From Halorubrum salinum (GTDB lineage: Archaea; Halobacteriota; Halobacteria; Halobacteriales; Haloferacaceae), in assembly GCF_024494575.1 (NCBI RefSeq), contig NZ_JANHDO010000002.1:310001-374000 (forward strand): DNA of 64,000 nt, given 5' to 3'. Made by a program: the position numbers and the translations under genes. The notes beneath the pieces were generated by a model. It was not told where the DNA came from, did no database searches, and saw nothing but the letters and a program-made list of their open reading frames with translations. The first letter of the stretch is position 1; the number at the start of each line of letters is the position of its first letter. Below, one piece after another: positions 1 through 64,000 of the stretch.

Positions 1-372
1 TTCGCGGACCCCGAAGACGCCGTCCGCGAGCGCCTCGACGGGATGTCGCTCTCACCGGCCGCGACCGACGTCGAGGACGCGGTCCGGTCGGAGACCGTCT
101 CAGACAGCAACGTCAGGGAGACGGTGAAACGACGCGTCGAAGAGCGGCTCGACGATCTCGACGCGTTCGATTCCGGGGGAGAGGGCGGAAACGAGGACTC
201 GGCGTCCGGCGGGATCGACACGTCTGACGGCGCCGACGAACCGTCCACCGACGATGCGGACCCGACCGACAGCACTGACGACGCGGACGGCGACGCAGAC
301 GCCGATGACGACGCGGACACCGATGACTCCGATCCGACCGACGGCCAAGTCTCCATGGAGGACTACCTGTGA
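1..372 (+). CDS. mre11: Probable Mre11 nuclease subunit, C-terminal end (partial)
   Basis: The frame is open from base 1 to a TGA at 370-372, so this is the 3' end of a gene that starts left of the window. The visible 123 residues are hydrophilic: an Arg/Glu-rich part, then a low-complexity tail of Asp, Ser, Thr and Gly ending in SMEDYL. No catalytic motif is in view. The assignment rests on context: it overlaps the rad50 start by four bases (GTGA), and haloarchaeal mre11 lies directly upstream of rad50. An acidic tail is common in halophile proteins and is not diagnostic. Confidence 0.7.
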   Translation, partial: FADPEDAVRERLDGMSLSPAATDVEDAVRSETVSDSNVRETVKRRVEERLDDLDAFDSGGEGGNEDSASGGIDTSDGADEPSTDDADPTDSTDDADGDADADDDADTDDSDPTDGQVSMEDYL

Positions 373-3062
373 ACTTCGACCGCGTCCGGCTCTCGAACTT
401 CAAGCCCTACGGCGACGCCGACCTTCGGCTGACGGAGGGCGTCACCGTCATCCACGGTCTCAACGGGAGCGGGAAGTCCTCGCTCCTGGAGGCGTGTTTC
501 TTCGCGTTGTACGGCTCGACGGCGCTCGATGGGACGCTCGACGACGTGATCACGAACGGCGAGGAGGAGACGGAGGTGGAGCTGTGGTTCACGCACGACG
601 GCGCGTCCTACCGCGTCGAGCGACGACTCAAGGCGTACGACGGGCGGATCGACCACCAGTGCACCCTCGAAGCGACGGACGGAAGCGACGTGACCCGCGA
701 CGGCGCGCGCGCGGTCCGCGAGTTCGTCACCGAACTCCTCCGGATGGACGCCGAGGCGTTCGTCAACTGCGCGTACGTCCGGCAGGGCGAGGTGAACAAG
801 CTGATCAACGCCACACCCTGCGAGCGCCAGGACACGATCGACGACCTGCTCCAGCTCGGGAAGCTGGAGGAGTACCGCGAGCGCGCGGGCGACGCCCGCC
901 TCGGCGTCGAGGACGTGTTGGAGAACCGCCGCGGGCGGCTCGACCAGCTCGACGACCAGATCGGAACGAAGGAAGCGAAGAACCTCCACGACCGGCTCAA
1001 CGAGCTCGAAAGCGACCTCACGGCGGTCACGGGGGAGATCGACCGGTACGAGACGCAGCGCGAGCAGGCGAAACAGACCCGAGAGGCGGCCGCCGAGACG
1101 CTCTCGACCCACGCGGAGAAACGGGAGAAACTGGAGGCGGTCGAAGCGGAGATCGACGAGATCGAAGCGGCGATCCGGGCGACCGAACGGAAGCGAGACG
1201 AGCACCGCGACGCGATCCGCGAGGCTCGCGAGCGGATCGGAGAGGTCGAAAGCGAGATCGCCGACCGACTCGACGACGCCGGGCTCGACGCGGCGAGCGA
1301 GGAGGCCATCGTCGAGCGCCGCGAGGAGCTCGACGACCGCGAGAGCGAGATCCGCGAGGAGCTCGACGACGAGCGGGTGAGCGCCGAGGCGTTCCGGAAT
1401 CAGGCGACGAACCTCGCCGGGAAGGCGGACGACCGCGACGAGCGCGCCGCGGAGGTTGAGTCCGAGGCCGACGACCTCGACGCCGAGGCCGAGGCGGCCG
1501 CGGATGAGGCCGACGAGCGAGAGGCGTCGATCGAGGAGCTCCGCGAGGAGGCCGAGACGCTGCGCGAGCGGTTCGCGACCGCCGACGCCGACGTCGATCG
1601 CGACGGGGTGACCGACCGGCGGGAGGCCCTCCGCGAGCGGCGCGGCGAGGTCCGCGAGCGGATCGCGGAGCTGACCGCGGAGCTGAAGAACGCCCGCCAG
1701 CGCGTCGAGGAGGCCGAAGAGCTGCTCGCGGCCGGGAAGTGTCCCGAGTGCGGCCAGCCGGTCGAGGACTCCCCGCACGCGAGCGGGATCGACGAGGACC
1801 GCGAGCGAGTCGCCGAGCTGGAAGCGGAACTGGCGGACGCCCGCGAGCGCGAGCGCGGCCTCGACGAGCGGGTCGAAGAGCTGGACGACCTCGCGAGCGC
1901 GGCCGATCGGCTCGACGAGATAGACGAGCGGGTCGAGACTCTCGATGAGCGGGTCGACGAGAAGCGTTCGGAGACGGAACGGAAGCGGGAGGCGGCCGCG
2001 GAGAAGCGCGAGCGCGCCGCCGACCTTCGCGAGGAAGCCGAAGAGACCCGCGAGGTCGCCGCTCAGAAACGGGAGGAGGCCGAGACGGCCGCGGCCCGCG
2101 TGGCCGAGTTGGAGGACGCGCTCGCGACGGTCGAAGACGTCCGTGAGGCGGTGGGCGCGATCGAAGAGCGGCTCTCGACGGTCGCGGACGCGGAAGACGC
2201 GATCGACCGGCACCGCGAGAAACGGGAGAACTTAGAGGAGGTGAACGACGAGCGGCGAGACCGGCTCGGCGACAAGCGCGCGCGACGCGACGAGGTCGCC
2301 GACGCGGTCGACGACGACGCGGTCGAGGAGGCGAGAGCGAAGAGGGATCGAGCCGAGGAGTACCTCGACGAGGTCGACGAGGAGCTCGATCGGCTCGCGG
2401 AGCGCCGGACCGAAATCGAGAACGCGATCGGCGGTGTGAAAGGCGATATTCGAGAGTTAGAGAACCTCCGCGAGGAGCGCGAATCGCTCGCGGAGCGGGT
2501 AGACGCGCTCGAAGCACTCCACGCGGAGACGAGCGAACTGGAGGCGATGTACGGCGACCTGCGCGCGGAGCTGCGCCAGCGCAACGTCACCGAGTTGGAG
2601 CGCACCCTCAACGAGACGTTCGAACTCGTCTACGGCAACGACGCCTACTCGCACATCGAACTCGACGGCGAGTACGTCCTCACGGTCTATCAGAAGGACG
2701 GCGAGGCGTTAGACCCGGAACAGCTCTCCGGGGGTGAGCGCGCGCTGTTCAACCTCTCGTTGCGCTGTGCGATCTACCGGCTGCTCTCGGAGGGGATCGA
2801 GGGCGCGGCCCCGACGCCGCCGCTCATCCTCGACGAGCCGACGGTCTTTCTCGACTCCGGACACGTCTCCCGCCTCGTGCGCCTCGTCGAGGAGATGCGC
2901 GGGTTCGGCGTGCGACAGATACTCATCGTCAGCCACGACGACGAACTGGTGGGTGCCGCAGACGAACTCGTCACCGTCGAGAAGGACCCTCGGTCGAACC
3001 GGTCGACGGTGCGAAGAGAAGACGCGGCCGAACTCGACGTCGCGTCGCTCGCGGACGACTGA
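369..3062 (+). CDS. rad50: DNA double-strand break repair ATPase Rad50
   Basis: This 897-residue protein has the layout of Rad50, the SMC-like ATPase that works with Mre11 in processing DNA ends. Walker A is GLNGSGKSS at residues 30-38. Two long Glu/Arg-rich coiled coils flank a zinc hook, CPEC, at residues 458-461. An ABC signature (LSGGERALFNLSL, about residue 785) and Walker B (LILDEPTVFLD, about residue 819) follow near the C-terminus, then the H-loop region VSHDDE. The GTG start at 369 overlaps the preceding stop, so the two genes are translationally coupled. Length and domain order are normal for the family. Confidence 0.97.
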   Translation: MNFDRVRLSNFKPYGDADLRLTEGVTVIHGLNGSGKSSLLEACFFALYGSTALDGTLDDVITNGEEETEVELWFTHDGASYRVERRLKAYDGRIDHQCTLEATDGSDVTRDGARAVREFVTELLRMDAEAFVNCAYVRQGEVNKLINATPCERQDTIDDLLQLGKLEEYRERAGDARLGVEDVLENRRGRLDQLDDQIGTKEAKNLHDRLNELESDLTAVTGEIDRYETQREQAKQTREAAAETLSTHAEKREKLEAVEAEIDEIEAAIRATERKRDEHRDAIREARERIGEVESEIADRLDDAGLDAASEEAIVERREELDDRESEIREELDDERVSAEAFRNQATNLAGKADDRDERAAEVESEADDLDAEAEAAADEADEREASIEELREEAETLRERFATADADVDRDGVTDRREALRERRGEVRERIAELTAELKNARQRVEEAEELLAAGKCPECGQPVEDSPHASGIDEDRERVAELEAELADARERERGLDERVEELDDLASAADRLDEIDERVETLDERVDEKRSETERKREAAAEKRERAADLREEAEETREVAAQKREEAETAAARVAELEDALATVEDVREAVGAIEERLSTVADAEDAIDRHREKRENLEEVNDERRDRLGDKRARRDEVADAVDDDAVEEARAKRDRAEEYLDEVDEELDRLAERRTEIENAIGGVKGDIRELENLREERESLAERVDALEALHAETSELEAMYGDLRAELRQRNVTELERTLNETFELVYGNDAYSHIELDGEYVLTVYQKDGEALDPEQLSGGERALFNLSLRCAIYRLLSEGIEGAAPTPPLILDEPTVFLDSGHVSRLVRLVEEMRGFGVRQILIVSHDDELVGAADELVTVEKDPRSNRSTVRREDAAELDVASLADD

Positions 3063-3133
3063 GTCGGGCGTCGGGTGACCTTGATGTCGGCCGACTTGGA
3101 GGCCGGCGGGGTCGCCGATGAGGGACCGACGCT

Positions 3134-3283
3134 CTATGCGGCGCGGCGTTCCTTCGCCTTCGGGCGGAGCTTCGTGTAGCCGCACTTGCGGCAGCGGTCG
3201 GCGTCGGGAGAGTTGCGGGCGTTACAGCGCATGCAGATGTGTCGATCGAGGTTGCGGCGTTCCGCGGCGTCGAAACTGGCCAT
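3134..3283 (-). CDS. rpl40e: 50S ribosomal protein L40e
   Basis: This 49-residue gene starts [20 protein letters not shown] and ends KERRAA. It has the four-cysteine zinc-finger layout of archaeal L40e: CMRC at 17-20 and CRKC at 31-34, set in Arg/Lys-rich sequence. L40e is a small protein of the archaeal large ribosomal subunit. The gene lies convergent to rad50, with 71 bases between the stops. It is divergent in base use from nothing around it. Confidence 0.93.
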
Positions 3284-3359
3284 ACGACTACTGTCGTGGC
3301 GACGCTGTAAAAGCTTGCGAGACGCGGCCGGTCGCGACGGACCGCGTCTGACTGTCCGG

Positions 3360-3629
3360 CTACGCGCCCGCCTCGGCGAGCGCCGCTTCGATATCCTCTC
3401 GCTGTGTGACGCCCACGAACCGATCGACGACGCCGTCGTCGTTCTCGACGATCAGCGTCGGAAGCGATCGCACCTGATACTGGTTGGCGACGTCCTGCTC
3501 CTCGTCGACGTTCACCTTCTGGAGTTCGAAGGCGTCGCCGAGGTCCTCCTGAATCTCCTCGAGGATCGGGTCCTGCGTCTTACACGGGCCACACCAGTCT
3601 GCGTGAAAATCCAGCAGTCGAACAGTCAT
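3360..3629 (-). CDS. Thioredoxin family protein
   Basis: An 89-residue single thioredoxin domain starting [16 protein letters not shown]. The redox motif WCGPC is at residues 12-16, and the cis-proline stretch SLPTLIVEN follows about 40 residues later. It should be a cytoplasmic thiol-disulfide exchange protein. The frame is open further upstream, but the ATG at 3629 gives a standard thioredoxin N-terminus. The gene is divergent from the Sec61-beta gene, leaving about 190 bases for two promoters. Confidence 0.93.
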
Positions 3630-3822
3630 TATCCGCCGCAACGTACCGTCGCACCGCGCATAAGGGTTTCCCACTCGTGCGTCTCCGAGTACAGGACCGC
3701 CGACCACGGGACCGCGAGCCCTCGGCTGCGGCCCGCGGACCCGGAGCCGAGCGCACGGCGGCCGATGACGACTCCGGGACGCGAGCGAAACGTTTAGAAC
3801 GCGGTGAGACCCATCGAGAGGT

Positions 3823-3987
3823 ATGAGCAGTGGCTCCAACTCCGGCGGCCTGATGTCGAGTGCGGGACTGGTCCGCTACTTCGACAACCAAGGCCGAGAC
3901 GCGATCACGATGAACCCGAAGACCGTCCTCGCCTTCTGCGTCCTCTTCGGCGTCTTCGTCCAGATCCTCTCTCTGACGGTCGCGTAG
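3823..3987 (+). CDS. secG: Preprotein translocase subunit Sec61-beta (SecG)
   Basis: A 54-residue protein with a Ser/Gly-rich cytosolic start (MSSGSNSGGLMSSAGLVRYF), an amphipathic stretch and one C-terminal membrane helix of about 18 residues (TVLAFCVLFGVFVQILSLTVA). This is the layout of archaeal Sec61-beta, the small non-essential subunit of the SecYE-beta channel. The family pattern G-L-x-R-Y-F-D before the helix is visible. The gene stands alone, ahead of pdxT. Confidence 0.9.
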   Translation: MSSGSNSGGLMSSAGLVRYFDNQGRDAITMNPKTVLAFCVLFGVFVQILSLTVA

Positions 3988-4024
3988 CGCGCCCTTTTTG
4001 CCCGTCCCCGACGGATAGGCGGCC

Positions 4025-4618
4025 ATGCAAGCAGGCGTCATCGCCGTGCAGGGCGACGTGGCCGAACACGCCGAGGCCGTCCGGAACGCCGCGGCCGCCC
4101 ACGACGAGCCGGTGGACGTCGTCGAGATCAGGGACGCGGGACTCGTGCCCGACTGCGACGCCCTCCTCGTCCCGGGCGGCGAGTCGACGACGATATCGCG
4201 GCTCCTCCATCGGGAGGGCATCGCCGCCGAGATCCGCGACCACGTCGCGGCCGGCAAGCCCGTGCTCGCGACCTGCGCCGGCCTCATCGTCTGCGCTCGC
4301 GACGCGAAAGACGACCGCGTCGACCCGCTCGGGCTCGTCGACGTCTCGGTCGACCGGAACGCGTTCGGGAGACAGAAGGACTCCTTCGAGGCGGCGCTGT
4401 CGGTCGACGGACTCGTCGACCCGTTTCACGCCGTGTTCATCCGCGCGCCGCTCATCGACGACGTCGGCCCGGACGTCGAGGTCCTCGCGGCCGTCGACGG
4501 TCGGCCGGTCGCGGTGCGGGACGGCCCCGTCCTCGCCACCGCGTTCCACCCGGAACTCACCGACGACTCGCGGATCCACGACCTCGCCTTCTTCCCGGAA
4601 CGGGAGGTGGTGGCGTGA
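4025..4618 (+). CDS. pdxT: Pyridoxal 5'-phosphate synthase glutaminase subunit PdxT
   Basis: A 197-residue class I glutamine amidotransferase that releases ammonia from glutamine for PdxS in de novo vitamin B6 synthesis. The oxyanion motif LVPGGESTTISRL begins near residue 48. The nucleophile is Cys84 in LATCAGLI, and the His175-Glu177 pair is in AFHPELT. Length fits the family. No pdxS is in this window, so the partner must be elsewhere. The stop overlaps the hisE start by four bases, which suggests co-transcription. Confidence 0.95.
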   Translation: MQAGVIAVQGDVAEHAEAVRNAAAAHDEPVDVVEIRDAGLVPDCDALLVPGGESTTISRLLHREGIAAEIRDHVAAGKPVLATCAGLIVCARDAKDDRVDPLGLVDVSVDRNAFGRQKDSFEAALSVDGLVDPFHAVFIRAPLIDDVGPDVEVLAAVDGRPVAVRDGPVLATAFHPELTDDSRIHDLAFFPEREVVA

Positions 4619-4941
4619 GCGATCCCGCTGCCACCGACGAGGGCGATAGCGTCCCTGACGAGGCCGCCCTCGACGAGCTGTTCGCCACCATCGAGTCACG
4701 GAAGGCGGAGCTCCCGGAGGGGTCGTACACGGCGTCGCTTTTCACCCACGAGAAGGGCGAGAACGCGGTGTTAGAGAAGATCGGCGAGGAGTCGACGGAG
4801 ACGATCCTCGCCGCGAAAGACGACGACCTCGACGAACTCACCTACGAGAGCGCCGACCTCGTCTATCACTTGCTGGTGCTGCTCGCCATGAAGGACCTCG
4901 ACATCGACGATCTCCGCGACGAGCTGCGGGATCGGTTCTAG
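4615..4941 (+). CDS. hisE: Phosphoribosyl-ATP pyrophosphatase HisE
   Basis: A 108-residue protein of the MazG-like all-alpha NTP pyrophosphatase family. It carries the HisE signatures GSYTASLF, GENAVLEKIGEESTETILAAKD and the metal-binding E-SADLVYHLLVLL helix. HisE hydrolyses phosphoribosyl-ATP to phosphoribosyl-AMP in histidine synthesis. It is a separate HisE and not a HisIE fusion. The GTG start at 4615 overlaps the pdxT stop. Coupling of a histidine gene to a B6 gene looks like gene order and not shared chemistry. Confidence 0.95.
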   Translation: MSDPAATDEGDSVPDEAALDELFATIESRKAELPEGSYTASLFTHEKGENAVLEKIGEESTETILAAKDDDLDELTYESADLVYHLLVLLAMKDLDIDDLRDELRDRF

Positions 4942-5010
4942 CGTCGCCCGGCGAGCCGACGCTGCACCGCGTCAGAAGACTTATTCGCCGCTGCGGTCGT
5001 GGACGATGCA

Positions 5011-7248
5011 ATGACCGACCGCACCGACGGCGTCGCTCGCCGGTCCGTCCTCGGCTCGCTCGCCGGTGCGGGCACCGTCGTCGTCTCCGGCTGCGCGGGC
5101 GACCCGAGCGATCGGACGGAAGACGACGCGGCGGGTGAATCGCCCGCCTCGGGGAGTGAATCCCCCGACTCGGAGACGACCGCGATGGATCCCGACGCCC
5201 TCGACGAACTCGCCTCTCGGTTCGCGCCGACGCTGTACTTCGACTCCGCGGAGCCGTGGTTCCCGACCGACCCGCGACCGTACACCACGGAAGAGGACGG
5301 CGATACCGTCGTTGACGGGTTCGAGGCGTTCGACGGGTATCACGAGCGCTACGACGAGGCCGGCGTCCCGCCCGACCCGACCGTCTTCTATCACGGCGTC
5401 CGATACGAGGACTCGCCGCTCGCGGTCGTCCAGTTCTGGTTCTACTCCGCGTTCGACCAGTTCACGGCGAACTTCCACTGGCACGACTGGGAGGTGCTCC
5501 ACGTGTTCGTCGACCTCGACACCGGCGAGCCGCAGCTGTACGTCGCCAGCTCGCACTCTCGAAGCGTCCCGAACAACGAGTTCCTCGACCCGGACCCCGA
5601 CCGCGTCCCTCGGATCCTCACCGAACTCGGCTCACACTCCAGCACGCTGTCGGTCAACGACGTCCCGGACCGATTCCAGCGCGTCGGCGGCGACGGCCTG
5701 CTCGCCGATATCACGAACGCGACGGTCGACACGATAGAGGACGTACTCGGCGTCCCGATCGCGTACGGGCTCCCCCGCGACGAGGGGATGCGGCTCCCGT
5801 TCGTCGTCCCCGAGTACGAGGGAGAGCCGATCTACGACCACCCCGACCTCCCCGCCGTGACCGCCGACTCGCTGGTCGACGAGGCGCTCACGATTCGCTC
5901 GCTCGACGCCCTCGCCGCGCCGCCGACGGACCTCTCGCTCCGAGAGACGGGCGTCGCGTTCCGTCACCGGGACCGAGACGACCCGGAGGCGACCGACGTC
6001 GCCGAGTCGGTCGTCACCTACGATCTCGTCGAAACGGCCGAATTAGAGGGGATATCGGCCTTTACGGGCCCGCAACTCAGCTTCGAGTTCGCGGTTCCGG
6101 AGGCCGTCGAAGACGCGGTCGCGAGCCACATTACGACGACCGGCGTGCCGTGGGAACAGCCACGGTACGAGAATCCGGCCGTCGACGTCAGCGCCGGAAA
6201 CCACCGCGCGGAGATCGCTGACCGATACGAGGCCGTCGCCGACGAGGCGGGGATCGGAGGCGAGGCCGCGGCCGCGTTCGACGGGCTCGTCGCCCGCGTC
6301 ACGGAGGCGATCGAGAGCGCCGAGGCTCCCGACGGCGAGGGGCTGACGGTGACCGAGGCGACCGTCGAGTCGGTCGTGTTGATCGAGAGCGACCCCGAGA
6401 TGGTCCCGACGTTCGGCGGCGTCGCCGTCGCCGAGGGCGTCTCGGAGGGCGAGCATCGCATCACGGTCAACGGCGCGGGACGGACGCCGCACAGCGAGCG
6501 GCTGCGCGTCGAATCCGACGAGGCGACCACCGCCGGCGTCGAGGGCGATATCCCGCTCGTCGCCCGCGAAGACGCGACCCGAGTCGAGATCGGCGAGGCG
6601 GCCGGCGAGACCGAACTGGCGCGCGCCGCGCTCGAAGACGACTTCGCCGGGCGGATCTACGACTCCGCGGTCGAGGGAACCGACGCGGTGTACGTCCACG
6701 CGGGCGGCGCGTACACGGCCGAGGTGCGCGACACGGCGGCTGAGATCGGCGCGTACCGGGTCACTCCGTCGGTCGACGACGCCGGGGCGGAAACCGGTTC
6801 GCCGATCCGGATCGAGCGTCCCGAGACGGGCGCGGCCTCGCTGGCCGGGTTCGTCGCCGACGTCGCCGAGGAGACCCGCGCAGAGGTTGCCGCGGTCGCG
6901 GCGACCGAGGACGACGAAAGCGATGACGGTGACGACGCCACGCGCGCTGACGCCGGAAACGCGGGCGGCGGCGACGCCGGCGGCCCGTCGAACGCCGTCA
7001 CCGGTCTCGAACGCGCGCTCGCGGCCGCGGTCGAGGCGGCCGAGCGCGCCGAGGCGCGGGCCCGCGAGGGCGACGCGCCGGGCGTGACCCGGCAGTTGGA
7101 GGCGGTCGCAGACCGGATCGCGCGGATCGAAGAGCGGTTGGCCGCGGCCCGGGAGGGGCTCCCGCCGGGGCTCGCGACGGCGACCGAGAACCGGATGGCA
7201 CAGGCGACGCGACGCGTCGAACAGGCGCAGTCGGCGGGGTCGCTGTAG
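5011..7248 (+). CDS. Tat-exported lipoprotein with NLP/Vps62-like HxHDWE domain
   Basis: A 745-residue exported protein. Residues 8-28 form a Tat-type lipoprotein signal: Arg10-Arg11, a hydrophobic stretch and a VVSGC lipobox with Cys28. An Asp/Glu-rich linker follows. Residues about 60-290 hold an aromatic-rich domain with FHWHDWE (His156, His158, Asp159, Glu161) and SSHSRS, resembling the GHRHDWE metal site of NPP1-like proteins and Vps62-type domains. The middle looks beta-rich and PEGA-like; the last 120 residues are an Ala/Glu/Arg coiled coil. A TATA-like CTTATTC at 4979-4985 favours the ATG at 5011 over a GTG at 4999. The substrate is unknown. Confidence 0.75.
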   Translation: MTDRTDGVARRSVLGSLAGAGTVVVSGCAGDPSDRTEDDAAGESPASGSESPDSETTAMDPDALDELASRFAPTLYFDSAEPWFPTDPRPYTTEEDGDTVVDGFEAFDGYHERYDEAGVPPDPTVFYHGVRYEDSPLAVVQFWFYSAFDQFTANFHWHDWEVLHVFVDLDTGEPQLYVASSHSRSVPNNEFLDPDPDRVPRILTELGSHSSTLSVNDVPDRFQRVGGDGLLADITNATVDTIEDVLGVPIAYGLPRDEGMRLPFVVPEYEGEPIYDHPDLPAVTADSLVDEALTIRSLDALAAPPTDLSLRETGVAFRHRDRDDPEATDVAESVVTYDLVETAELEGISAFTGPQLSFEFAVPEAVEDAVASHITTTGVPWEQPRYENPAVDVSAGNHRAEIADRYEAVADEAGIGGEAAAAFDGLVARVTEAIESAEAPDGEGLTVTEATVESVVLIESDPEMVPTFGGVAVAEGVSEGEHRITVNGAGRTPHSERLRVESDEATTAGVEGDIPLVAREDATRVEIGEAAGETELARAALEDDFAGRIYDSAVEGTDAVYVHAGGAYTAEVRDTAAEIGAYRVTPSVDDAGAETGSPIRIERPETGAASLAGFVADVAEETRAEVAAVAATEDDESDDGDDATRADAGNAGGGDAGGPSNAVTGLERALAAAVEAAERAEARAREGDAPGVTRQLEAVADRIARIEERLAAAREGLPPGLATATENRMAQATRRVEQAQSAGSL

Positions 7249-7384
7249 CCGGGCGACGAGCGGAGTGTCGCCGTCGCCGCCGGCGGTGGTCGCGGGAGAC
7301 GCGTCTCGTCGGTGTTCGGGATCTCAGCGGAAGGAATCCGCGCTCGTATCGGTCGACAAAAAAGCGATCGAGAGACGCGTCCGA

Positions 7385-7753
7385 TTACAGCGGCTCGATC
7401 AGTTCGACGGCGTGTCCGTCGGGGTCTTTCACGAACGCCGTCCGCGCGCCGGCGGCGGGCTGGTCGCCCGGCTCCTTCACGACGCCGTGGTGGTCGATCG
7501 CCTCGAACGTCTCGTCGACGTCGTCGACGCCGACGGCGACGTGGTCGTAGCGGTCGCCGTCGTCGCTCGGCGTCTCGCCGTCGGTGTCGGACAACTGGAA
7601 CTCCACGCCCGCGTCGTCGGCGACGTACACGTTGCGCGTGTCGCCGTCCTCGGTCGTGAACTCCCACGAGCGCTCGAACCCGAGCTGTTCGACGTACCAG
7701 TCGGCCGTTCGGTCCGCGTCTTCGACGTTGAGACACGTGTGGAGTATCTCCAT
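7385..7753 (-). CDS. VOC family (glyoxalase I-like) protein
   Basis: A 122-residue protein starting MEILHTCLNVEDADRTADWY and ending in DPDGHAVELIEPL, the two beta-alpha-beta-beta-beta modules of the vicinal oxygen chelate fold. Metal ligand candidates are His5, the Glu in VEFQL, the His in YDHVAVGV and the Glu in HAVELIE, matching glyoxalase I. A lactoylglutathione lyase label is usual, but haloarchaea mostly lack glutathione, so the true thiol or substrate is unknown. The frame extends upstream, but this ATG gives the standard N-terminus. Confidence 0.85.
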   Translation of the reverse strand: MEILHTCLNVEDADRTADWYVEQLGFERSWEFTTEDGDTRNVYVADDAGVEFQLSDTDGETPSDDGDRYDHVAVGVDDVDETFEAIDHHGVVKEPGDQPAAGARTAFVKDPDGHAVELIEPL

Positions 7754-7960
7754 GCGTCGCCGTCTCGCGGGGAGGACAATAAATCCCGACGAACCGCGCC
7801 GCAGAGAGACGCGCCCGCGATCCGGCAGCGACGACGACTCGGTAGTCCGATGGGAACGCGCGCTCGCCCGGGAACCGGGCGATGGCGACGAGAATGGTAA
7901 CTCGGTATCATATTCATTTTTAACAAAGGATTTATTCGCTCCGTACCGCCCAGTAGTAAC

Positions 7961-10900
7961 ATGGCAACTGAGCCCACGCGGGGGAATGACTTCACCGACC
8001 TCGACACGTCGTCTGCCGCGCTCGGTCACGACCGGCCGGACGTAGCCGCATTCAGGGAACTAGCGTCCGATCTCCGGGCACACGTCGACGGCGACGTCCA
8101 GTTCGACGAGTACGCCCAGGTCCTGTACGCCACCGACGGCAGCATCTATCAGGCGCGGCCGGCCGGCGTCGTGACGCCGCGCTCCGTCGAGGACGTCCAG
8201 GAGACGATGCGGGTCGCGGCCGACCACGGCGTCCCCGTCATCCCGCGAGGCGCGGGCTCCTCGCTCGGCGGGCAGACGGTCGGTCCGGGCTGTGTCGTGC
8301 TCGATTTCACGCCGAACATGGACGAGATCGTCGAGGTTCGTCCCGACGACCGCCGTGCGGTGGTCCAGCCCGGCGTGGTCCAGGACCACCTCGACGACCG
8401 GCTCGCGGAGGACGGGCTGAAGTTCGCGCCCGACCCGGCATCGTCGGCGCGCGCGACGGTCGTCGGCGGCATCGGCAACAACTCTACGGGCGCGCACTCG
8501 GTCCGCTACGGGATCACCGACGCGTACACCGAGGAACTGAAAGTCGTGCTCGCGGACGGCTCGCTCATCCACACCCGCGAGGTCGTCCTCGACTCGCCGG
8601 AGTACGAGGAGATCGTCTCCGGCGACGGTCAGGAGGCCGCGCTCTACGAGACGACACGCCAGCTCGTCGAAGACAACCAGGGAGAGATCGACGACAAGTA
8701 CCCGAACCTCAAGCGGTCGGTGTCGGGATACAACCTCCACAAGGTGATCTACGAGAACGACGACGGCGAGGAGGTCATCAACCTCTCGAAGCTGTTCGTC
8801 GGCGCGGAGGGCACGCTCGGCACGATCGTCGAGGCCGAGGTGTCACTCGTCACCCGCCCCGAGGAGACGGCGCTCGCGCTGTACACCTTCGATTCGCTCG
8901 TCGACGCGATGCAGGCCGTCCCGGAGGCGCTGGAGTTCCCGGTGAGCGCGGTCGAGCTGATGGACGACGAGGTGTTCTCGCTGGCGGCCGGCTCACAGGA
9001 GTTCGCGCAGTACGCGGAACCCATCCCGGACCGAGCCGCCGCGGCGCTCATGCTGGAGTGGGACTCCGAGCTCGTCGACGACTTCGAGTCGGCGATCGCG
9101 GATACGAACGCGCACTTCGTCGACGAGGGTGACGCCTTCGACGTGATCGAGGCGTACACCGAGGAGGACCAGGCGGACATCTGGAAGCTCCGGAAGGCGG
9201 CGATCCCGCTTCTGATGGGCATGAAAGGCGACCCCAAGCCGTACCCGTTCATCGAGGACGCGACGGTGCCGCCGGAGGAGTTGGCCGAGTACGTCGGCCA
9301 GTTCGAGGAGGTGCTGAAAGACCACGGCACGTCCGCGGCGTACTTCGCACACGCCGGCTCCGGAACGCTCCACATCCGTCCGATCCTCTCGTTGAAAGAG
9401 GAGGAGGGCGTCGAGAAGATGCACTCCATCTCCGAGGACGTCACCGACCTCGTCTTAGAACATCACGGCTCGTTCTCCGGCGAGCACGGCGACGGCCTCG
9501 CGCGCACCGAGTTCAATCCGAAGATGTACGGCGAGGACCTGTGGGGCGCGTTCCAGGAACTCAAGTCGACGTTCGACCCCGAGTGGCGGATGAACCCGGG
9601 CAAGGTCGTCTACGTCGACGGCGACACCGCGGACGAGCGCGGATACCCCGACACCGCGGCCGACACCGACATGCGCGAGAACCTCCGGTACGGGCCGGCC
9701 TACGAATCCATCGAGCCGCAGACCGCGCTCGACTTCGAGGACGAGGGCGGCTTTTCGCACCTCGTCGAGCTGTGTAACGGCTGTGGCACCTGTCGGGAGA
9801 CGGACTCCAACGTGATGTGTCCGACCTACCGCGCCTCCGAGGAGGAGATACAGGCGACGCGCGGCCGCGCCAACATGCTCCGGGCCGCCATCAGCGGGGA
9901 GCTGGACGAAGACGAGATCCACTCGGACCGCTTCCAAGAAGAGGTTCTCGGCCTCTGTGTCGGCTGTAAGGGCTGTAAGAGCGACTGTCCGACGGGCGTC
10001 GACCTCGCGAAGCTGAAAGCCGAAGTGAAACACGAACACCACGAGGAGGAGGGATCGGGGCTCCGCGAGCGGATCTTCCGCGACATCGACCGGTTCTCGG
10101 CGCTCGGGAGCACCCTCGCGCCGATCTCGAACGCGGCGTCGAAGGTTCCCGGTGCCCGCGCGGTGATGGACGCGGTCGCGGGGATCGCGCCCGACCGCGA
10201 GCTGCCGACCTTCCGCTCGACCAGCTTCGAGGAGTGGTTCGAGTCTCGCGGCGGCTCGACGGTGTCCGCCGCGGACGCGACCGACACCGTCGTGTTGTTC
10301 CCGGACACCTACACCAACTACAGCTACCCGGCGGCGGGGAAGGCGGCCGTCGAGGTGCTGGAGTCGGCCGGCGTCCGCGTCGAGGTTCCGGACGACCTCG
10401 CGCCCTCCGGCCGGGCGGCGTTCTCGACCGGCTTCCTCGACGACGCCCGCGAGCGCGCCGAGACCAACGTCGAGAAGCTCGCGCCGCGAGTCCGCGACGG
10501 CCAGTCGGTCGTCTTCGTCGAGCCCTCCGACGCGGTCATGTTCCAGGACGAGTACCTCGACCTGCTCGACGGCGAGGACGTGGAGGCCGTCTCCGCGGCC
10601 GCCTACGGCGTGTTAGAGTACCTCGACGTCGGTCGCGTCGACGAGCAGTTGGCGTTCGACGCGCCGGCCGAGACGCTCACGTACCACGGACACTGCAACC
10701 AGAAGGCGACGAACAAGGACCACCACGCGGTCGGCGTGATGCGGCGCGCGGGCTACGACGTCGACCCGCTCGACTCCTCGTGTTGCGGGATGGCGGGATC
10801 CTTCGGCTACGAGTCGGAGCACTACGACATCTCGAAGGCGATCGGCCGGATCCTCTTCGATCAGGTCGACGAGAGTTCCGGCGACACCGTGACCGCGCCG

Positions 10901-11047
10901 GGCGCGTCCTGTCGGTCCCAGCTCGGTGACCGCGAGGGCGAGACGGAGAACCCGCCGCACCCGATCGAGAAGGTCGCCGAGGCGGTGACCGGTCCAGCGG
11001 GAACCGCGCAGGCCGGATCGGCCGACGCGGCACCCGCGGACGACTGA
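7961..11047 (+). CDS. FAD-linked oxidase/Fe-S oxidoreductase fusion (D-lactate or glycolate dehydrogenase type)
   Basis: A 1028-residue fusion of GlcD-like and GlcF-like parts. Residues about 60-240 form a PCMH FAD-binding domain (RGAGSSLGGQTVG, GNNSTGAHSVRYG). The FAD-oxidase C-terminal domain follows to about 550, with HAGSGTLHIRP and HHGSFSGEHGDGLAR. Next are two 4Fe-4S motifs, CNGCGTC...CP and CVGCKGC...CP. The C-terminus has CCG-type cysteine motifs, with HGHCNQKATNKDHH and SSCCGMAGSFGYE. Such proteins oxidise D-2-hydroxyacids and pass electrons to the membrane chain. Substrate cannot be read from sequence. A TATA-like stretch lies near 7920-7935. Confidence 0.9.
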   Translation: MATEPTRGNDFTDLDTSSAALGHDRPDVAAFRELASDLRAHVDGDVQFDEYAQVLYATDGSIYQARPAGVVTPRSVEDVQETMRVAADHGVPVIPRGAGSSLGGQTVGPGCVVLDFTPNMDEIVEVRPDDRRAVVQPGVVQDHLDDRLAEDGLKFAPDPASSARATVVGGIGNNSTGAHSVRYGITDAYTEELKVVLADGSLIHTREVVLDSPEYEEIVSGDGQEAALYETTRQLVEDNQGEIDDKYPNLKRSVSGYNLHKVIYENDDGEEVINLSKLFVGAEGTLGTIVEAEVSLVTRPEETALALYTFDSLVDAMQAVPEALEFPVSAVELMDDEVFSLAAGSQEFAQYAEPIPDRAAAALMLEWDSELVDDFESAIADTNAHFVDEGDAFDVIEAYTEEDQADIWKLRKAAIPLLMGMKGDPKPYPFIEDATVPPEELAEYVGQFEEVLKDHGTSAAYFAHAGSGTLHIRPILSLKEEEGVEKMHSISEDVTDLVLEHHGSFSGEHGDGLARTEFNPKMYGEDLWGAFQELKSTFDPEWRMNPGKVVYVDGDTADERGYPDTAADTDMRENLRYGPAYESIEPQTALDFEDEGGFSHLVELCNGCGTCRETDSNVMCPTYRASEEEIQATRGRANMLRAAISGELDEDEIHSDRFQEEVLGLCVGCKGCKSDCPTGVDLAKLKAEVKHEHHEEEGSGLRERIFRDIDRFSALGSTLAPISNAASKVPGARAVMDAVAGIAPDRELPTFRSTSFEEWFESRGGSTVSAADATDTVVLFPDTYTNYSYPAAGKAAVEVLESAGVRVEVPDDLAPSGRAAFSTGFLDDARERAETNVEKLAPRVRDGQSVVFVEPSDAVMFQDEYLDLLDGEDVEAVSAAAYGVLEYLDVGRVDEQLAFDAPAETLTYHGHCNQKATNKDHHAVGVMRRAGYDVDPLDSSCCGMAGSFGYESEHYDISKAIGRILFDQVDESSGDTVTAPGASCRSQLGDREGETENPPHPIEKVAEAVTGPAGTAQAGSADAAPADD

Positions 11048-11090
11048 GCGCCGACGACGCCCGCTCCGTCGGCGATCGCTTGCGATCGAA

Positions 11091-11128
11091 CGACGGGCGG
11101 CCGTGATCGACGACGGGCGGCCGTGATC
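11091..11128 (+). repeat. 18-base direct repeat, two copies
   Basis: The sequence CGACGGGCGGCCGTGATC occurs at 11091-11108 and again at 11111-11128, a 20-base period. It sits just after the oxidoreductase stop. Function unknown; slippage is the simplest origin. Confidence 0.8.
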
Positions 11129-11184
11129 AATGGCGGTCGCTCGCGATCGACGATGAGAGGGTCGGGTTCGGGTACGCGGACGGT

Positions 11185-11252
11185 TTCGACTGGAGATCCG
11201 CGACCGGTCGATTCGACTGGAGATCGGCCGCCCCAGTGTTCGACTGGAGATC
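11185..11252 (+). repeat. 27-base-period direct repeat, three copies
   Basis: TTCGACTGGAGATC occurs at 11185, 11212 and 11239, with an exact 27-base spacing. The 13 bases between copies are not conserved. It lies about 150 bases upstream of leuS. It could be a protein-binding array or a duplication remnant. Confidence 0.8.
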
Positions 11253-11403
11253 GTCATCGGCCTCGATTTTGTCGCCCCGAACACCCTCTCCGGCGGTTTC
11301 GCGAACGCTCCGACAGGGGTTTCGGTCGCGCGTTCGGGGGCGGTCCGGGTCCGACCGGATGGAAAGCTATACGACGCCGTCCCGACCACGAGTATATAAG
11401 CAG

Positions 11404-14118
11404 ATGTCTCACGAGGGTTACGACCACACCGCGGTCGAAGAACGGTGGCAGGCGGCCTGGGCGGAGGCCGACGCGTACCGAACGCCGGACGAGGTTGACG
11501 ACCCAACCTACGTGTTGGGGATGTACCCGTACCCGTCCGGGAAACTCCACATGGGCCACGTCCGCAACTACACGATTACGGACGCGTACGCCCGGTACCG
11601 CAGAATGCGCGGCGACGACGTGCTCCACCCGATGGGGTGGGACGCGTTCGGCCTCCCGGCCGAGAACGCCGCGAAGGAGCGCGACACCAACCCCCGCGAC
11701 TGGACGTTCGACTGCATCGACACGATGCGCGGACAGATGCGGTCGATGGGATTCGGCTATGATTGGGACCGCGAGATCACAACCTGCGTCCCCGAGTACT
11801 ACGAGTGGAACCAGTGGCTCTTCTCGCGATTCGCCGACGCCGACCTCGTCGAGCGGCGCGACGCCGAGGTGAACTGGTGTCCATCCTGTGAGACCGTCCT
11901 CGCGGACGAGCAGGTGGAGGGCGACGCCGAACTGTGCTGGCGGTGTGACACGCCCGTCGAGACCCGCGACCTCGACCAGTGGTTCCTGAAAATAACCGAG
12001 TACGCGGACGAACTCCTGGAGGCCATAGACGACTTGGAAGGATGGCCGAACTCGGTGCGCCAGATGCAGCGCAACTGGATCGGGCGACAGTACGGGACGA
12101 CGCTGGACTTTGCTATCGAGGAGCACGGCTCCGTCGAGGCGTTCACCACCCGCGTGGACACGATCTTCGGCGCGACGTTCTTCGCGCTCGCGCCGGATCA
12201 TCCCATCAGCGAGGAGCTGGCGGAGGCGGACGACGCGGTCCGCCGCTTCATCGAGGAGGAGGCCGACCCCGACGGCGACGAGCCGAACGGTGTCGAGACG
12301 GGTCTCACCGCCACGAACCCCGTCACGGGCGAGGAGATACCCGTCTTCGTCGCCGACTTCGTCCTCTCGGACGTTGGGACGGGCGCGCTGATGGCCGTGC
12401 CCGGCCACGACGAGCGCGACCACGCCTTCGCGGAAAAGATGGGCGTCGACATCGAGCCCGTGGTCGCGCCGGAGCCCGACGACTGGGACGGGGAGGCGGT
12501 CCCAGACGCGCCCGACGTGGGCGACGAGCCGTTCACCGACGACGGCGTGCTCGTCAACTCCGGCGCGTACAGCGGTCTCGACAGCGACACGGCCCGTGAG
12601 CGGCTGACCGAGGACATCGAGAGCGCCGCGGAGAGCACCCAGTACCAGCTTCGCGACTGGGGGATCTCCCGTCAGCGCTACTGGGGGACGCCGATCCCGG
12701 TCGTCCACTGCGACGACTGCGGCCCCGTGCTCGTCCCGGACGAGGACCTCCCGGTCGAGCTACCCGAGTTCATCAACACGACCGGAAACCCCCTCGACGC
12801 GGCCGAGGAGTGGAAGGAGACGACCTGTCCGGAGTGCGGCGCGCAAGCGACCCGCGAGACGGACACGATGGACACGTTCGTCGACTCCTCGTGGTACTTC
12901 CTGCGGTACGTCTCGCCGGACCTGGCCGACGCGCCCTTCGATCTGGACCGCGCCAACGACTGGATGCCGGTCGACCAGTACGTCGGCGGCATCGAACACG
13001 CCGTGATGCACCTGCTTTACTCTCGCTTTTTCACCAAGGTGCTCGCCGACGAGGAGGGGCTCGAACACCGCGAGCCGTTCACGAACCTGCTCGCGCAGGG
13101 AATGGTGCAGCTTGACGGCGAGAAGATGTCCAAATCGAAGGGGAACACGGTCTCGCCCCAGCGCATCGTCGAGGAGTACGGCGCGGACACCGCGCGGCTG
13201 TTCATGATGCAGGCGGCCCAGCCCGAGCGCGACTTCGACTGGAGCGAGGAGGGCGTCAAGTCGACGCACCGGTTTTTGGCCCGGCTCTCCGACCTCGTCG
13301 AGGAGTACGCCGCAGGCGACGTCGAGACGGCCGGATCCGATGCGGTCGAGCCGGGCGACGCGGCCGACGCCAGCGACTCGTCTCCCGACCGCGAGACGAT
13401 CGACGAGTACGTCGCGGCCGAGACCGACGCCGCCGTCGCCATCGCCGGCGACGAGTACGACGACCTAACGTTCAACGTCGCGTTACGCGAGGCACAGGAC
13501 TTGGTGGGGACGCTTCGGAGCTACCGCGAGCACGCCGAACCGCACCCCGAGATATACGAGCGGAGTCTCGACGTCGCCGTTCGGCTGCTCGCGCCCGTCG
13601 CGCCGCACCTCGCGGAGGAGCTGTGGGAGACGCTCGGTCGCGACGGGCTCGTCGTCGACGCCGACTGGCCGGCCGCGACCGCCGACCGCGAGACGGTCGA
13701 GCGCCGCCGCAGACTGGTGGCGAACACCCGCGAGGACGTGCGCGACATCGTCGACGTCGCCGGGATCGACGACCCCGAGCGGATCGACGTCGTCGTCGCG
13801 CCCGGCTGGAAGTACGACGCCCTCGAACTCGCGCTCGACAGCGACGCCGACAACCTCATCTCCGAACTCATGCAGGAGTCACACATCCGCGAACGGGGCG
13901 ACGCAGCCGCCGACTACGGGCAGGACCTGCAGGCGAACCGCGAGGCGCTACGGGAGACGCTCGCCGGCGACGACGAGTTCGACGCGCTCCGCGCGGCCGC
14001 GTGGCTGATCGAGCGGGAGTTCGACGCCCCGGTGCGAGTCGAGCGCGCCGCCGACGCCGACGAGAGCGTCGTCCGGAAGGCGGAGCCGGGTCGTCCCGCG
14101 ATCGACATCGCCGAGTAG
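11404..14118 (+). CDS. leuS: Leucyl-tRNA synthetase
   Basis: A 904-residue class Ia synthetase that charges tRNA-Leu. The HIGH motif is HMGH at residues 49-52, within MYPYPSGKLHMGHVRNYTI. KMSKS starts at Lys574 (GEKMSKSKGNTVSP). The CP1 editing domain lies between, with the T-rich AFTTRVDTIFGATFFALAPDHP and a VPGHDERDHAF motif. Zinc-like CDDCG and CPECG pairs are present. The frame is open upstream to 11236, but that extension is Ser/Arg-rich and unlike the family, so I take the ATG at 11404. The sequence resembles the bacterial type of LeuRS, as is common in haloarchaea. Confidence 0.96.
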   Translation: MSHEGYDHTAVEERWQAAWAEADAYRTPDEVDDPTYVLGMYPYPSGKLHMGHVRNYTITDAYARYRRMRGDDVLHPMGWDAFGLPAENAAKERDTNPRDWTFDCIDTMRGQMRSMGFGYDWDREITTCVPEYYEWNQWLFSRFADADLVERRDAEVNWCPSCETVLADEQVEGDAELCWRCDTPVETRDLDQWFLKITEYADELLEAIDDLEGWPNSVRQMQRNWIGRQYGTTLDFAIEEHGSVEAFTTRVDTIFGATFFALAPDHPISEELAEADDAVRRFIEEEADPDGDEPNGVETGLTATNPVTGEEIPVFVADFVLSDVGTGALMAVPGHDERDHAFAEKMGVDIEPVVAPEPDDWDGEAVPDAPDVGDEPFTDDGVLVNSGAYSGLDSDTARERLTEDIESAAESTQYQLRDWGISRQRYWGTPIPVVHCDDCGPVLVPDEDLPVELPEFINTTGNPLDAAEEWKETTCPECGAQATRETDTMDTFVDSSWYFLRYVSPDLADAPFDLDRANDWMPVDQYVGGIEHAVMHLLYSRFFTKVLADEEGLEHREPFTNLLAQGMVQLDGEKMSKSKGNTVSPQRIVEEYGADTARLFMMQAAQPERDFDWSEEGVKSTHRFLARLSDLVEEYAAGDVETAGSDAVEPGDAADASDSSPDRETIDEYVAAETDAAVAIAGDEYDDLTFNVALREAQDLVGTLRSYREHAEPHPEIYERSLDVAVRLLAPVAPHLAEELWETLGRDGLVVDADWPAATADRETVERRRRLVANTREDVRDIVDVAGIDDPERIDVVVAPGWKYDALELALDSDADNLISELMQESHIRERGDAAADYGQDLQANREALRETLAGDDEFDALRAAAWLIEREFDAPVRVERAADADESVVRKAEPGRPAIDIAE

Positions 14119-14164
14119 CCGCGGACCCGCACACTTACGCCGGCGACGGTCGAGGCTCAGACGA

Positions 14165-15139
14165 ATGGTGGCCGTCGAGAAGTACCAGAGCGTGCTCGTC
14201 GCGGCAGCCGTCCTCGGCGGGTTAGCGCTCGGGCAGGTGTCCGGCGTTCCGCCGGTCGCGGACGCGCTCCTCCTCCCGTTTCTGATGGTGATGCTGTTCG
14301 CGTCGTTCACGGGAGTCCCGCTGTCGCGGCTCCGCGCCGCGTTCGGAAACCGACGCGTCCTCGGATCGAGCCTCCTCGTCAACTTCCTCTGGAGCCCGCT
14401 TCTGGCCGTCGGACTGGGTGCCGTCTTCCTCCGCGACCAGCCGGCGCTGTGGGTCGGGCTCATCATGCTGCTTGTCACGCCGTGTACCGACTGGTACCTG
14501 ATCTTCACCGACATCGCCGGCGGCGACGTGCCCCTCGCGACCTCGCTTCTCCCCTATAACCTCGTGTTACAGCTCCTCTTGTTGCCCGTGTACCTGTACG
14601 TCTTCGCGGGGGCGCTCGTCGAGTTGCCGGTGAGGTTGCTGGCGGAGAGCGTCGTGCTCGTGTTGGTCGTCCCGCTCACGCTCGGGGGAGCGACTCGGTG
14701 GGGGCTGATCCGGTGGCGGAGTCGGCGGTGGTTCGACCGGCGGTTCCTCCCGACGCTGGGGCCGACACAGATCGTCGCTTTGAGCCTCGCGATCGGCGCG
14801 ATGTTCGCCTCGCAGGGCGGAGTCATCGTCGAGAATCCGCGGCTGCTCGCGTTGATGGCGGTCCCCGTGATCGCCTTCTACGCGATCAACCTCGGTGTGG
14901 GGGTCGCCGTCGGCCGCGCGCTCGACTTCTCGTACGGAGAGCTCGTCTGTTTCAACAACACGATATTATCGAGAAACTCGCCGACCGCGCTCGCGATCGC
15001 CGTCGTCGCGTTTCCGAACGAGCCGCTCGTTCCGCTGGCGCTCGTGATCGGTCCGCTGCTGGAGCTTCCGCTGTTGGGGGCCGTCGCGCAGTTGCACGCG
15101 GCGATCAGCGAGCGCGGGTGGTGGGCCGGCGCTCGCTGA
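14165..15139 (+). CDS. ACR3/BASS-like arsenic resistance transporter
   Basis: A 324-residue membrane protein with about ten hydrophobic helices. The segment LLVTPCTDWYLIFTDIAGGDVPLA resembles the conserved cysteine-containing helix of the ACR3/bile-acid symporter superfamily, and NNTILSRNSPTALAIAVVAFP resembles the second crossover helix. ACR3 proteins export arsenite. The arsC-like gene 92 bases downstream supports a role in arsenic handling. No ArsR-like regulator is adjacent. Another BASS substrate cannot be excluded. Confidence 0.78.
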   Translation: MVAVEKYQSVLVAAAVLGGLALGQVSGVPPVADALLLPFLMVMLFASFTGVPLSRLRAAFGNRRVLGSSLLVNFLWSPLLAVGLGAVFLRDQPALWVGLIMLLVTPCTDWYLIFTDIAGGDVPLATSLLPYNLVLQLLLLPVYLYVFAGALVELPVRLLAESVVLVLVVPLTLGGATRWGLIRWRSRRWFDRRFLPTLGPTQIVALSLAIGAMFASQGGVIVENPRLLALMAVPVIAFYAINLGVGVAVGRALDFSYGELVCFNNTILSRNSPTALAIAVVAFPNEPLVPLALVIGPLLELPLLGAVAQLHAAISERGWWAGAR

Positions 15140-15231
15140 AAGAGAACGCGCGATCGATCGATAGAGCGCTCTATAGGCCTCCATACCGCTCCGAAGCAAC
15201 GACTAAACCGGTACCGCTCGGACACCGAGTC

Positions 15232-15687
15232 GTGACCCGACACAGCGAGCAGCCGACCCACCGAGTCGCGTTCGTCTGCGTCCAGAACGCCGGACGGAGT
15301 CAGATGGCTGCCGCGCTCGCCGAGCGCGAGCGCGCCCGTCGCGACGCGGCCGACCGGATCGAGATCGTGACGGGCGGAACGCGGCCCGCAGACCGCGTCC
15401 ACGACGTCGTCGTCGAGGCGATGGCGGAACTGGACATCGACTTGAGCGACCGGACCCCACGGGAAGTAACGCCCGACGAGCTACGTGCGATGGATCTCGT
15501 CGTCACGATGGGCTGTTCGGCCTCCGACGTCTGCCCGGCGGCGTGGAACGGAGAGAGCCGCGACTGGGGGCTCGACGACCCGGACGATAAGCCCCTCGAG
15601 GCGGTCCGAGCGATCCGCGACGAGATCGACGACCGCGTCGCCGCCCTGTTCGACGATCTCGTCTCTGAGACGCCGTCCGCGGAGTGA
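15232..15687 (+). CDS. arsC: Low-molecular-weight phosphatase-fold arsenate reductase-like protein
   Basis: A 151-residue protein from a GTG start. The P-loop C-x5-R is Cys16 to Arg22 in VCVQNAGRSQMAAA. DLVVTMGCSASDVCPAAW follows near the middle, with the extra cysteines used for the intramolecular disulfide cascade in thioredoxin-linked ArsC. An Asp-rich region (WGLDDPDDKPLEAVR) carries the general acid. It should reduce arsenate to arsenite, which the transporter upstream could export. A tyrosine phosphatase role is the alternative. Confidence 0.85.
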   Translation: MTRHSEQPTHRVAFVCVQNAGRSQMAAALAERERARRDAADRIEIVTGGTRPADRVHDVVVEAMAELDIDLSDRTPREVTPDELRAMDLVVTMGCSASDVCPAAWNGESRDWGLDDPDDKPLEAVRAIRDEIDDRVAALFDDLVSETPSAE

Positions 15688-15777
15688 CGGCGCACTCGCC
15701 GCCCTTCGAGCGGCGACCGCGTCGACTTCGGTGTCGCCGGCGCACCCTTTATACCACCGGGAGCGTAAGCGGCGTGT

Positions 15778-16305
15778 ATGCCCCAGTGTGAGATGTGTGG
15801 TGCCGAGCAGGCCTCGCTGACGACGACGAAGGTCGAAGGCGCCGAGCTGGAGCTCTGCAGTTCGTGTACGGACTTCGGCACGGAGGTCCGCGACGAGTCC
15901 ACGAGCTCCGGCGGCAGCAAGTACTCCACGAGTTCAGACACCGGGACGTCGTCTTCGTCGTCTTCCGCTTCGTCCTCGTCGTCTTCGTCCGGACAGTCGA
16001 CCCGTCCCCGAGACATGTTCGACGACATGGACGAGATCGCGACGGACTACGACGAACGCATCCGCGCGGCCCGCGAATCGAGCGGTCTGAGCCAGGAGGA
16101 GCTCGCCGACCAGCTCAACGAGAAGGCGAGTCTCATCCGGAAACTCGAACGCGGCGACACCCTTCCCACGGACGATGTCCAGCGCAAGCTCGAACGCGCG
16201 CTCGACATCTCGCTCGTCGAGGGAGAGTCCGTCGACGACGCCGACTGGGACTCCGGTGACGCGGGGACCATGACGCTCGGCGACGTGGTCAAGCGAAAGG
16301 ACTGA
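15778..16305 (+). CDS. MBF1-like multiprotein bridging factor (TIGR00270 type)
   Basis: A 175-residue regulator. Residues 4-30 form a zinc ribbon (CEMC at 4-7, CSSC at 27-30). A Ser-rich linker of about 40 residues follows. Residues about 93-147 hold a Cro/C1-type helix-turn-helix (IRAARESSGLSQEELADQL...SLIRKLERGDTLPTDD). This is the archaeal MBF1 layout, a proposed bridge between activators and the TBP/TFB machinery. The start fits a TATA-like CTTTATACC at about 15749. Confidence 0.9.
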   Translation: MPQCEMCGAEQASLTTTKVEGAELELCSSCTDFGTEVRDESTSSGGSKYSTSSDTGTSSSSSSASSSSSSSGQSTRPRDMFDDMDEIATDYDERIRAARESSGLSQEELADQLNEKASLIRKLERGDTLPTDDVQRKLERALDISLVEGESVDDADWDSGDAGTMTLGDVVKRKD

Positions 16306-16319
16306 TCCGTCGCGACGGC

Positions 16320-17168
16320 TTACCGGCTTCGGCCGGTGTCGTCGTTCTCGTCGGCGTTGTCGCTCCCGTCGGCGTTGTCGTCCTCGCCGGTGTTGTCCCG
16401 TCTGTTCGCCTCGCCGTTCTCGCGCGCATCGTCGGCCGCCGGTCCGTACTCCTCCGTCAGGTAGTCGATGATCTCGTCTACCGTCTCCGGGTCGTAGCTC
16501 CAGAACCCGTAGAACTCACCGGACGCGCGCTCCTCGGCGAGGAGCGCGCACTTCGCCTCGTCGAGTCCGCCGCCGTCGTAGGCGACGAACCACGTCTCGC
16601 GGATCTCGGCCGTGCGCCCGACGTGGACCGTGTAGTGCTCGACGTCCGGCGCGTTCCCCTCGTCGGCCGCGTACGCGTGCACGTCGAGGTCCGTCTTCTC
16701 CCCGAGCACGTCGTAGGTGTCCGTCTCGCCGGTGAGCACGTCGAGCGTCTGGAACCCCGCGTGGAGTTCGCCGTCGCCGACGCGCCACGCGCGGTCTTCG
16801 ATCTCGCGGGAGGCCGACACCATGTCCGCCCGGGAGTACGAGGTGAACATCGTCTCGTCGAGGTGATCGAGGACCGCCCTCCCGGCCCGCGGGGTCCCGT
16901 CGCGTCGCGATTCGCCGGCGTCGCCGCCGCCTCTCGGTGGACCGGATCCGGGGAGGAGTTCGTCGACGCCGACCGCGGTGACGAACTCGCCGTCCCGAGC
17001 CAAGACGGCGAACGCCTCGGGACCAGCGGCGCTCCGTTCGTCGACGATCCGAATGTTGCGGTCCGCGAAGTGATCCCGGAGCGCGTCCGTCTCCGCGGCG
17101 TCGGCGTTGTAGACGATCAGCGTGGCCTCGTGAGCTTCCACGCCCGCGATGAGCTCGATGAGGGACAT
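16320..17168 (-). CDS. DICT-like sensory domain protein
   Basis: A 282-residue cytoplasmic protein starting MSLIELIAGVEAHEATLIVY. The first 70 residues (VYNADAAETDALRDHFADRNIRIV) and the later EIEDRAWRVGDGELHAGFQTL and TWFVAYDGGGLDEAKCALLAEE segments resemble haloarchaeal DICT domain proteins, linked to signalling. The last 45 residues are an Asp/Asn/Glu-rich disordered tail. No DNA-binding or catalytic domain is seen. The frame continues upstream, but the ATG at 17168 gives the family-like start. Assignment is by remembered family look only. Confidence 0.65.
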   Translation of the reverse strand: MSLIELIAGVEAHEATLIVYNADAAETDALRDHFADRNIRIVDERSAAGPEAFAVLARDGEFVTAVGVDELLPGSGPPRGGGDAGESRRDGTPRAGRAVLDHLDETMFTSYSRADMVSASREIEDRAWRVGDGELHAGFQTLDVLTGETDTYDVLGEKTDLDVHAYAADEGNAPDVEHYTVHVGRTAEIRETWFVAYDGGGLDEAKCALLAEERASGEFYGFWSYDPETVDEIIDYLTEEYGPAADDARENGEANRRDNTGEDDNADGSDNADENDDTGRSR

Positions 17169-17495
17169 CTTCGTCCGCACCCACAGTACCGGGGTATAAG
17201 GTCGTTTATGCTCTCGGGGGTGCGCCGAGCGCAGACGAACCGAGCACGTCGGCGGTGGTGCGTCGAATCTCCGCCTTCGACACCGTCTGACACAGTCGGC
17301 CGATAGACGGGAACTCGGCTGAGAACTCCGTCGTCCCACGCGTTGTCTCCGCGGGATCTGCGTGACTGGTGTCTCTAGGTAATCGGCGTGGACGTTTGTT
17401 TCGGCGAACCGGCATTCGGGTGCCGGTTCCGTCGATAGGGTACCGTCCTCTGTGCCGTCGAAAATATTTTGACATGAAACGTCGATATGACAGCC
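17169..17495. other. Intergenic region, no gene seen
   Basis: About 327 bases between divergent genes. A short Arg-rich frame on the minus strand (17206-17475) has no family look. AATATTTT at about 17463-17470 is a likely TATA box for the zinc-ribbon gene to the right. The stretch is less G+C-rich than its left neighbour. Confidence 0.5.
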
Positions 17496-17873
17496 ATGGT
17501 TACGTGTCCAAGCTGTGGTGACACAGTCGATAACAGCCAGGACTTCTGCCGGAACTGCGGCGAATCAGTCGAAGAGATTGAGCAGGTCTCAGGCGACGAA
17601 ATCAGAATTCATCTCAAAGATCAGGAAGTTCCGCTTAAATGCAATCGGGCCGACTACAATCAACAGGGCGAGTGGATCAAAGCACAGATGAAAGACGGGA
17701 GCTCCCGGCTGTACCCGCGCGATAGAATCGAGTACATCGAAGCTCCGAACCCACTGGACAAACTGACTTCGCTGAACCTGAACGAAGAGATCCCCAAGTT
17801 GGAAATGAAAGAGGTGAGTACCTGGAGTTCGACGGCACGCTTCCTCAACAGTATCACCGGCGGAGACAGTTAG
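17496..17873 (+). CDS. Small zinc-ribbon protein, unknown function
   Basis: A 125-residue protein with an N-terminal zinc ribbon: CPSC then CRNC within the first 25 residues. The rest is mixed charged sequence (EIRIHLKDQEVPLKCNR, SRLYPRDRIEYIEAPNPLDKL) with no known motif. An ATG nine bases upstream (17487) is possible, but the TATA box at about 17466 suits 17496. Codon use is less G+C-rich than in most neighbours. It stands 36 bases from the convergent end of another zinc-ribbon gene, so a common origin is possible. I do not recognise a family. Confidence 0.7.
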   Translation: MVTCPSCGDTVDNSQDFCRNCGESVEEIEQVSGDEIRIHLKDQEVPLKCNRADYNQQGEWIKAQMKDGSSRLYPRDRIEYIEAPNPLDKLTSLNLNEEIPKLEMKEVSTWSSTARFLNSITGGDS

Positions 17874-17909
17874 CGTCGGATCGGCACGCCGGATCGAATC
17901 GGTCGAGAC

Positions 17910-18440
17910 TCACGACATCTTCGCCACGGACTGGTTCCCCTTCTTACTCCAGCGACGGGTGAGCAGGTACAGCGGACCGACCAAGATTACGGCCTGTAGT
18001 AGCCCGCCCAACACCGCAGCCCCCGCGAGCGTCCCCGGTGCCCCCGCGGACAGCACGGGAACCAGCGCCACGGCCGTCGAGAGGACGGTGAAGGCAGCGA
18101 CGATGTACATGATGTATTTCGTCCACTTCGCTCGCTTTTGATACTTCGCGCCGGGATTGTATCCACAGGCGGCACACTCCGTGGCGTCTGCGTCGACTGC
18201 CCCTCCACACGAAGCACACATCGCCGGTCGGGTGGCACCGCACTCCCTACAGGTATCGCCGTTTATTCGACCACCGCACTCCGGGCAGTAAGAACTGGGC
18301 GTCTCGCAGTTCTCACACAGCCACGCCTCTTCGGCAACAGACGTGCCGCAACTCGAACACTGCTCGTCGATGTGTCCGCACTCCGGGCACTGATTCCCCT
18401 GAGAAACCTCCGTTCCACATTGTGGACAGTAGTAGGACAT
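17910..18440 (-). CDS. Multi-zinc-ribbon membrane protein
   Basis: A 176-residue protein. The first 110 residues have eight CxxC pairs (CPQC, CPEC, CSSC, CENC, CPEC, CREC, CASC, CAAC), enough for four zinc ribbons in tandem. A basic stretch (KYQKRAKWTKY) leads into two hydrophobic helices (IMYIVAAFTVLSTAVALVPVL; AAVLGGLLQAVILVGPLYLLT) and a short basic end. It is therefore membrane-anchored with the ribbons probably inside. A TTG start at 18476 is possible, but the ATG at 18440 is the natural one. Function unknown. Confidence 0.75.
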   Translation of the reverse strand: MSYYCPQCGTEVSQGNQCPECGHIDEQCSSCGTSVAEEAWLCENCETPSSYCPECGGRINGDTCRECGATRPAMCASCGGAVDADATECAACGYNPGAKYQKRAKWTKYIMYIVAAFTVLSTAVALVPVLSAGAPGTLAGAAVLGGLLQAVILVGPLYLLTRRWSKKGNQSVAKMS

Positions 18441-18661
18441 TTTTGTCGTAGGGTCGATGAAATCTGTGTAATCCAACCGGAAGATACAGTTAAAAAGTTT
18501 TGTTTGTTAGTTGATCTAACAGGAACTTGAGGAAGCACTAGCCGCTTTTCGGAGAACAGCATCGAACACGCGTCCTCTCGACACGGCTCACTGTCACGGG
18601 GTTCGTCGGGAACGACCCCGAAGCACGAACCTATTTGCGGCCGCGGGCCTCCCCTGTGAAC

Positions 18662-19306
18662 ATGTTCATCCTGGTGAACCTCAAGGCGTACCCCTGTGAC
18701 CCGATCGAGGTAGCGACGGCCGCTCGCGACGTCGCCGAGGCGTCCGGCGCGCGGATCGCGGTCTCGCCGCAGGCCGCCGACATCGCCCGCGTCGCGGACA
18801 CCGGCGTCGAGACGTGGTCCCAGCACGTCTCGCCGAACGCCCACGGCTCGCACACCGGCTCGACGCTCGCCGAGGCGGTCGCCGACAACGGCGCTGCCGG
18901 CACCCTGATAAACCACTCCGAAAACCGGCTCAAACTCGCCGACATCGACGGCTCTGTGCGCGCGGCCGAGCGCGCCGACCTGGAGACCGTCGTCTGCGCC
19001 AACAATCCCGCGCAGGTCGGTGCGGCCGCGGCGCTCTCGCCCGACGCCGTCGCCGTCGAGCCGCCGGAACTCATCGGCGGCGACGTCTCCGTCTCGACCG
19101 CGGACCCGGGGATAGTCGAGGACGCGGTCGCGGCCGCGGACGCGGTCGACCCCGACGTCGACGTGTTCTGCGGCGCGGGCGTCTCGACCGGCGAGGACGT
19201 GACCGCCGCCGGCGACCTCGGTGCCTCGGGCGTCCTGCTCGCCTCGGGCGTCGCGAAGGCGGACGACCCGGAGGCGGTGCTCGAAGACCTCGTCAGCGGA
19301 CTCTGA
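18662..19306 (+). CDS. tpiA: Triosephosphate isomerase
   Basis: A 214-residue archaeal-type TIM that interconverts DHAP and glyceraldehyde 3-phosphate. It begins [11 protein letters not shown], with substrate-binding Asn6 and Lys8. His85 in LINHSENR and Glu133 in VEPPELIGG are the catalytic pair. The phosphate loop is near [10 protein letters not shown] and [14 protein letters not shown]. It is shorter than bacterial TIMs, as normal for archaea. A TATA-like CTATTTG at 18629-18635 lies about 30 bases before the ATG, so a leaderless transcript is likely. Confidence 0.97.
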
Positions 19307-19520
19307 GTTTCCGCACCGCTCGCAACGGTGGGCCGCGTTCCCCGTCGCTGCCGGACTGCGCGCGCCCCGCCGGCTGCTGCGCTTGCGGATCTGTATAAAG
19401 ACATCGATGTGACGGACTCACACGATCCGCAAATCGCACGACGTGAGTGGGTTCGGTGTCGCGACCGGATCGCGGCGTCTAGTAACCTTTAACCGACACA
19501 AGCCGCTACCTGTGGGCAAG

Positions 19521-21452
19521 ATGGCGAGCAACAAGATTCTCGGTATCGACCTCGGTACCACCAACTCCGCCTTCGCGGTCATGGAGGGCGACGAGCCCGA
19601 GATCATCGCGAACGCGGAGGGCGACCGGACCACGCCGTCCGTCGTCGCGTTCGCCGACGACGACGAGCGACTCGTCGGGAAGCCGGCCAAGAATCAGGCC
19701 GTCCAGAACCCGGACCGCACGATCCAGTCGATCAAGCGGCACATGGGCGAGGACGACTACACCGTCGAGATCGGCGACGACGAGTACACGCCGGAGCAGG
19801 TCTCGGCGATGATCCTCCAGAAGATCAAACGCGACGCGGAGGAGTATCTCGGCGACGACGTCGAGAAGGCCGTGATCACGGTCCCCGCGTACTTCAACGA
19901 CAAGCAGCGGCAGGCGACGAAAGACGCCGGCGAGATCGCCGGATTCGATGTCGAGCGCATCGTCAACGAGCCGACCGCGGCCTCGATGGCGTACGGCCTC
20001 GACGACGAGTCCGACCAGACCGTCCTCGTGTACGACCTCGGCGGCGGCACGTTCGACGTGTCGGTGCTGGACCTCGGCGGCGGCGTCTACGAGGTCGTCG
20101 CCACGAACGGGGACAACGACCTCGGCGGCGACGACTGGGACGAGGCGCTCATCGACCACCTCGCAGAGGAGTTCGAAAACGACCACGGGATCGACCTCCG
20201 CGAGGACCGGCAGGCGCTCCAGCGGCTGAAAGACGCCGCCGAGGAGGCGAAAATCGAGCTGTCGAGCAAGAAGGAGACGACGGTCAACCTCCCCTTCATC
20301 ACCGCGACTGACAGCGGTCCGGTCCACCTCGAACAGTCCGTGACGCGCGCGACCTTCGAGAACCTCACCGGCGACCTGCTAGAGCGCACCGTCGGCCCGA
20401 CGGAGCAGGCGCTCTCGGACGCCGGCTACGACAAAGGCGACATCGACGAGGTCATCCTCGTCGGCGGCTCCACCCGGATGCCGCAGGTCCAAGAGAAGGT
20501 CGAGGAACTGGTCGGACAGGAGCCGAAGAAGAACGTCAACCCCGACGAAGCCGTCGCGCTCGGCGCGGCGGTTCAGGGCGGCGTCCTCTCCGGTGACGTC
20601 GACGACATCGTCCTGCTCGACGTGACGCCGCTCTCGCTCGGTATCGAGGTGAAGGGCGGCCTGTTCGAGCGGCTCATCGAGAAGAACACCACGATCCCGA
20701 CGGAGGAGTCGAAGGTGTTCACGACGGCCGCCGACAACCAGACCTCCGTCAACGTCCGCGTCTTCCAGGGCGAACGCGAGATCGCCGAGGAGAACGAGCT
20801 GCTCGGGGCGTTCCAGCTGTCGGGGATCCCGCCGGCACCGGCCGGAACCCCGCAGATCGAGGTCTCGTTTAACATCGACGAGAACGGCATCGTCAACGTC
20901 GAGGCCGAGGACCAGGGCTCGGGCAACGCCGAGTCGATCACCATCGAGGGCGGCGTCGGCCTCTCTGACGAGGAGATCGAGGAGATGCAAGAGGAGGCGG
21001 AACAACACGCCGAAGAAGACGAGGCTCGCCGCGAGCGCATCGAGGCCCGCAACGAGGCCGAGACGTCCATTCAGCGCGCCGAAACGCTGCTCGAAGAGAA
21101 CGAGGAGGAACTCGACGCCGACCTCGTCGGCGACATCGAAGCGGCGATCGAGGACGTCGAGGAGACGCTCGAAGACGAGGACGCGGAGACCGAAGAGCTG
21201 GAGTCCGTCACCGAGGCGCTCTCGGAGGAGCTCCAGGAGATCGGCAAGCAGATGTACCAAGAGCAGGCGGCGCAGGCCGGTCCGGGCGGCGCCGGCGGCG
21301 CGGCAGGCGGTCCCGGCGGCATGGGCGGTATGGGCGGTGCAGGCGGTCCCGGCGGCGCGGGCCCGGGCGGCGCGGCCGACGCGGACGACGAGGAGTACGT
21401 CGATGCCGACTTCGAGGACGTCGACGGCGACGACGACGAAGACGACGAGTAG
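19521..21452 (+). CDS. dnaK: Molecular chaperone DnaK (Hsp70)
   Basis: A 643-residue Hsp70. The ATPase domain begins [19 protein letters not shown] and carries [23 protein letters not shown] and [14 protein letters not shown]. The substrate domain holds [15 protein letters not shown]. The C-terminus is Gly/Met/Ala-rich ([14 protein letters not shown]) and ends acidic (DDDEDDE), with no EEVD. It refolds client proteins with DnaJ, encoded 48 bases downstream. No grpE lies upstream here. The frame opens earlier, at 19443, but the ATG at 19521 gives the family start. TTTAAC at about 19488 could be its TATA box. Confidence 0.98.
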
Positions 21453-21500
21453 CTGATTCACCCGACCCCGGCGGATCACCACACACTATTCACGTAACGC

Positions 21501-22661
21501 ATGAGCGAAGACTTCTACGACGTCTTGGGCGTGTCGCGGGACGCCAGCGAAGACGAGATCAAACAGGCGTACCGCAAGCAAGCCGCCGAACACCACCCGG
21601 ACGTCAGCGACGACGAGGACGCCGAAGAGCGGTTCAAGAAGATACAGAAGGCCAAGGAGGTGCTCACGGACGAAGAGAAGCGCCGTCAGTACGACCAGCT
21701 CGGCCACGATAGGTTCACCGAGGCCGACAAGCGCGGCGCGACGGGCGGCGGTGGTCCCGGCGGGGCGGGCGGCCCGTTCGGCGGAGCCGGCGGCGCGGGC
21801 GGAGCCGGCGGCTTCGAGGACATCTTCAACCAGTTCTTCGGCGGCGGCCGCGGCGGCGGCGGGGGTCCCGACAACCGCCCCCGACAGGGGCGCGACCTCA
21901 AGACTGGGCTCGAGATTACGCTTGAGGAGGCGTTCGAGGGCGCGACCAAGCAGGTCACGCTCACCCGCCCGACGGCCTGTGACACCTGTGACGGCGCGGG
22001 TCATCCGCCAGACGCCGACGTGGAGACCTGTCCGCAGTGTAACGGTCGCGGGCAGGTCCAGCAGGTTCAACAGACGCCGCTCGGTCGCGTCCAGCAGACC
22101 TCGACGTGTCCGCGCTGTGAGGGCGAGGGCGAACTGTACAGCGAGGACTGTGCGGACTGCGGCGGCGACGGAGTCGTGCGAGAAGAGGCGACGCTCTCCG
22201 TGGAGATCCCGCCCGGAATCCGCTCCGGACAGAGCCTGCGGATGGAGCGCGAGGGCGCGCCCGGCGAGAACGGTGGACCGAACGGCGACCTGCTGATCGA
22301 AGTCGACGTCGACGTGGGCGACCGCTTCGAGCGCGACGGCGACGACCTCCACGTGAGCGAGGCGATATCGTTCCCGCAGGCCGTCTTCGGCGACACGATC
22401 GAAGTCGAGACGGTCGACGGCAGCGTCGAGATGGACGTCCCCGCGGGCACCCAAAGCGGGGAGACGTTCCGGCTGCAGGATAAAGGAATGCCTCGGTTGC
22501 GGCGCCGCGGCCGGGGCGACCTCTACGTCCAGGTCGGCGTGGTGATCCCCGAGTCGCTCAACGACGAGCAGCGCGAGGCGCTGGAGGCGTTCGCCGAGGC
22601 CGGCGGCGAGGACATCGACGTCGGCGGCGGGTTCTTCGAGAAGCTGAAGAGCTCCTTCTAG
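21501..22661 (+). CDS. dnaJ: Chaperone protein DnaJ (Hsp40)
   Basis: A 386-residue type I DnaJ that stimulates DnaK ATP hydrolysis. The J domain (residues 1-70) has HPD in AEHHPDVS. A Gly/Phe-rich linker follows to about 135. Four CxxCxGxG-like zinc motifs come next: CDTCDGAG, CPQCNGRG, CPRCEGEG and CADCGGDG. The C-terminal peptide-binding domains end in GGFFEKLKSSF. It directly follows dnaK on the same strand. Confidence 0.97.
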   Translation: MSEDFYDVLGVSRDASEDEIKQAYRKQAAEHHPDVSDDEDAEERFKKIQKAKEVLTDEEKRRQYDQLGHDRFTEADKRGATGGGGPGGAGGPFGGAGGAGGAGGFEDIFNQFFGGGRGGGGGPDNRPRQGRDLKTGLEITLEEAFEGATKQVTLTRPTACDTCDGAGHPPDADVETCPQCNGRGQVQQVQQTPLGRVQQTSTCPRCEGEGELYSEDCADCGGDGVVREEATLSVEIPPGIRSGQSLRMEREGAPGENGGPNGDLLIEVDVDVGDRFERDGDDLHVSEAISFPQAVFGDTIEVETVDGSVEMDVPAGTQSGETFRLQDKGMPRLRRRGRGDLYVQVGVVIPESLNDEQREALEAFAEAGGEDIDVGGGFFEKLKSSF

Positions 22662-22755
22662 CGGTCGCGAGAGCGGTCTGTGGCCCCGGTGCGTTCCGTC
22701 GGATCCCGTCTTCGTCGACCCGTAGCTTTTCCGGCACCCGCCGCGTACCCGGTGT

Positions 22756-23076
22756 ATGGGATACGACGCGACCACCTACGACGACGTCGAACCGCGCGCG
22801 CCCGGCATGTACTTCCTCCGCGACGCGCTCGACTGCGAGGGTCTCGGCGTGACCGTCGTCGAAGCGGACGACGGGTGGGACGGAATGGAACACGACCACG
22901 CCGAAGACGACCACGAAGAGGTGTACGTGTTGATCCACGGCGAGGCGACGCTCACGGTCGACGGCGACCCCGTCGACCTCGGCCCCGGCGACGCGGTGCG
23001 TGTCGACGCCGACTCGACGCGTGACCTGTCTTTTTCGGCCGACGGCTCGAAGATGGTCATCGCCGGCGCGCCCTGA
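22756..23076 (+). CDS. Single-domain cupin protein
   Basis: A 106-residue small beta-barrel protein. The first cupin motif is in HDHAEDDHEEVYVLIHGEATL (His, His, Glu ligands), and the second is GPGDAVRVDADSTRDLSF. In the second motif the usual His seems to be absent or moved. Cupins of this size are often metal-binding isomerases or sensors; no substrate can be named. It follows dnaJ by 94 bases, with its own AT-rich upstream stretch. Confidence 0.85.
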   Translation: MGYDATTYDDVEPRAPGMYFLRDALDCEGLGVTVVEADDGWDGMEHDHAEDDHEEVYVLIHGEATLTVDGDPVDLGPGDAVRVDADSTRDLSFSADGSKMVIAGAP

Positions 23077-23108
23077 GCGGACACGCCGCGCTCGCGCGTT
23101 ATAGAGAA

Positions 23109-24618
23109 CAAGGAGAATACCCGCGTTTTTAGGCGCGTGATGAATCCGACAACCCATTCCACAGTCCACCATCGATAGCAGGCTTGGATATTCCACTGTT
23201 CCCAATCCGAACTTTTACTTACAAAGCAACTATAACCTGTTATAGAGCCTTCCAAATGCTGGAAGTCCACCGAACCCACCAAGCGAAAATCCTCAACCAC
23301 GGTCAGGTAGCGGAGTCGCTTGACCGGCACGGGTGGAGTGCCAGCAAGCTCTGGAACGTCGCCAACTACCACTCCCGCGAAGTGTGGGACGAAACCGGTG
23401 AAATTCCCGACCACGGCGACTTGAAACACGAGTTGAAGACCCACAACAAGTACAAGGGACTGCACAGTCAGTCCAGTCAGCGGGTTCTGGAGGAACTCGC
23501 TGAAGCCTTCAACTCGTGGTACGGCTCCAAAGACGACAGGGACAACCCACCCGGCTACCGCAAAGAAAACTACTACGACGACCAAGGCCGTCGCGTCCAC
23601 GAAGAACACCCTCGTAGCACGGTAACGTGGAAGCAGAAAGGCATCCGAAACGACACGGAAAACAATCGGGTTCGCCTCTCAAAAGGCCGTAATCACAAAG
23701 AGTACCCCCGAGCAAGAGAGTACATCCTCGTCGAGTACGAAACCGCGCCCGGCGTCACGGTCGAGAACCTGCAACAGGTTCGCGCCGTCTACGACCGAGC
23801 GAAGGGACGATGGGAACTGCATCTCGTCTGCAAAGACAAAATCGAGACGCCCACCGCCCCCGGTACTGAAACGGCTGGAATCGACCTCGGCATCTGCAAC
23901 TTCGCCACCGTTGCGTACAGCACCGAGGACGCCGACCTGTACCCCGGCAATCGGTTGAAACAAGACGGGTACTACTTCCCGAAAGAGATTGCCAAGTGCG
24001 ACGACTCGGGGGGCGACGGAGCCACGCGACTCCATCATAAATGGTCGGAGCGTCGAACCCACTTCTTCCACGCTCTCGCTAAACACATCGTTCAACGGTG
24101 TGTTGAAAGACAGGTTGGTCGTATCAACGTCGGTGACTTAGAAGGCGTCCGTGAGGACGACAACGGCGAATCGAAGAACTGGGGTCGGCACGGGAACCTC
24201 GACCTGCACGGATGGGCGTTCGACCGCTTCACGGACATCCTCGAATACAAGGCCAGGGTCGAGGGTATAGAAGTCGTGGAAGTGTCAGAGCGCGACACGA
24301 GCAAGACGTGTTGCATCTGTGGTAGGGAGGACGACAGTCAGCGTGTCGAACGGGGATTGTACGTCTGCGAATCGTGTGACGCGGCGTTCAACGCCGACGT
24401 GAACGGGGCGGAGAACATCCGTCTCGACATCAACGGTGAAAGTAACTCCGAGTCTGTACCCGATTCGGGTGGAGATAGGAGTACCGGCTGGTTGGCACAG
24501 CCCGGAGTCTACCTCTATGACCTGTCCTGCGGATTCCAACCGCAGGCACAGGTGGTAGACTGCAAACCCTAATATCCCAACCTCGGGATTCCTCCGCCTT
24601 CAGGCGGAGGAGGATGTC
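23109..24618 (+). mobile_element. IS200/IS605-group TnpB-only element (IS1341 type), element A
   Basis: An element of about 1510 bases with one gene, tnpB, and no tnpA. Ends are inferred by matching it to the second element at 49315-50898. Both start near CAAGGAGA, share TGAATCCGACAAC 30-40 bases in (here 23141-23153), and end with an 8-bp hairpin with a TTCA loop followed by AGGATGTCA. The base triplet GAA precedes the left end in both. It sits between the cupin gene and a membrane-protein gene and breaks no recognisable frame. Without tnpA it would need a transposase in trans. Confidence 0.8.
23256..24572 (+). CDS. tnpB: RNA-guided endonuclease TnpB family protein (element A)
   Basis: A 438-residue TnpB. 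The N-terminal part has the haloarchaeal pattern LDRHGWSASKLWNVANYHSREVWDETGEIPD. The split RuvC domain shows Asp210 in GIDLGICN and Asp381 in AFNADVNGAENI. The middle site reads INVGDLEG, where most TnpBs have a Glu before DL; here it is Gly. A four-cysteine zinc finger (CCIC... CESC) lies between the last two parts. The ATG at 23256 is preferred over a TTG at 23184. Base use is less G+C-rich than in the host genes. Confidence 0.9.
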   Translation: MLEVHRTHQAKILNHGQVAESLDRHGWSASKLWNVANYHSREVWDETGEIPDHGDLKHELKTHNKYKGLHSQSSQRVLEELAEAFNSWYGSKDDRDNPPGYRKENYYDDQGRRVHEEHPRSTVTWKQKGIRNDTENNRVRLSKGRNHKEYPRAREYILVEYETAPGVTVENLQQVRAVYDRAKGRWELHLVCKDKIETPTAPGTETAGIDLGICNFATVAYSTEDADLYPGNRLKQDGYYFPKEIAKCDDSGGDGATRLHHKWSERRTHFFHALAKHIVQRCVERQVGRINVGDLEGVREDDNGESKNWGRHGNLDLHGWAFDRFTDILEYKARVEGIEVVEVSERDTSKTCCICGREDDSQRVERGLYVCESCDAAFNADVNGAENIRLDINGESNSESVPDSGGDRSTGWLAQPGVYLYDLSCGFQPQAQVVDCKP

Positions 24619-24634
24619 AAAGTTGTACTGGGGC
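24573..24634 (+). ncRNA. Predicted omega-RNA (reRNA) 3' end and guide of element A
   Basis: After the tnpB stop come a 5-bp hairpin (ATCCC/GGGAT, 24574-24589) and an 8-bp perfect stem, 24591-24598 with 24603-24610, closed by a TTCA loop. AGGATGTCA follows to 24618. In known TnpB systems the guide RNA covers the tnpB 3' end and the right end, with the guide just beyond, here about 24619-24634. Boundaries are inferred; sense transcripts over tnpB 3' ends are known from Halobacterium. Confidence 0.55.
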
Positions 24635-24643
24635 CTGCGCGGC

Positions 24644-25036
24644 TCACTCCCGCGAATAGAGGAACAGCGCGCTCAAAGCGAGGACTAGCTCAGCGCCCTT
24701 AGAGAGGACGGCGACCGGATTGGGCGACCCTTGCCGGTAGAACGCGTCCACGCTGAACCCTTGGAAGACGAACAGCGCGAGCACGGTTGCGAGCGCGTAG
24801 CCCGCGGCCACGAGATACAGCTCTCGTCGCCATCTCCCCGAGACGTAGAGCCCGATGCCGCCGAGGAACCCGAGTCCGTTGAGAACGAACAGGGCGGCCA
24901 TCAGCTGACTGAACTGTATCACTCGCGTCGCCAACACGAGGTGAAGGACGCCGGTGACTCCGGCGGCGAGGATAGCGATGTAGCCGGCCGAATGTCTCGG
25001 TAGCCCCGGTTCCGTCGACGCCGTCGATGGTGTCAT
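24644..25036 (-). CDS. Four-helix membrane protein, unknown function
   Basis: A 130-residue protein starting MTPSTASTEPGLPRHSAGYI. Four hydrophobic helices are clear (IAILAAGVTGVLHLVLA; LMAALFVLNGLGFLGGIGLYV; LYLVAAGYALATVLALFVF; VLSKGAELVLALSALFLYS). No catalytic motif is seen. It looks like a haloarchaeal DUF7475-type protein, by memory only. In-frame ATGs at 25060 and 25093 are possible; both add Arg/Ser-rich sequence. Its stop lies about 26 bases from the right end of element A. Confidence 0.75.
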   Translation of the reverse strand: MTPSTASTEPGLPRHSAGYIAILAAGVTGVLHLVLATRVIQFSQLMAALFVLNGLGFLGGIGLYVSGRWRRELYLVAAGYALATVLALFVFQGFSVDAFYRQGSPNPVAVLSKGAELVLALSALFLYSRE

Positions 25037-25153
25037 GAGCGTGTTTCCCGACCGGCGCATATAACTCCGGCTTGGGGTCTCACGCCGTGACAAACGCGCG
25101 ACTGTTCGTGTGCGAAACGGCGACGAAAATCGACGCGTCGAAACCGCGCCGCG

Positions 25154-25744
25154 CTACTTGCCCTGCCGACCGTTACTGGAGACGCTCGGACGGGTCTTCT
25201 CGGTGCCTTTCCCGCGCGTGCGCTGACCGCGGCCCTTGGTGCCGGCCGAGGTGAGTCCGCGGAAGGCACGACCCTTGTGGTCGTCGGACGTGATCCAGCT
25301 CAGGTCGTCGTCGTTCTCGATCGCCGGGTGGGCGGGATCGACGAGGATGACTTCGTGCCACTTCTGGGAGCCGTCTTCGCCGACCCAGTAGGAGTTGAGC
25401 ACGCGGAGGTTGCGGTACTTCCGCGAGGCGCGCTCCTCGGCGATGCGCTGGATCGACTTGCGCCGCGAGAGGCGGTTGACGCCCTGTCGCTTCGAGCGAC
25501 GCCCGGCCTTGAACCGCTGTTTCCGCGAGCCGCCCTTGCGGACGCTCACGCGGGCGACGATGACGCCCTGTTTGGCCTTGTAGCCGAGTTCGCGGGCCTT
25601 ATCGAGTCGCGTGGGGCGCTCGATCCGCTCTATGGCCCCCTCGTCGCGCCACTCCTGTTTGCGCTGCCACTGCAGTTCCGCGAGCTTCCCCTCCTTGGGG
25701 GACCGCCATGCCTCCTTGATGTGCGAGTAGAAACTTCGTGCCAT
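25154..25744 (-). CDS. rpl15e: 50S ribosomal protein L15e
   Basis: A 196-residue basic protein starting MARSFYSHIKEAWRSPKEGKLAELQWQR. It carries the L15e signature region KAKQGVIVARVSVRKGGSRKQRFKAGRRSKRQGVNRLSRRKSIQRIAEERASRKYRNLRVLNSYWVGEDG in shorter runs. The C-terminal Arg/Gly-rich tail is normal for archaeal L15e. The frame is open upstream to 25861, but the ATG at 25744 is the family start. It is transcribed alone, convergent with nothing close. Confidence 0.97.
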   Translation of the reverse strand: MARSFYSHIKEAWRSPKEGKLAELQWQRKQEWRDEGAIERIERPTRLDKARELGYKAKQGVIVARVSVRKGGSRKQRFKAGRRSKRQGVNRLSRRKSIQRIAEERASRKYRNLRVLNSYWVGEDGSQKWHEVILVDPAHPAIENDDDLSWITSDDHKGRAFRGLTSAGTKGRGQRTRGKGTEKTRPSVSSNGRQGK

Positions 25745-26086
25745 TGGTGTGTTCGCGGACGGTTGCGATTCAGCCGCGAGGCGGCCACATGTCGTCTCGT
25801 CCCGGTACGTCGGCGGCGAGCCGTCGACGCGACCGGCGGCGAGTGCCCGCTGTGTCCGCACCAGCGAGTTACTCGTGTTTCCCCGGGATAGGTTTTAACG
25901 GCTTCGCTACGCGCCGTGTGTGCGAACCGATACCGGTCGGTCGGCGGGCGCGATCCTTCCGCCGACGCCTCCAGCTATCTCTCGTGATAGCTGGCCCACT
26001 ACAGTCAAGTGCCGACGAGACGGTGGGACGCGTATACAGGTCTCGGTCGGCACGACGGCCCGATCCGACCGGACAGTCCGCTCCAC
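25745..26086. other. Divergent intergenic region between rpl15e and a secreted protein gene
   Basis: About 342 bases with no gene that I can support. GGTTTTAAC near 25892-25900 could serve as a TATA box for either direction. A 9-bp perfect inverted repeat at 25971-25994 is listed separately. GCGTATACAGG at about 26029 may be the promoter core of the gene at 26087. Confidence 0.5.
25971..25994. repeat. Perfect 9-bp inverted repeat
   Basis: CCAGCTATC at 25971-25979 and GATAGCTGG at 25986-25994 are exact reverse complements with a six-base loop, TCTCGT. It lies about 90 bases upstream of a secreted-protein gene, with no T run. It fits an operator better than a terminator. Confidence 0.7.
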
Positions 26087-27673
26087 ATGATCTCGTATAC
26101 GACACCGTCGACCGCCGTGCTCCGCGTTGCGTGTTGTCTGGCCCTCTGTCTCGCGCTCGTCGGTGTCGGCGCTCCGATCGATACCGCCGCGGCACAACAG
26201 GAGACGACGATCGACGTGTCGGTCGACGGCGATCCGCTCGTCGACGACACCGAACACGTCGTTCTCACGGACCCGACGGCGAACGTCAGCGTCGAGGCGA
26301 ACGCGACGATAGACCTGATCGAGATCCGCGTCGACGGCGACATCCGCCACACCTACCGGCCCGACGCTCGGTTCTTCGACCGGGCGATCCCGCTCGATCT
26401 CGACCCGAACGAGAACACGGTCGAAGTGATCGCGCGAGCCGACGGCGTGGCCACGTTCGAAGCGACGGTGACGAAACACACCGCCGCTCCGCGCGTGCGG
26501 TACACGTCTCCGTTCTCGACGAGCGTCCTCGGCGGACCCGACAACGAGACGAACGTTTCGAGCGGTCAAGTGCAACTCGCCGGGACCCTCCACACCGTGT
26601 CGTCGGTGAGTCACATCCGCATCGAACGGACGCACGTGTACAGCGACGGCAACGAGACGAACCTGACGGACTGTGCCAGCCGGTCCGACTGTACCACCGA
26701 CCGGACGCTCCACCGCATCAGCGACCCCGGTGACTCCTTCTCTCAGGACCTGCTGCTCGGCGAGGGCCGAAACGAAATCGTCGCCCGATACACCGACGAG
26801 AACGGCCGGACGAACGTCGACTCGTTTAGGCTCATCGTCGACGACGAGACCGATCCTGAAATAGATCTCGACGTGCCGAACGAGAGCTACGTCGATTCGG
26901 TCCGCGTCCGCGGGACGGTCCGCGACGAGACGAAACTCCACCGCGTGACGCTCAACCGGACCAGCAACAACGCGTCACAGGTACTGCTGACCGGGACCGA
27001 TTCCGAGCCGGACCCGAACCGGTTCACACACGAGATCGACACGACGGTTTCGCTGTACGACGCCGAAAACGAGTTCCGGCTCGTCGCCGAAGACGCCGCC
27101 GGCAACGTCCACGAACAGACGTTCACGGTCGAGTACGACCCCTCGCCGACCGTTACGGTCACCGAGAACGTGACCAACGCGACCGCGGAGACGGTCCGCG
27201 TCGCCGGCACCGTCTCCGAGGCGCAGATCTCTCGCGTGACGCTCGAAACGATCGACACGCGGTCCGGCGAGAGACTCGACATCACTCGCGCCTACGAGGC
27301 TGACACGCCGACGACCCGCGTCGAGTTCGACCGGTCTCTCACGGCCGCCCCCGGCCACACGATCGTCAACGTCATCGTCTCCTACGGGAACAGACAGGAG
27401 ACGACGTCCGTCACGCCGTCCGTCGACAGGCCAGCTGACGGGGGGACGACGAACGAGACTGCCCCCGACGCGAGCACGGAGTCCGCTCCCGAGAACGACA
27501 CGAGCGGCGTGGTGAGCGCAGCCGAGACCGACGGTGCCACAGACGACGAGACCGGCGACGACGAGCGCGACGACGACGCGAGCGGACCCTCCCTCGTGCC
27601 GCTTCGCACCCGCGACGCGTTCGGCGGCGTCGTCGTCGTCGGTGCGACGTACCTACTCGGTCACTGGGTGTGA
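26087..27673 (+). CDS. Secreted protein with four Ig-like repeats and many sequons
   Basis: A 528-residue exported protein. Residues 1-37 are a Sec-type signal with a hydrophobic core (LRVACCLALCLALVGVGAPI) and AAAQQ at the likely cleavage site. The mature part has four related beta-sandwich starts: VSVEANATIDLIEI, VQLAGTLHTVSSVSHI, VRVRGTVRDETKLHRV and VRVAGTVSEAQISRV. More than ten N-x-S/T sequons are present. An acidic Ser/Thr/Asp-rich stretch leads to a weak C-terminal hydrophobic segment, with no PGF motif. It is probably a surface or adhesion-type protein; no family is certain. Confidence 0.8.
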   Translation: MISYTTPSTAVLRVACCLALCLALVGVGAPIDTAAAQQETTIDVSVDGDPLVDDTEHVVLTDPTANVSVEANATIDLIEIRVDGDIRHTYRPDARFFDRAIPLDLDPNENTVEVIARADGVATFEATVTKHTAAPRVRYTSPFSTSVLGGPDNETNVSSGQVQLAGTLHTVSSVSHIRIERTHVYSDGNETNLTDCASRSDCTTDRTLHRISDPGDSFSQDLLLGEGRNEIVARYTDENGRTNVDSFRLIVDDETDPEIDLDVPNESYVDSVRVRGTVRDETKLHRVTLNRTSNNASQVLLTGTDSEPDPNRFTHEIDTTVSLYDAENEFRLVAEDAAGNVHEQTFTVEYDPSPTVTVTENVTNATAETVRVAGTVSEAQISRVTLETIDTRSGERLDITRAYEADTPTTRVEFDRSLTAAPGHTIVNVIVSYGNRQETTSVTPSVDRPADGGTTNETAPDASTESAPENDTSGVVSAAETDGATDDETGDDERDDDASGPSLVPLRTRDAFGGVVVVGATYLLGHWV

Positions 27674-28100
27674 GACGCACCCCCGTTCCGTTCGCTCCGC
27701 TGACGGGTCTCCTTTCGACGGTCGCGTGATCCCGCCCGCGCGCCTAGCTCGCGCTCGTCACGCGGGTCCACGGCGTCTTCCCGGAAGCCGCCTCTGAGCG
27801 TATCGGCACACTCGTCACGCTCTCGGGGGCTGCTAGACACTCCGGACATGCTGTGGCGGCGGAGGTCGCAGACGACATGCACGCGTGCTCGTCCGGAGTG
27901 TCCGTCGTCCGGAGTGTCCGTCGTCCGGTGTGTCCGAGGCACAGTTCCGCTGACATCGCTCGGTGCAACTCGCACGGTGGCTCCCGAATTCGGGTCGCCG
28001 CCTCGGTACGTGTGGTACGTGTGAGACGTGTCTCTGGCGGGTTTCGAACGATCGAACATCACGAGAACAGCAGCGCGGCGGGAGACGCGATCGCGGTCGG
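27674..28100. other. Convergent intergenic region with tandem repeats
   Basis: About 427 bases between two convergent genes for secreted proteins. I find no gene with a family look. The region contains a 16-base tandem repeat (27891-27938) and a doubled GGTACGTGT near 28015-28023. It probably carries the terminators of both genes. Confidence 0.55.
27891..27938 (+). repeat. 16-base tandem repeat, three copies
   Basis: GTCCGGAGTGTCCGTC is repeated exactly at 27891 and 27907, with a degenerate third copy at 27923 (GTCCGGTGTGTCCGAG). It sits in the convergent gap. A CTCCGGAC stretch about 50 bases upstream is an inverted match to part of the unit. Confidence 0.8.
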
Positions 28101-29771
28101 TCAGTTGTACTCGACCGGTCCACCGATAACGGTGTCGCTGCGTTGGGCGGTGACCTCGATGTCGAAGTCCGACGCGGGGTTTTGGAGATCGAATGCACAG
28201 GAGACCCCGCCGGCGGAGTCGACCGTGGCCACGCAGTTGAGGACCTGACTGATGCCGCCGTTCGGCTCCTCGGCTTCCACGCGGACGATGACCGAACTGC
28301 CCGGTGCGAGGTTGGTGTCGGCGGTCACGGTCAACCGGGGGTCATCGCCCACGGACCGGTCCGTGAACTCGACGGACGGCTCGACGACCGCGAACGGCTG
28401 CCGCAGCGTCACTCGCGGGACGGGCTCGGGAGCGGCCTCGCCCACCGCGAGCGTCATCGCGTACTCGCCGGTCTCGAACGCGTCCGTGTCGACGGTCGCG
28501 ACGAGCCCGCCGGCGGCGTGGTCGTAGCTCGTCTCGACCGCCGCGAGCGGTGCGATCGGCACGTCGCCGTCGGCCGTCGTCGGCCGGAGGTCCACGCCGT
28601 ATCCGAGCGTTCCCTGCCCGGCGGGACCGTACAGCACGATCCCTTGTTCGCTGTGTGTCTTCCGTTCACCGCGGAGCGTCACTGCGACGTCTTCTGCCCC
28701 CGTCGTGTCGGGATTCTCCATCGCGTACGCCAACCGGAACGTGTGGTTTTCCGAGACGGCGATCGGTCGGTCGAACGTGAGCGTCACGCGGCCGTCGGTG
28801 CTCGTCCGGATGTTCTGGATGGCTATCCCGACGGAGCGGTCGACGAAGCCGTCTCCTGTCTCGTCGACGCCGATCGCCTCGATGTCGCTTCGAGAGAACT
28901 GGTGGACGCTCGCGGGCGGCGTGCCGCCGTCGACCCCGTAGTCGACGGTCACAGACCGCATCGACAGGGAGTCTTCAGGTGTCGTCTGTACCGCGTGCGT
29001 CGTCTGCGCGTCCGGCGTGCTGTCCGTCGGATACACGAGGTTGCGAGCCGGTGCGGGCGATTCGACGATACCGCCGAGCCCGTCGACGGCGAAGCGCGTT
29101 CGGACGCGGTCGCCGCGGGCGGCGGAGACGGACGGCGACGACGCACTGAACGCGCCGGTCGCGGTCCCGTCCGTCGCTTCGGTCGCCTCGTCGCTCGCGA
29201 GCCCGCCCTCTTCACCCGCGTCCGGGTTCGCCTCCGCTCCGGTCTGGTTGTCGGGCTGTGGAGCCGACCCGTCAGGGCCGACGACGCTGGCGTCGCTGCT
29301 CCCGGAATCGGGCGCGTCGAGGGTGAGCACGGACGCGACGCTCGTCTCAGCGGTCGAGACGATCAGGTTGTAGCGCCCGGTGTCGAACACCGACGCGTCG
29401 GTGGCGCTCGACTCGGAGAGGAGCCGGGCAGCGTCCGCGTCGCCCTCGGCGGTGAAGCGGTCGGCGGCGTCACCGTCGGCTCCGCGGAAGGTGTTGACGC
29501 GGACGCGGACGGTGCCGTCGTCGTCGCCGTCACGGACGCGGAGCGTGGCCCGGTACTGCTGGTCGGACGAGCGAATTCGGAGGGTGGCCTGGTCGGTGTT
29601 GCGCAACTGGAGGTCGATCGTCGCGACGTCGCCCTGTGCGACCGTCGTCTGGCCGTCGCCGAAGCCGACGGCGGGGCCAGACTGCGCCGCTGCGGGGGCG
29701 GCGAACGGCGCAGCGATCCCCCCGAGACCGACGAGGAGGACCGCCGCGACGAGGGCGAGACGTGTGTGCAT
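28101..29771 (-). CDS. Secreted surface protein, BGTF/DUF7827-like
   Basis: A 556-residue protein starting MHTRLALVAAVLLVGLGGIAAP, a Sec signal with likely cleavage after APAAAQ. The mature start (GFGDGQTTVAQGDVATIDLQLRNTDQATLRI) and the later NTFRGADGD and FDTGRYNLIVSTAET pieces resemble the repeat domains of haloarchaeal S-layer-type surface proteins. The C-terminal third is a second beta-rich domain ending VIGGPVEYN, with two cysteines (NCVATV, SCAFD) that could pair. No membrane anchor or PGF motif is seen, so it may be held by other surface proteins. AAGTATTTAC at 29801-29810 (minus strand) is 30 bases before the ATG. Confidence 0.75.
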   Translation of the reverse strand: MHTRLALVAAVLLVGLGGIAAPFAAPAAAQSGPAVGFGDGQTTVAQGDVATIDLQLRNTDQATLRIRSSDQQYRATLRVRDGDDDGTVRVRVNTFRGADGDAADRFTAEGDADAARLLSESSATDASVFDTGRYNLIVSTAETSVASVLTLDAPDSGSSDASVVGPDGSAPQPDNQTGAEANPDAGEEGGLASDEATEATDGTATGAFSASSPSVSAARGDRVRTRFAVDGLGGIVESPAPARNLVYPTDSTPDAQTTHAVQTTPEDSLSMRSVTVDYGVDGGTPPASVHQFSRSDIEAIGVDETGDGFVDRSVGIAIQNIRTSTDGRVTLTFDRPIAVSENHTFRLAYAMENPDTTGAEDVAVTLRGERKTHSEQGIVLYGPAGQGTLGYGVDLRPTTADGDVPIAPLAAVETSYDHAAGGLVATVDTDAFETGEYAMTLAVGEAAPEPVPRVTLRQPFAVVEPSVEFTDRSVGDDPRLTVTADTNLAPGSSVIVRVEAEEPNGGISQVLNCVATVDSAGGVSCAFDLQNPASDFDIEVTAQRSDTVIGGPVEYN

Positions 29772-30080
29772 GTACGTGGTTTCCCGTACCGTCGTCGGGG
29801 GTAAATACTTTCTGTCCCGGGTGTCCGTGATCGACAGATATAGCGGCTCTATCTGCGGATTCGTTGTCGCGAGGATCACACGTCAGAGCCGTGGCCAGCT
29901 TGGTAGTGTGACGTATCGTGTCGTGTCCATGCAATTGTCGTCGATCACGGCATATCGTCGGTGTAGCGTCGCCGTTGGTATCGACTCGCAGCGCCGTCGC
30001 TGGTCGGTGCGAGCGCGTTCGAAAAATGGAACCGCAAACCGCGTGAGCCGAACGGGCGTTCGTTCGGTGGTTAGTGGTCG
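29772..30080. other. Intergenic region downstream of the S-layer gene
   Basis: About 309 bases. The left end holds the TATA box of the minus-strand gene at 28101-29771 (29801-29810). The rest should contain the S-layer terminator. CGAACGGGCGTTCG at 30050-30063 is a near-perfect palindrome 18 bases past the S-layer stop. No gene is seen. Confidence 0.5.
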
Positions 30081-32999
30081 TTAGTTGTCGCGACGGGTCG
30101 CGAGGAGCGCGGCCGCGATGAGGGCGACGAGGGCGACGAGCGCGCCGAAGCCGGGCGTGCCGTCGTCCGTGGAGTCACTGCCATCGTCGGAGCCGTCGTC
30201 GGAGCCGTCATCGGAGCCGTCGTCGGTACCGTCGTCAGTACCGTCGTCGGTTCCGTCATCGGTTCCGTCGTCGGAGCCGTCCTCACCGTCGTCAGAGCCG
30301 TCCTCACCGTCGTCAGAGCCGTCCTCACCGTCGGTGGTTTCGCGCTCCTCGACGATTTCGACCTGAACGCGGTCCGTACTCTCGCCGTCGTCGGCTTCGA
30401 GGATGTACGTACCGGTCTCGAGGTCAGACGTGTCCATGGAAGCGCTCCACTGACCGTCACTGCCCCATTCGTCGGTGGAAGCCGACGCGACGTTGTTGTC
30501 CTCCTCTGTCAGGAGTTCAAGCGTGATGGCCGCGTTGTCGGACTGACGGTTCGTGTCACCGTCAACGACGAGCGTCTCGCCGGTCGCAACCGGGTTGATG
30601 CCAGAGGCCTCAGCCTCTTCGGGGTAGACATCGTTGATCGAGAGAGTCGGATCGTTCAGACGGAAGCTCGTCGAAACGATCAGGTCGTCGCTCGCGGTGT
30701 CATCAACCGTGTTCTCGAGGATCCGGCTACGGATCTGATCGCCAGTGTTGGAACTGGAGCTGTAGTCGTTGATCGTGGTCGCAACTTCGCTAGCACTTGT
30801 CCAACCATCCGAATCTGCACCGAATTCGCCGTCACGGCCGGGCGAAATCACGTGGCCCGAGACCGAGCCCTGTGAGATGTCGGTGAGCGGGATGTCGTCC
30901 TCTTCGAACGTGTCGTCGCTGTCGACGCTGATCGTTTCAGCGTACGTGTCACCACGTTCTCCGACGAACGCGACGACGACGGAGTCCTGACCAGCTGCGG
31001 TTCCGTCAACATCGATCTCATCGTCGACTTCATCCGCAATCTGGCCGTTGACCGTACCGAAGTTAGCGGTGAGGTCACCGGCTTCGACAGTGATCGTGTC
31101 GCGGCTACTCGATGCACTGCTGAATTCAGACGTGGTAAGCGTGCCGTAGTCGCTGGGCAGGTCCGCAGCGTCGACGACACCAATGTCGTACTGACCCTCG
31201 AATGCGAGGATGTTACTCGCGTCGCGGAGGTTCACATCCTCCTCTTCGAAGGAGTCGTCGGAGTCGACAGAGATGAAGTCATCCGAGTCAGCGTCACTGC
31301 CGTCCGTGTCGATGTCGAGCAGTTCCCAGTCGCTGTTGTCGCGAGCGTAGATTGCAACGTCGTCCGCGCTCTGAGCAGTACCGTTCACGTCAACTTCCGA
31401 ACCGATCGTGTAGGTGTCAGTCGGGCTGTTGAGTGCGATTTCGCCTTCCTCAACATCGAAGCTCACGTCGTCAACGGATTCGTCGTCGGACTTGTTCGCG
31501 TCCGGCGAAGACTGACCTTCGTACACGTCGAGGTCGACCGACGAGTCGTCAAGGTTGTCCGTGCTGATCGAACCGAGTGCAGTCGTGCCGTCAACCTCGA
31601 CGACAGCGTACGCGTAGTCGACATCTTCTGCATCAGCGGGCGAGTCAGTGTCGCCTGCAACGTCGTACACGCCGACAGAGTCGACATCCTCAACATTGCG
31701 GAAGATGCTCTCAGCGTCGCTGACGGTGAAGCCGTCACGGAAGTCGGAAGACTCGATCGCAACGGTGTGGAACTGACCGTCAGTAGAGCCACTCACGGTG
31801 TACTCAAGGTTGGATCCCTGAGTGACAGTGTCCGAGGCCGTGTCGATCGAGACTTCGTCTTGGTTGGTCGTTTCGATGGTGTATTCCTGAACCACACTGT
31901 CGTGGTCGAGGTCACCCTCGCCTTCGAAGATGACAGTGTATTCACCAGCGTCCTCGGAACTTAGGTCGAGATCAACCGACTCGTCCCCACCTTCGAGGAT
32001 ATCGTCAGCGCTCGCGTCGTTGCTAGTGTCGATAACCTCGTTGGTGATCTCGGAGCCACTCGGATCCTCGACAGAGACTTCGAGATTTTCAGCGTTACCG
32101 AAGTTCCACTCTGCAGCAATCTCGAAGTTGCGGCTAGCACTGGTGTCGGTAACTGCGTTCGAGGCAGCGATCTGCTCGATGTCGTCACCGTTCAGCTGAA
32201 CCTCGGCAGTAGTGATCCGCGGCTCAACGACGGAAACCGCGAAGCTGTTTCCACTGTAGGATGTACCAGCAGTCGAGTAAGTTCCTGTTTCTTCATCCTC
32301 CGGGATCGGCATCTGCAATGGTGTACCTTCTCGGTTTCCGGAGGTTCCTTCTAGGTCGGAAGCATCGACGACCTGGCCGCTTTCGTCAATAAACGTCACG
32401 CCCTCTTCCCCTTGGAAGACTTGCGTGTTGTTGTACGCAACGTCTTCACCAGCAGTCCGCTGAGTGCTGGTAGGCGCGTTGAGGTCAAACGTATCCGAAT
32501 CGAGACTGGTTCCAGAAGTGTCCTGAATCTGGTACTCGATTCCAGACTGAGCATCGCTGGCGGACAGGCCGCTCGTGTCGTGAGTGAGGGTAACAGTAAG
32601 GTTCACCTCACCGTCACTACTCATGTCTGTCAGAGTAACATTCGTTCGACCATCACTGTCGAACGCGGCGCTGGTATTCCCACCAGTTGCGCCGGTCGAA
32701 CCGGCGTCATTTAGTGTGACAGAGACATCGGTATCCTGCCCTTCCAGAATGGCGTCCGGAAGCACGGAAGTGTCGATGTAGACACTATCGCTTGATGACT
32801 CAATTGTTGCGTTAAACTCCACTTCTTGTGTATCTGTACTATCGCTGATCGTCACGTCCTCTACGTTATTGATCGTCGCAGCACTAGCGGTTGCAGCTGC
32901 AGGTGCAGCAGCAAAGCCAGCAGCGACCATGGAGAGTACCATGAGGACGCTGAAGAAGACCGCGTTGGCCTTCGAGCGTGTGTTATTGTTGTTTGTCAT
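30081..32999 (-). CDS. csg: S-layer glycoprotein with PGF-CTERM anchor
   Basis: A 972-residue acidic protein. The N-terminus KANAVFFSVLMVLSMVAAGFAAAPAAATASA fits the surface-glycoprotein signal peptide. The mature chain is beta-rich with N-x-S/T sequons such as NAT, NTS, NVT, NLT and NNT. Near the C-terminus is a long run of SDDG, EDGS and TDDG units, then TPGFGALVALVALIAAALLATRRDN, a PGF-CTERM signal for archaeosortase A processing and lipid anchoring. Base use is much less G+C-rich than in neighbours. The start follows from the signal peptide; the promoter is about 155 bases upstream, giving a long leader. Confidence 0.9.
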   Translation of the reverse strand: MTNNNNTRSKANAVFFSVLMVLSMVAAGFAAAPAAATASAATINNVEDVTISDSTDTQEVEFNATIESSSDSVYIDTSVLPDAILEGQDTDVSVTLNDAGSTGATGGNTSAAFDSDGRTNVTLTDMSSDGEVNLTVTLTHDTSGLSASDAQSGIEYQIQDTSGTSLDSDTFDLNAPTSTQRTAGEDVAYNNTQVFQGEEGVTFIDESGQVVDASDLEGTSGNREGTPLQMPIPEDEETGTYSTAGTSYSGNSFAVSVVEPRITTAEVQLNGDDIEQIAASNAVTDTSASRNFEIAAEWNFGNAENLEVSVEDPSGSEITNEVIDTSNDASADDILEGGDESVDLDLSSEDAGEYTVIFEGEGDLDHDSVVQEYTIETTNQDEVSIDTASDTVTQGSNLEYTVSGSTDGQFHTVAIESSDFRDGFTVSDAESIFRNVEDVDSVGVYDVAGDTDSPADAEDVDYAYAVVEVDGTTALGSISTDNLDDSSVDLDVYEGQSSPDANKSDDESVDDVSFDVEEGEIALNSPTDTYTIGSEVDVNGTAQSADDVAIYARDNSDWELLDIDTDGSDADSDDFISVDSDDSFEEEDVNLRDASNILAFEGQYDIGVVDAADLPSDYGTLTTSEFSSASSSRDTITVEAGDLTANFGTVNGQIADEVDDEIDVDGTAAGQDSVVVAFVGERGDTYAETISVDSDDTFEEDDIPLTDISQGSVSGHVISPGRDGEFGADSDGWTSASEVATTINDYSSSSNTGDQIRSRILENTVDDTASDDLIVSTSFRLNDPTLSINDVYPEEAEASGINPVATGETLVVDGDTNRQSDNAAITLELLTEEDNNVASASTDEWGSDGQWSASMDTSDLETGTYILEADDGESTDRVQVEIVEERETTDGEDGSDDGEDGSDDGEDGSDDGTDDGTDDGTDDGTDDGSDDGSDDGSDDGSDSTDDGTPGFGALVALVALIAAALLATRRDN
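30181..30333 (-). repeat. Acidic SDDG/TDDG/EDGS tandem repeats in the S-layer gene
   Basis: The minus strand encodes about a dozen four-residue units (SDDG, TDDG) and longer EDGSDDG units in a row, just before the PGF-CTERM. On the plus strand it reads as repeats close to CCGTCGTCGGAG. The tract is prone to slippage, so its length may vary between strains. Confidence 0.85.
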
Positions 33000-33153
33000 T
33001 GTTTGCGTTGTTGTCTGCGTTCCGAGTACGCCAGCAGTTTTGTCCTCGACACTCCGTCTCGATTCGCCATCCGCGTCGAGACGGACGACGTGTGTCGGAT
33101 TACTCGCTCCTGTCGCGTTCGGGGATAGGGGCATGATGACCATACAGTGGTTC

Positions 33154-33166
33154 TTATAAATACTTT
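33154..33166 (-). promoter_or_regulatory. S-layer gene TATA box
   Basis: On the minus strand the sequence reads AAAGTATTTATAAG, a strong haloarchaeal TATA box. It lies about 155 bases before the ATG at 32999. Transcription should start near 33132, giving a leader of about 130 bases, in line with the long leaders known for other csg genes. The nearby 28101-29771 gene has a similar AAGTATTTAC box. Confidence 0.75.
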
Positions 33167-33453
33167 GTGTGTATTCTGTGGTGTGTGAAACCGTCACAAC
33201 CGGCGGGAGAGGCGTCGAGATGGGCGTTTTCGAAATCGGTTGGTCGAGGTCTGATGTCGTCGATGGCGAACTCCATGCCGACCGATCCGTTCTGCGAGAG
33301 CGTTGAGCAAGAATAGAAGTGAGATCTGCTCGTGCACGTGTACGATCTACACGAACAACAGAACGAATCGGCTCGCGAACTCACCGCTGCGTCTCTCTAA
33401 TCAGATGCTCACTCCAACCCGATAGAATCGACCGAACGCTGCGTACGGGTTTC

Positions 33454-34098
33454 CTATTGGCTGTTTGCAGTAATCGTGAGGGTGTAGTCCGTGGTTGGAA
33501 GGTCCCCGTCGACCCCCCCGTTGATCAGATCGATAACCATCCCGAAGTCGATCGAGGTCCCGGGACTGAGGGTGCTCGTGACGTCGCCGTTACCGCTGTT
33601 GCTGCCGAGAGCCTCGTTCCCGTTGTCGATGGTAGCCTCAGTTGAACCGTCGTCGATCGTAAACTGGAATGTGCCACTAGGAACGCTATCGTCGGTATCC
33701 GGCGAAATACTCAGCGTCAGAGAGCCTATGTCCTGTGTTCCGTTATTGGTTATCGTGACCAAGTTGCGGAATGTCGTAATCGCGTCCTGATTCAGACCCG
33801 TCCCGCCGTCGTCGGCGTCGCCGTCATTCCCACCGTCGAGATTGATCTGAATCGTCCCGTCTGTCTGCTCAACGTACTCGTTCTGGTTTGCGCCCGTCGA
33901 GGCGTTGGCCGGTGATGAATCTGTGTCGTCGGTTCGATCTGCTGCCTCTAACCCGAGGAAGCCATCCGCGTCGCCCGCGGTCTGAACGGAGACCGTCCGC
34001 TGAGCCTCCACCGTGTCGAACGCCCCCGTGCTCAAGATCGCGCCGCCGCCCGCGACCAGTCCGCCGAGTCCGATCAGAACGCTGCGTCTGTTTGCCAT
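33454..34098 (-). CDS. Tat-exported DUF1102-like protein (paralogue 1)
   Basis: A 214-residue exported protein. It starts MANRRSVLIGLGGLVAGGGAILSTGAFDTVEAQRTVSV, with a twin-Arg signal followed by the GAFxxVEAxRxVSV pattern of DUF1102-like haloarchaeal proteins. The mature part is Asp/Asn/Gly-rich and beta-like, with FRNLVTITNNGTQDIGSLTLSI and TSIDFGMVIDLINGG segments. The promoter core at 34123-34133 lies 25-35 bases before the ATG, so leaderless expression is likely. The TasA/CalY-like fold is only a guess from the signal and beta-rich body. Confidence 0.78.
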   Translation of the reverse strand: MANRRSVLIGLGGLVAGGGAILSTGAFDTVEAQRTVSVQTAGDADGFLGLEAADRTDDTDSSPANASTGANQNEYVEQTDGTIQINLDGGNDGDADDGGTGLNQDAITTFRNLVTITNNGTQDIGSLTLSISPDTDDSVPSGTFQFTIDDGSTEATIDNGNEALGSNSGNGDVTSTLSPGTSIDFGMVIDLINGGVDGDLPTTDYTLTITANSQ

Positions 34099-34122
34099 AT
34101 CTACACCTTGCCCCTCTACCCA

Positions 34123-34133
34123 CTTTGTATTGG
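34123..34133 (-). promoter_or_regulatory. Promoter core CCAATACAAAG of paralogue 1
   Basis: Read on the minus strand, CCAATACAAAG lies about 27 bases before the ATG at 34098, the right distance for a TATA element. The same 11 bases occur on the plus strand at 34242-34252, ahead of the divergent gene. Confidence 0.6.
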
Positions 34134-34241
34134 CTCGCTTGAACGGCCGCAAGCGCGGCGTGAACCCGGTATCGCACTCCTTGAATCGACCGGCGCAGCC
34201 GGTGTCGAAGTGCCCACCCCGCGGACGCGGCGGAAAGCCCA

Positions 34242-34252
34242 CCAATACAAAG
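34242..34252 (+). promoter_or_regulatory. Promoter core CCAATACAAAG of paralogue 2
   Basis: An exact copy of the 11-base element that serves the divergent gene, here facing right. It lies about 55 bases before the ATG at 34302, so the transcript would have a short leader. Confidence 0.55.
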
Positions 34253-34301
34253 CCTTCGGGTGACGTATCGAGGGCACAGCGCGCACCTCGCTGCACATCG
34301 C

Positions 34302-34877
34302 ATGATCACCCGACGACAGACCGCGATCGGCCTCGCCTCCGCGGCGCTCGGCAGCGCCGTCGTCAGCTCCGCGTCCGTCTTCTCCGGCAGCGCCGCGGCG
34401 GAGGCCGACCTCCGCGTCGTCGTCTCCTCGGAGCTTGCCCTCCGTCCCGGGCGCGCGGGCGAAGACGAGGACTATGTCCAGACTGACGGCGACGGCCGCG
34501 TCGAGGCGATCGAGATCGAGAAGCTGAACCGCCGGTCGATCTCGCGGTTCGAGGACCTCGTCGTCGTCGCGAACGAGGGCGAGGTCCCCTACGACCGGCT
34601 CGCCTTCGCGTTCGCCGCGACCGGCGACGACTCCGACGGACAGAGCGCGGCGGCCGCCGAGGCCCTCCGCGTCGTCTCCGGCGAGGAGCCGACCGAGACC
34701 GACGATCAGGGGCGGACGACCCTGCTCGCGGCCCCCGACGAGACGTTCGACCCCGGCGACGCGGTGTCGTTCGGACTGGTCGTGAACCTGATCGCAGACG
34801 ACGCGCCCGGCGACCTCGACGCGATCCCGGACGGCGCGAGCGTCAGACTGGAGATCGCTGCGGTCGACGAGGAATGA
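34302..34877 (+). CDS. Tat-exported DUF1102-like protein (paralogue 2)
   Basis: A 191-residue protein starting MITRRQTAIGLASAALGSAVVSSASVFSGSAAAEADLRVVV. The twin-Arg signal and the following ADLRVVV strand match the other Tat proteins nearby. The mature chain is highly acidic with VVVANEGEVPYDRLAFAF and DAVSFGLVVNLIADDAPGDLDAIPDGASVRLEIAAVDEE segments, the last resembling the end of paralogue 1. It is divergent from paralogue 1 and is more G+C-rich than paralogue 3. Function unknown. Confidence 0.75.
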   Translation: MITRRQTAIGLASAALGSAVVSSASVFSGSAAAEADLRVVVSSELALRPGRAGEDEDYVQTDGDGRVEAIEIEKLNRRSISRFEDLVVVANEGEVPYDRLAFAFAATGDDSDGQSAAAAEALRVVSGEEPTETDDQGRTTLLAAPDETFDPGDAVSFGLVVNLIADDAPGDLDAIPDGASVRLEIAAVDEE

Positions 34878-35119
34878 TCGAATTCTGATGTTTGTCCCAC
34901 ACGCGGAACTGACTGGGCCGTGGTAACGTGCGACACGAACAGTCATGTCTCGAACGGATCTCGCTCCGATCGGGTGGTGTAGCGCGGTCATCGTGCGGAT
35001 TCAAGCGGCGCTTGAATCGACGCTTGATTTCGTGGACCCGTTCAAGCCTGCCCTTCGGTCGTTTCAGGTAACTCACTACTAAGTGGATACCGGCACAGGA
35101 TCGAGTAGGTGGAAGCTAC

Positions 35120-36019
35120 ATGGTCAAACGACGCAGCATGGTGATCGGGCTCGGCGCGCTGGCGACCGGGAGCGGGGCAGTGTTCTCGTCGGCGGCGTTC
35201 TCGAATTCAACGGCATCAAGTGCCGACTTGCGGGTGGTCGTCGAGGAAACGCTGAATTTCGAGCCGAACGAAGATGCGGTCAACGGGGACACTATCCTCG
35301 GCCCAGATCAGTTCGACGATATCGCTGATGTTGATGACTTCTTTGACGATCAAGACACTCTCGACAGCAGTCTTGAAACACCAATCGCAGCGACGAACGG
35401 AGCGGCGAATGAGAACCTCAGGCTAGTCGCTGCAGTCGATTTCGGCCAGACAGCAACGTTCTCCGAGCTGTTTACCCTCAAAAACGACACTTCTGAACCG
35501 GTTGATGTCGGTATTGCGTACGACCGAAACGACACCGATTCCGGATTTCTCGACAACAGTGCAACCGGACAATACGGCGGAGACATCGCGGTCAACGACG
35601 AAGGTGGCCTCTCGCCGGCGCTCTCACGAGCCTCATACCAGTTCGTAATGAGCGATCCCGGTCCTCTCGAGTTCACCGATGGCGGCGGCTCCGTCACTGG
35701 TCTGATCTCACCGGCGAAGAATGGCAGTTTTATCGGAGACGATCCGGAAGTAGATCAGGGAAGTGCTGACAGCGTCGTCGGTAGCGGTTCCAGTGGTATC
35801 GACGCTCGCGATCGGCCAGCGAGTGCGGTCAGGCTGGATCCTGGGGAGGAAACTACTGTTGATCTCGTCGTTGACACAACGTACGACTCTGATGTCCGAG
35901 ACGCGCTCCAAACACAGGCTGACTTCGGCGGTAACGGGTTCGGTACTAGAAGAGCGACGATCGACTTGTTGGATGGGCTGACGGTCGGGACGCTCGACGA
36001 TCCGACATCCAGTAATTAA
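35120..36019 (+). CDS. Tat-exported DUF1102-like protein (paralogue 3)
   Basis: A 299-residue protein starting MVKRRSMVIGLGALATGSGAVFSSAAFSNSTASSADLRVVVEE. The twin-Arg signal, GAVFSSAAFS and ADLRVVV strand are like those of its neighbours. The mature part is beta-rich with FSELFTLKNDTSEPVDVGIAYDRNDTDSG and a late TVDLVVDTTYDSD segment. Base use is clearly less G+C-rich than in paralogue 2, closer to the S-layer gene. The CTACTAAG stretch at about 35076-35083 may be its TATA region. Function unknown; likely at the cell surface. Confidence 0.75.
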   Translation: MVKRRSMVIGLGALATGSGAVFSSAAFSNSTASSADLRVVVEETLNFEPNEDAVNGDTILGPDQFDDIADVDDFFDDQDTLDSSLETPIAATNGAANENLRLVAAVDFGQTATFSELFTLKNDTSEPVDVGIAYDRNDTDSGFLDNSATGQYGGDIAVNDEGGLSPALSRASYQFVMSDPGPLEFTDGGGSVTGLISPAKNGSFIGDDPEVDQGSADSVVGSGSSGIDARDRPASAVRLDPGEETTVDLVVDTTYDSDVRDALQTQADFGGNGFGTRRATIDLLDGLTVGTLDDPTSSN

Positions 36020-36088
36020 CCGCTCACCGCTTGCGCACCGTGCAGTGATGAGCAAAGCTATTTGATGCGTTCAATTCAGTATCATGGC

Positions 36089-36631
36089 ATGTCCTCTCGG
36101 CGAAAAGCAACCGTGGCCGCCGGGATCACGGTCATGACAAGCCTCGGTGGCTGTCTCGACAGATTACTCGACCGATCCACTGGTACCGACTCAGGCACAG
36201 TTGTGCAACAGCGAGAGATCGTCACCACGTACGACGACGCGGTCGTCGCCCGCAACGATGCCACGACGGCCCGCGACGAGGGAGTCACCGCGTTCAACGA
36301 GGAGTCGTACCCGGCCGCGATCGAGTCGATCGAGACCGCACTGACGGAGTACCGGACCGCGAACGAGGGGTTCGCCGAGGCGGCCGACCTCGCCCGCGAA
36401 CTCGACGAGGACGACGCCGCCGCGCTCTGTGAGACGGCCGTCACGGAGACGGCCCTGCAGGTCGACGCCACGGAGGCGGCCCTCTCGGCAGCGCGGGCGG
36501 CCGACGGAGACGCGGACGCCGGGACGATCAACGGCCACATCGAGACGTTCCGTACCTACCGCGACGAGGCCGCGGCGCTCACCGTTGAAGACGCCGACGC
36601 GGTCGCGGTCGCGCTCGGCTTAGAACCGTAG
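36089..36631 (+). CDS. Putative Tat lipoprotein, helical
   Basis: A 180-residue protein. MSSRRKATVAAGITVMTSLGGC gives a twin-Arg signal with a lipobox, Cys22 as the lipid site. The mature part is Ala/Glu/Asp-rich and helical, with a repeat-like pattern (AVVARNDATTARDEGVTAFNEESYPAAIESIETALTEYRTANEGF) that looks like TPR- or coiled-coil-type helices. An ATG at 36065 and a TTG at 36062 are in frame upstream, but the TATA-like CTATTTG at about 36058 favours 36089. It follows paralogue 3 by 69 bases. Function unknown. Confidence 0.7.
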   Translation: MSSRRKATVAAGITVMTSLGGCLDRLLDRSTGTDSGTVVQQREIVTTYDDAVVARNDATTARDEGVTAFNEESYPAAIESIETALTEYRTANEGFAEAADLARELDEDDAAALCETAVTETALQVDATEAALSAARAADGDADAGTINGHIETFRTYRDEAAALTVEDADAVAVALGLEP

Positions 36632-36710
36632 CGTCGCGTTCGCCCGTCTCCCGTTCTGATCCGACACCCGAATAGTATATACGGACTGAAACGAACTCTT
36701 CGCGTGAGAT

Positions 36711-37334
36711 GTGTGGGAGCAGGGCCCCTCCACGGGTTCGAGCGCTGCCGCCGCGCCGAACGCACCCGCGAGCGGAGGCGTCGTGAGCGTGTCGCTCACG
36801 GACCAGCGGGAGTACACCCGCCCGGAGAAAGACGAGCTGTACGACCTGTTGAGCAACCACCGCCGGCGGTACGTGATCCACTTCTGCAAGCAGACCGACG
36901 AGCCGCTGTCGCTTTCGGACCTAGCGGAGCGAGTCGCCGCCCGCGAGCAGGACAAGTCGGTGACGGAGCTCACCTCTGCCGAACGCAAGCGCGTGTACAC
37001 CTCACTCCAACAGACGCACCTCGACAGGCTGGCCGACGCCGGCATGATCGCGTACGACGGCGACCGGATCGAACTCACCGACGAGGCCGCTGCCCTCGAC
37101 GTCTATCTCGACGTCGTCCCCGAAGGGTCGATCTCGTGGGGGGTCTACTACCTCGGCGTCTCGCTTCTGTCCGCGCTCGTGCTGGCCGGCGTGTGGGTCG
37201 GGTTCGTCCCCACGGAGACCGTTCCGGCGATCGGGTGGGCCGCGGTGATCCTCGCGGTGTTCCTCGTCTCTTCTGTCGCGCAGGTGATACAGAACCGGCG
37301 CTACAGGCTCGGCGGGAGCGAGGAACCGCCGTGA
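36711..37334 (+). CDS. Winged-helix membrane protein (DUF7344-like)
   Basis: A 207-residue protein. Residues about 35-125 form a winged helix with KDELYDLLSNHRRRYVIHFCKQ, LSLSDLAERVAARE and VYTSLQQTHLDRLADAGMIAYD, the look of haloarchaeal DUF7344 domains. Two hydrophobic helices follow (GVYYLGVSLLSALVLAGVWVGFV; IGWAAVILAVFLVSSVAQVI). It could be a membrane-tethered regulator of the nearby surface genes, which is inference. A TATA-like AGTATATACG at 36675-36684 suits a leaderless GTG start at 36711; a GTG at 36783 is the alternative. Confidence 0.75.
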   Translation: MWEQGPSTGSSAAAAPNAPASGGVVSVSLTDQREYTRPEKDELYDLLSNHRRRYVIHFCKQTDEPLSLSDLAERVAAREQDKSVTELTSAERKRVYTSLQQTHLDRLADAGMIAYDGDRIELTDEAAALDVYLDVVPEGSISWGVYYLGVSLLSALVLAGVWVGFVPTETVPAIGWAAVILAVFLVSSVAQVIQNRRYRLGGSEEPP

Positions 37335-37473
37335 TGGGCGTTCGGCCACGGCAATACTTATGTCCACGTCACCTACGTTTCGCACGGAACGACGCCTCAG
37401 GCTCCGTCGGGCGCGGACGGCGTGGGCGAACCGAGACGAACACGAGTGAGGCGACACGGGGAACGGGGACACG

Positions 37474-38529
37474 ATGGGACGGAAACGAAAGCGCAGCCGC
37501 GGTAATTCGAGCGGCCTCGTGAGCCGCCGCGCCGCCCTCGGCGTCCTCCTCACCGGCGGTGCCGCCGCCGCCGGCGTCCAGGGGACGGGCGCGTTCTCGT
37601 CGGTCACCGGCGACCGGCAGTTCAGCGTCGGGACCGCGGACGACGACAACGCGCTCCTCGGGATAGAGCCGCGGGACCCGACGGGCACGTCGGGCGACAC
37701 GGTGCCGCTGTTCACCGTGACGAACCGACTTTCGGAGTCGCTGACGCTCGAACAGGTCGGCGTCGTCGACGCCGGGTCGCTCGGGATCACCCGAACCGAT
37801 CTGCAGATCGACCGGTGGACGCTGCAGCCGGGCGAGTCGACCGACATCGAGGCCGGACTCTCGTGCGCCTCGGGCGCGACCGACGACGTCACCCTCGCGA
37901 TCCGCGCGGTCACCACCGACCGCGACGAGTCGATCGAGCTCACGCGGTCGACGACGGTCGCGTGTCAGGTCCCGGCCGCGAAGTGCCTTACCGATCCGGA
38001 GATCGAACTCGAAGGCGAGACCGTCCCGTGTATCGACGTCGACCTCCGGGGCGGCGGGGAGGTCGAGATCGAGGCCGAGGGCAGCGTCGTCAACGGCGAC
38101 GCGACGGTCACGCTCGGAGGCGGCGGCAAGGTCTCGGTCGAACTGGAGGGGAGCGAGATCCGAGGCGACCTCGACATTCAGATACGGGGCGGCGGGGAGG
38201 TGTCGATATCGCTCGCAGACAGCGAGATACGCGGTGAGATTCGGATCGAGACCCCGGGCGGAGCCGAAGTCGAACTCGAGATGGAAAACGCCGCGATCGG
38301 CGGCGGGGTCACCGCCACGCTCGGCGGTGGCGGTACGCTCGGCCTCTCGATGGAAGGGAGCACTATCGGCGGCGACACGGAGATCACCACCGGCGGCGGC
38401 GCGAGCGTCAAAGTCGAGATGGAGGGAAGCGCGATCCGCGGAGACCTCGCCGTCGACACGGGAGGCGGGAGCAGCGTCGAGGTAGAGACCGAAGACAGCG
38501 AGATAGACGGGTCCCGTCCGGACGGCTGA
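37474..38529 (+). CDS. Tat-exported protein with seven 23-residue repeats (paralogue 4)
   Basis: A 351-residue protein. A basic start leads to a twin-Arg signal (LVSRRAALGVLLTGGAAAAGVQGTGAFSSVTGDRQFSVGTADDD), the same signal pattern as paralogues 1-3. Residues 45-175 are a beta-rich domain with TVTNRLSESLTLEQVGVVDAG. Residues about 190-347 are seven tandem repeats of about 23 residues, each with GGG, a V/I-x-V/I-x-E strand, S-x-I and GD, consistent with a beta-solenoid. Cys residues at 131, 164, 171 and 186 could pair. CAATACTTATG at about 37350 is a TATA candidate, with a leader near 95 bases. Confidence 0.78.
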   Translation: MGRKRKRSRGNSSGLVSRRAALGVLLTGGAAAAGVQGTGAFSSVTGDRQFSVGTADDDNALLGIEPRDPTGTSGDTVPLFTVTNRLSESLTLEQVGVVDAGSLGITRTDLQIDRWTLQPGESTDIEAGLSCASGATDDVTLAIRAVTTDRDESIELTRSTTVACQVPAAKCLTDPEIELEGETVPCIDVDLRGGGEVEIEAEGSVVNGDATVTLGGGGKVSVELEGSEIRGDLDIQIRGGGEVSISLADSEIRGEIRIETPGGAEVELEMENAAIGGGVTATLGGGGTLGLSMEGSTIGGDTEITTGGGASVKVEMEGSAIRGDLAVDTGGGSSVEVETEDSEIDGSRPDG

Positions 38530-38530
38530 G

Positions 38531-39175
38531 GTGAACGACATGAATGACGCCGAGTACGCACAGGCCCGCAGAGACCTGGTTGCCGACCTCCGACGCCGGC
38601 TCGACGTGGACGCCTCCGTTCTCTCCGCGATCGAGGCGGTCCCCCGACACGCGTTCGTTCCGGAGCCGCGGCGGCAGAGCGCCTACGAGGACCGCCCCCT
38701 GCCGATCGGACATGACCAGACGATAAGCGCGCCCCACATAGTCGCGATCATGACCGATCTGCTCGGTCTCGAACGGGGCGACCGCGTCTTCGAGGTGGGA
38801 ACCGGCTGCGGGTACCACGCGGCCGTCCTCGCCGAGATCGTCGGTCCGGGAAACGTCTTCACGGCCGAGTACGTCCCGGAACTAGCCGGAACCGCCCGAG
38901 ACAGGCTCGACCGGCTCGGGTACGACGTCACCGTGTACGCGGGAGACGCTCGAGACGCGTTTCGAGACGAGGATCCGTTCGCGGCCGCGTCGGTGACGTG
39001 TGCGCCCGACGGCGGCGTCCCAGAGGCGATCGTCGACCGGGTCGAGACCGGCGGCCGGATCGTCGCGCCCGTCGGTGACCAGACGGGTCGACAGCGGCTC
39101 GTGCGTCTCACCGTCCGGGAAGGCGAGACGGAGCGCGAGGACCACGGGGGCGTTCGGTTCGTCCCGATGCGGTGA
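38531..39175 (+). CDS. pcm: Protein-L-isoaspartate O-methyltransferase
   Basis: A 214-residue SAM-dependent enzyme that repairs isoaspartyl residues. GHDQTISAPHIVAIM (His61 to Met74) is the characteristic substrate motif. EVGTGCGYHAAVLAEI is the SAM motif I. PFAAASVTCAPDGGVPEAIVD and TGGRIVAPVGD complete the family pattern. The GTG start at 38531 is one base after the previous stop; an ATG at 38540 is an alternative. It is paired with a second, degenerate copy downstream. Confidence 0.92.
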   Translation: MNDMNDAEYAQARRDLVADLRRRLDVDASVLSAIEAVPRHAFVPEPRRQSAYEDRPLPIGHDQTISAPHIVAIMTDLLGLERGDRVFEVGTGCGYHAAVLAEIVGPGNVFTAEYVPELAGTARDRLDRLGYDVTVYAGDARDAFRDEDPFAAASVTCAPDGGVPEAIVDRVETGGRIVAPVGDQTGRQRLVRLTVREGETEREDHGGVRFVPMR

Positions 39176-39215
39176 CGAGCGAGCCGCTTTAGAGGACCGA
39201 GTACCGAACGAGCGT

Positions 39216-40067
39216 ATGGACGAAGCGTCGATCCGCGCCGACGCGATCGAGGGGCTCGAACACAAGCTCGACGAGCCGCTGGACGCGTCCGTACTGACGG
39301 CGCTCCAGCGCGTCTCTCGGGAGGCGTTCGTCGACGACACCCCGAGAGAGGGCGATAGCAGTCACGGCGGCGATGGCGCATCCGGCTCGCTCTCGACCGA
39401 GGTCGTCGTCCGACTGATCACGGCCTTGGAGGCCGCCGAGGGCGACGAGGTGCTCGTCGTCGGTGCCGGCGGGGGATACTCCGTCGCGATGCTCGCCGAG
39501 ATCGCCGGCGCGCGCCACGTACACGCGGTCGACATCGACCGCGAGGCCGTCTGGACCGCGCGGTCGAACCTCGCTGCGGCCGGCTACGACGCGGTGCTCG
39601 TCGACCGACGGGACGGTGCCAACGGGCTCCCGGAGTACGCGCCGTACGACCGGATCCTCCTCGAAGCGGCCGTCGTCGAGCCGCCGCGCGCGCTCCGCGA
39701 CCAACTCGCCGCGGACGGACGGCTCGTCTATCCGCGCGGCACGGCGGTGCAGACCATCGCCGCGATCGAACCCGACGCGGACGGCGAACGCGACGCTGGG
39801 TCGGATCCGGACGCCGACCTCGGTCCGGACGCCGCTTCTGAGCAGACGCGCGCCCGACCGTCGACCGAGGACGATACCGCCCCGCCGGGGTTCAGTACCG
39901 TCGAGACCGCCGGGCCGGTCCGGATCGATCCCATGCTCGTCGACGGCGAGCAGGGCGGCGTCGAGCGGAACCGGACGCGCAGGGAGGACGCCGAGTGGGC
40001 AACACAGGGTCACTTCGCTCCCCACGGCTGGGAACAGGAGTGGATCGACTGGGACGACAGGCTCTAA
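39216..40067 (+). CDS. Divergent isoaspartyl methyltransferase-like protein
   Basis: A 283-residue relative of the gene upstream. The SAM motif is retained (VLVVGAGGGYSVAMLAEIAG) and is followed by DIDREAVWTARSNLAAAGYD. The GHDQTIS substrate motif is absent; that position reads GASGSLSTEVV. A long acidic insert (about residues 190-230) and a C-terminal WATQGHFAPHGWEQEWIDWDDRL tail are added. It may methylate another target or serve a structural role. The ATG at 39216 is chosen; the upstream frame overlaps pcm. Confidence 0.8.
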   Translation: MDEASIRADAIEGLEHKLDEPLDASVLTALQRVSREAFVDDTPREGDSSHGGDGASGSLSTEVVVRLITALEAAEGDEVLVVGAGGGYSVAMLAEIAGARHVHAVDIDREAVWTARSNLAAAGYDAVLVDRRDGANGLPEYAPYDRILLEAAVVEPPRALRDQLAADGRLVYPRGTAVQTIAAIEPDADGERDAGSDPDADLGPDAASEQTRARPSTEDDTAPPGFSTVETAGPVRIDPMLVDGEQGGVERNRTRREDAEWATQGHFAPHGWEQEWIDWDDRL

Positions 40068-40141
40068 GGGTCCGCTCTCGGTCCGCAGCCGCCCTCGGCC
40101 GATCGCGGTGGCTCGGGGAGGGCCGCCCTCGGACGATCGGA

Positions 40142-40618
40142 TCACTCGGCGATGACGAGTACCTCCGTGTTCTCCCGCTCGTCGACGTAGTCGCCCTCTG
40201 ACGGTGGCTTGACCTCGATCGTGAGCGTTCCGTCCGGCTGGTTCGGTCCCAGCTCCGGGTCGACGTCGACGCGCGCGGTCCCGTCCGCGTTCGTCTTTCC
40301 GGTGGCGACGCCGTCGATCCGCGCCGAACCGCTCCGGACTATCACCGTCGCGTCGGCGACGCTCGCGCCGTCGGGGTCGAACACCGTGACCGCGAGCGAC
40401 TGGTCGCCCGTCGTCGTCACTTCCGGCTGGGGTCTGGCGTCGAGCTCCGTCGCCGCCAGTCCGTCGATGTCGCCGATCATCCCCATCATGACGCTGAGGC
40501 TCGCGACGCCGACGACGAGCGCGATCACCAGTCTGACCGGTAACCCCTCTATCGCACGACGGTCAGTGCGAAACGATCGTCGGTTGGCGGTGCGTCCGTC
40601 CCGCTTCGAGTCGAACAT
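40142..40618 (-). CDS. Membrane-anchored protein with a carboxypeptidase-regulatory-like domain
   Basis: A 158-residue protein. An Arg-rich start leads to one hydrophobic helix (LVIALVVGVASLSVMMGMIG). The exposed part has SLAVTVFDPDGASVADATVIVRSGSARIDGVATGKTNADGTARVDVDPEL, the look of a carboxypeptidase-regulatory-like or invasin-type beta sandwich. A family named DUF7382 may fit. The ATG at 40618 is preferred because the upstream extension overlaps the promoter of the divergent ATPase. Function unknown. Confidence 0.7.
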   Translation of the reverse strand: MFDSKRDGRTANRRSFRTDRRAIEGLPVRLVIALVVGVASLSVMMGMIGDIDGLAATELDARPQPEVTTTGDQSLAVTVFDPDGASVADATVIVRSGSARIDGVATGKTNADGTARVDVDPELGPNQPDGTLTIEVKPPSEGDYVDERENTEVLVIAE

Positions 40619-40735
40619 ACCCCCGCTGGCCGCGGTATTGAATATAAACGGTCGGTCCGGTTCGACCGCGCGATCGGTCGTCGAGGTCGCTTCGCGCTCC
40701 GGACGCTTTTGTACGATACCGCGGCCCCGATCGGT

Positions 40736-41980
40736 ATGCACGTGATCGGACGCGACGGCGCGGCCTCGGTCTCACCTCGGGAGTCGGCGGCCGGCGACGA
40801 CGAGACGACCGCGCCGCCCGTCCGACCGCCGACCGTTCGGCTCGGGTCGTTCCTGGCCCGCGACGGGAGCGACGGAGCGGCGGTCGGCGTCGACGCGGAC
40901 GGTCCGCACGCCGCCGTCGTCTTCGGAAAGCGCGGGACCGGGAAGTCGTACACGCTCGGCGTCATCGCCGAGGGGCTCGCGGCCGCCGACGGCGTCGCAC
41001 CGGTCGTCGTCGATCCGATGGGCGTGTTCGGCGGCCTCTGCACCGCCGGCGGTCGCGTCGTCGAGCCGACCGTCCGCCCGGCCGCGGTCCCGGCGAGCGC
41101 GTGGCCGGATCTGCTCGGACTCGACCCCACGAGCGGTGCGGGGAGCCTGCTCTGGCGGGCCGTCGCCGACGCGGTCGCGGCGGCGTCCGGCGTCCGACGG
41201 AACGGAACGTCGCCCGACCCCGAGACGGGAGTCCCGTTGCCGTCTCTCGACGACGTCCGCGGCCGGATCGACGCCTCCGGAGCACCGGAGGCCGCTCGCC
41301 GCGCCGCCGACAACCACCTCCGTCTCGCCGAGTCGTGGGGCGTCTTCGACGCCGCGGCGGCGCCGGTCGAGAGCTTCGCCGCCGACGGGACGCCGACCGT
41401 GCTCGACCTCGCCGGGGTTCCCGAGCGGGCCGGGGCCGCGGTCGTTCGAGCGGTCGCCCGCGGGCTCTACGACGCTCGGGTCGCCGGCCGGCTCGACCGG
41501 CTCCCGTGGCTGCTCGTCGACGAGGCGCACGCCTTCTTCGGCGGCGTCGCGGAGCCGGCGCTGCGGACGCTCCTCACTCGCGGTCGCGCGCCCGGCGTGT
41601 CGCTCGTCTGCGCGACGCAGCGCCCCGGGGCCCTGCCGAGCGTGGCGGTCTCGCAGTCGGACCTCCTCGTCGCTCACCGACTGACCGCCGAGGACGACGT
41701 TTCCCGGCTCGCGGAGGCGGAAGCGACGTATCTCGGGGGGTCTCTCGCCTCGCGGCTCCCGACGGGCACCGGCGAGGCGCTCGTCGTCGACGACGCGACC
41801 GAGACGGTACACACCGTCCGCGTCCGCGAGCGACGGACACCGCACGGGGGTGGAAGCCCCCGCGCGAGCCGGACGCGGGCGGCGGCCGAGCGATCGGACG
41901 CCGACGGTTCGGCCGGTGGTGGGGTCTGCAGCCCCGACACGCCCGACGGGGGTCCGCGCGAGTCCGAAGACCGAAGATGA
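40736..41980 (+). CDS. HerA-like ATPase (DUF87 type)
   Basis: A 414-residue P-loop ATPase. Walker A is GKRGTGKS at residues 64-71. Walker B is PWLLVDEAHAFF at about residues 258-269, followed by GVSLVCATQRPGALPSVAVSQSDLLVAHRLT. This is the HerA/FtsK-like pattern. HerA works with NurA in DNA end processing, but no nurA is here and the N- and C-terminal barrels are not obvious, so this may be another DUF87 ATPase. The last 50 residues are a Ser/Arg/Asp-rich tail. The ATG at 40736 is chosen over an ORF extension from 40709. Confidence 0.8.
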   Translation: MHVIGRDGAASVSPRESAAGDDETTAPPVRPPTVRLGSFLARDGSDGAAVGVDADGPHAAVVFGKRGTGKSYTLGVIAEGLAAADGVAPVVVDPMGVFGGLCTAGGRVVEPTVRPAAVPASAWPDLLGLDPTSGAGSLLWRAVADAVAAASGVRRNGTSPDPETGVPLPSLDDVRGRIDASGAPEAARRAADNHLRLAESWGVFDAAAAPVESFAADGTPTVLDLAGVPERAGAAVVRAVARGLYDARVAGRLDRLPWLLVDEAHAFFGGVAEPALRTLLTRGRAPGVSLVCATQRPGALPSVAVSQSDLLVAHRLTAEDDVSRLAEAEATYLGGSLASRLPTGTGEALVVDDATETVHTVRVRERRTPHGGGSPRASRTRAAAERSDADGSAGGGVCSPDTPDGGPRESEDRR

Positions 41981-41999
41981 CCGGCGCCGACTCCCACGT

Positions 42000-42347
42000 A
42001 TGGAACGAACGCGGCTCGGTTACCTCCTCGTCGCCGCGGGCGGGTTCGTCGGCGCTGTCGCCCGATACGGCGTCGACGTGGCCGCGGGGGACACGACGGG
42101 CCTCGGCACGCTCGCGGTGAACCTCGTCGGGTCGCTCGCGCTCGGCGTGATCGTGGGGAGCGCGGCGACGACGCGCACGCGGCTGTTCGTCGCGACCGGC
42201 GCGCTCTCGTCATTCACCACGTACAGCACGTTCGTCGGCGACGCGGTGGCGCTCGGCACCCTCACCGGCAGCGCGTACGTCGCCGCGAGCTACGCGCTCG
42301 GGTTCGCGTCGGCGGCCGTCGGGCTCCTGATCGGAGGGCGACTGTGA
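42000..42347 (+). CDS. crcB: Fluoride channel CrcB/Fluc, subunit 1
   Basis: A 115-residue membrane protein with four helices. GGFVGAVARYGVD, LAVNLVGSLALG and GALSSFTTYSTFVGD are the Fluc signatures, the last carrying the central Na+/F- pathway residues. It exports fluoride. Haloarchaea often have two crcB genes that form heterodimers. The second follows at 42391, a 43-base gap. Confidence 0.92.
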   Translation: MERTRLGYLLVAAGGFVGAVARYGVDVAAGDTTGLGTLAVNLVGSLALGVIVGSAATTRTRLFVATGALSSFTTYSTFVGDAVALGTLTGSAYVAASYALGFASAAVGLLIGGRL

Positions 42348-42390
42348 GGGTGATCGCACGGTCGGCTGTGACGATGATCGGAGGGCACCG

Positions 42391-42759
42391 GTGACCGGAG
42401 CGGCTTCCGCCGTCCTCCTCGTCGGACTCGGCGGCGCGCTCGGAGCCGCGGCCCGCCACGCGGTCGGGCTCCGGATCGAGGGGAGTCCGTCGATCGCGGT
42501 CGTCAACGCGCTCGGGAGCCTCGCACTCGGCGGGACCCTCGCCGCGCCGGTCGGATCCGCGGGGACGCTCCTCGTCGGCGTCGGGTTCTGCGGGGCGTTC
42601 ACCACGTTCTCATCATTCGCCGTCGAGACCGTCTCGACCGCTACAAGCGGAGAAATCACCCGAGCCGCCCGCTTCGCGGCGGTGAACCTCGCCGCCTCGA
42701 TCTGTGCATTCCTCGTCGGAACGCTGCTCGTCGACGCGCTCACCGGCGGCCTCGACTGA
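42391..42759 (+). CDS. crcB: Fluoride channel CrcB/Fluc, subunit 2
   Basis: A 122-residue four-helix protein from a GTG start. LGGALGAAARHAVGLR, AVVNALGSLALGG and VGFCGAFTTFSSFAVETV are the Fluc signatures. It likely pairs with the gene just upstream. Sequence differs clearly between the two, as in known heterodimeric Flucs. Confidence 0.92.
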   Translation: MTGAASAVLLVGLGGALGAAARHAVGLRIEGSPSIAVVNALGSLALGGTLAAPVGSAGTLLVGVGFCGAFTTFSSFAVETVSTATSGEITRAARFAAVNLAASICAFLVGTLLVDALTGGLD

Positions 42760-42849
42760 GTGGGATTCGCGCGTGCCAGCCGGGCCGCGGGACGTCCCGG
42801 CGTGCGAGCGAACGACAGGTACAGGCCGCTCCGTCCCGTACCCGGTGCC

Positions 42850-43203
42850 GTGACCGACGACGCTGACTCCGGCCCGCGAACCGGCCCAGACGGCGACACC
42901 GCGGTCGGTGAGGAGGAGCGAGCCGTCGACGGCGCGAGGAACGCTGGCGGCGACGGGAGGAACGCTGGCGACGACGCCGTCGCGTTCGGTGACCTCTCGC
43001 TTCCACAGCGCGTCTTCGTCGCGGCGGTCCAGAACCCGACGCGCGGCGTCGCCATCGTCGGCCTGCTCGCGTTCGCGTTCTCGTTTTACGTCGCGTTTTG
43101 GCTCGTGTTCCCGCGCATCGCCGCGCTCGCGTCGGTCGTCGGGTTCGTCCTCGTCGCGCTCGTCGCGCTCGTCTACGTCGCGTCGGACCGGATGTCCGCG
43201 TAG
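42850..43203 (+). CDS. Small membrane protein, unknown function
   Basis: A 117-residue protein from a GTG start. The first 55 residues are Asp/Gly/Ala-rich and likely disordered. FGDLSLPQRVFVAAVQNPTRG precedes two hydrophobic helices (VAIVGLLAFAFSFYVAFWLVF; IAALASVVGFVLVALVALVYVA). No family is recognised. The frame opens at 42760, but that part is Arg-rich and unlike a protein N-terminus. It follows crcB on the same strand. Confidence 0.65.
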   Translation: MTDDADSGPRTGPDGDTAVGEEERAVDGARNAGGDGRNAGDDAVAFGDLSLPQRVFVAAVQNPTRGVAIVGLLAFAFSFYVAFWLVFPRIAALASVVGFVLVALVALVYVASDRMSA

Positions 43204-43225
43204 GCGGCCGCGCCTCGCTCGATCG

Positions 43226-44701
43226 TCACGGGTGCGGCTCGTAGAACTCCCGTAGCGCGCCACCGAACTCCCCGGCGAGCGTCGCGACGGCGTCGCCGAC
43301 CAACACGTCGCGGTCGCCGAAGGCGCGGTCCACCTGCGCCCCGAGCGCGACGTCGGTGGCGGCGTCGCTTTCGAGGTAATCGCGAACGGTCGTGAACGCC
43401 CGTTCGCGCTCGACGACGTACCTGTTTCCGTCGATGAACGGCCCGTAGGTGTCCGGGTCGACGTCGTCGGCGTACGACTGATAGAAGCTCTCCGCGTGGT
43501 TTTTGACGGCAACGGGCGGCCCCTCGTGTCGCTCGACGGCGGGGCGCTCGGCCACCTCCAGTTCGGCGTATAGCGCGGCCCGCCGGATCGGACCGTTCCA
43601 TCCGCCCTTGCCGCCTGCGTCCTCACTCCCGGACCCGTTCTCGGCGGTGTCGCGTGGCGCGGTTCCGTGGGGTACTGCATCAGTGCCGTCGCTCACCATC
43701 GCCTGTGCCCGAAGCACGTCGAACCCGTGGGCGTCGAGGCCGCGAACGATCCCGTCGAGGGACCGTCGGAGCTGCGGCCACAGCTGGTCGTCGACCAGAT
43801 CGGGCGCGTCGAACGTCACCGCCACCGGCGTCGTCTCTCGTCGATGCACGTGGTCGCGGACGCCCGCCGCGTCGAGCGGGTCGGGCGGCTCCGTCTCGAA
43901 CAGCTCCGCACGCGGCGCCGCGAGCAGGTCGCGGGCGTAGTGCTGGAGCCGCGCGAGGTTCGCCGCCGAGAGGACCGCGGCCACGTTCCGCGTCGGGTCG
44001 GTCGGGTCGACGACGACGAGGGGGTCGTCGAACGTCCGCTCGGCGTGGCTCTCCGGATCGAACTCCATCGGGGGGTGCCAGCTTCGGGCGGACTCGACGA
44101 GCGGAACGAACCCGCCGAGTTCCAACACGAGCAGCTCGGTGAGGTAACCGGAGAACCCCTCGGTGCGGAGGTCGCTACCGTACGCGCCGATACCCTTCAG
44201 AAACGCCTTCGCGAGCACCACGTCGTCGGCGAGGTCGTCGTCCAACCGGGCGGAGAGATACGCGTCGTGAAACGGCGTTCGATCGACCGCGGAGACCAAC
44301 TCGCCGGCGCTTTCCACGTCGTGACACGGGACCAGATCGACGTCGAACCCCTCGTGGGACCCCTTCACGTAGGGGTGTTCGGCGTACTCCTCGTGTCCGT
44401 CCGGGAGCACCGCGTGGCCGACGGCGAGTCCGTACTCCTCCAACTGCTCGCGGTCGAGGTCGGCGGCGAACCGGACGAACAGATCGATGTCGCGGTCGCC
44501 GGAGACCCACGTCCCGCGAGCGGTCGACCCCACTTGCACCACGTCGGCGTCGACCGGGAGGTCGGCGATCGCCTCGCGGGCTCGCGCGGTGAGGTCGGCG
44601 GCGACCGCTCGAAGCCGTTCCCGCTCCTCCGGTTCGGGAATGACCCGATCGCGGACGCGAGCCAGCACCGCGTCGAGGTCGGTCGCCTCGGTGTCGCTCA
44701 T
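43226..44701 (-). CDS. cca: CCA-adding enzyme (archaeal class I tRNA nucleotidyltransferase)
   Basis: A 491-residue enzyme that adds or repairs the tRNA 3' CCA, needed here because the tRNA genes lack an encoded CCA. The nucleotidyltransferase motif is VQVGSTARGTWVSGDRDIDLFV (Gly58-Ser59, Asp71, Asp73), with a third acid in GFDVDLVPCHDV. An ATP-cone-free archaeal class I body follows. An acidic insert of about 25 residues (DGTDAVPHG...EDAGGKGG) lies near residue 340. Two tRNA genes lie 200-460 bases to the right on the other strand. Confidence 0.95.
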   Translation of the reverse strand: MSDTEATDLDAVLARVRDRVIPEPEERERLRAVAADLTARAREAIADLPVDADVVQVGSTARGTWVSGDRDIDLFVRFAADLDREQLEEYGLAVGHAVLPDGHEEYAEHPYVKGSHEGFDVDLVPCHDVESAGELVSAVDRTPFHDAYLSARLDDDLADDVVLAKAFLKGIGAYGSDLRTEGFSGYLTELLVLELGGFVPLVESARSWHPPMEFDPESHAERTFDDPLVVVDPTDPTRNVAAVLSAANLARLQHYARDLLAAPRAELFETEPPDPLDAAGVRDHVHRRETTPVAVTFDAPDLVDDQLWPQLRRSLDGIVRGLDAHGFDVLRAQAMVSDGTDAVPHGTAPRDTAENGSGSEDAGGKGGWNGPIRRAALYAELEVAERPAVERHEGPPVAVKNHAESFYQSYADDVDPDTYGPFIDGNRYVVERERAFTTVRDYLESDAATDVALGAQVDRAFGDRDVLVGDAVATLAGEFGGALREFYEPHP

Positions 44702-44899
44702 GGATCGACATCTCGCGGTCCGGCCGAAAACGTGTCGGTCACGGTCGGAACGCGTTTCCGCAAAGCCGGAGCGGCACAGCCGCCAGTCGCCGTCCGCGTC
44801 TATTTCTCCGCCGGCGAAATCCGCCGTGTGTCAACTCGCCTCCCCCGAGTCGGGCGGAAACGAAAGCCCTATCAAAACAAGTCGAGTATCCAGAATTGA

Positions 44900-44972
44900 G
44901 CCGAAGTAGCTCAGTTGGTAGAGCGCCTCGCTGTTAACGAGGCGGTCCCAGGTTCGAGTCCTGGCTTCGGCG
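44900..44972 (+). tRNA. tRNA-Asn (GTT)
   Basis: A 73-base cloverleaf. GCCGAAG at 44900-44906 pairs with CTTCGGC at 44965-44971, with G73. The D arm has AGCTCAGTTGGTAGAGC, and the T loop reads GGTTCGAGTCC. The anticodon loop is CTGTTAA, anticodon GTT. No intron; no encoded CCA. Confidence 0.95.
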
Positions 44973-45087
44973 CCTCTCGCACTTTGATTTCTGAGCAGCC
45001 GCTGAGCACGTTGAGACGAGTGTGTCTTGGCCATCGATTGTTCCGATTCGGTACGCTAAAGAGTCGGTCTCGTTTACTCCGAAGTAC

Positions 45088-45162
45088 GGGCCTTTAGCTT
45101 AGTCCGGTTAAAGCGACTCGCTCATAACGAGTTGATCGCCGGTTCGAATCCGGCAAGGCCCA
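45088..45162 (+). tRNA. tRNA with CAT anticodon (elongator Met or Ile2)
   Basis: A 75-base cloverleaf. GGGCCTT at 45088-45094 pairs with AAGGCCC at 45155-45161, with A73. The D arm is TTTAGCTTAGTCCGGTTAAAGC, written here in parts. The anticodon stem ACTCG/CGAGT encloses CTCATAA, anticodon CAT. It lacks initiator features. Elongator Met and agmatidine-modified Ile2 cannot be told apart by eye. Confidence 0.85.
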
Positions 45163-45228
45163 TCTTCTGTGGCGCTCAGTCGAGTGAGTCGTGGGTGCGA
45201 CGGTGTCGGAGTGCGGTGGTGATCGGTG

Positions 45229-46092
45229 CTACTCCAGCAGATCCACCAGTTCGTTCACGTCGTCGACGACCGCGTCGGCTCCGTTTTCGGCGAACGTCTC
45301 CCGTCCGGACTCGCCTGTCAAGCCGCCGGTGAGCACTCCGATCCCGTAGTACACGCGGGTCTCGTCGTCGGCGTCGGCGTTGCGCGCGGTCCGCACGTCG
45401 TCGAGGGTGTCGCCCGCGAACGCGACCCGGTCGGCGTCGAACCGCTCTCCGAGCGCGACGAGCGCCCGTGGATGTGGCTTCCCCTCTTCCCAGTCGTCCA
45501 TCGTGAACCGGTGTTCCTCGGGCACGTCGAGTCCGACGCGCGACAGGGCGATCTCGGCTTCGGCGGCGGGTCGCCCGGTTACCACGCCCACGTCGAACCG
45601 CGCGGTCAGGTCCGCTATCGTCTCCGGGTCGACGAGCGTCGGCTCGTCGTGGATGTACCCCGGTGCTGAAAGCGGCGGGTCGCCGCCCTCCAACTCCCGA
45701 TATAGCTCCTCGCCGAGGTACAGCGCCTGAAACGTCTCTCGGAGCCGATCGCTGTCCAACCGGTCGGTGACTCGCGCCTCCTCGACTCCGGGGAGATCGC
45801 GCACGACGGCTCTCGCCGCGCCGAGCCCGCCGCCGCCCTCGGCAACCCGGTCGGTGAACGCTTCGACGCTCAGTTCGAGCCCCTCGCGGCGCGCCAGCAC
45901 GTACAGGGCGGCCGCGTCCGTCAGCTCCCAGTCGTTGTTGAACCCGCCGGCGTTCTTGAACGACTGGACCGCGTCGCGGTCGATCGTCTCGGCGTACACC
46001 CGATCGACGGACTCGATGATCGCTCGGCGATACGAGTCCGCTACGTCGACCAACACCCCGTCGATGTCGAGGACCACTGCGTCGACCTGCAT
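45229..46092 (-). CDS. HAD-superfamily hydrolase (TIGR01548-like)
   Basis: A 287-residue HAD phosphatase. Motif I is [11 protein letters not shown] (Asp9, Asp11). Motif II is [16 protein letters not shown]. The Lys is in WEEGKPHP, and motif IV is [14 protein letters not shown]. The cap insertion includes [19 protein letters not shown], typical of a haloarchaeal HAD-IA subfamily near TIGR01548. Substrate unknown. It stands between the tRNA pair and a minus-strand UPF0146 gene. Confidence 0.85.
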
Positions 46093-46146
46093 ACCTCCGT
46101 AGCCGACGGCGGCGGGAAAGAACGTTCCGGGTTCGTGGTCGACGCG

Positions 46147-46221
46147 GTCGCTGTCGGCGCGGTCGCTATCGGCGCGGCCGCTATCGGCGCAGTCCGCATC
46201 GGCGCGGCCGCTATCGGCGAT
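46147..46221 (+). repeat. 15-base tandem repeat, five copies
   Basis: Five consecutive 15-base units close to GCCGCTATCGGCGCG run from 46147 to 46221, with one to four differences each. The last copy covers the stop codon of the UPF0146 gene (46211-46213). The unit is in frame with triplets, but I see no supported protein. Confidence 0.8.
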
Positions 46222-46708
46222 GCGTCCCGCCGTCGTCGTCTCTGTCCTCTCGCGCGACGTACAGCGTGGTCCCGCCTATCGACCGGCGACGGACTCCGAC
46301 GGTCGGTTCCTCGAACCCGAGCGTCGTGAACAGGCAGGCGGCGTCGAGCCGCTCGGCGAGGGCGACGGTCGGCCGCTGAAGCTCGGCGGGGAGGTTACAC
46401 GCGTACACCGCGTCGACGGGCTCCGAGAGCGGATCCGATCGCGGGATGGCAGAGTCCGATCGGTCGCTTCCATCGCTCTCGTCCGCGAGCGCGAGTACGT
46501 CCCCCTGCATGACGCGAAGCGTTCCGTCGCGGGGCTCGTCCGCGGCCGCGCGGACCCGGTCCCCGATCTCGATGTCGATCGCCACCACCTCGCGGCCGCG
46601 GTCGGCGAGCGCGATCGCGATCCCGGGACGGTCGCCGACGCCGATTTCGATCAGGCGGCCGTAGCGGGAGAGCGGCTCGACGAGCGCACGACGGGACGAT
46701 GATACCAC
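46211..46708 (-). CDS. UPF0146 family protein (Rossmann-like)
   Basis: A 165-residue protein from a GTG start. [37 protein letters not shown] is a SAM-binding-like Rossmann start, and [37 protein letters not shown] is the UPF0146 pattern. It may be a methyltransferase relative; no catalytic motif is clear. A Ser/Asp-rich insert lies in the middle. Its C-terminal end runs into a 15-base tandem repeat. Confidence 0.8.
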
Positions 46709-46747
46709 GGCGCGAGTTTTATGACCGCGGCGGTCAAAAGCAGTTCT

Positions 46748-47269
46748 ATGCTCGTGGACATCGTTCCTGTCGGGGAGGTCACCCCCCGCGTGAAACGGGA
46801 GGCCTCCGCTGCGCTCCGATTGGTGTACGACTGTGACGTCACGGTCCACGACGACCAGCCGATCCCCGAGACCGCCTACGACGCGGGGCGCGACCAGTAC
46901 CGCGCCGAGGATCTCATCGAGACCGTCGGTCGCGTCGGCGGCGGCGAAAAGAACATCGGAATCACGTCGCAGGATCTGTACTACCGCCGCCGGAACTACG
47001 TGTTCGGACTGGCGTACCTCAACGGCAGCGGCTCCGTCATCTCGACTCACCGGCTGCGCACCTCCTCCGACGGCGGCGTCTCGACCAAGCCCGCTATCGA
47101 CGTGTTCGCCGACCGTGTCCGCAAGGAGGTCGTCCACGAGATCGGTCACACGCTCGGGTTAGAGCACTGCGACAACAGCAAGTGCGTGATGTCGTTTTCG
47201 CCCACGGTTCGCGAGGTCGACGTGAAAGAAGAGAACCTCTGTGGCACCTGTTCTCGGCTCGTTCGGTAG
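46748..47269 (+). CDS. amzA: Archaemetzincin zinc metalloprotease
   Basis: A 173-residue protease. The metzincin motif HEIGHTLGLEHC places zinc ligands at His130, His134 and His140 with Glu131 as catalytic base. Extra cysteines (Cys141, Cys146, Cys165, Cys168) fit the second, four-cysteine zinc site of archaemetzincins. It is divergent from the UPF0146 gene with a 39-base gap. An upstream in-frame ATG at 46721 is less likely. The natural substrate is not known. Confidence 0.93.
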   Translation: MLVDIVPVGEVTPRVKREASAALRLVYDCDVTVHDDQPIPETAYDAGRDQYRAEDLIETVGRVGGGEKNIGITSQDLYYRRRNYVFGLAYLNGSGSVISTHRLRTSSDGGVSTKPAIDVFADRVRKEVVHEIGHTLGLEHCDNSKCVMSFSPTVREVDVKEENLCGTCSRLVR

Positions 47270-47370
47270 GCCCCGCTCCGAGCTGGACGCGTTCGTCTCC
47301 GCGCTTTTCCGACCCGTTCTATCTCCGATCCGCCGGTAGACGTAAACCCCGTCCTGCCCAATCGACGCGT

Positions 47371-47670
47371 ATGGCCGCCAAGCCGGAATACCGCGACCGG
47401 CCGGACGTCGAGGTCGCGCTGCTCGACGCGCTCGTCGACCGCGGCGACGAGGGGATGACGGTGCTGGAGCTTCGCGCCGCCGTCGATGCCGACATCGACG
47501 CCGTCGAGGAGGCGCTCTCCTCGCTGAAAGCCGATTCGCTCATCACGGTCGAGAGCGCGGAACGGGTCCGCGTGTACCCGCACGACCGCGTCGTCCCCGA
47601 CCCCGACGCGCCGGCCGCCGACGGCGACGTGTCGCTCGTCGACCAGCTCCGCGACCGACTCGGGCTGTAG
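47371..47670 (+). CDS. Small winged-helix protein (DUF6432-like)
   Basis: A 99-residue protein starting MAAKPEYRDRPDVEVALLDALVDRGDEGMTVLELRAAV. Helix-turn-helix-like MTVLELRAAVDADIDAVEEALSSLKADSLITVES is followed by a beta wing (RVRVYPHDRVV). The C-terminal tail ends VDQLRDRLGL. It resembles DUF6432 proteins by memory. It precedes the GcvT-like gene by 118 bases on the same strand, a pairing I recall from other haloarchaea. It may bind DNA. Confidence 0.75.
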   Translation: MAAKPEYRDRPDVEVALLDALVDRGDEGMTVLELRAAVDADIDAVEEALSSLKADSLITVESAERVRVYPHDRVVPDPDAPAADGDVSLVDQLRDRLGL

Positions 47671-47788
47671 GCAGCGTCGTTCGATCGCTTCCGTCGCGCC
47701 TCGGTCGGGTCTCTTCTCGTCCGATCCCGTCACTACCTCTCTCCCCCGAGACGGCGGCCTTTTGCCGCTCGCACGACTCCGATAGGGT

Positions 47789-48943
47789 ATGACTCTCGTC
47801 TCCGGAACGCACGGTGCCCACGGCGCGACGTACCGCGACCGCGGCGGCCGGCAGGTGGTCGACCACTACGGGAAACCCGAGCGCGTCGGCGGGGCGGTCC
47901 GCAAGGTCGTCGGCGCGATCGAGATGGGGTACGGCGTGCTCGCCGTCGCCGGCGACGACCGCGTCGAGTTCGTCGACAACGCGGTCTCGAACCGAGTCCC
48001 CGCCGAAGACGGGCAGGGTGTGTACGCGCTCCTCCTCGACCCGCAGGGCGGCATCGAGACGGACATGTACGTGTACAACGCCGGCGAGCGGCTGCTCGTC
48101 TTCCTCCCGCCGGAGCGCGCCGACGCGGTCGCCGACGACTGGTCGGAGAAGGTGTTCATCCAGGACGTCGAGATAGCGGACGTCTCCGAAGAGTTCGGCG
48201 TGTTCGGGGTCCACGGTCCCAAATCCACCGAAAAGATCGCCTCCGTGCTCGGCGGCCCCGGCGCGCCAGAGGAACCCCTCTCTTTCGTCCGCGGGTCGAT
48301 GGTCGACGCCGGCGTCACCGTGATCGCCACCGACTCGCCGCTCGGCGAGGAGGGGTACGAGGTGATCTGCGCGGCCGAGGACGCCGAGGACGTGTTCGAC
48401 ACCCTGCTCACCCGCGGCCTCAACGCCGCCCCGTTCGGCTACCGGACGTGGGACGCGCTCACCGCGGAGGCCGGGACTCCGCTCTTCGAGTACGAACTGG
48501 AGGGGACGGTGCCGAACGTGCTCGGTCTGCGGAACGCCCTCGACTTCGAGAAGGGATGTTACGTCGGACAGGAGGTCGTCTCTCGCGTCGAGAACCAGGG
48601 ACGGCCGAGCCGTCGACTCGTCGGCCTCACGCTCGACGGACTCGCCGACGCGGTCGCCGAGGTCGACGGTGACGCCGACCCCGAAGGGTACGACGCGCTC
48701 CTGCCGACGCCCGGTGCGGCCGTGTTCGCCGGCGACGAGGCGGTCGGCGAGGTGACCCGCGCCGCGGTCGGCCCCGCCTCCGGCGACCCCATCGCGCTCG
48801 CGCTCGTCGGCTTCGACGCCGACCTCGACGGTGCCACCGTGCGCGTCGACGGCGACGAGGCCGCGGCGTCCCGCGTCGACCTCCCGTTCGTCGACGGGAG
48901 CGCGCGCTCCGCGCGGCTGCCGGCGTACCCGAGCGACGAGTAA
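47789..48943 (+). CDS. YgfZ/GcvT-family folate-binding protein
   Basis: A 384-residue protein of the aminomethyltransferase superfamily. It starts MTLVSGTHGAHGATYRDRGG and contains KGCYVGQEVVSRVENQGRPSRRL (Lys255-Gly-Cys257), the YgfZ signature linked to folate-dependent Fe-S cluster repair. GcvT annotation is common, but no glycine-cleavage partner genes are nearby, so a YgfZ role is preferred. Length and the N-terminal folate-binding barrel fit either label. Confidence 0.88.
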   Translation: MTLVSGTHGAHGATYRDRGGRQVVDHYGKPERVGGAVRKVVGAIEMGYGVLAVAGDDRVEFVDNAVSNRVPAEDGQGVYALLLDPQGGIETDMYVYNAGERLLVFLPPERADAVADDWSEKVFIQDVEIADVSEEFGVFGVHGPKSTEKIASVLGGPGAPEEPLSFVRGSMVDAGVTVIATDSPLGEEGYEVICAAEDAEDVFDTLLTRGLNAAPFGYRTWDALTAEAGTPLFEYELEGTVPNVLGLRNALDFEKGCYVGQEVVSRVENQGRPSRRLVGLTLDGLADAVAEVDGDADPEGYDALLPTPGAAVFAGDEAVGEVTRAAVGPASGDPIALALVGFDADLDGATVRVDGDEAAASRVDLPFVDGSARSARLPAYPSDE

Positions 48944-49012
48944 CGTCGCGGTCGCTTTGCGGTCGGCGCGTGCCTCCGAGCGCCCCTGGGCGCGAGGAGC
49001 ACGCGCGAGGGA

Positions 49013-49047
49013 GTCGGTCGTCCGGAGCGAAGCGGAGGGCGACCGAC
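49013..49047. terminator. Inverted repeat in a convergent gap, possible terminator
   Basis: GTCGGTCGTCC at 49013-49023 pairs with GGGCGACCGAC at 49037-49047, an 11-bp stem with one G-T pair. It lies between the ends of the YgfZ gene and the broken hicA. A related GGCTGGGGAG block follows at 49050-49059, also found near 52782. Confidence 0.5.
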
Positions 49048-49136
49048 GAGGCTGGGGAGGCGTGAGGTGCGGTCGGACGGGAGTTCGGCAGACCTCACTC
49101 GGAATCAAACAGAATACAGAGCTGTCTAGCCAACAG

Positions 49137-49314
49137 TCACCGATGCTCGTCGATCCACTCACACCACGCGTGGAAGTCGTCGGCTCCGCACTGGTCGGCA
49201 ATCGACTGCAGCGTTCCGGTCGGGATTTCGTCTTCTGACGCCATAGGAACAGTCACAATTCGGACTTCGTCCGTGTCTGGTGATTCATACCGCATTTTCA
49301 GGTGACTACCTGAA
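49137..49314 (-). pseudogene. hicA: hicA toxin gene, 3' fragment (interrupted)
   Basis: The minus-strand frame ends at 49137 and reads SGSHLKMRYESPDTDEVRIV, then TVPMASEDEIPTGTLQSIAD and a C-terminal EWIDEHR. This is the C-terminal two-thirds of a HicA mRNA interferase, with the catalytic His in GSH. Upstream the frame enters the TnpB element at about 49315. Joining 49314 to 50899 gives an in-frame 85-codon hicA. The ORF could start at an internal Met, but it would lack the catalytic His. Confidence 0.85.
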
Positions 49315-49383
49315 TCAAGGAGAGAGTCCCGCCGTTCACGGCGGGCGTGAATCCGACAACTGCCGAACAACCGCCGACGACAC

Positions 49384-49518
49384 TCAGTCCGGGGTATCCA
49401 AGTTCTCCGCGGCGTGGAGCAACATCCCCTTCCACGTCAGCCCGTTGTGCCGCTTGATCGCCCGTAACCGCTCGTACTGTTCGTCATCCTCTATCTCGAT
49501 TTGGACCGTCGTTGCCAT
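49384..49518 (-). CDS. Small protein inside the TnpB element
   Basis: A 44-residue protein starting MATTVQIEIEDDEQYERLRA and ending AAENLDTPD. It begins with a beta strand and then two helices, the layout of ribbon-helix-helix or VapB-type antitoxin-like proteins. It is divergent from tnpB with 53 bases between the starts, within the element ends. It may regulate tnpB or stabilise the element; both are inference. I recall such small genes next to some haloarchaeal tnpBs. Confidence 0.75.
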   Translation of the reverse strand: MATTVQIEIEDDEQYERLRAIKRHNGLTWKGMLLHAAENLDTPD

Positions 49519-49571
49519 GCCATCATTGGCTAACCATTGGTTTATCAATGTACCGCACGAACCAGTAGTTG

Positions 49572-50846
49572 ATGAAGCGGACCAACACATTCGACGTGGT
49601 TCCTCAGTCTGACGAGGACGAGGAGTTGCTTCGACGCCTGTTGGACGCTTCTGCCGCTCTCTGGAACGAAATCAACTACGAGCGCCGCGAACACTACGCC
49701 GACCCCGACGCGGACGTGTGGGAAATCAGCGAGTATCGCGGCCGGTACGGCGAGACGCTCGGCGCGTCCACGGTTCAGCAAATCGAACGGAAGAACCGTG
49801 AAGCGTGGCGGTCGTTCTTCGCGCTCAAGAAGAAGGACGAAGCCAACGGCAAGCCCGGATACTGGGGCAACGCCGAGGACGGTCGCGAACTCCGAACGTA
49901 CATCCGCAACACGTCGTACACCGTCGAGTGGGGCGAATACTCCCGACTCGAAATTCTCGTCGGAAAAGACCTGAAAGACGAGTACGGGTTGGGACACCGC
50001 GAACGTCTCCGGCTCGAAGTCCGGGGCGAACCCAATTGGAAAGAGTACGACAAGCAGGGACGGTTAGAGTTGTTCTGGGACGAGAACGCACAATCATTCA
50101 GGGCCTTTCAGCCAGTCACGATCGACAATTCTCGGCTGGCACACCCACTGGCGGACGAAACCGCCGCGCTGGATATTGGTGCGAACAACCTCGTCGCCTG
50201 TTCGACTTCGACCGGCACCCAACTGCTGTACGAGGGGCGCGACCTGTTCGAGCGGTTCCGCGAGACGACGCGAGAAATCGCCCGGCTTCAATCGCTCTTG
50301 GACGACGGCCGGTACAGCAGTCACCGGATACGCTCGCTGTACCGACGACGGACGCGCCGCCGCGACCACGCCCAAGACGCGCTTGCCCGCGACCTCATCG
50401 AACGGTTGCACGGCGAGGGCATCTCCACGGTGTACGTCGGCGCGTTGACGGACGTACTCGACACGCACTGGTCGGTCGAAGCGAACGCCAAGACACACAA
50501 CTTCTGGGCGTTCCGGCAGTTCATCGACCGACTCGCGTGTACTGCCGAGGAGTACGGTATCTCGGTGGAGGTCCGCTCGGAAGCGTGGACCAGCCAAGAG
50601 TGTCCGCAGTGTGGGTCCACGGACCGGACGACGCGCCATCGCGACACGTTGACGTGTCCATGCGGCTTCGAGGGACACGCAGACCTCACCGCAAGCGAGA
50701 CGTTCCTGAGACGGCAGACCGACGTAGCACGGCCGATGGCACGGCCTGTGCGCCTCAAGTGGAACGACCACGACTGGTCAGAGCTACCACGCTCTTGTTC
50801 CAACGAGGAGCGCACGAACCCGCAAGTTGCCTCCGTGGGTCGGTAA
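49572..50846 (+). CDS. tnpB: RNA-guided endonuclease TnpB family protein (element B)
   Basis: A 424-residue TnpB of a different subgroup from element A. RuvC pieces are Asp201 in [23 protein letters not shown], and the zinc finger with [11 protein letters not shown]. The middle motif has Gly-Ala where active TnpBs have Glu-Asp. The zinc finger has CPQC and CPCG. The ATG at 49572 is preferred to the TTG just before it. The N-terminal part ([24 protein letters not shown]) and [20 protein letters not shown] look like a normal TnpB wedge. Confidence 0.88.
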
Positions 50847-50914
50847 GCGATACCCCCAACGCGAGGAAACCCCGGCGTTCACGCCGGGGAGGATGTCATC
50901 GACACGACCGACAC
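50847..50914 (+). ncRNA. Predicted omega-RNA 3' end and guide of element B
   Basis: After the tnpB stop, CCCCGGCG at 50870-50877 pairs with CGCCGGGG at 50882-50889, closed by TTCA, then AGGATGTCA to 50898. The stem differs in sequence from element A but keeps pairing and loop, which supports an RNA structure. The guide would be about 50899-50914, inside hicA, so the RNA should match an empty hicA allele. Confidence 0.55.
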
Positions 50915-50978
50915 GCTTGTACCCGAAGCCGTGGAGGACAGACGCAATCTCGCGCCCGGAGAAGTTCGTCCGGACCAT
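50899..50978 (-). pseudogene. hicA: hicA toxin gene, 5' fragment (interrupted)
   Basis: From the ATG at 50978 the minus strand reads MVRTNFSGREIASVLHGFGY and then KRVGRV before the TnpB element. This is the N-terminal third of HicA, up to just before the catalytic GSH. The start is one base after the hicB stop (50980-50982), so hicB and hicA were translationally coupled. The truncated frame would run into element sequence (DDILPGVNAG). Confidence 0.85.
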
Positions 50979-50979
50979 T

Positions 50980-51240
50980 TCACCGCATAAATTCGGGAAT
51001 CTCCTTGTCACCGGGCTCCGTCTCTTCGAGGCCCCACTCTTCGAGGTCCGCATCAGTGACGGGCTCGCCGCCGCCTTCGTGAAGTTCGATCGCCTCAGCA
51101 AGCATCCGGAGAGCTTCGGCCTTCGTCTCGCCGAAAGAGGCGACACCGGTCTCGATGTCTCTTGCAGTGATCGAGCCGTCATCTTCGTGAATGAACTCGA
51201 CGCCCTCCCCGTTGGGTGCGTCGCGTGTCGCACTCGCCAT
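50980..51240 (-). CDS. hicB: HicB-family antitoxin
   Basis: An 86-residue protein starting MASATRDAPNGEGVEFIHED. It has the HicB fold pattern: a degraded RNase-H-like core (FIHEDDGSITARDIETGVASFGETKAEALRMLAEAIELHE) and an acidic C-terminal end. It should neutralise HicA, an mRNA interferase. HicA is disrupted just downstream, so the antitoxin is left without its local toxin. The frame extends upstream of the ATG at 51240, but without a family look. Confidence 0.85.
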   Translation of the reverse strand: MASATRDAPNGEGVEFIHEDDGSITARDIETGVASFGETKAEALRMLAEAIELHEGGGEPVTDADLEEWGLEETEPGDKEIPEFMR

Positions 51241-51417
51241 ACCCTTCCTTCGCAGACCGCTCGAATAAGCGTTCTGTCGGATGCGGCAAAGGGAGTACAA
51301 GAGGTCGGGCGCACAAATCGACACCGCTCAGTAGGTGGGTTCCGTGATGGGTCGTTCGCTCGCCATTTCTGCAGTTGAAATAGCGTTACTAACTACCCAG
51401 TCGCAGCGTACGTCCGC

Positions 51418-52596
51418 CTACAGCACGAACTGCACCGCGGAGTACACGCCGAACCCCAGCGCGAGCGACCCGACGAGCGACGCGACCCACGCGAACACCG
51501 TGTACCCCATCTTCGCCCGGCTCACGCCGGCGTCGCCGGCCGCGTAGCCGGCACCGACGATCGCCGAGACGATGATCTCGTTGAACGAGACCGGGATGCC
51601 GAACGCGACGGCGGTCTGCGCGATCGCGAACGAGGGGATGAGCGCCGAGATCGACCGACGCGGCCCCATCGAGGCGTAGTCCTGCGCGAGCGCCTTGATC
51701 ATCCGCGGCGCGCCGGTCCACGACCCCGCGAGCAGCCCGACGCCCCCGCCGACGAGGAGCGCCCACAGCGGCACGCCGACGTCGCTGAAGATCGGGACGA
51801 GCGGCCCGATCGCGAGCCCGACCTGTGACCCGCCCGCCGAAAAGGCCACCAGTCCCCCCATCGCGAGCAGGAAGCGGCGCTGTGCGCCCTCGCGGTCGCG
51901 CCCGAGGTCCGCGTACACCGCGAGGGCGACGAGCGCGGCCACGGCGAGCGTGACCGCCCCGATCCCGATCCGTGCGCCGACGCCGAGACCGGGACCGAGC
52001 GCCGAGGCGATCGACGCCTGTTCGCCCTCGGGACCGAGGACCGCGAAGCCGACGTTGGCGACGAGCGCGCCGACGACCCCCGCCAGCCCGGCGGTGAGCG
52101 GCCGTTCCGGGAGCGCGTCACCGATCAGGGTGCGGGCGACGCCGTACGCGACGCCGCCGCCGACGAACGGCGTGAGCACCCACAGCGTGAGTATCTCCGC
52201 GTACTTCGGCCACGCGGGATCGCCGCCCATCGCGAGCCCGACGCCGACGACCGCGCCCGTCACGGTGAACGCGGTCGCGATCGGATATCCCGCGAACACG
52301 CCGATCGCGACGAGGATCGCGGCGGTGACGAGCGCGACGATGGCCGCGCCGGCCGTGAGCGTGACGCCGCCGATCAGTTCCGTGCCGACCGCCTCGGTCA
52401 CGTTCGCCCCCTGCAACACCGCGCCGAGCAGCCCGAGGACCCCGACGACGAGCCCCGCGCGCATCACCGAGATAGCGTTCGCGCCGACGGCGGGCGCGAA
52501 TGGGGTCGATCCGGACGAGCCCGCGCCGATGGACCACGCCATGAAGAGGCTGGCGGCGGCGGCGACGCCGAGCGTGGCGACGGTGGCGACGACCAT
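51418..52596 (-). CDS. pitA: Inorganic phosphate transporter, PiT family
   Basis: A 392-residue membrane protein with about eleven helices. It starts MVVATVATLGVAAAASLFMAWSIGAGSSGSTPFAPAVGANAI, a PiT signature with GANAI, and has the second half-repeat signature GIPVSFNEIIVSAIVGAGYAAG. PiT carriers move phosphate with a cation. It follows the 42-residue membrane gene by one base (TGAGATG), so they are co-transcribed. The halves are inverted repeats of each other. PhoU-like regulators are not adjacent. Confidence 0.92.
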   Translation of the reverse strand: MVVATVATLGVAAAASLFMAWSIGAGSSGSTPFAPAVGANAISVMRAGLVVGVLGLLGAVLQGANVTEAVGTELIGGVTLTAGAAIVALVTAAILVAIGVFAGYPIATAFTVTGAVVGVGLAMGGDPAWPKYAEILTLWVLTPFVGGGVAYGVARTLIGDALPERPLTAGLAGVVGALVANVGFAVLGPEGEQASIASALGPGLGVGARIGIGAVTLAVAALVALAVYADLGRDREGAQRRFLLAMGGLVAFSAGGSQVGLAIGPLVPIFSDVGVPLWALLVGGGVGLLAGSWTGAPRMIKALAQDYASMGPRRSISALIPSFAIAQTAVAFGIPVSFNEIIVSAIVGAGYAAGDAGVSRAKMGYTVFAWVASLVGSLALGFGVYSAVQFVL

Positions 52597-52597
52597 C

Positions 52598-52726
52598 TCA
52601 GTTCTGGCCGTCCTCGTACCCCTCTCGGAGTCCGGCCACGGTGCGTCGCACGAGGAGGAACCCGAAGAAGAGCAGTCCCAGCAGTCCGACGAGGATGATG
52701 ACGAACAACGGTTCGACCGGTAGCAT
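52598..52726 (-). CDS. 42-residue membrane protein upstream of PiT
   Basis: MLPVEPLFVIILVGLLGLLF begins a single membrane helix (to about residue 26, GFLLV), followed by RRTVAGLREGYEDGQN. The stop TGA is one base before the PiT ATG. Spacing and same strand make this a likely accessory subunit or stabiliser of the transporter, which is inference. It is too short for many gene finders. Acidic and basic residues in the tail look like a cytoplasmic end. Confidence 0.8.
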   Translation of the reverse strand: MLPVEPLFVIILVGLLGLLFFGFLLVRRTVAGLREGYEDGQN

Positions 52727-53257
52727 ACCCTCGAATCCGTCGGCACGGGGTTAGGCGTTTCGGGCGACGCGAGCGGACCGACGTGGCTGGGGAGAGGAGA
52801 GACCGCCCCACGAAGCACGTGACTAAAACGTCGGTTTGTGCTTAAACCACGTATAAGCTACCGCCGGCCTAACTCGGAGATGCGACCCCCCGCTTCGGCC
52901 CTCCCCCCACCACACCCGAATCCGGTGGACACCCGGCGATCGACGCTCTCTGTTCCCCCGAACTCGCCGCCGATCCGAACCCTCGACGGTGCGCGTCACC
53001 GTCGATATCCTCCCCTGCCTGCCGGCGGGTTCCCCGTGTCCACGCGGATCCGGTCCGCCGAGGCGCTCGGCGAGCGCGACGCTCGCCGGGTTCCAGTGCA
53101 GGGGTCGCTCGTGTGCGACACCCGTACTGAATCGTAACCACTGTGTGTCCCGCCGCTGTGTTTCTGGCACTGCTGTCCAGACACGGGTTGTGATAGTAAC
53201 AGCAATCGGCAAAAATGGCCAAAAATATAAACCAGCGACGCGCGAAACCCAAACGGT
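52727..53257. other. Intergenic region, no gene seen
   Basis: About 530 bases between divergent genes. Frames here are Arg/Pro-rich without family look. A GACGTGGCTGGGGAG block at 52779-52793 resembles one near 49045. AAAAATATAAAC at about 53220-53231 is the TATA box for the TAXI gene, about 30 bases before its ATG. CACGTATAAGC near 52848 could serve a transcript to the right that I cannot define. Confidence 0.5.
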
Positions 53258-54302
53258 ATGTCTTCCAAAGAAACCAGACGGCGGTTCCTCGAAGCGACAG
53301 GCGTAGCCGGCATCGCGGCGCTCGCCGGCTGTAGCGGGAACGGCGGCGACGGCTCTGACGGCTCCGACGGAAGCGACGGTGGCGACGGCTCGGACGGCTC
53401 CGACGGAATGGACGACGGGTCCGACGGGTCCGACGGCGGCGATTCGAGCACCCGCCTGAGCTGGCACGCCGGCGGGACGGGCGGCACGTACTACCCGCTC
53501 TCGAACGAGATCAAGACGATAGTTGAGGAGAACACTGACTTCTCGCTGAACGTCCAGTCAACGGGTGCGAGCGTCGAGAACGTCGGCAGCCTCGCCGACG
53601 GCTCCGCCGACTTCGCGCTGATCCAGAACGACGTCGCCTACTTCGCGAAGAACGGCACCGGTATCGAGGCGTTCCAGGACAACGCCATCGACAGCCTCCA
53701 GGGCGTCGCGACGCTGTACCCCGAGACCGATCACCCTCGTCACCCTGGCTGACTCCGGCATCGAGAGCCTAAGCGATCTCAGCGGCGCGACGATCAACAC
53801 CGGCGACCTCGGTTCCGGGACGCAGGTCAACGCGAACCAGATCCTCGAGGCCGTCGGGATCACCGACTACAACGAGCAGAACGCCGGCTTCTCGCAGGCG
53901 TCCGAACAGCTCGCGAACGGCGACATCGACGCGGCGTTCGTCGTCGGCGGCTGGCCGGTCGGCGCTATCGAGGACCTCGCGAACACCAACGACATCAACA
54001 TCGTCCCGATCGCGGGCGACAACCGCGAGGCCATCAAGGACGCTGCCTCGTGGTTCGCCGACGACACCATCCCCGGCGGCACCTACACCGGCGTCGACGA
54101 AGCCGTCGAGACCGTCGCGGTGCAGGCGATGATCGCCACGCACTCCGGCGTGGACGCCGACACCGTCGAGACGGTCACCGCGGCCATCTTCGACAACCTC
54201 GACGACCTGACGATCAAGACGGACTTCATCACCGTCGACAGCGCACAGGACGGGATGTCCATCGAACTCAACGAGGGCGCGGCGACGTACTTCGACGCCT
54301 GA
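53258..54302 (+). pseudogene. TAXI-family TRAP solute-binding protein, frameshifted
   Basis: A Tat lipoprotein-type binding protein: TRRRF signal, lipobox LAGC with Cys25, a long Gly/Ser/Asp linker, then WHAGGTGGTYYPLSNEI, the TAXI start. The frame breaks after LYPETD and stops at 53752. An extra G at about 53729 (GACCGATC instead of GACCATC) moves ITLVTLADSGIESLSDLSG into another frame, which runs to 54302. Without that base the gene is 348 codons, normal for TAXI proteins. It may be a true mutation or a sequencing error. Confidence 0.88.
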
Positions 54303-54444
54303 TCGGCACGGAGTTCGGCGCTCGATCACCGCTCGATCGAGGCCTGCACACCGCCCCCGGACCGCGTCTCGGTTCACGAGACGCGGCGCACTCGCATCGC
54401 GTTCGATGCCGCAGCATTCACTACCGTACCCCGAGTAGATACAC

Positions 54445-54960
54445 GTGGTGACACGTCACACACTCCCACGAAATCGCCTCGCCCAAGCGCTGGCGGTGAC
54501 AGCGATCGCGCTGCTCGTTGGGGCCGCCGGCGTCGCCGTCGCGGGAGCGACCGGACCGGTGCTCGTCGTCGAGGACATCGAGACGGGTGAACACTACATT
54601 ACCCAACCCGTCGACGACGGGACCACGGTCGCGCTGGAGTACACCCACAGCGTCGAGAAGACGCCCGTGTACGACGAGTACCGCGTCGAGGGCGACACCC
54701 TCGTGAACACGCGCATGGAGTTCGAGTCGTACGGCTGGGGGCTCCCGTCGCGGGTGAACGTGACGAACGTCAACGGGACCTTCGTCTACGATCCGTCGGA
54801 GCCGATCACCACCCTCGAAGAGCTGTCGGTTTCGCCGGGCCGGATCGCGAACCACACCCTGATCGTCGCGGACCAACAGTATGACTTGGTTGCGGAGACG
54901 AACGCCACCGACGTTCGCATTCACATCGAGCATCGGACGCTGACGGACGTACTCATATGA
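54445..54960 (+). CDS. DUF1850 protein of a TAXI-TRAP operon
   Basis: A 171-residue protein with one N-terminal helix (LAQALAVTAIALLVGAAGVAVAGA). The body has LEYTHSVEKTPVYDEYRVEGDTLVNTRMEFESYGWGLPS, the DUF1850 signature. It lies between the TAXI binding protein and the fused TRAP permease, its usual place. The stop overlaps the permease start by four bases (ATGA). The start is a GTG at 54445. Its role in transport is not known. Confidence 0.88.
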   Translation: MVTRHTLPRNRLAQALAVTAIALLVGAAGVAVAGATGPVLVVEDIETGEHYITQPVDDGTTVALEYTHSVEKTPVYDEYRVEGDTLVNTRMEFESYGWGLPSRVNVTNVNGTFVYDPSEPITTLEELSVSPGRIANHTLIVADQQYDLVAETNATDVRIHIEHRTLTDVLI

Positions 54961-57662
54961 GCACAAACGACACTCACTCCGACGGAGGCGAGGAGATTTC
55001 AAGAGAGGAGGCCGAGGAACTCATCGACGAGATCGAGCGCCGGCGGTCGCTACAGGGGCTCGCCGCGCTCGTCGTCGCCGTGATCGGCATCTCCTTTTCG
55101 CTCTTCCAGTTGGCGCTCGCGGCCCGCAGTTTCACGTTCTCGATCTCGGTCCCTCTCGTCGGGGCCGTGAACGTCTCCCTCCAACTGCTCCAAGCGAACG
55201 CGATCCACGTCGCCTTCGCGCTGGTGCTCACGTTCCTGATGTTTCCGGCCACGATGGGTGAGGGCGCGTTCTCGCGCCGCCTCGGCCGCGCCGCGGACGC
55301 CGTCACCGGCCGGCTCGGGCGATCGAATCCGGTCGCACGAATCGTCGAGGCGGTTCGCGGCGCGGTCCGCTGGGCGTTCGTCGATCCGAACCGCAGCCGG
55401 GTCACGCCCTTCGACGTGGCCTGTATGGCCGTCGCGGCCCTCTCAGCGTTCTACTTCCTGACGGAGTTCTCCGAGATCCAGAACATGCGCGTGTTCGGGA
55501 TCGATTCGGGGCGACCGGTCACGGCCGTCTACCCCCTCCTGGAACCGATCCTCGGCGGAGTGCCGTTCGTCAGCGAGTACTCGTACGCGATGCTTCTCGG
55601 CGTCCTCGGCGTCCTCCTCGTGTTAGAGGCCACCCGCCGGACGCTCGGGCTCCCCCTCATGATCATCGTCGGCTCGTTCATCGTCTACGCCCGGTGGGGG
55701 TACCTGATCAGCACCGGGACGCCGTTCCTCGGCCTGCTCGCCATCCCGGAGCTGACGTGGCCCGACATCGTCCAGAACCTCTGGTACAACACGGAAAACG
55801 GCGTGTTCGGCATCCCGGTTACCGTCTCCGTCAGCTTCATTTACATCTTCATCCTGTTCGGCTCGTTCTTGGAGATGAGCGGCGCGGGCCAGTGGTTCAT
55901 CGACTTGGCGTACGCCGCCACCGGCAAGCGAAAGGGCGGTCCCGCGAAGGCGAGCATCCTCGCGAGCGGCTTCATGGGGACGATCTCCGGTTCGTCCATC
56001 GCGAACACGGTCACCACGGGCGCGTTCACGATCCCGCTGATGAAGCGCTCGGGATACTCGCCGGAGTTCTCCGGTGCGGTCGAGTCGTCGGCCTCCTCGG
56101 GCGGCCAGATCCTCCCGCCGGTGATGGGGGCCGCGGCCTTTTTGATGGTCCAGTACACCGCCACGCCGTTCCGCGAGATCATCATCCTGGCGACGATCCC
56201 GGCGATCGTCTTCTTCTTCGGCGTCTGGGTGATGGTTCACCTCAAGGCCGTACAGGAGGGGATCGGCGGGATTGAGGACCCGGACGCCGCGACGCTCGGC
56301 GAACACCTCACACGCGGGTGGTTCTACCTCGTTCCGATCGTCCTGCTGCTCTACTACCTCATCGGCGCGCGGCTCTCGGTCTCGCGGTCCGCGTGGTTCA
56401 CGCTCGTCGCCCTGGTGGCGCTCATCTCGTTCATCGCGGCGTACAGCGACGAGACGCGCGCGTTCCTCCTCGGGGCGACCGCGGTCGTCTTCGGAGCCGA
56501 GGTGGCGAGCTACGTCGTGGCCGGCGTTCCGATCACCGGGCTCGTCGGAGGTACCGCGGGCACCGGCGTCGGCGTCGCGGAGGCGGTCTCGATCGTCGGT
56601 CCCCGGATCGGCTGGTACGCCATGCTCGCCAGCGTCGTGACGATGCTCGTGTACGCGGACGTGCAGTCTGCGATCCTCGATCTCAATCCCACGGTGCAGG
56701 ACGCGGCCGAGTCGGCCGGCTCGACCGCCGGCCGCGACCTCGGCGACAACCAGCTGTTCCGGGTCGGGACGTTCGTGGTAAAATCGATGGAGGAGGGCGC
56801 GCGCACGGCGGTCCCCGTCGTCATCGCCGTCGCCGCCGCCGGGATCATCCCCGGCGTCATCAGCGTCTCCGGGCTCGGGCCGAACCTCACCTCCCTGCTC
56901 CTCGCCCTCTCGGGCGGCTCGATCGTCGTCATGCTGCTCGTGACGGCCGTCGCGAGCATCATTCTCGGCATGGGAATGCCGACGACGGTGACGTACATCA
57001 TCCTGATATCGATGCTCGCGACCCCGCTCGTCGAGTTCGGAATCCCGCTTCTGGCGGCGCACCTGTTCATCCTCTACTTCGGCGTCATCGCCGACATCAC
57101 GCCCCCGGTCGCCGTCGCCGCCTACGCCGCGAGCGGCGTCGCGAAGTCCGACCCGTTCGAGACGGGCGTGAAGGCGTTCTCGCTCTCTCTCAACAAGGCG
57201 ATCGTCCCCTTCGCGTTCGTGCTCGCCCCGGGGATCGTCCTGCTCCGCCGGAAGGAGAACGCCGCCGAACTCGGCATCCGTGAGCAGTACCGCGTGGTCA
57301 ACTTCGCCGACCTCGCCGAACTGTCCTACTCCGTCCCGGAGATCCTGATCCCGGTCGCCGGCGTCTTCCTCGGTGTCATCGCGCTCGGCGCGACGGTCAT
57401 CGGGACGCTATACACCGACGTCAACCGCGCCGAGCGCGTCGCCTTCGCGCTCAGTTCGCTGCTGCTCATGGCCCCGGGACTCCTCTCCGCGTCCGTGTTC
57501 GACCTCCTCGGTCTGGCCGGCGTGACGGTGTCCGTGAACGCGCTCCTGCTCGACCTGACGCTGCGCGGCGTCGGTCTCGTCCTGTTCGCCGCGTTCGCCG
57601 TGAAGAACCGTCGCGAGAGCGGTCCCCGGACGGAGCAGTCGCCGGCCGAGACGGCGGCCTGA
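54957..57662 (+). CDS. TRAP transporter fused permease (4TM/12TM)
   Basis: A 901-residue membrane protein. It combines a DctQ-like small part and a DctM-like large part in one chain, the TAXI-associated TRAP permease type. GSFLEMSGAGQWFIDLAYAATGKRKGGPAKASILASGFMGTISGSSIANTV and GMGMPTTVTYIILISMLA, written here in parts of the full motif, are the core signatures. It uses an ion gradient to take up organic acids caught by the TAXI protein. With the binding-protein gene frameshifted, transport may be lost. Substrate unknown. Confidence 0.95.
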   Translation: MSTNDTHSDGGEEISREEAEELIDEIERRRSLQGLAALVVAVIGISFSLFQLALAARSFTFSISVPLVGAVNVSLQLLQANAIHVAFALVLTFLMFPATMGEGAFSRRLGRAADAVTGRLGRSNPVARIVEAVRGAVRWAFVDPNRSRVTPFDVACMAVAALSAFYFLTEFSEIQNMRVFGIDSGRPVTAVYPLLEPILGGVPFVSEYSYAMLLGVLGVLLVLEATRRTLGLPLMIIVGSFIVYARWGYLISTGTPFLGLLAIPELTWPDIVQNLWYNTENGVFGIPVTVSVSFIYIFILFGSFLEMSGAGQWFIDLAYAATGKRKGGPAKASILASGFMGTISGSSIANTVTTGAFTIPLMKRSGYSPEFSGAVESSASSGGQILPPVMGAAAFLMVQYTATPFREIIILATIPAIVFFFGVWVMVHLKAVQEGIGGIEDPDAATLGEHLTRGWFYLVPIVLLLYYLIGARLSVSRSAWFTLVALVALISFIAAYSDETRAFLLGATAVVFGAEVASYVVAGVPITGLVGGTAGTGVGVAEAVSIVGPRIGWYAMLASVVTMLVYADVQSAILDLNPTVQDAAESAGSTAGRDLGDNQLFRVGTFVVKSMEEGARTAVPVVIAVAAAGIIPGVISVSGLGPNLTSLLLALSGGSIVVMLLVTAVASIILGMGMPTTVTYIILISMLATPLVEFGIPLLAAHLFILYFGVIADITPPVAVAAYAASGVAKSDPFETGVKAFSLSLNKAIVPFAFVLAPGIVLLRRKENAAELGIREQYRVVNFADLAELSYSVPEILIPVAGVFLGVIALGATVIGTLYTDVNRAERVAFALSSLLLMAPGLLSASVFDLLGLAGVTVSVNALLLDLTLRGVGLVLFAAFAVKNRRESGPRTEQSPAETAA

Positions 57663-57694
57663 CCGCTCTGCGACCGGTTTTCAGGGAACCCAAC

Positions 57695-58213
57695 TCAGAG
57701 CGTGAACCGCTCGAACGTCTCGTCGTCGGGCGTGACGAGTCGTCCCGCGAGGCGCGCGTCTCCGTCCGCCTCTTCGACAGGCTCCAGCTCCGCGTGTGCC
57801 GGACGGTTCCCCCGCGGCTGGGCGTGACTCCCCGGGTTCAAGAGCGGGAGGCCGCCCGAGTCGTCGAACCGCGGGCGGTGGCTGTGGCCGCAGATCACGG
57901 CGTCGGCGTCGCGGCCGCGGCCGAGCATGACGAGGCCGGTGTCGCCGCTGCGGTGGCGGTGGGTGACCGCGAAGCGGACGCCGGCGTACTCGACCGTCCG
58001 GACTTCGGGGAGCCGCTCGCGGATCCCCGCGTCGTCGTTGTTGCCGTACACGCCGCGAAGCGTCCCCGCGGCCGACTCGAACGCGTCGAGGACGGACTCG
58101 CGGTAGAAGTCGCCGACGTGGATCACCACTTCGGCCTCGCGAACCGCCGCAAGCGTCCGGCCGCGGAGCTTCGACTCCTCGCGTGCGTGCGTGTCGGAGA
58201 CGACGACGAGCAT
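57695..58213 (-). CDS. YfcE/MJ0936-type metallophosphoesterase
   Basis: A 172-residue calcineurin-like phosphoesterase. Metal motifs are VVSDTHA (Asp7, His9), VIHVGDFY, YGNND, THRH and CGHSHRPRF. This small single-domain form matches archaeal MJ0936/YfcE phosphodiesterases. The ATG at 58213 is chosen; the frame opens at 58285 but with no motif. The gene is convergent with the TRAP permease and divergent from the Sua5 gene. Confidence 0.92.
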   Translation of the reverse strand: MLVVVSDTHAREESKLRGRTLAAVREAEVVIHVGDFYRESVLDAFESAAGTLRGVYGNNDDAGIRERLPEVRTVEYAGVRFAVTHRHRSGDTGLVMLGRGRDADAVICGHSHRPRFDDSGGLPLLNPGSHAQPRGNRPAHAELEPVEEADGDARLAGRLVTPDDETFERFTL

Positions 58214-58323
58214 ACCAGTCGTCGTCGCGCGCCGGATATAAAACGCGTCCCCGAGGGCGCGGCTCGCGGGGAGCACGCGTCGCACGCGTCACGCTTTTTC
58301 AGGTCGGCCGCCTACCCGTTCCC

Positions 58324-58980
58324 GTGACAGACGACAGCGACGCACCCGACGCTCACGACGACCCCGTCACGCGCGGCGGCCGCCTCGACGCCGACGTTCG
58401 ACGCGCGGCCGCGGCGGCGGCCGACGGCGACCTCGTGGTCTACCCGACGGAGACCGTGTACGGACTCGGCGGCGACGCGCTCGACCCCGACGCGGTCGGG
58501 AGGGTGTTCGAACTCAAGCGCCGCGACCGGGGGAACCCCCTCTCGCTCGGCGTCGCGAGCGTCGACGCCGCGCTGCGGTACACCCGGCCGACGGAGCTCG
58601 CCGTCGACTTCGCCCGCGCGTTCCTCCCGGGGCCGGTGACGGTCGTCGTCGAGCGCGACGACGCGGTCCCGGACGCGCTCACAGCCGGCCGCGACCGCGT
58701 CGGGATCCGGGTGCCGGACCATCCGGTCGCCCGCGACCTCCTCGATTCCGCCGGTCCGCTCACCGCGACGAGCGCCAACGTCTCCGGGGCCGGCAGCGTC
58801 ACGCGCCCCGCCGACCTCGACGACCGAATTCGCGAGGGCGTCGCCGCGGTCGTCGACGACGGCGAGACGCCCGGCACGGAGAGCACCGTGGTCGACCCGG
58901 ACGCGGGGAGGATCCACCGCCGCGGCGCGATGGCCGGCGCTATCGAGGCGTGGCTCGACGACCCGCCGGTAGAAGAGTAG
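58324..58980 (+). CDS. sua5: L-threonylcarbamoyladenylate synthase (Sua5/YciO/YrdC)
   Basis: A 218-residue enzyme from a GTG start. VVYPTETVYGLGGDALDPDAVGRVFELKRRDRGNPLSLGV is the YrdC dsRNA-binding-like pocket, and PLTATSANVSGAGS is the second motif. It makes threonylcarbamoyl-AMP for the t6A modification of ANN-decoding tRNAs. It lacks the extra C-terminal Sua5 domain, so it is the short form. The first 20 residues are acidic. Confidence 0.93.
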   Translation: MTDDSDAPDAHDDPVTRGGRLDADVRRAAAAAADGDLVVYPTETVYGLGGDALDPDAVGRVFELKRRDRGNPLSLGVASVDAALRYTRPTELAVDFARAFLPGPVTVVVERDDAVPDALTAGRDRVGIRVPDHPVARDLLDSAGPLTATSANVSGAGSVTRPADLDDRIREGVAAVVDDGETPGTESTVVDPDAGRIHRRGAMAGAIEAWLDDPPVEE

Positions 58981-58994
58981 TCTGGCTACGCGGC

Positions 58995-59261
58995 TTAGAC
59001 CGCGAGTTCGCCCTTCTCACTCAGGACGTCGACGTCGGCCGCGTCGACGGAGTCGACGTCGAGCCAGTGGGGGACGTACTCCCGTTTGTCGTAGGCCTCG
59101 CGCTCGTCTTCGGTGCCGACGGTACACCAGAGCTGGGGCTCGTCCGGGCCGTGCCAGCCGCCCTGCACGTTGATGCCGAAGCAGACCAGTTCCTCCCCGT
59201 CGTACTCGATCACCGCGTCCCGCCGGATGCCGGGGTCGCCGCGAATGATGAGGTGTTGCAT
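58995..59261 (-). CDS. HAH_0734-like small protein
   Basis: An 88-residue protein starting MQHLIIRGDPGIRRDAVIEY. It contains CFGINVQGGWHGPDEPQLWCTVGTEDEREAYDKREYVPHWLDVDSVDAADVDVL. It resembles a conserved haloarchaeal protein known as the HAH_0734 family. A role is not known. It is convergent with the Sua5 gene, 14 bases apart. Confidence 0.82.
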   Translation of the reverse strand: MQHLIIRGDPGIRRDAVIEYDGEELVCFGINVQGGWHGPDEPQLWCTVGTEDEREAYDKREYVPHWLDVDSVDAADVDVLSEKGELAV

Positions 59262-59347
59262 GCCCCGACGTTGGCAGGTTCCGGGCTTAATCGCTTCGGT
59301 ACGGCGGATCGGTGGACGACCGCGAGGGCCGCCTCCGTCTGCCGCGC

Positions 59348-61168
59348 TCACCCGGAGTAGTAGTACTCGCCGTCGCGCTTCTGCTTGCTGTCGAGTTGCG
59401 ACCCCGGCTTGTTGATCCGGGGGCGACCCGTCCGCTCGTCGCGACGGAACGTGATGTCCAGGTCCGCGAGGAACTCGTTCATCCCGTCGCGCATCTCTTG
59501 GGGCGGCGACGCCCGGCCGCGTTCGGCCGGCTCGCCGTCGAACACCATCAGCCGGTCGGCCAGCAGATCGATCATGTAGATGTCGTGGTCGATCACCATC
59601 ACCGTCGCGTCGTGGTTCTCGGCGTACCGGCGGATCGCGGTCGTCGCCCGTACGCGCTGTTCGACGTCGAGGTGCGCGGAAGGCTCGTCGAGCAGGTAGA
59701 GGTCGGCGTCGTCGGAGAGACACGCCGCGATGGCGACGCGCTGACGCTCGCCGCCAGACAGGTCCGCGAGGTTCTGTTCCATCACGCGGTCGAGCTGGAG
59801 CGGCTGGGCGATCTCCGTGTTCCAGTACGACGAGCCGAACTGGTCCGTGATCGAGGAGAGGAACGCGTCGACGCGCATCGGCTGGTCGATGTCGATATAC
59901 TGCGGCTTGTACGAGATGTCGAGCGCGAAATCGAGCGTGCCCGAGTCGGGCTCCAGATCGCCCGTGAACAGCTTCGCGAGCGTCGACTTTCCGATCCCGT
60001 TCGGGCCGACGACGCCGAGCACTTCCGACCGGTTGATCTCGCCGCCCTCGACGTGGAGTTCGAACTCGCCGTCGCCGTAGGACTTCGACAGGTCCGGGTA
60101 CTCCACCAGCGTCTGGCTGCGCGAGGCGACGCGCGGCGCGTGCTCCTCGAAGGTGATAGCGGAGGGGCGGATCCGCATGTTCTCGTTGTCGAGATACCCT
60201 TTCAGGTACTCGTTTATCCCGTTTCGGACCGACTTGGGGTCGGTGACGACACCGTACGCACCGGGCTCACCGTACGCGACGTGGAGGGTGTCGGCGAGCA
60301 GATCCAAGATGGCCAGGTCGTGTTCGACCACGAGCATCGAGCGCTCGGCCGCGTCGTCGTCCGCGAGCTCGCGGATGAGCCGAGCGACGATCATCCGCTG
60401 ACCGATGTCTAAGTAGGGCGTGATCTCGTCGAGGAAGTAGAAGTCGGCGTCACGCGCGAGACACGCCGCGATCGCGACGCGCTGGAGTTCGCCGCCGGAG
60501 ATGGAGTCGATGTCTTGGTCCATCACCGGCCGGATGTTCAGCCGGTCGACGAGGTCGTCGAGCGCGCCGCGCTCGTCGGTGCGCTCCAACAGCTCGCGGG
60601 TGTTCCCGTCGAACTGGTTCGGTATCTGGTCGACGTACTGCGGCTTGCGAGCGACAGTGATGTCGCCCGCCTTCAGCGATTCCAGGTAGTTCTGGAGACC
60701 GGTGCCGCGGAACCGATCGAGCACGCGGTCCCAGCTGCCCTCGGACTCGTGGTCCCCGAGGTTCGGAACCGTCTCGCCGGCGAGCGCGTGGACCGCAGTC
60801 GACTTTCCGATCCCGTTCGGTCCCAAAATCCCGGTGACGGTGCCGGGCTCGGGCGTCGGCAGTCCGTACAGCGAGAAGGCGTTGTCGCCGTAGCGGTGGA
60901 CCGGGTCCTCGTCGAGTTCCGAGGGAAGGTTGATGATCTCGATCGCGTCGAACGGGCACTTCTCGACGCAGATGCCACAGGTCTCGCCGAGGCAGATCTC
61001 CTCGGAGATGTGGATCTGGTCCGGGTCGCCCTCGGCCGCGTCCTCGCCCCGCTCGGTGATGCACTCTTTGCCCGTGCGATTCGGCGGGCAGTAGTTCGCA
61101 CACTCGTAGTTACACCGATCGGGTTGGCACCGATCGAGGTCGACGACGGCGATGCTGTCGTCGGCCAT
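59348..61168 (-). CDS. rli: Ribosome recycling/biogenesis ATPase RLI (ABCE1)
   Basis: A 606-residue twin-ABC ATPase. The N-terminus has two 4Fe-4S sites with cysteines at 14, 19, 23, 27 and 59, 64, 67, 71. Two Walker A motifs read GPNGIGKST, with signature motifs SGGELQRVAIA and SGGERQRVAIA. ABCE1 splits the post-termination ribosome in archaea and eukaryotes. It starts one base after the upstream gene ends (TGAGATG), so they form an operon. Domain order and length are normal. Confidence 0.97.
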   Translation of the reverse strand: MADDSIAVVDLDRCQPDRCNYECANYCPPNRTGKECITERGEDAAEGDPDQIHISEEICLGETCGICVEKCPFDAIEIINLPSELDEDPVHRYGDNAFSLYGLPTPEPGTVTGILGPNGIGKSTAVHALAGETVPNLGDHESEGSWDRVLDRFRGTGLQNYLESLKAGDITVARKPQYVDQIPNQFDGNTRELLERTDERGALDDLVDRLNIRPVMDQDIDSISGGELQRVAIAACLARDADFYFLDEITPYLDIGQRMIVARLIRELADDDAAERSMLVVEHDLAILDLLADTLHVAYGEPGAYGVVTDPKSVRNGINEYLKGYLDNENMRIRPSAITFEEHAPRVASRSQTLVEYPDLSKSYGDGEFELHVEGGEINRSEVLGVVGPNGIGKSTLAKLFTGDLEPDSGTLDFALDISYKPQYIDIDQPMRVDAFLSSITDQFGSSYWNTEIAQPLQLDRVMEQNLADLSGGERQRVAIAACLSDDADLYLLDEPSAHLDVEQRVRATTAIRRYAENHDATVMVIDHDIYMIDLLADRLMVFDGEPAERGRASPPQEMRDGMNEFLADLDITFRRDERTGRPRINKPGSQLDSKQKRDGEYYYSG

Positions 61169-61169
61169 C

Positions 61170-61478
61170 TCAGGCCACCAGCTCGACGCCGGAAACGGCG
61201 AGGACCGAGTAGCTGATGAACCACAGCGTGAACGTCAGAAACGCCACGTAGAGGTTGTCCTTCGCGCCGAAGTCGCTCACGCCGATGACCTTGTACACGG
61301 GGTACTGGACGAGCACGAACGCGGCGAGAATCAACACCATGGTGGTGCTCCCGGCGTCGACCGGATCCGTCCCGACGTAGGCCGCCGAGACGACGCCGGC
61401 GGCGATCCCCGCGAGCGCGCAGATCGTCGTGACGACCACGCCCCGGGCGTGGCCCGTTATCTCCGAGTCGTCGCTCAT
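61170..61478 (-). CDS. EMC6-like membrane protein
   Basis: A 102-residue protein with three helices. It starts MSDDSEITGHARGVVVTTIC and has GTDPVDAGSTTMVLILAAFVLVQYPVYKVIGV and FGAKDNLYVAFLTFTLWFISYSVL. This fits the archaeal EMC6/Rab5-interacting-like family, proposed to help membrane insertion. It is directly upstream of rli and should be co-transcribed, linking a membrane insertase-like factor to ribosome recycling. The frame extends upstream to 61625, without motif. Confidence 0.8.
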   Translation of the reverse strand: MSDDSEITGHARGVVVTTICALAGIAAGVVSAAYVGTDPVDAGSTTMVLILAAFVLVQYPVYKVIGVSDFGAKDNLYVAFLTFTLWFISYSVLAVSGVELVA

Positions 61479-61743
61479 ACCACCGGATCCGCGAGCACCC
61501 GTGAAAAGCCGTTCGTTCCGGCCGGCAGCCGTACCCCGGTGTACGTACGCGCGTCGGCGGACCGGGCGGTGCGCGCGAGTACGAGGGCTGACCACGTAGT
61601 CAGTACCGCCCGAATATATCGGCAATTATATCTGGTATATCCCGGTGTCGTCGGACCGCACGGCCGTGAGTCGGTACGGTGACAGCCGAGCTACTGGGCG
61701 TGCCATCAACATTTATCACGATGTGCGGTGTCCATTCGCCACG

Positions 61744-62022
61744 ATGGAAGGAACCCAGGAGGGGCTCGACGACCTCCCGCCGAGCGCCAAACTCGTCTTC
61801 AAGGTGCTCGAATACAACGGCCCGCTGACACAGAAGGGGATCGTTCAGGAGTCGATGCTCTCCGCGCGAACCGTCCGGTACGCCCTCGAACGGTTGGAGG
61901 GCATCGGAGTCGTCGACGAGGACGTCTACTTCGCCGACGCGAGACAGAACCTCTACAAGCTCACGGAGCCCGCACAGGAGTTCACGGGCGACGAGTGCGA
62001 CGCGTCCTGCACCGCCGACTAG
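61744..62022 (+). CDS. Small winged-helix transcription regulator (MarR/TrmB type)
   Basis: A 92-residue protein starting MEGTQEGLDDLPPSAKLVFK. VLEYNGPLTQKGIVQESMLSARTVRYALERLEGIGVVDEDVYFADARQNLYKLT is a winged helix with a clear recognition helix. The C-terminal DECDASC could bind a metal or be redox-active. CATTTATCAC at 61710-61719 is about 29 bases before the ATG, so it is leaderless. It is divergent from emc6-rli. Confidence 0.85.
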   Translation: MEGTQEGLDDLPPSAKLVFKVLEYNGPLTQKGIVQESMLSARTVRYALERLEGIGVVDEDVYFADARQNLYKLTEPAQEFTGDECDASCTAD

Positions 62023-62051
62023 CGGTCCGACGGCCGCCGCCCGCTCGGTTC

Positions 62052-62351
62052 TCACTCTCTCGACACCGCGCGTGCACCCCGCGCCGCCTCGGCGATCGTG
62101 AGCGCGATGGCGACGAGAAGCCCGAACGTCGCGGCGAGCACGAACGCCAGCAGGGCGTACCAGACCTCGGGGCCGAATAGAGGGTACTCCCGGGTGTCGA
62201 TGACCGGTCCGAGAAGTTCCAGCGCCCGCACGAGATACAGCGTCACCGCGAGCCCCGCCCCCGCGACGAGGCCCACGCGGACGTTCCGGTAGAACGCCAG
62301 CGATTCGAGGAGGACGAGCATCGGCGGCTTGGATGTGTCGTCGTCGCTCAC
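62052..62351 (-). CDS. Two-helix membrane protein, unknown function
   Basis: A 99-residue protein from a GTG at 62351, starting VSDDDTSKPPMLVLLESLAFYRNVRVG. Two hydrophobic helices follow (LVAGAGLAVTLYLVRALELLG; VWYALLAFVLAATFGLLVAIALTIA). An ATG at 62378 adds nine residues and is possible. It may belong to a haloarchaeal DUF7268-type family. A much longer frame upstream is antisense to the dehydrogenase gene and is rejected. Confidence 0.7.
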   Translation of the reverse strand: MSDDDTSKPPMLVLLESLAFYRNVRVGLVAGAGLAVTLYLVRALELLGPVIDTREYPLFGPEVWYALLAFVLAATFGLLVAIALTIAEAARGARAVSRE

Positions 62352-62489
62352 GGTCGTCACTATCGAGCGAGCGCGCATAGACGCATCGAAAGCGCGGCGC
62401 GGGACGTACGTCACGATCGAAAACCGACGTTTGAGGCGCTGAGGAGTGGAGTGACAGTCGTCAAGTGGATGGGGCTCGAAGCGACGAAC

Positions 62490-63464
62490 ATGTTTCGCGT
62501 CGTGCTGTCGGCGTTCCCGATGATCGACCCGGAGACGTACCGAGAGGCGTTCGCCGAACGCGTCGACGAGCCGGTCACCGTCGACGTCGCCGAACTGGGT
62601 TCGACGGAGCGGCTGATCGAGGCCGCGAGCGGCGCCGACGCCGTCGTGACCGACATCGACACGCCGGTCACGGCGGAGGCGCTCGATCGCCTCGACCTCG
62701 CCGTCGTCGCGCGGGCCGCGGTGGGCGTCGACAACGTCGACGTCGCGGCCGCGACCGAGCGCGGCGTCACGGTCACTCGCGTCCCCGACTACTGTACCGA
62801 CGAGGTGGCGACTCACTCGGTGTCGCTGTTTCTGGACTGCCTCCGGTCGCTGAAGCGGTACGACGACGACGTCGCCGGCGGCGGCTGGAGCTGGCGGGCG
62901 GGCCGTCCCGTTCACCGCGTGAGCGCCTCGACTATCGGTCTGCTCTCTTTCGGCCCCATCGCCCGCCGGGCGGCGGACCGGTTCGCCGGCTTCGACGCCG
63001 ACCTGATCGCGCACGACCCCTTCGTCGGCGACGAGCGGATGGCCGACCGCGGCGTCGAACCGGTCGGGTTCGACGCGCTGTTCGAGCGCGCCGACCACGT
63101 CGCCGTGTACGCGCCGCTGACCGAGGCCACACGCGGGATCGTCGACGCCGACGCGCTCGCGAAGCTCGGCTCGCACTCGGTGCTCGTCAACGTGGGGCGC
63201 GGGCCGGTCGTCGACGCCGACGCCCTGCTCGACGCCCTGGAGGCCGACGCGATCAAGGGGGCGGGCCTCGACGTGCTGGACGAAGAGCCCCCGACAGCGG
63301 ACCCGCTCGTCGGTCGAGACGACACGATAGTCACGCCGCACGCGGCGTGGTACAGCGAGGAGGCCCGCGACGACCTGAACCGGAGCGCGGCCGCCGACGT
63401 CGCGGCCGCGCTCACCGGCGAGACCCCGCCGGGACGAGTCGATCCGAACGCCGACTGGCTCTGA
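62490..63464 (+). CDS. D-isomer-specific 2-hydroxyacid dehydrogenase (CtBP/SerA-like)
   Basis: A 324-residue NAD-dependent enzyme starting MFRVVLSAFPMIDPETYREA. The Rossmann motif is STIGLLSFGPIARRAADRF. Catalytic residues are Arg in VNVGRGPVVD, Glu in LDVLDEEPP and His in VTPHAAWYS. It is of the type annotated as C-terminal binding protein or phosphoglycerate dehydrogenase-like. The substrate is not clear. The ATG at 62490 is chosen; the frame opens at 62451 without the family start. Metabolic neighbours are absent. Confidence 0.9.
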   Translation: MFRVVLSAFPMIDPETYREAFAERVDEPVTVDVAELGSTERLIEAASGADAVVTDIDTPVTAEALDRLDLAVVARAAVGVDNVDVAAATERGVTVTRVPDYCTDEVATHSVSLFLDCLRSLKRYDDDVAGGGWSWRAGRPVHRVSASTIGLLSFGPIARRAADRFAGFDADLIAHDPFVGDERMADRGVEPVGFDALFERADHVAVYAPLTEATRGIVDADALAKLGSHSVLVNVGRGPVVDADALLDALEADAIKGAGLDVLDEEPPTADPLVGRDDTIVTPHAAWYSEEARDDLNRSAAADVAAALTGETPPGRVDPNADWL

Positions 63465-63544
63465 TCGGCGGCCGGGAGGTGCCGTCCGATTCGTCGACTC
63501 GCGCGGCCGGTGTCGCTCTCCCACGTGCGCGGACTGCCGGTCGG

Positions 63545-64000
63545 TTACAGCCGGTCGAGCGCGTCGAAATCGCCGTCCGCGTCCGCCGTGTCGTCCTCGC
63601 CCGCCCTCGCCGCGTCGGGCACGCCCGACTCGAGTCCAGCCGCCAGCCCCGCGCCGAGGCCGTAGGTGTCACGCACCGTCTGTGCGAGCACGCCCTCCCG
63701 GTCGAAGACGACGTAGACCGCGACGAACTCGTGGTCGGCGGGAGCGAGCACGAACACCTCGCGGGGGTCGTCGTCACCGCGTGAGGCGTTCACCCGCGCG
63801 ACGAGGGGCTCGACCGGGAGCCGTCCGGCCCGCAGGTCGTCGAAGGTGTCGGCCCCCGGACCGTCGGCGAACAGGTAGAGCGCCCCGTTCGGGTCGCCGT
63901 CGTTCGACCGGGTGGTGACCGATCCGACGGCCTCTCCGTCCGCGCGGAGCGACCGCCACGCGTCGACGGCGGCCTCGAACATGCCCTCGACCGCGTCGGA
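63545..64000 (-). CDS. Hypothetical acidic protein (partial, cut by window end)
   Basis: The minus-strand frame is open from 64000 to a stop at 63545. It may start at the ATG at 63982 (MFEAAVDAWRSLRADGEAVG) or beyond the window. The segment is SVTTRSNDGDPNGALYLFADG, then PREVFVLAPADHEFVAVYVVFDREGVLAQTVRDTYGLG and an acidic tail ending FDALDRL. It looks like a beta-alpha domain with no catalytic motif. I do not recognise a family with certainty. Confidence 0.65.
   Translation of the reverse strand, partial: SDAVEGMFEAAVDAWRSLRADGEAVGSVTTRSNDGDPNGALYLFADGPGADTFDDLRAGRLPVEPLVARVNASRGDDDPREVFVLAPADHEFVAVYVVFDREGVLAQTVRDTYGLGAGLAAGLESGVPDAARAGEDDTADADGDFDALDRL

Follow-up and report, generated by a model that had tools for sequence, protein, structure and literature searches.

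Four genes encoding twin-arginine proteins with a common signal-peptide and strand pattern lie within 5 kb of each other in the window, a stretch of 64,000 nucleotides from Halorubrum salinum (Table 1). The order of the cluster is P0001 (TafE-like) on one side and P0002, P0003, a lipoprotein (P0005), a DUF7344 protein (P0006), and the TafC-like P0004 on the other, with all reading frames intact. The initial annotation had placed the four genes at 33454, 34302, 35120, and 37474, and each was found in its place, as were the lipoprotein and the winged-helix membrane protein that it had described among them. A long upstream ORF extension of P0001 was rejected as not being part of the gene.

Table 1. 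Genes and regulatory features of the cluster and its S-layer neighbor (positions in the window).
Feature	Position	Strand	Basis or remark
S-layer gene	30081-33197	-	TIGR04216, E=4e-207
P0001, Tafi pilin-like subunit, 214 aa	33454..34098	-	Divergent from the rest; start ATG at 34098; closer than the other three to the solved Tafi pilin
Promoter box of P0001	34123..34133	-	CCAATACAAAG on the - strand; CTTTGTATTG invariant in 11/11 aligned sequences
Half-site GCTTGAA	34137..34143	.	P0001/P0002 intergenic region
Half-site CTTGAA	34180..34185	.	42 bp from the GCTTGAA half-site at 34137
Promoter box of P0002	34242..34252	+	CCAATACAAAG, mirroring the box of P0001
P0002, conserved Tafi-type subunit, 191 aa	34302..34877	+	TafE E=2e-5; hhalign to the P0001 family
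Palindrome upstream of P0003	35000..35016	.	TTCAAGCGGCGCTTGAA; the genome's only copy with one mismatch allowed
Half-site TTCAAGC	35041..35047	.	31 bp from the palindrome's second arm
Conserved promoter-like block of P0003	35062..35086	+	TTTCAGGTAAC...ACTAAGTGG; also present between P0002 and P0003 in most relatives
P0003, hypervariable Tafi-type subunit, 299 aa	35120..36019	+	hhalign to the P0001 family; AF2 model first match 7UEG
P0005, Tat-type lipoprotein, probably helical	36089..36631	+	Lipobox LGGC after RR; same-place orthologues in relatives
P0006, DUF7344 protein with a winged helix and hydrophobic membrane segments at its C-terminus; candidate regulator	36711..37334	+	PF24035, E=1.3e-27
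P0004, TafC-like subunit	37474..38529	+	TafC-type N-terminal domain, then repeat region of 23-aa period, predicted beta-solenoid

The signals of all four subunits consist of RR and an uncharged Gly/Ala/Ser-rich h-region, for which export by Tat is predicted; next come TGAF, ASVFS, SAAF, and TGAF in P0001 to P0004, respectively, and a strand of the R-x-V-x-V or D-L-R-V-V-V type. The common pattern originally proposed for these genes was thus found in its twin arginine, its Gly/Ala/Ser-rich stretch, and its strand, while P0002 departs from the expected (G)AF motif. A type IV pilus, which is marked by a class III signal with a prepilin-peptidase site and a retained hydrophobic N-terminal helix, was ruled out, as the signals are twin-arginine and the predicted mature parts are beta-rich. 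The base composition differs as greatly as had been claimed, with a GC3 of 0.73 for P0001 and 0.62 for P0003 vs. 0.93 for P0002 and 0.88 for P0004. Two subunits have hypervariable mature parts behind conserved signals; in P0003, median identity is 30% for the mature part vs. 77% for the signal. The mature part of P0002 has a median identity of 67% between species, and P0006, at 86%, is the most conserved of the cluster genes in the window. Residues 17-167 of P0004 match the TafC model NF052521 (E=2.6e-23), and its repeat region (approximately residues 170-345) has an autocorrelation of 0.39 at 23 residues, with shuffles reaching at most 0.24.

The mature parts of the four subunits are homologous by profile comparison: with the signals removed, hhalign gave E=8e-19 (7.8e-19) for P0001 and P0002, 4e-9 for P0001 and P0004, and 3e-7 (2.6e-7) for P0001 and P0003. 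Direct pairwise similarity among the proteins is weak and, as noted initially, their mature lengths differ (from ~155 to 310 aa), both of which would suit functionally independent proteins that have only a Tat signal class in common. This explanation is highly implausible against the profile homology, both fold searches, and a clustering kept across species. A genome-wide scan with the TafE model at E<=1 found four places, all inside the cluster, and the TafA model at the same threshold found four, all in the cluster except one marginal match (E=0.27); the clustering of the signal pattern is therefore not due to chance. P0001 to P0004 are the sole clear members of the family in the 2.73-Mb genome.

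The sole significant sequence match in the PDB is 9P0A, the Tafi (Tat-fimbria) pilin of Natrinema sp. J7-2, which P0001 matches with E=2.1e-11 by phmmer and E=8.1e-33 by profile A1. Pfam has no above-threshold family for any of P0001 to P0004. All four also score below the curated NCBIfam equivalog cut-offs for TafA, TafC, and TafE, the best scores being 66 of 155 bits for TafE and 38 of 190 for TafA, both from P0001, and 83 of 410 for TafC. The solved Tafi pilin itself, scored as the identical protein of locus L156, also remains under the cut-offs (TafE 77.6/155, TafA 53.1/190), which indicates that they define the named orthologues and not the whole kind.

The AF2 models of P0001 and P0003 are of moderate confidence (pLDDT 75 and 62), with a low-pLDDT N-terminal stretch, and the fold searches rank donor-strand filaments first for both, at VIA Z scores below 8 and low global TM-scores. 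The top four PDB matches of P0001 are the Natrinema Tafi pilus, the Sulfolobus thread, the Pyrobaculum bundling pilus, and the TasA fibre, while the first match of P0003 is the bundling pilus. TasA is not among the fold matches listed for P0003, which is uninformative either way. With 9P0A, the bundling pilus, and the thread ranked highest, and TasA fourth for one model, the initial suggestion of a TasA/CalY- or bundling-pilus-like surface fibre was right in kind, although the precise family, Tafi, had not been named; the structural comparison with TasA and AbpA that it called for yielded a match to AbpA for both models and to TasA for P0001.

TasA has a Phe at the signal end, as do the subunits of the window. 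TasA/CalY of Bacillus (8AUR) has a related fold for P0001 (rank 4; Z 4.9) and likewise has a SipW-type peptidase as partner; the window differs in its twin-arginine signals, in that no TapA homologue was identified, and in the lack of a significant sequence match. The AbpA bundling pilus of Pyrobaculum calidifontis (7UEG) ranks first or close to first in the fold searches of both models but comes from another lineage and has no significant sequence match to the window subunits. The Sulfolobus thread (Saci_0406, 7PNB), a donor-strand-linked thin fibre (PMC9715654), is a fold match at ranks 2-3 but is Sec-exported, unlike the Tat-signal subunits of the window, and again lacks a significant sequence match.

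The Tafi system was described in 2025 (Galeva et al., iScience 28:111793, as cited in PMC12687288), and our literature search found no paper citing 9P0A. Tafi resembles the window in Tat signal class, homologous subunit, and fold, and also in promoter box, half-sites, and the partners SipW-like peptidase, DUF5305, and DUF7344. In Natrinema gari, the 9P0A gene (100% identity) is followed downstream by genes for a SipW-like peptidase and a DUF5305 protein and has DUF7344 as a neighbor. A scan of the genome contigs retrieved 77 loci when the P0001 alignment served as query, and none with P0003 alone. DUF7344 genes occur in 46 of 59 Taf-like loci, and SipW and DUF5305 are both present in 40. Where TafA exceeds the NCBIfam cut-off, the canonical order is TafF and TafE on one side and TafA, DUF7344, TafC, and then SipW on the other. 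Such loci have TafA where the window has P0002, P0003, and the lipoprotein, and the TafC-like P0004 differs from them in its repeat region.

About ten Halorubrum relatives keep the genes of the subunit block together, so these genes are not scattered in close relatives; neither this outcome nor mutually unrelated structures, the two findings that by the initial annotation would have refuted its proposal, was observed. The SipW-like signal peptidase and DUF5305 genes flank the block in relatives, whereas here and in H. laminariae they lie 60-165 kb from it (60-100 kb in the window's genome). The genome holds one clear match for each, SipW with 65% identity (C2:408016) and DUF5305 with 71% (C2:442904), and with DUF7344 and the TafC-like gene in the cluster, these four Tafi partner genes are all present. 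This displacement, the small genome (2.7 Mb), and the finding that no cluster protein of the window matches the NCBIfam TafF model could suggest a decayed, non-functional remnant whose subunits are relics. Such decay is very improbable given the intact frames, the conserved promoters and half-sites, and the SipW, DUF5305, DUF7504, and response-regulator genes, which are intact and 50-70% identical to those of relatives; furthermore, H. laminariae has kept the same split, and in both genomes 35 kb separates SipW from DUF5305.

The adjoining S-layer gene, its low GC3 (a trait common to P0001 and P0003), and the long predicted solenoid in P0004 would fit a surface coat or matrix layer formed by Tafi/TasA-fold proteins with the S-layer rather than a fibre. 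Among 59 named loci of >=15 kb, only H. laminariae has the same adjacency; a general S-layer link is therefore rejected, and the neighborhood first reported for the cluster holds here as a local rearrangement. Since the nearest homologue, 9P0A, was in addition deposited as a pilus, the coat is an improbable reading.

We consider the cluster to be the subunit part of a Halorubrum Tafi locus, with a probability of roughly 0.87. Folded twin-arginine subunits would be exported by Tat, as their signals suggest, and a dedicated SipW-like peptidase may remove the signal by cutting at the conserved GA|F or close to it. The freed N-terminal strand would then fill the beta-sandwich left open in the following subunit to give a thin head-to-tail fibre, by analogy with the Tafi, bundling-pilus, thread, and TasA folds. 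For the main filament subunit, P0001 is the strongest candidate; P0003 might be a second, variable filament subunit, P0002 a conserved adapter, and P0004, with its solenoid, a subunit of the base, the tip, or the cell contact, all of these roles being guesses. A membrane role is probable for DUF5305 and the lipoprotein, and the peptidase and DUF5305 would come from remote positions on the chromosome.

Across haloarchaeal families, the promoters of Tafi pilin genes, that of the 9P0A gene among them, have a common box and TTCAAG/CTTGAA half-sites at whole-helical-turn spacing. Transcription of P0003 and of the divergent units of P0001 and P0002 is probably coordinated through these boxes and helically phased half-sites, for which the DUF7344 protein and the response regulator are possible binders. 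No half-sites were found upstream of the displaced SipW, response-regulator, and DUF7504/DUF5305 genes, which by that test lie outside the same regulon. Tentatively, and with slightly less than even odds, an ancient single cis-code may serve haloarchaeal Tafi pilin operons from Natrinema to Halorubrum, formed by a CAATACAAAG box and same-helix-face half-sites (12, 22, 43-44, 54-55, 64, and 75 bp upstream) and read by the cluster-encoded regulator, while the exposed mature parts are swapped or diversify fast and their signals and promoters stay conserved, as would be expected of a fibre that viruses attack.

The Tafi kind of fibre was known already; unexpected here are the relocated machinery genes and a regularly spaced promoter signal common with distant relatives. 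As the NCBIfam cut-offs miss even the solved pilin, Tafi-type loci are under-annotated. The cluster adds a variable, multi-subunit form to an archaeal fibre discovered only recently and shows that peptidase and assembly genes can persist apart from the subunit genes. Three points can now be tested directly: the identity of the fibre-building subunit, the cleavage of Tat substrates by SipW at GA|F, and the binder of the phased TTCAAG sites.

The cluster of twin-Arg subunit genes P0001 to P0004 is a Tafi (Tat-fimbriae, thin haloarchaeal surface fibre) locus, with its family, signals, partner genes, split and conserved promoter elements shown by sequence or modelling. The initial annotation describes the four genes, the lipoprotein gene and the wHTH-membrane gene correctly. 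The window spans C2:310001-374000 (genome G000). The genome, 2.73 Mb and of the genus Halorubrum, has four matches to the NCBIfam TafE model, all inside the cluster; TafC matches are confined to it, as are all TafA matches except one marginal hit (E=0.27). The pattern thus represents a genuine family, localised here. The neighbouring S-layer gene is itself adjoined by a surface protein gene with DUF7827 and weak S-layer-glycoprotein similarity. Elsewhere in the window, an ORF in a low-GC stretch resembles, as judged from sequence reading, a transposon-encoded TnpB-type protein.

Coordinates of the cluster genes, partner genes and related loci
Feature	Genome or locus	Position	Strand
Surface protein, DUF7827	Window	28101-29879	-
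S-layer glycoprotein	Window	30081-33197	-
P0001	Window	33454-34098	-
P0002	Window	34302-34877	+
P0003	Window	35120-36019	+
Tat-type lipoprotein	Window	36089-36631	+
DUF7344 wHTH-membrane gene	Window	36711-37334	+
P0004	Window	37474-38529	+
TnpB-type ORF	Window	49569-50846	+
Response regulator and SipW	Window's genome	C2:407032-409200	
DUF5305, DUF7504 and one further conserved neighbour	Window's genome	C2:442898-446625	
DUF5305	H. laminariae	C12:190189	
SipW	H. laminariae	C12:225296	
Subunit block	H. laminariae	near 353-358 kb	
Tandem Taf-like array	H. salipaludis (G026), L086	4967-15781	
Tandem Taf-like array	H. distributum (G010), L088	1873-14386	
~940-aa protein	L087	5845-8670	
~940-aa protein	L089	6480-9311	
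~940-aa protein	L090	6657-9473	
P0003-like and P0002-like genes	Haloferax gibbonsii, L157	10647-12039	
9P0A-identical pilin	Natrinema gari, L156	9998-10636	

TafE matches P0001 (E=3e-18), P0002 (2e-5) and P0003 (7e-7), and TafC matches residues 17-167 of P0004 (2.6e-23), all below the curated cut-offs. Profile-profile comparison of the mature parts, with signal peptides removed, links P0001 to P0002 (E=7.8e-19), P0004 (4.3e-9) and P0003 (2.6e-7), and P0002 to P0003 (1.3e-6), with no direct similarity detectable by this method for P0002-P0004 and P0003-P0004; from these links, the mature parts are one diverged family joined through P0001.

The solved pilin 9P0A, titled 'Structure of Natrinema sp. 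J7-2 Tafi pilus' in the fold library, is the sole significant PDB sequence match to P0001, both alone (E=2.1e-11) and as a profile (8.1e-33), and is also reached by the P0004 profile (6.8e-6), chiefly via the signal region. The AlphaFold2 model of P0001 (54 homologues; pLDDT 75) has eleven strands, and Foldseek ranks 9P0A, 7PNB (thread), 7UEG (bundling pilus) and 8AUR (TasA) in that order, with E<0.001 for 9P0A only; the P0003 model (14 homologues; pLDDT 62) has 7UEG as its top match (E=1.3e-3). VIA comparisons, in which Z below 8 is by itself no more than suggestive and takes its weight from agreement with the sequence evidence, placed P0001 against 7UEG (Z 7.6, rmsd 5.5, 135 residues), 9P0A (7.5, 3.4, 125) and 7PNB (6.9, 4.0, 127), and P0003 against 7UEG (7.8, 4.4, 152), 9P0A (Z 5.9) and 7PNB (Z 5.8). 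The 9P0A structure covers 188 of its 215 residues, with the alignment extending to residue 215; the mature chain would begin at the Phe of TGA|F if the unmodelled part is N-terminal. Downstream of the Natrinema gari gene whose product is identical to 9P0A across 213 residues lie genes for a protein of 394 aa, a SipW-like peptidase and DUF5305, and a DUF7344 gene is nearby. This product scores 77.6 bits with TafE and 53.1 bits with TafA, under the same cut-offs, which therefore do not exclude the window proteins. With the solved pilin far under the curated cut-offs of NF052520 and NF052522, most Tafi loci will go unnamed by these models.

In the canonical loci, those with TafA above cut-off (genomes G174, G279, Halorubrum G015 and G037), TafF-TafE is divergent from TafA, followed by DUF7344, TafC and SipW, and in two of these four loci DUF5305 lies inside the sequence covered. 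In the window's relatives, P0001 diverges from a series of P0002, P0003, lipoprotein, DUF7344 and TafC-like genes; DUF5305 and DUF7504 border this block at one end, the response regulator and SipW at the opposite end. Of 59 named loci spanning 15 kb or more, SipW and DUF5305 occur together in 40 and DUF7344 in 46. The cluster type extends outside Halorubrum, since in the Haloferax gibbonsii locus the subunit-like genes adjoin DUF7344, DUF5305 and a gene for a SipW-like peptidase. Tandem arrays in H. salipaludis and H. distributum, far bigger than the window cluster, hold about eight or nine Taf-like genes each with DUF7344 interspersed. Very large proteins of ~940 aa with the same twin-Arg/TGAF start, encoded at three loci next to a 430-aa partner, could be giant family members. 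A record titled Mollicutes MAG (L098) bears haloarchaeal Taf genes and is probably mislabelled or contaminated.

The SipW peptidase and DUF5305 are spaced by ~35 kb in the window's genome and H. laminariae alike, so their split from the subunit block is old and common to both; among the relatives and the 59 named loci, adjacency to the S-layer gene is confined to these two genomes. Across 45 species pairs from ten genomes, median identity is 77-88% for the signals of P0001-P0003, compared with 45% (P0001), 30% (P0003) and 67% (P0002) for the mature parts and 86% for DUF7344. In each of the ten genomes, no other cluster gene in the comparison is as low in GC as P0001 and P0003, and both resemble the S-layer gene in their low GC3. 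Their variability and low GC fit exposed, fast-changing subunits, and exchange between strains is possible.

The P0001/P0002 intergenic region holds two mirrored CCAATACAAAG boxes, almost invariant in the alignment of the window with ten relatives, together with GCTTGAA/CTTGAA half-sites. Four of the six TTCAAGC/GCTTGAA 7-mers in the window lie inside 445 bp of two intergenic regions (expected ~0.02), and the palindrome at 35000 is a single genomic copy. A half-site within 250 bp precedes 49% of 132 operon-leading Taf-like genes versus 6.6% of 1011 control genes, and the box 37% versus 0.4%, the motif having been derived from the same, previously inspected data on which the statistics were computed. 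Half-site-to-box spacings (58 half-sites, 35 promoters) peak at 12, 22, 43-44, 54-55, 64 and 75 bp and are common to the otherwise dissimilar Natrinema-type and Halorubrum-type loci. Their phase concentration near 10.6 bp is R=0.91 (0.81 with every distinct distance counted once), as high in none of 5000 random sets, a figure that is not a probability because the promoters are related by descent.

The subunits would be exported by Tat, cut by SipW and joined by donor-strand assembly; roles for single subunits and an identity for the regulator may be proposed on the same footing. The main interest of the locus lies in its split, its variability and its phased promoter code.
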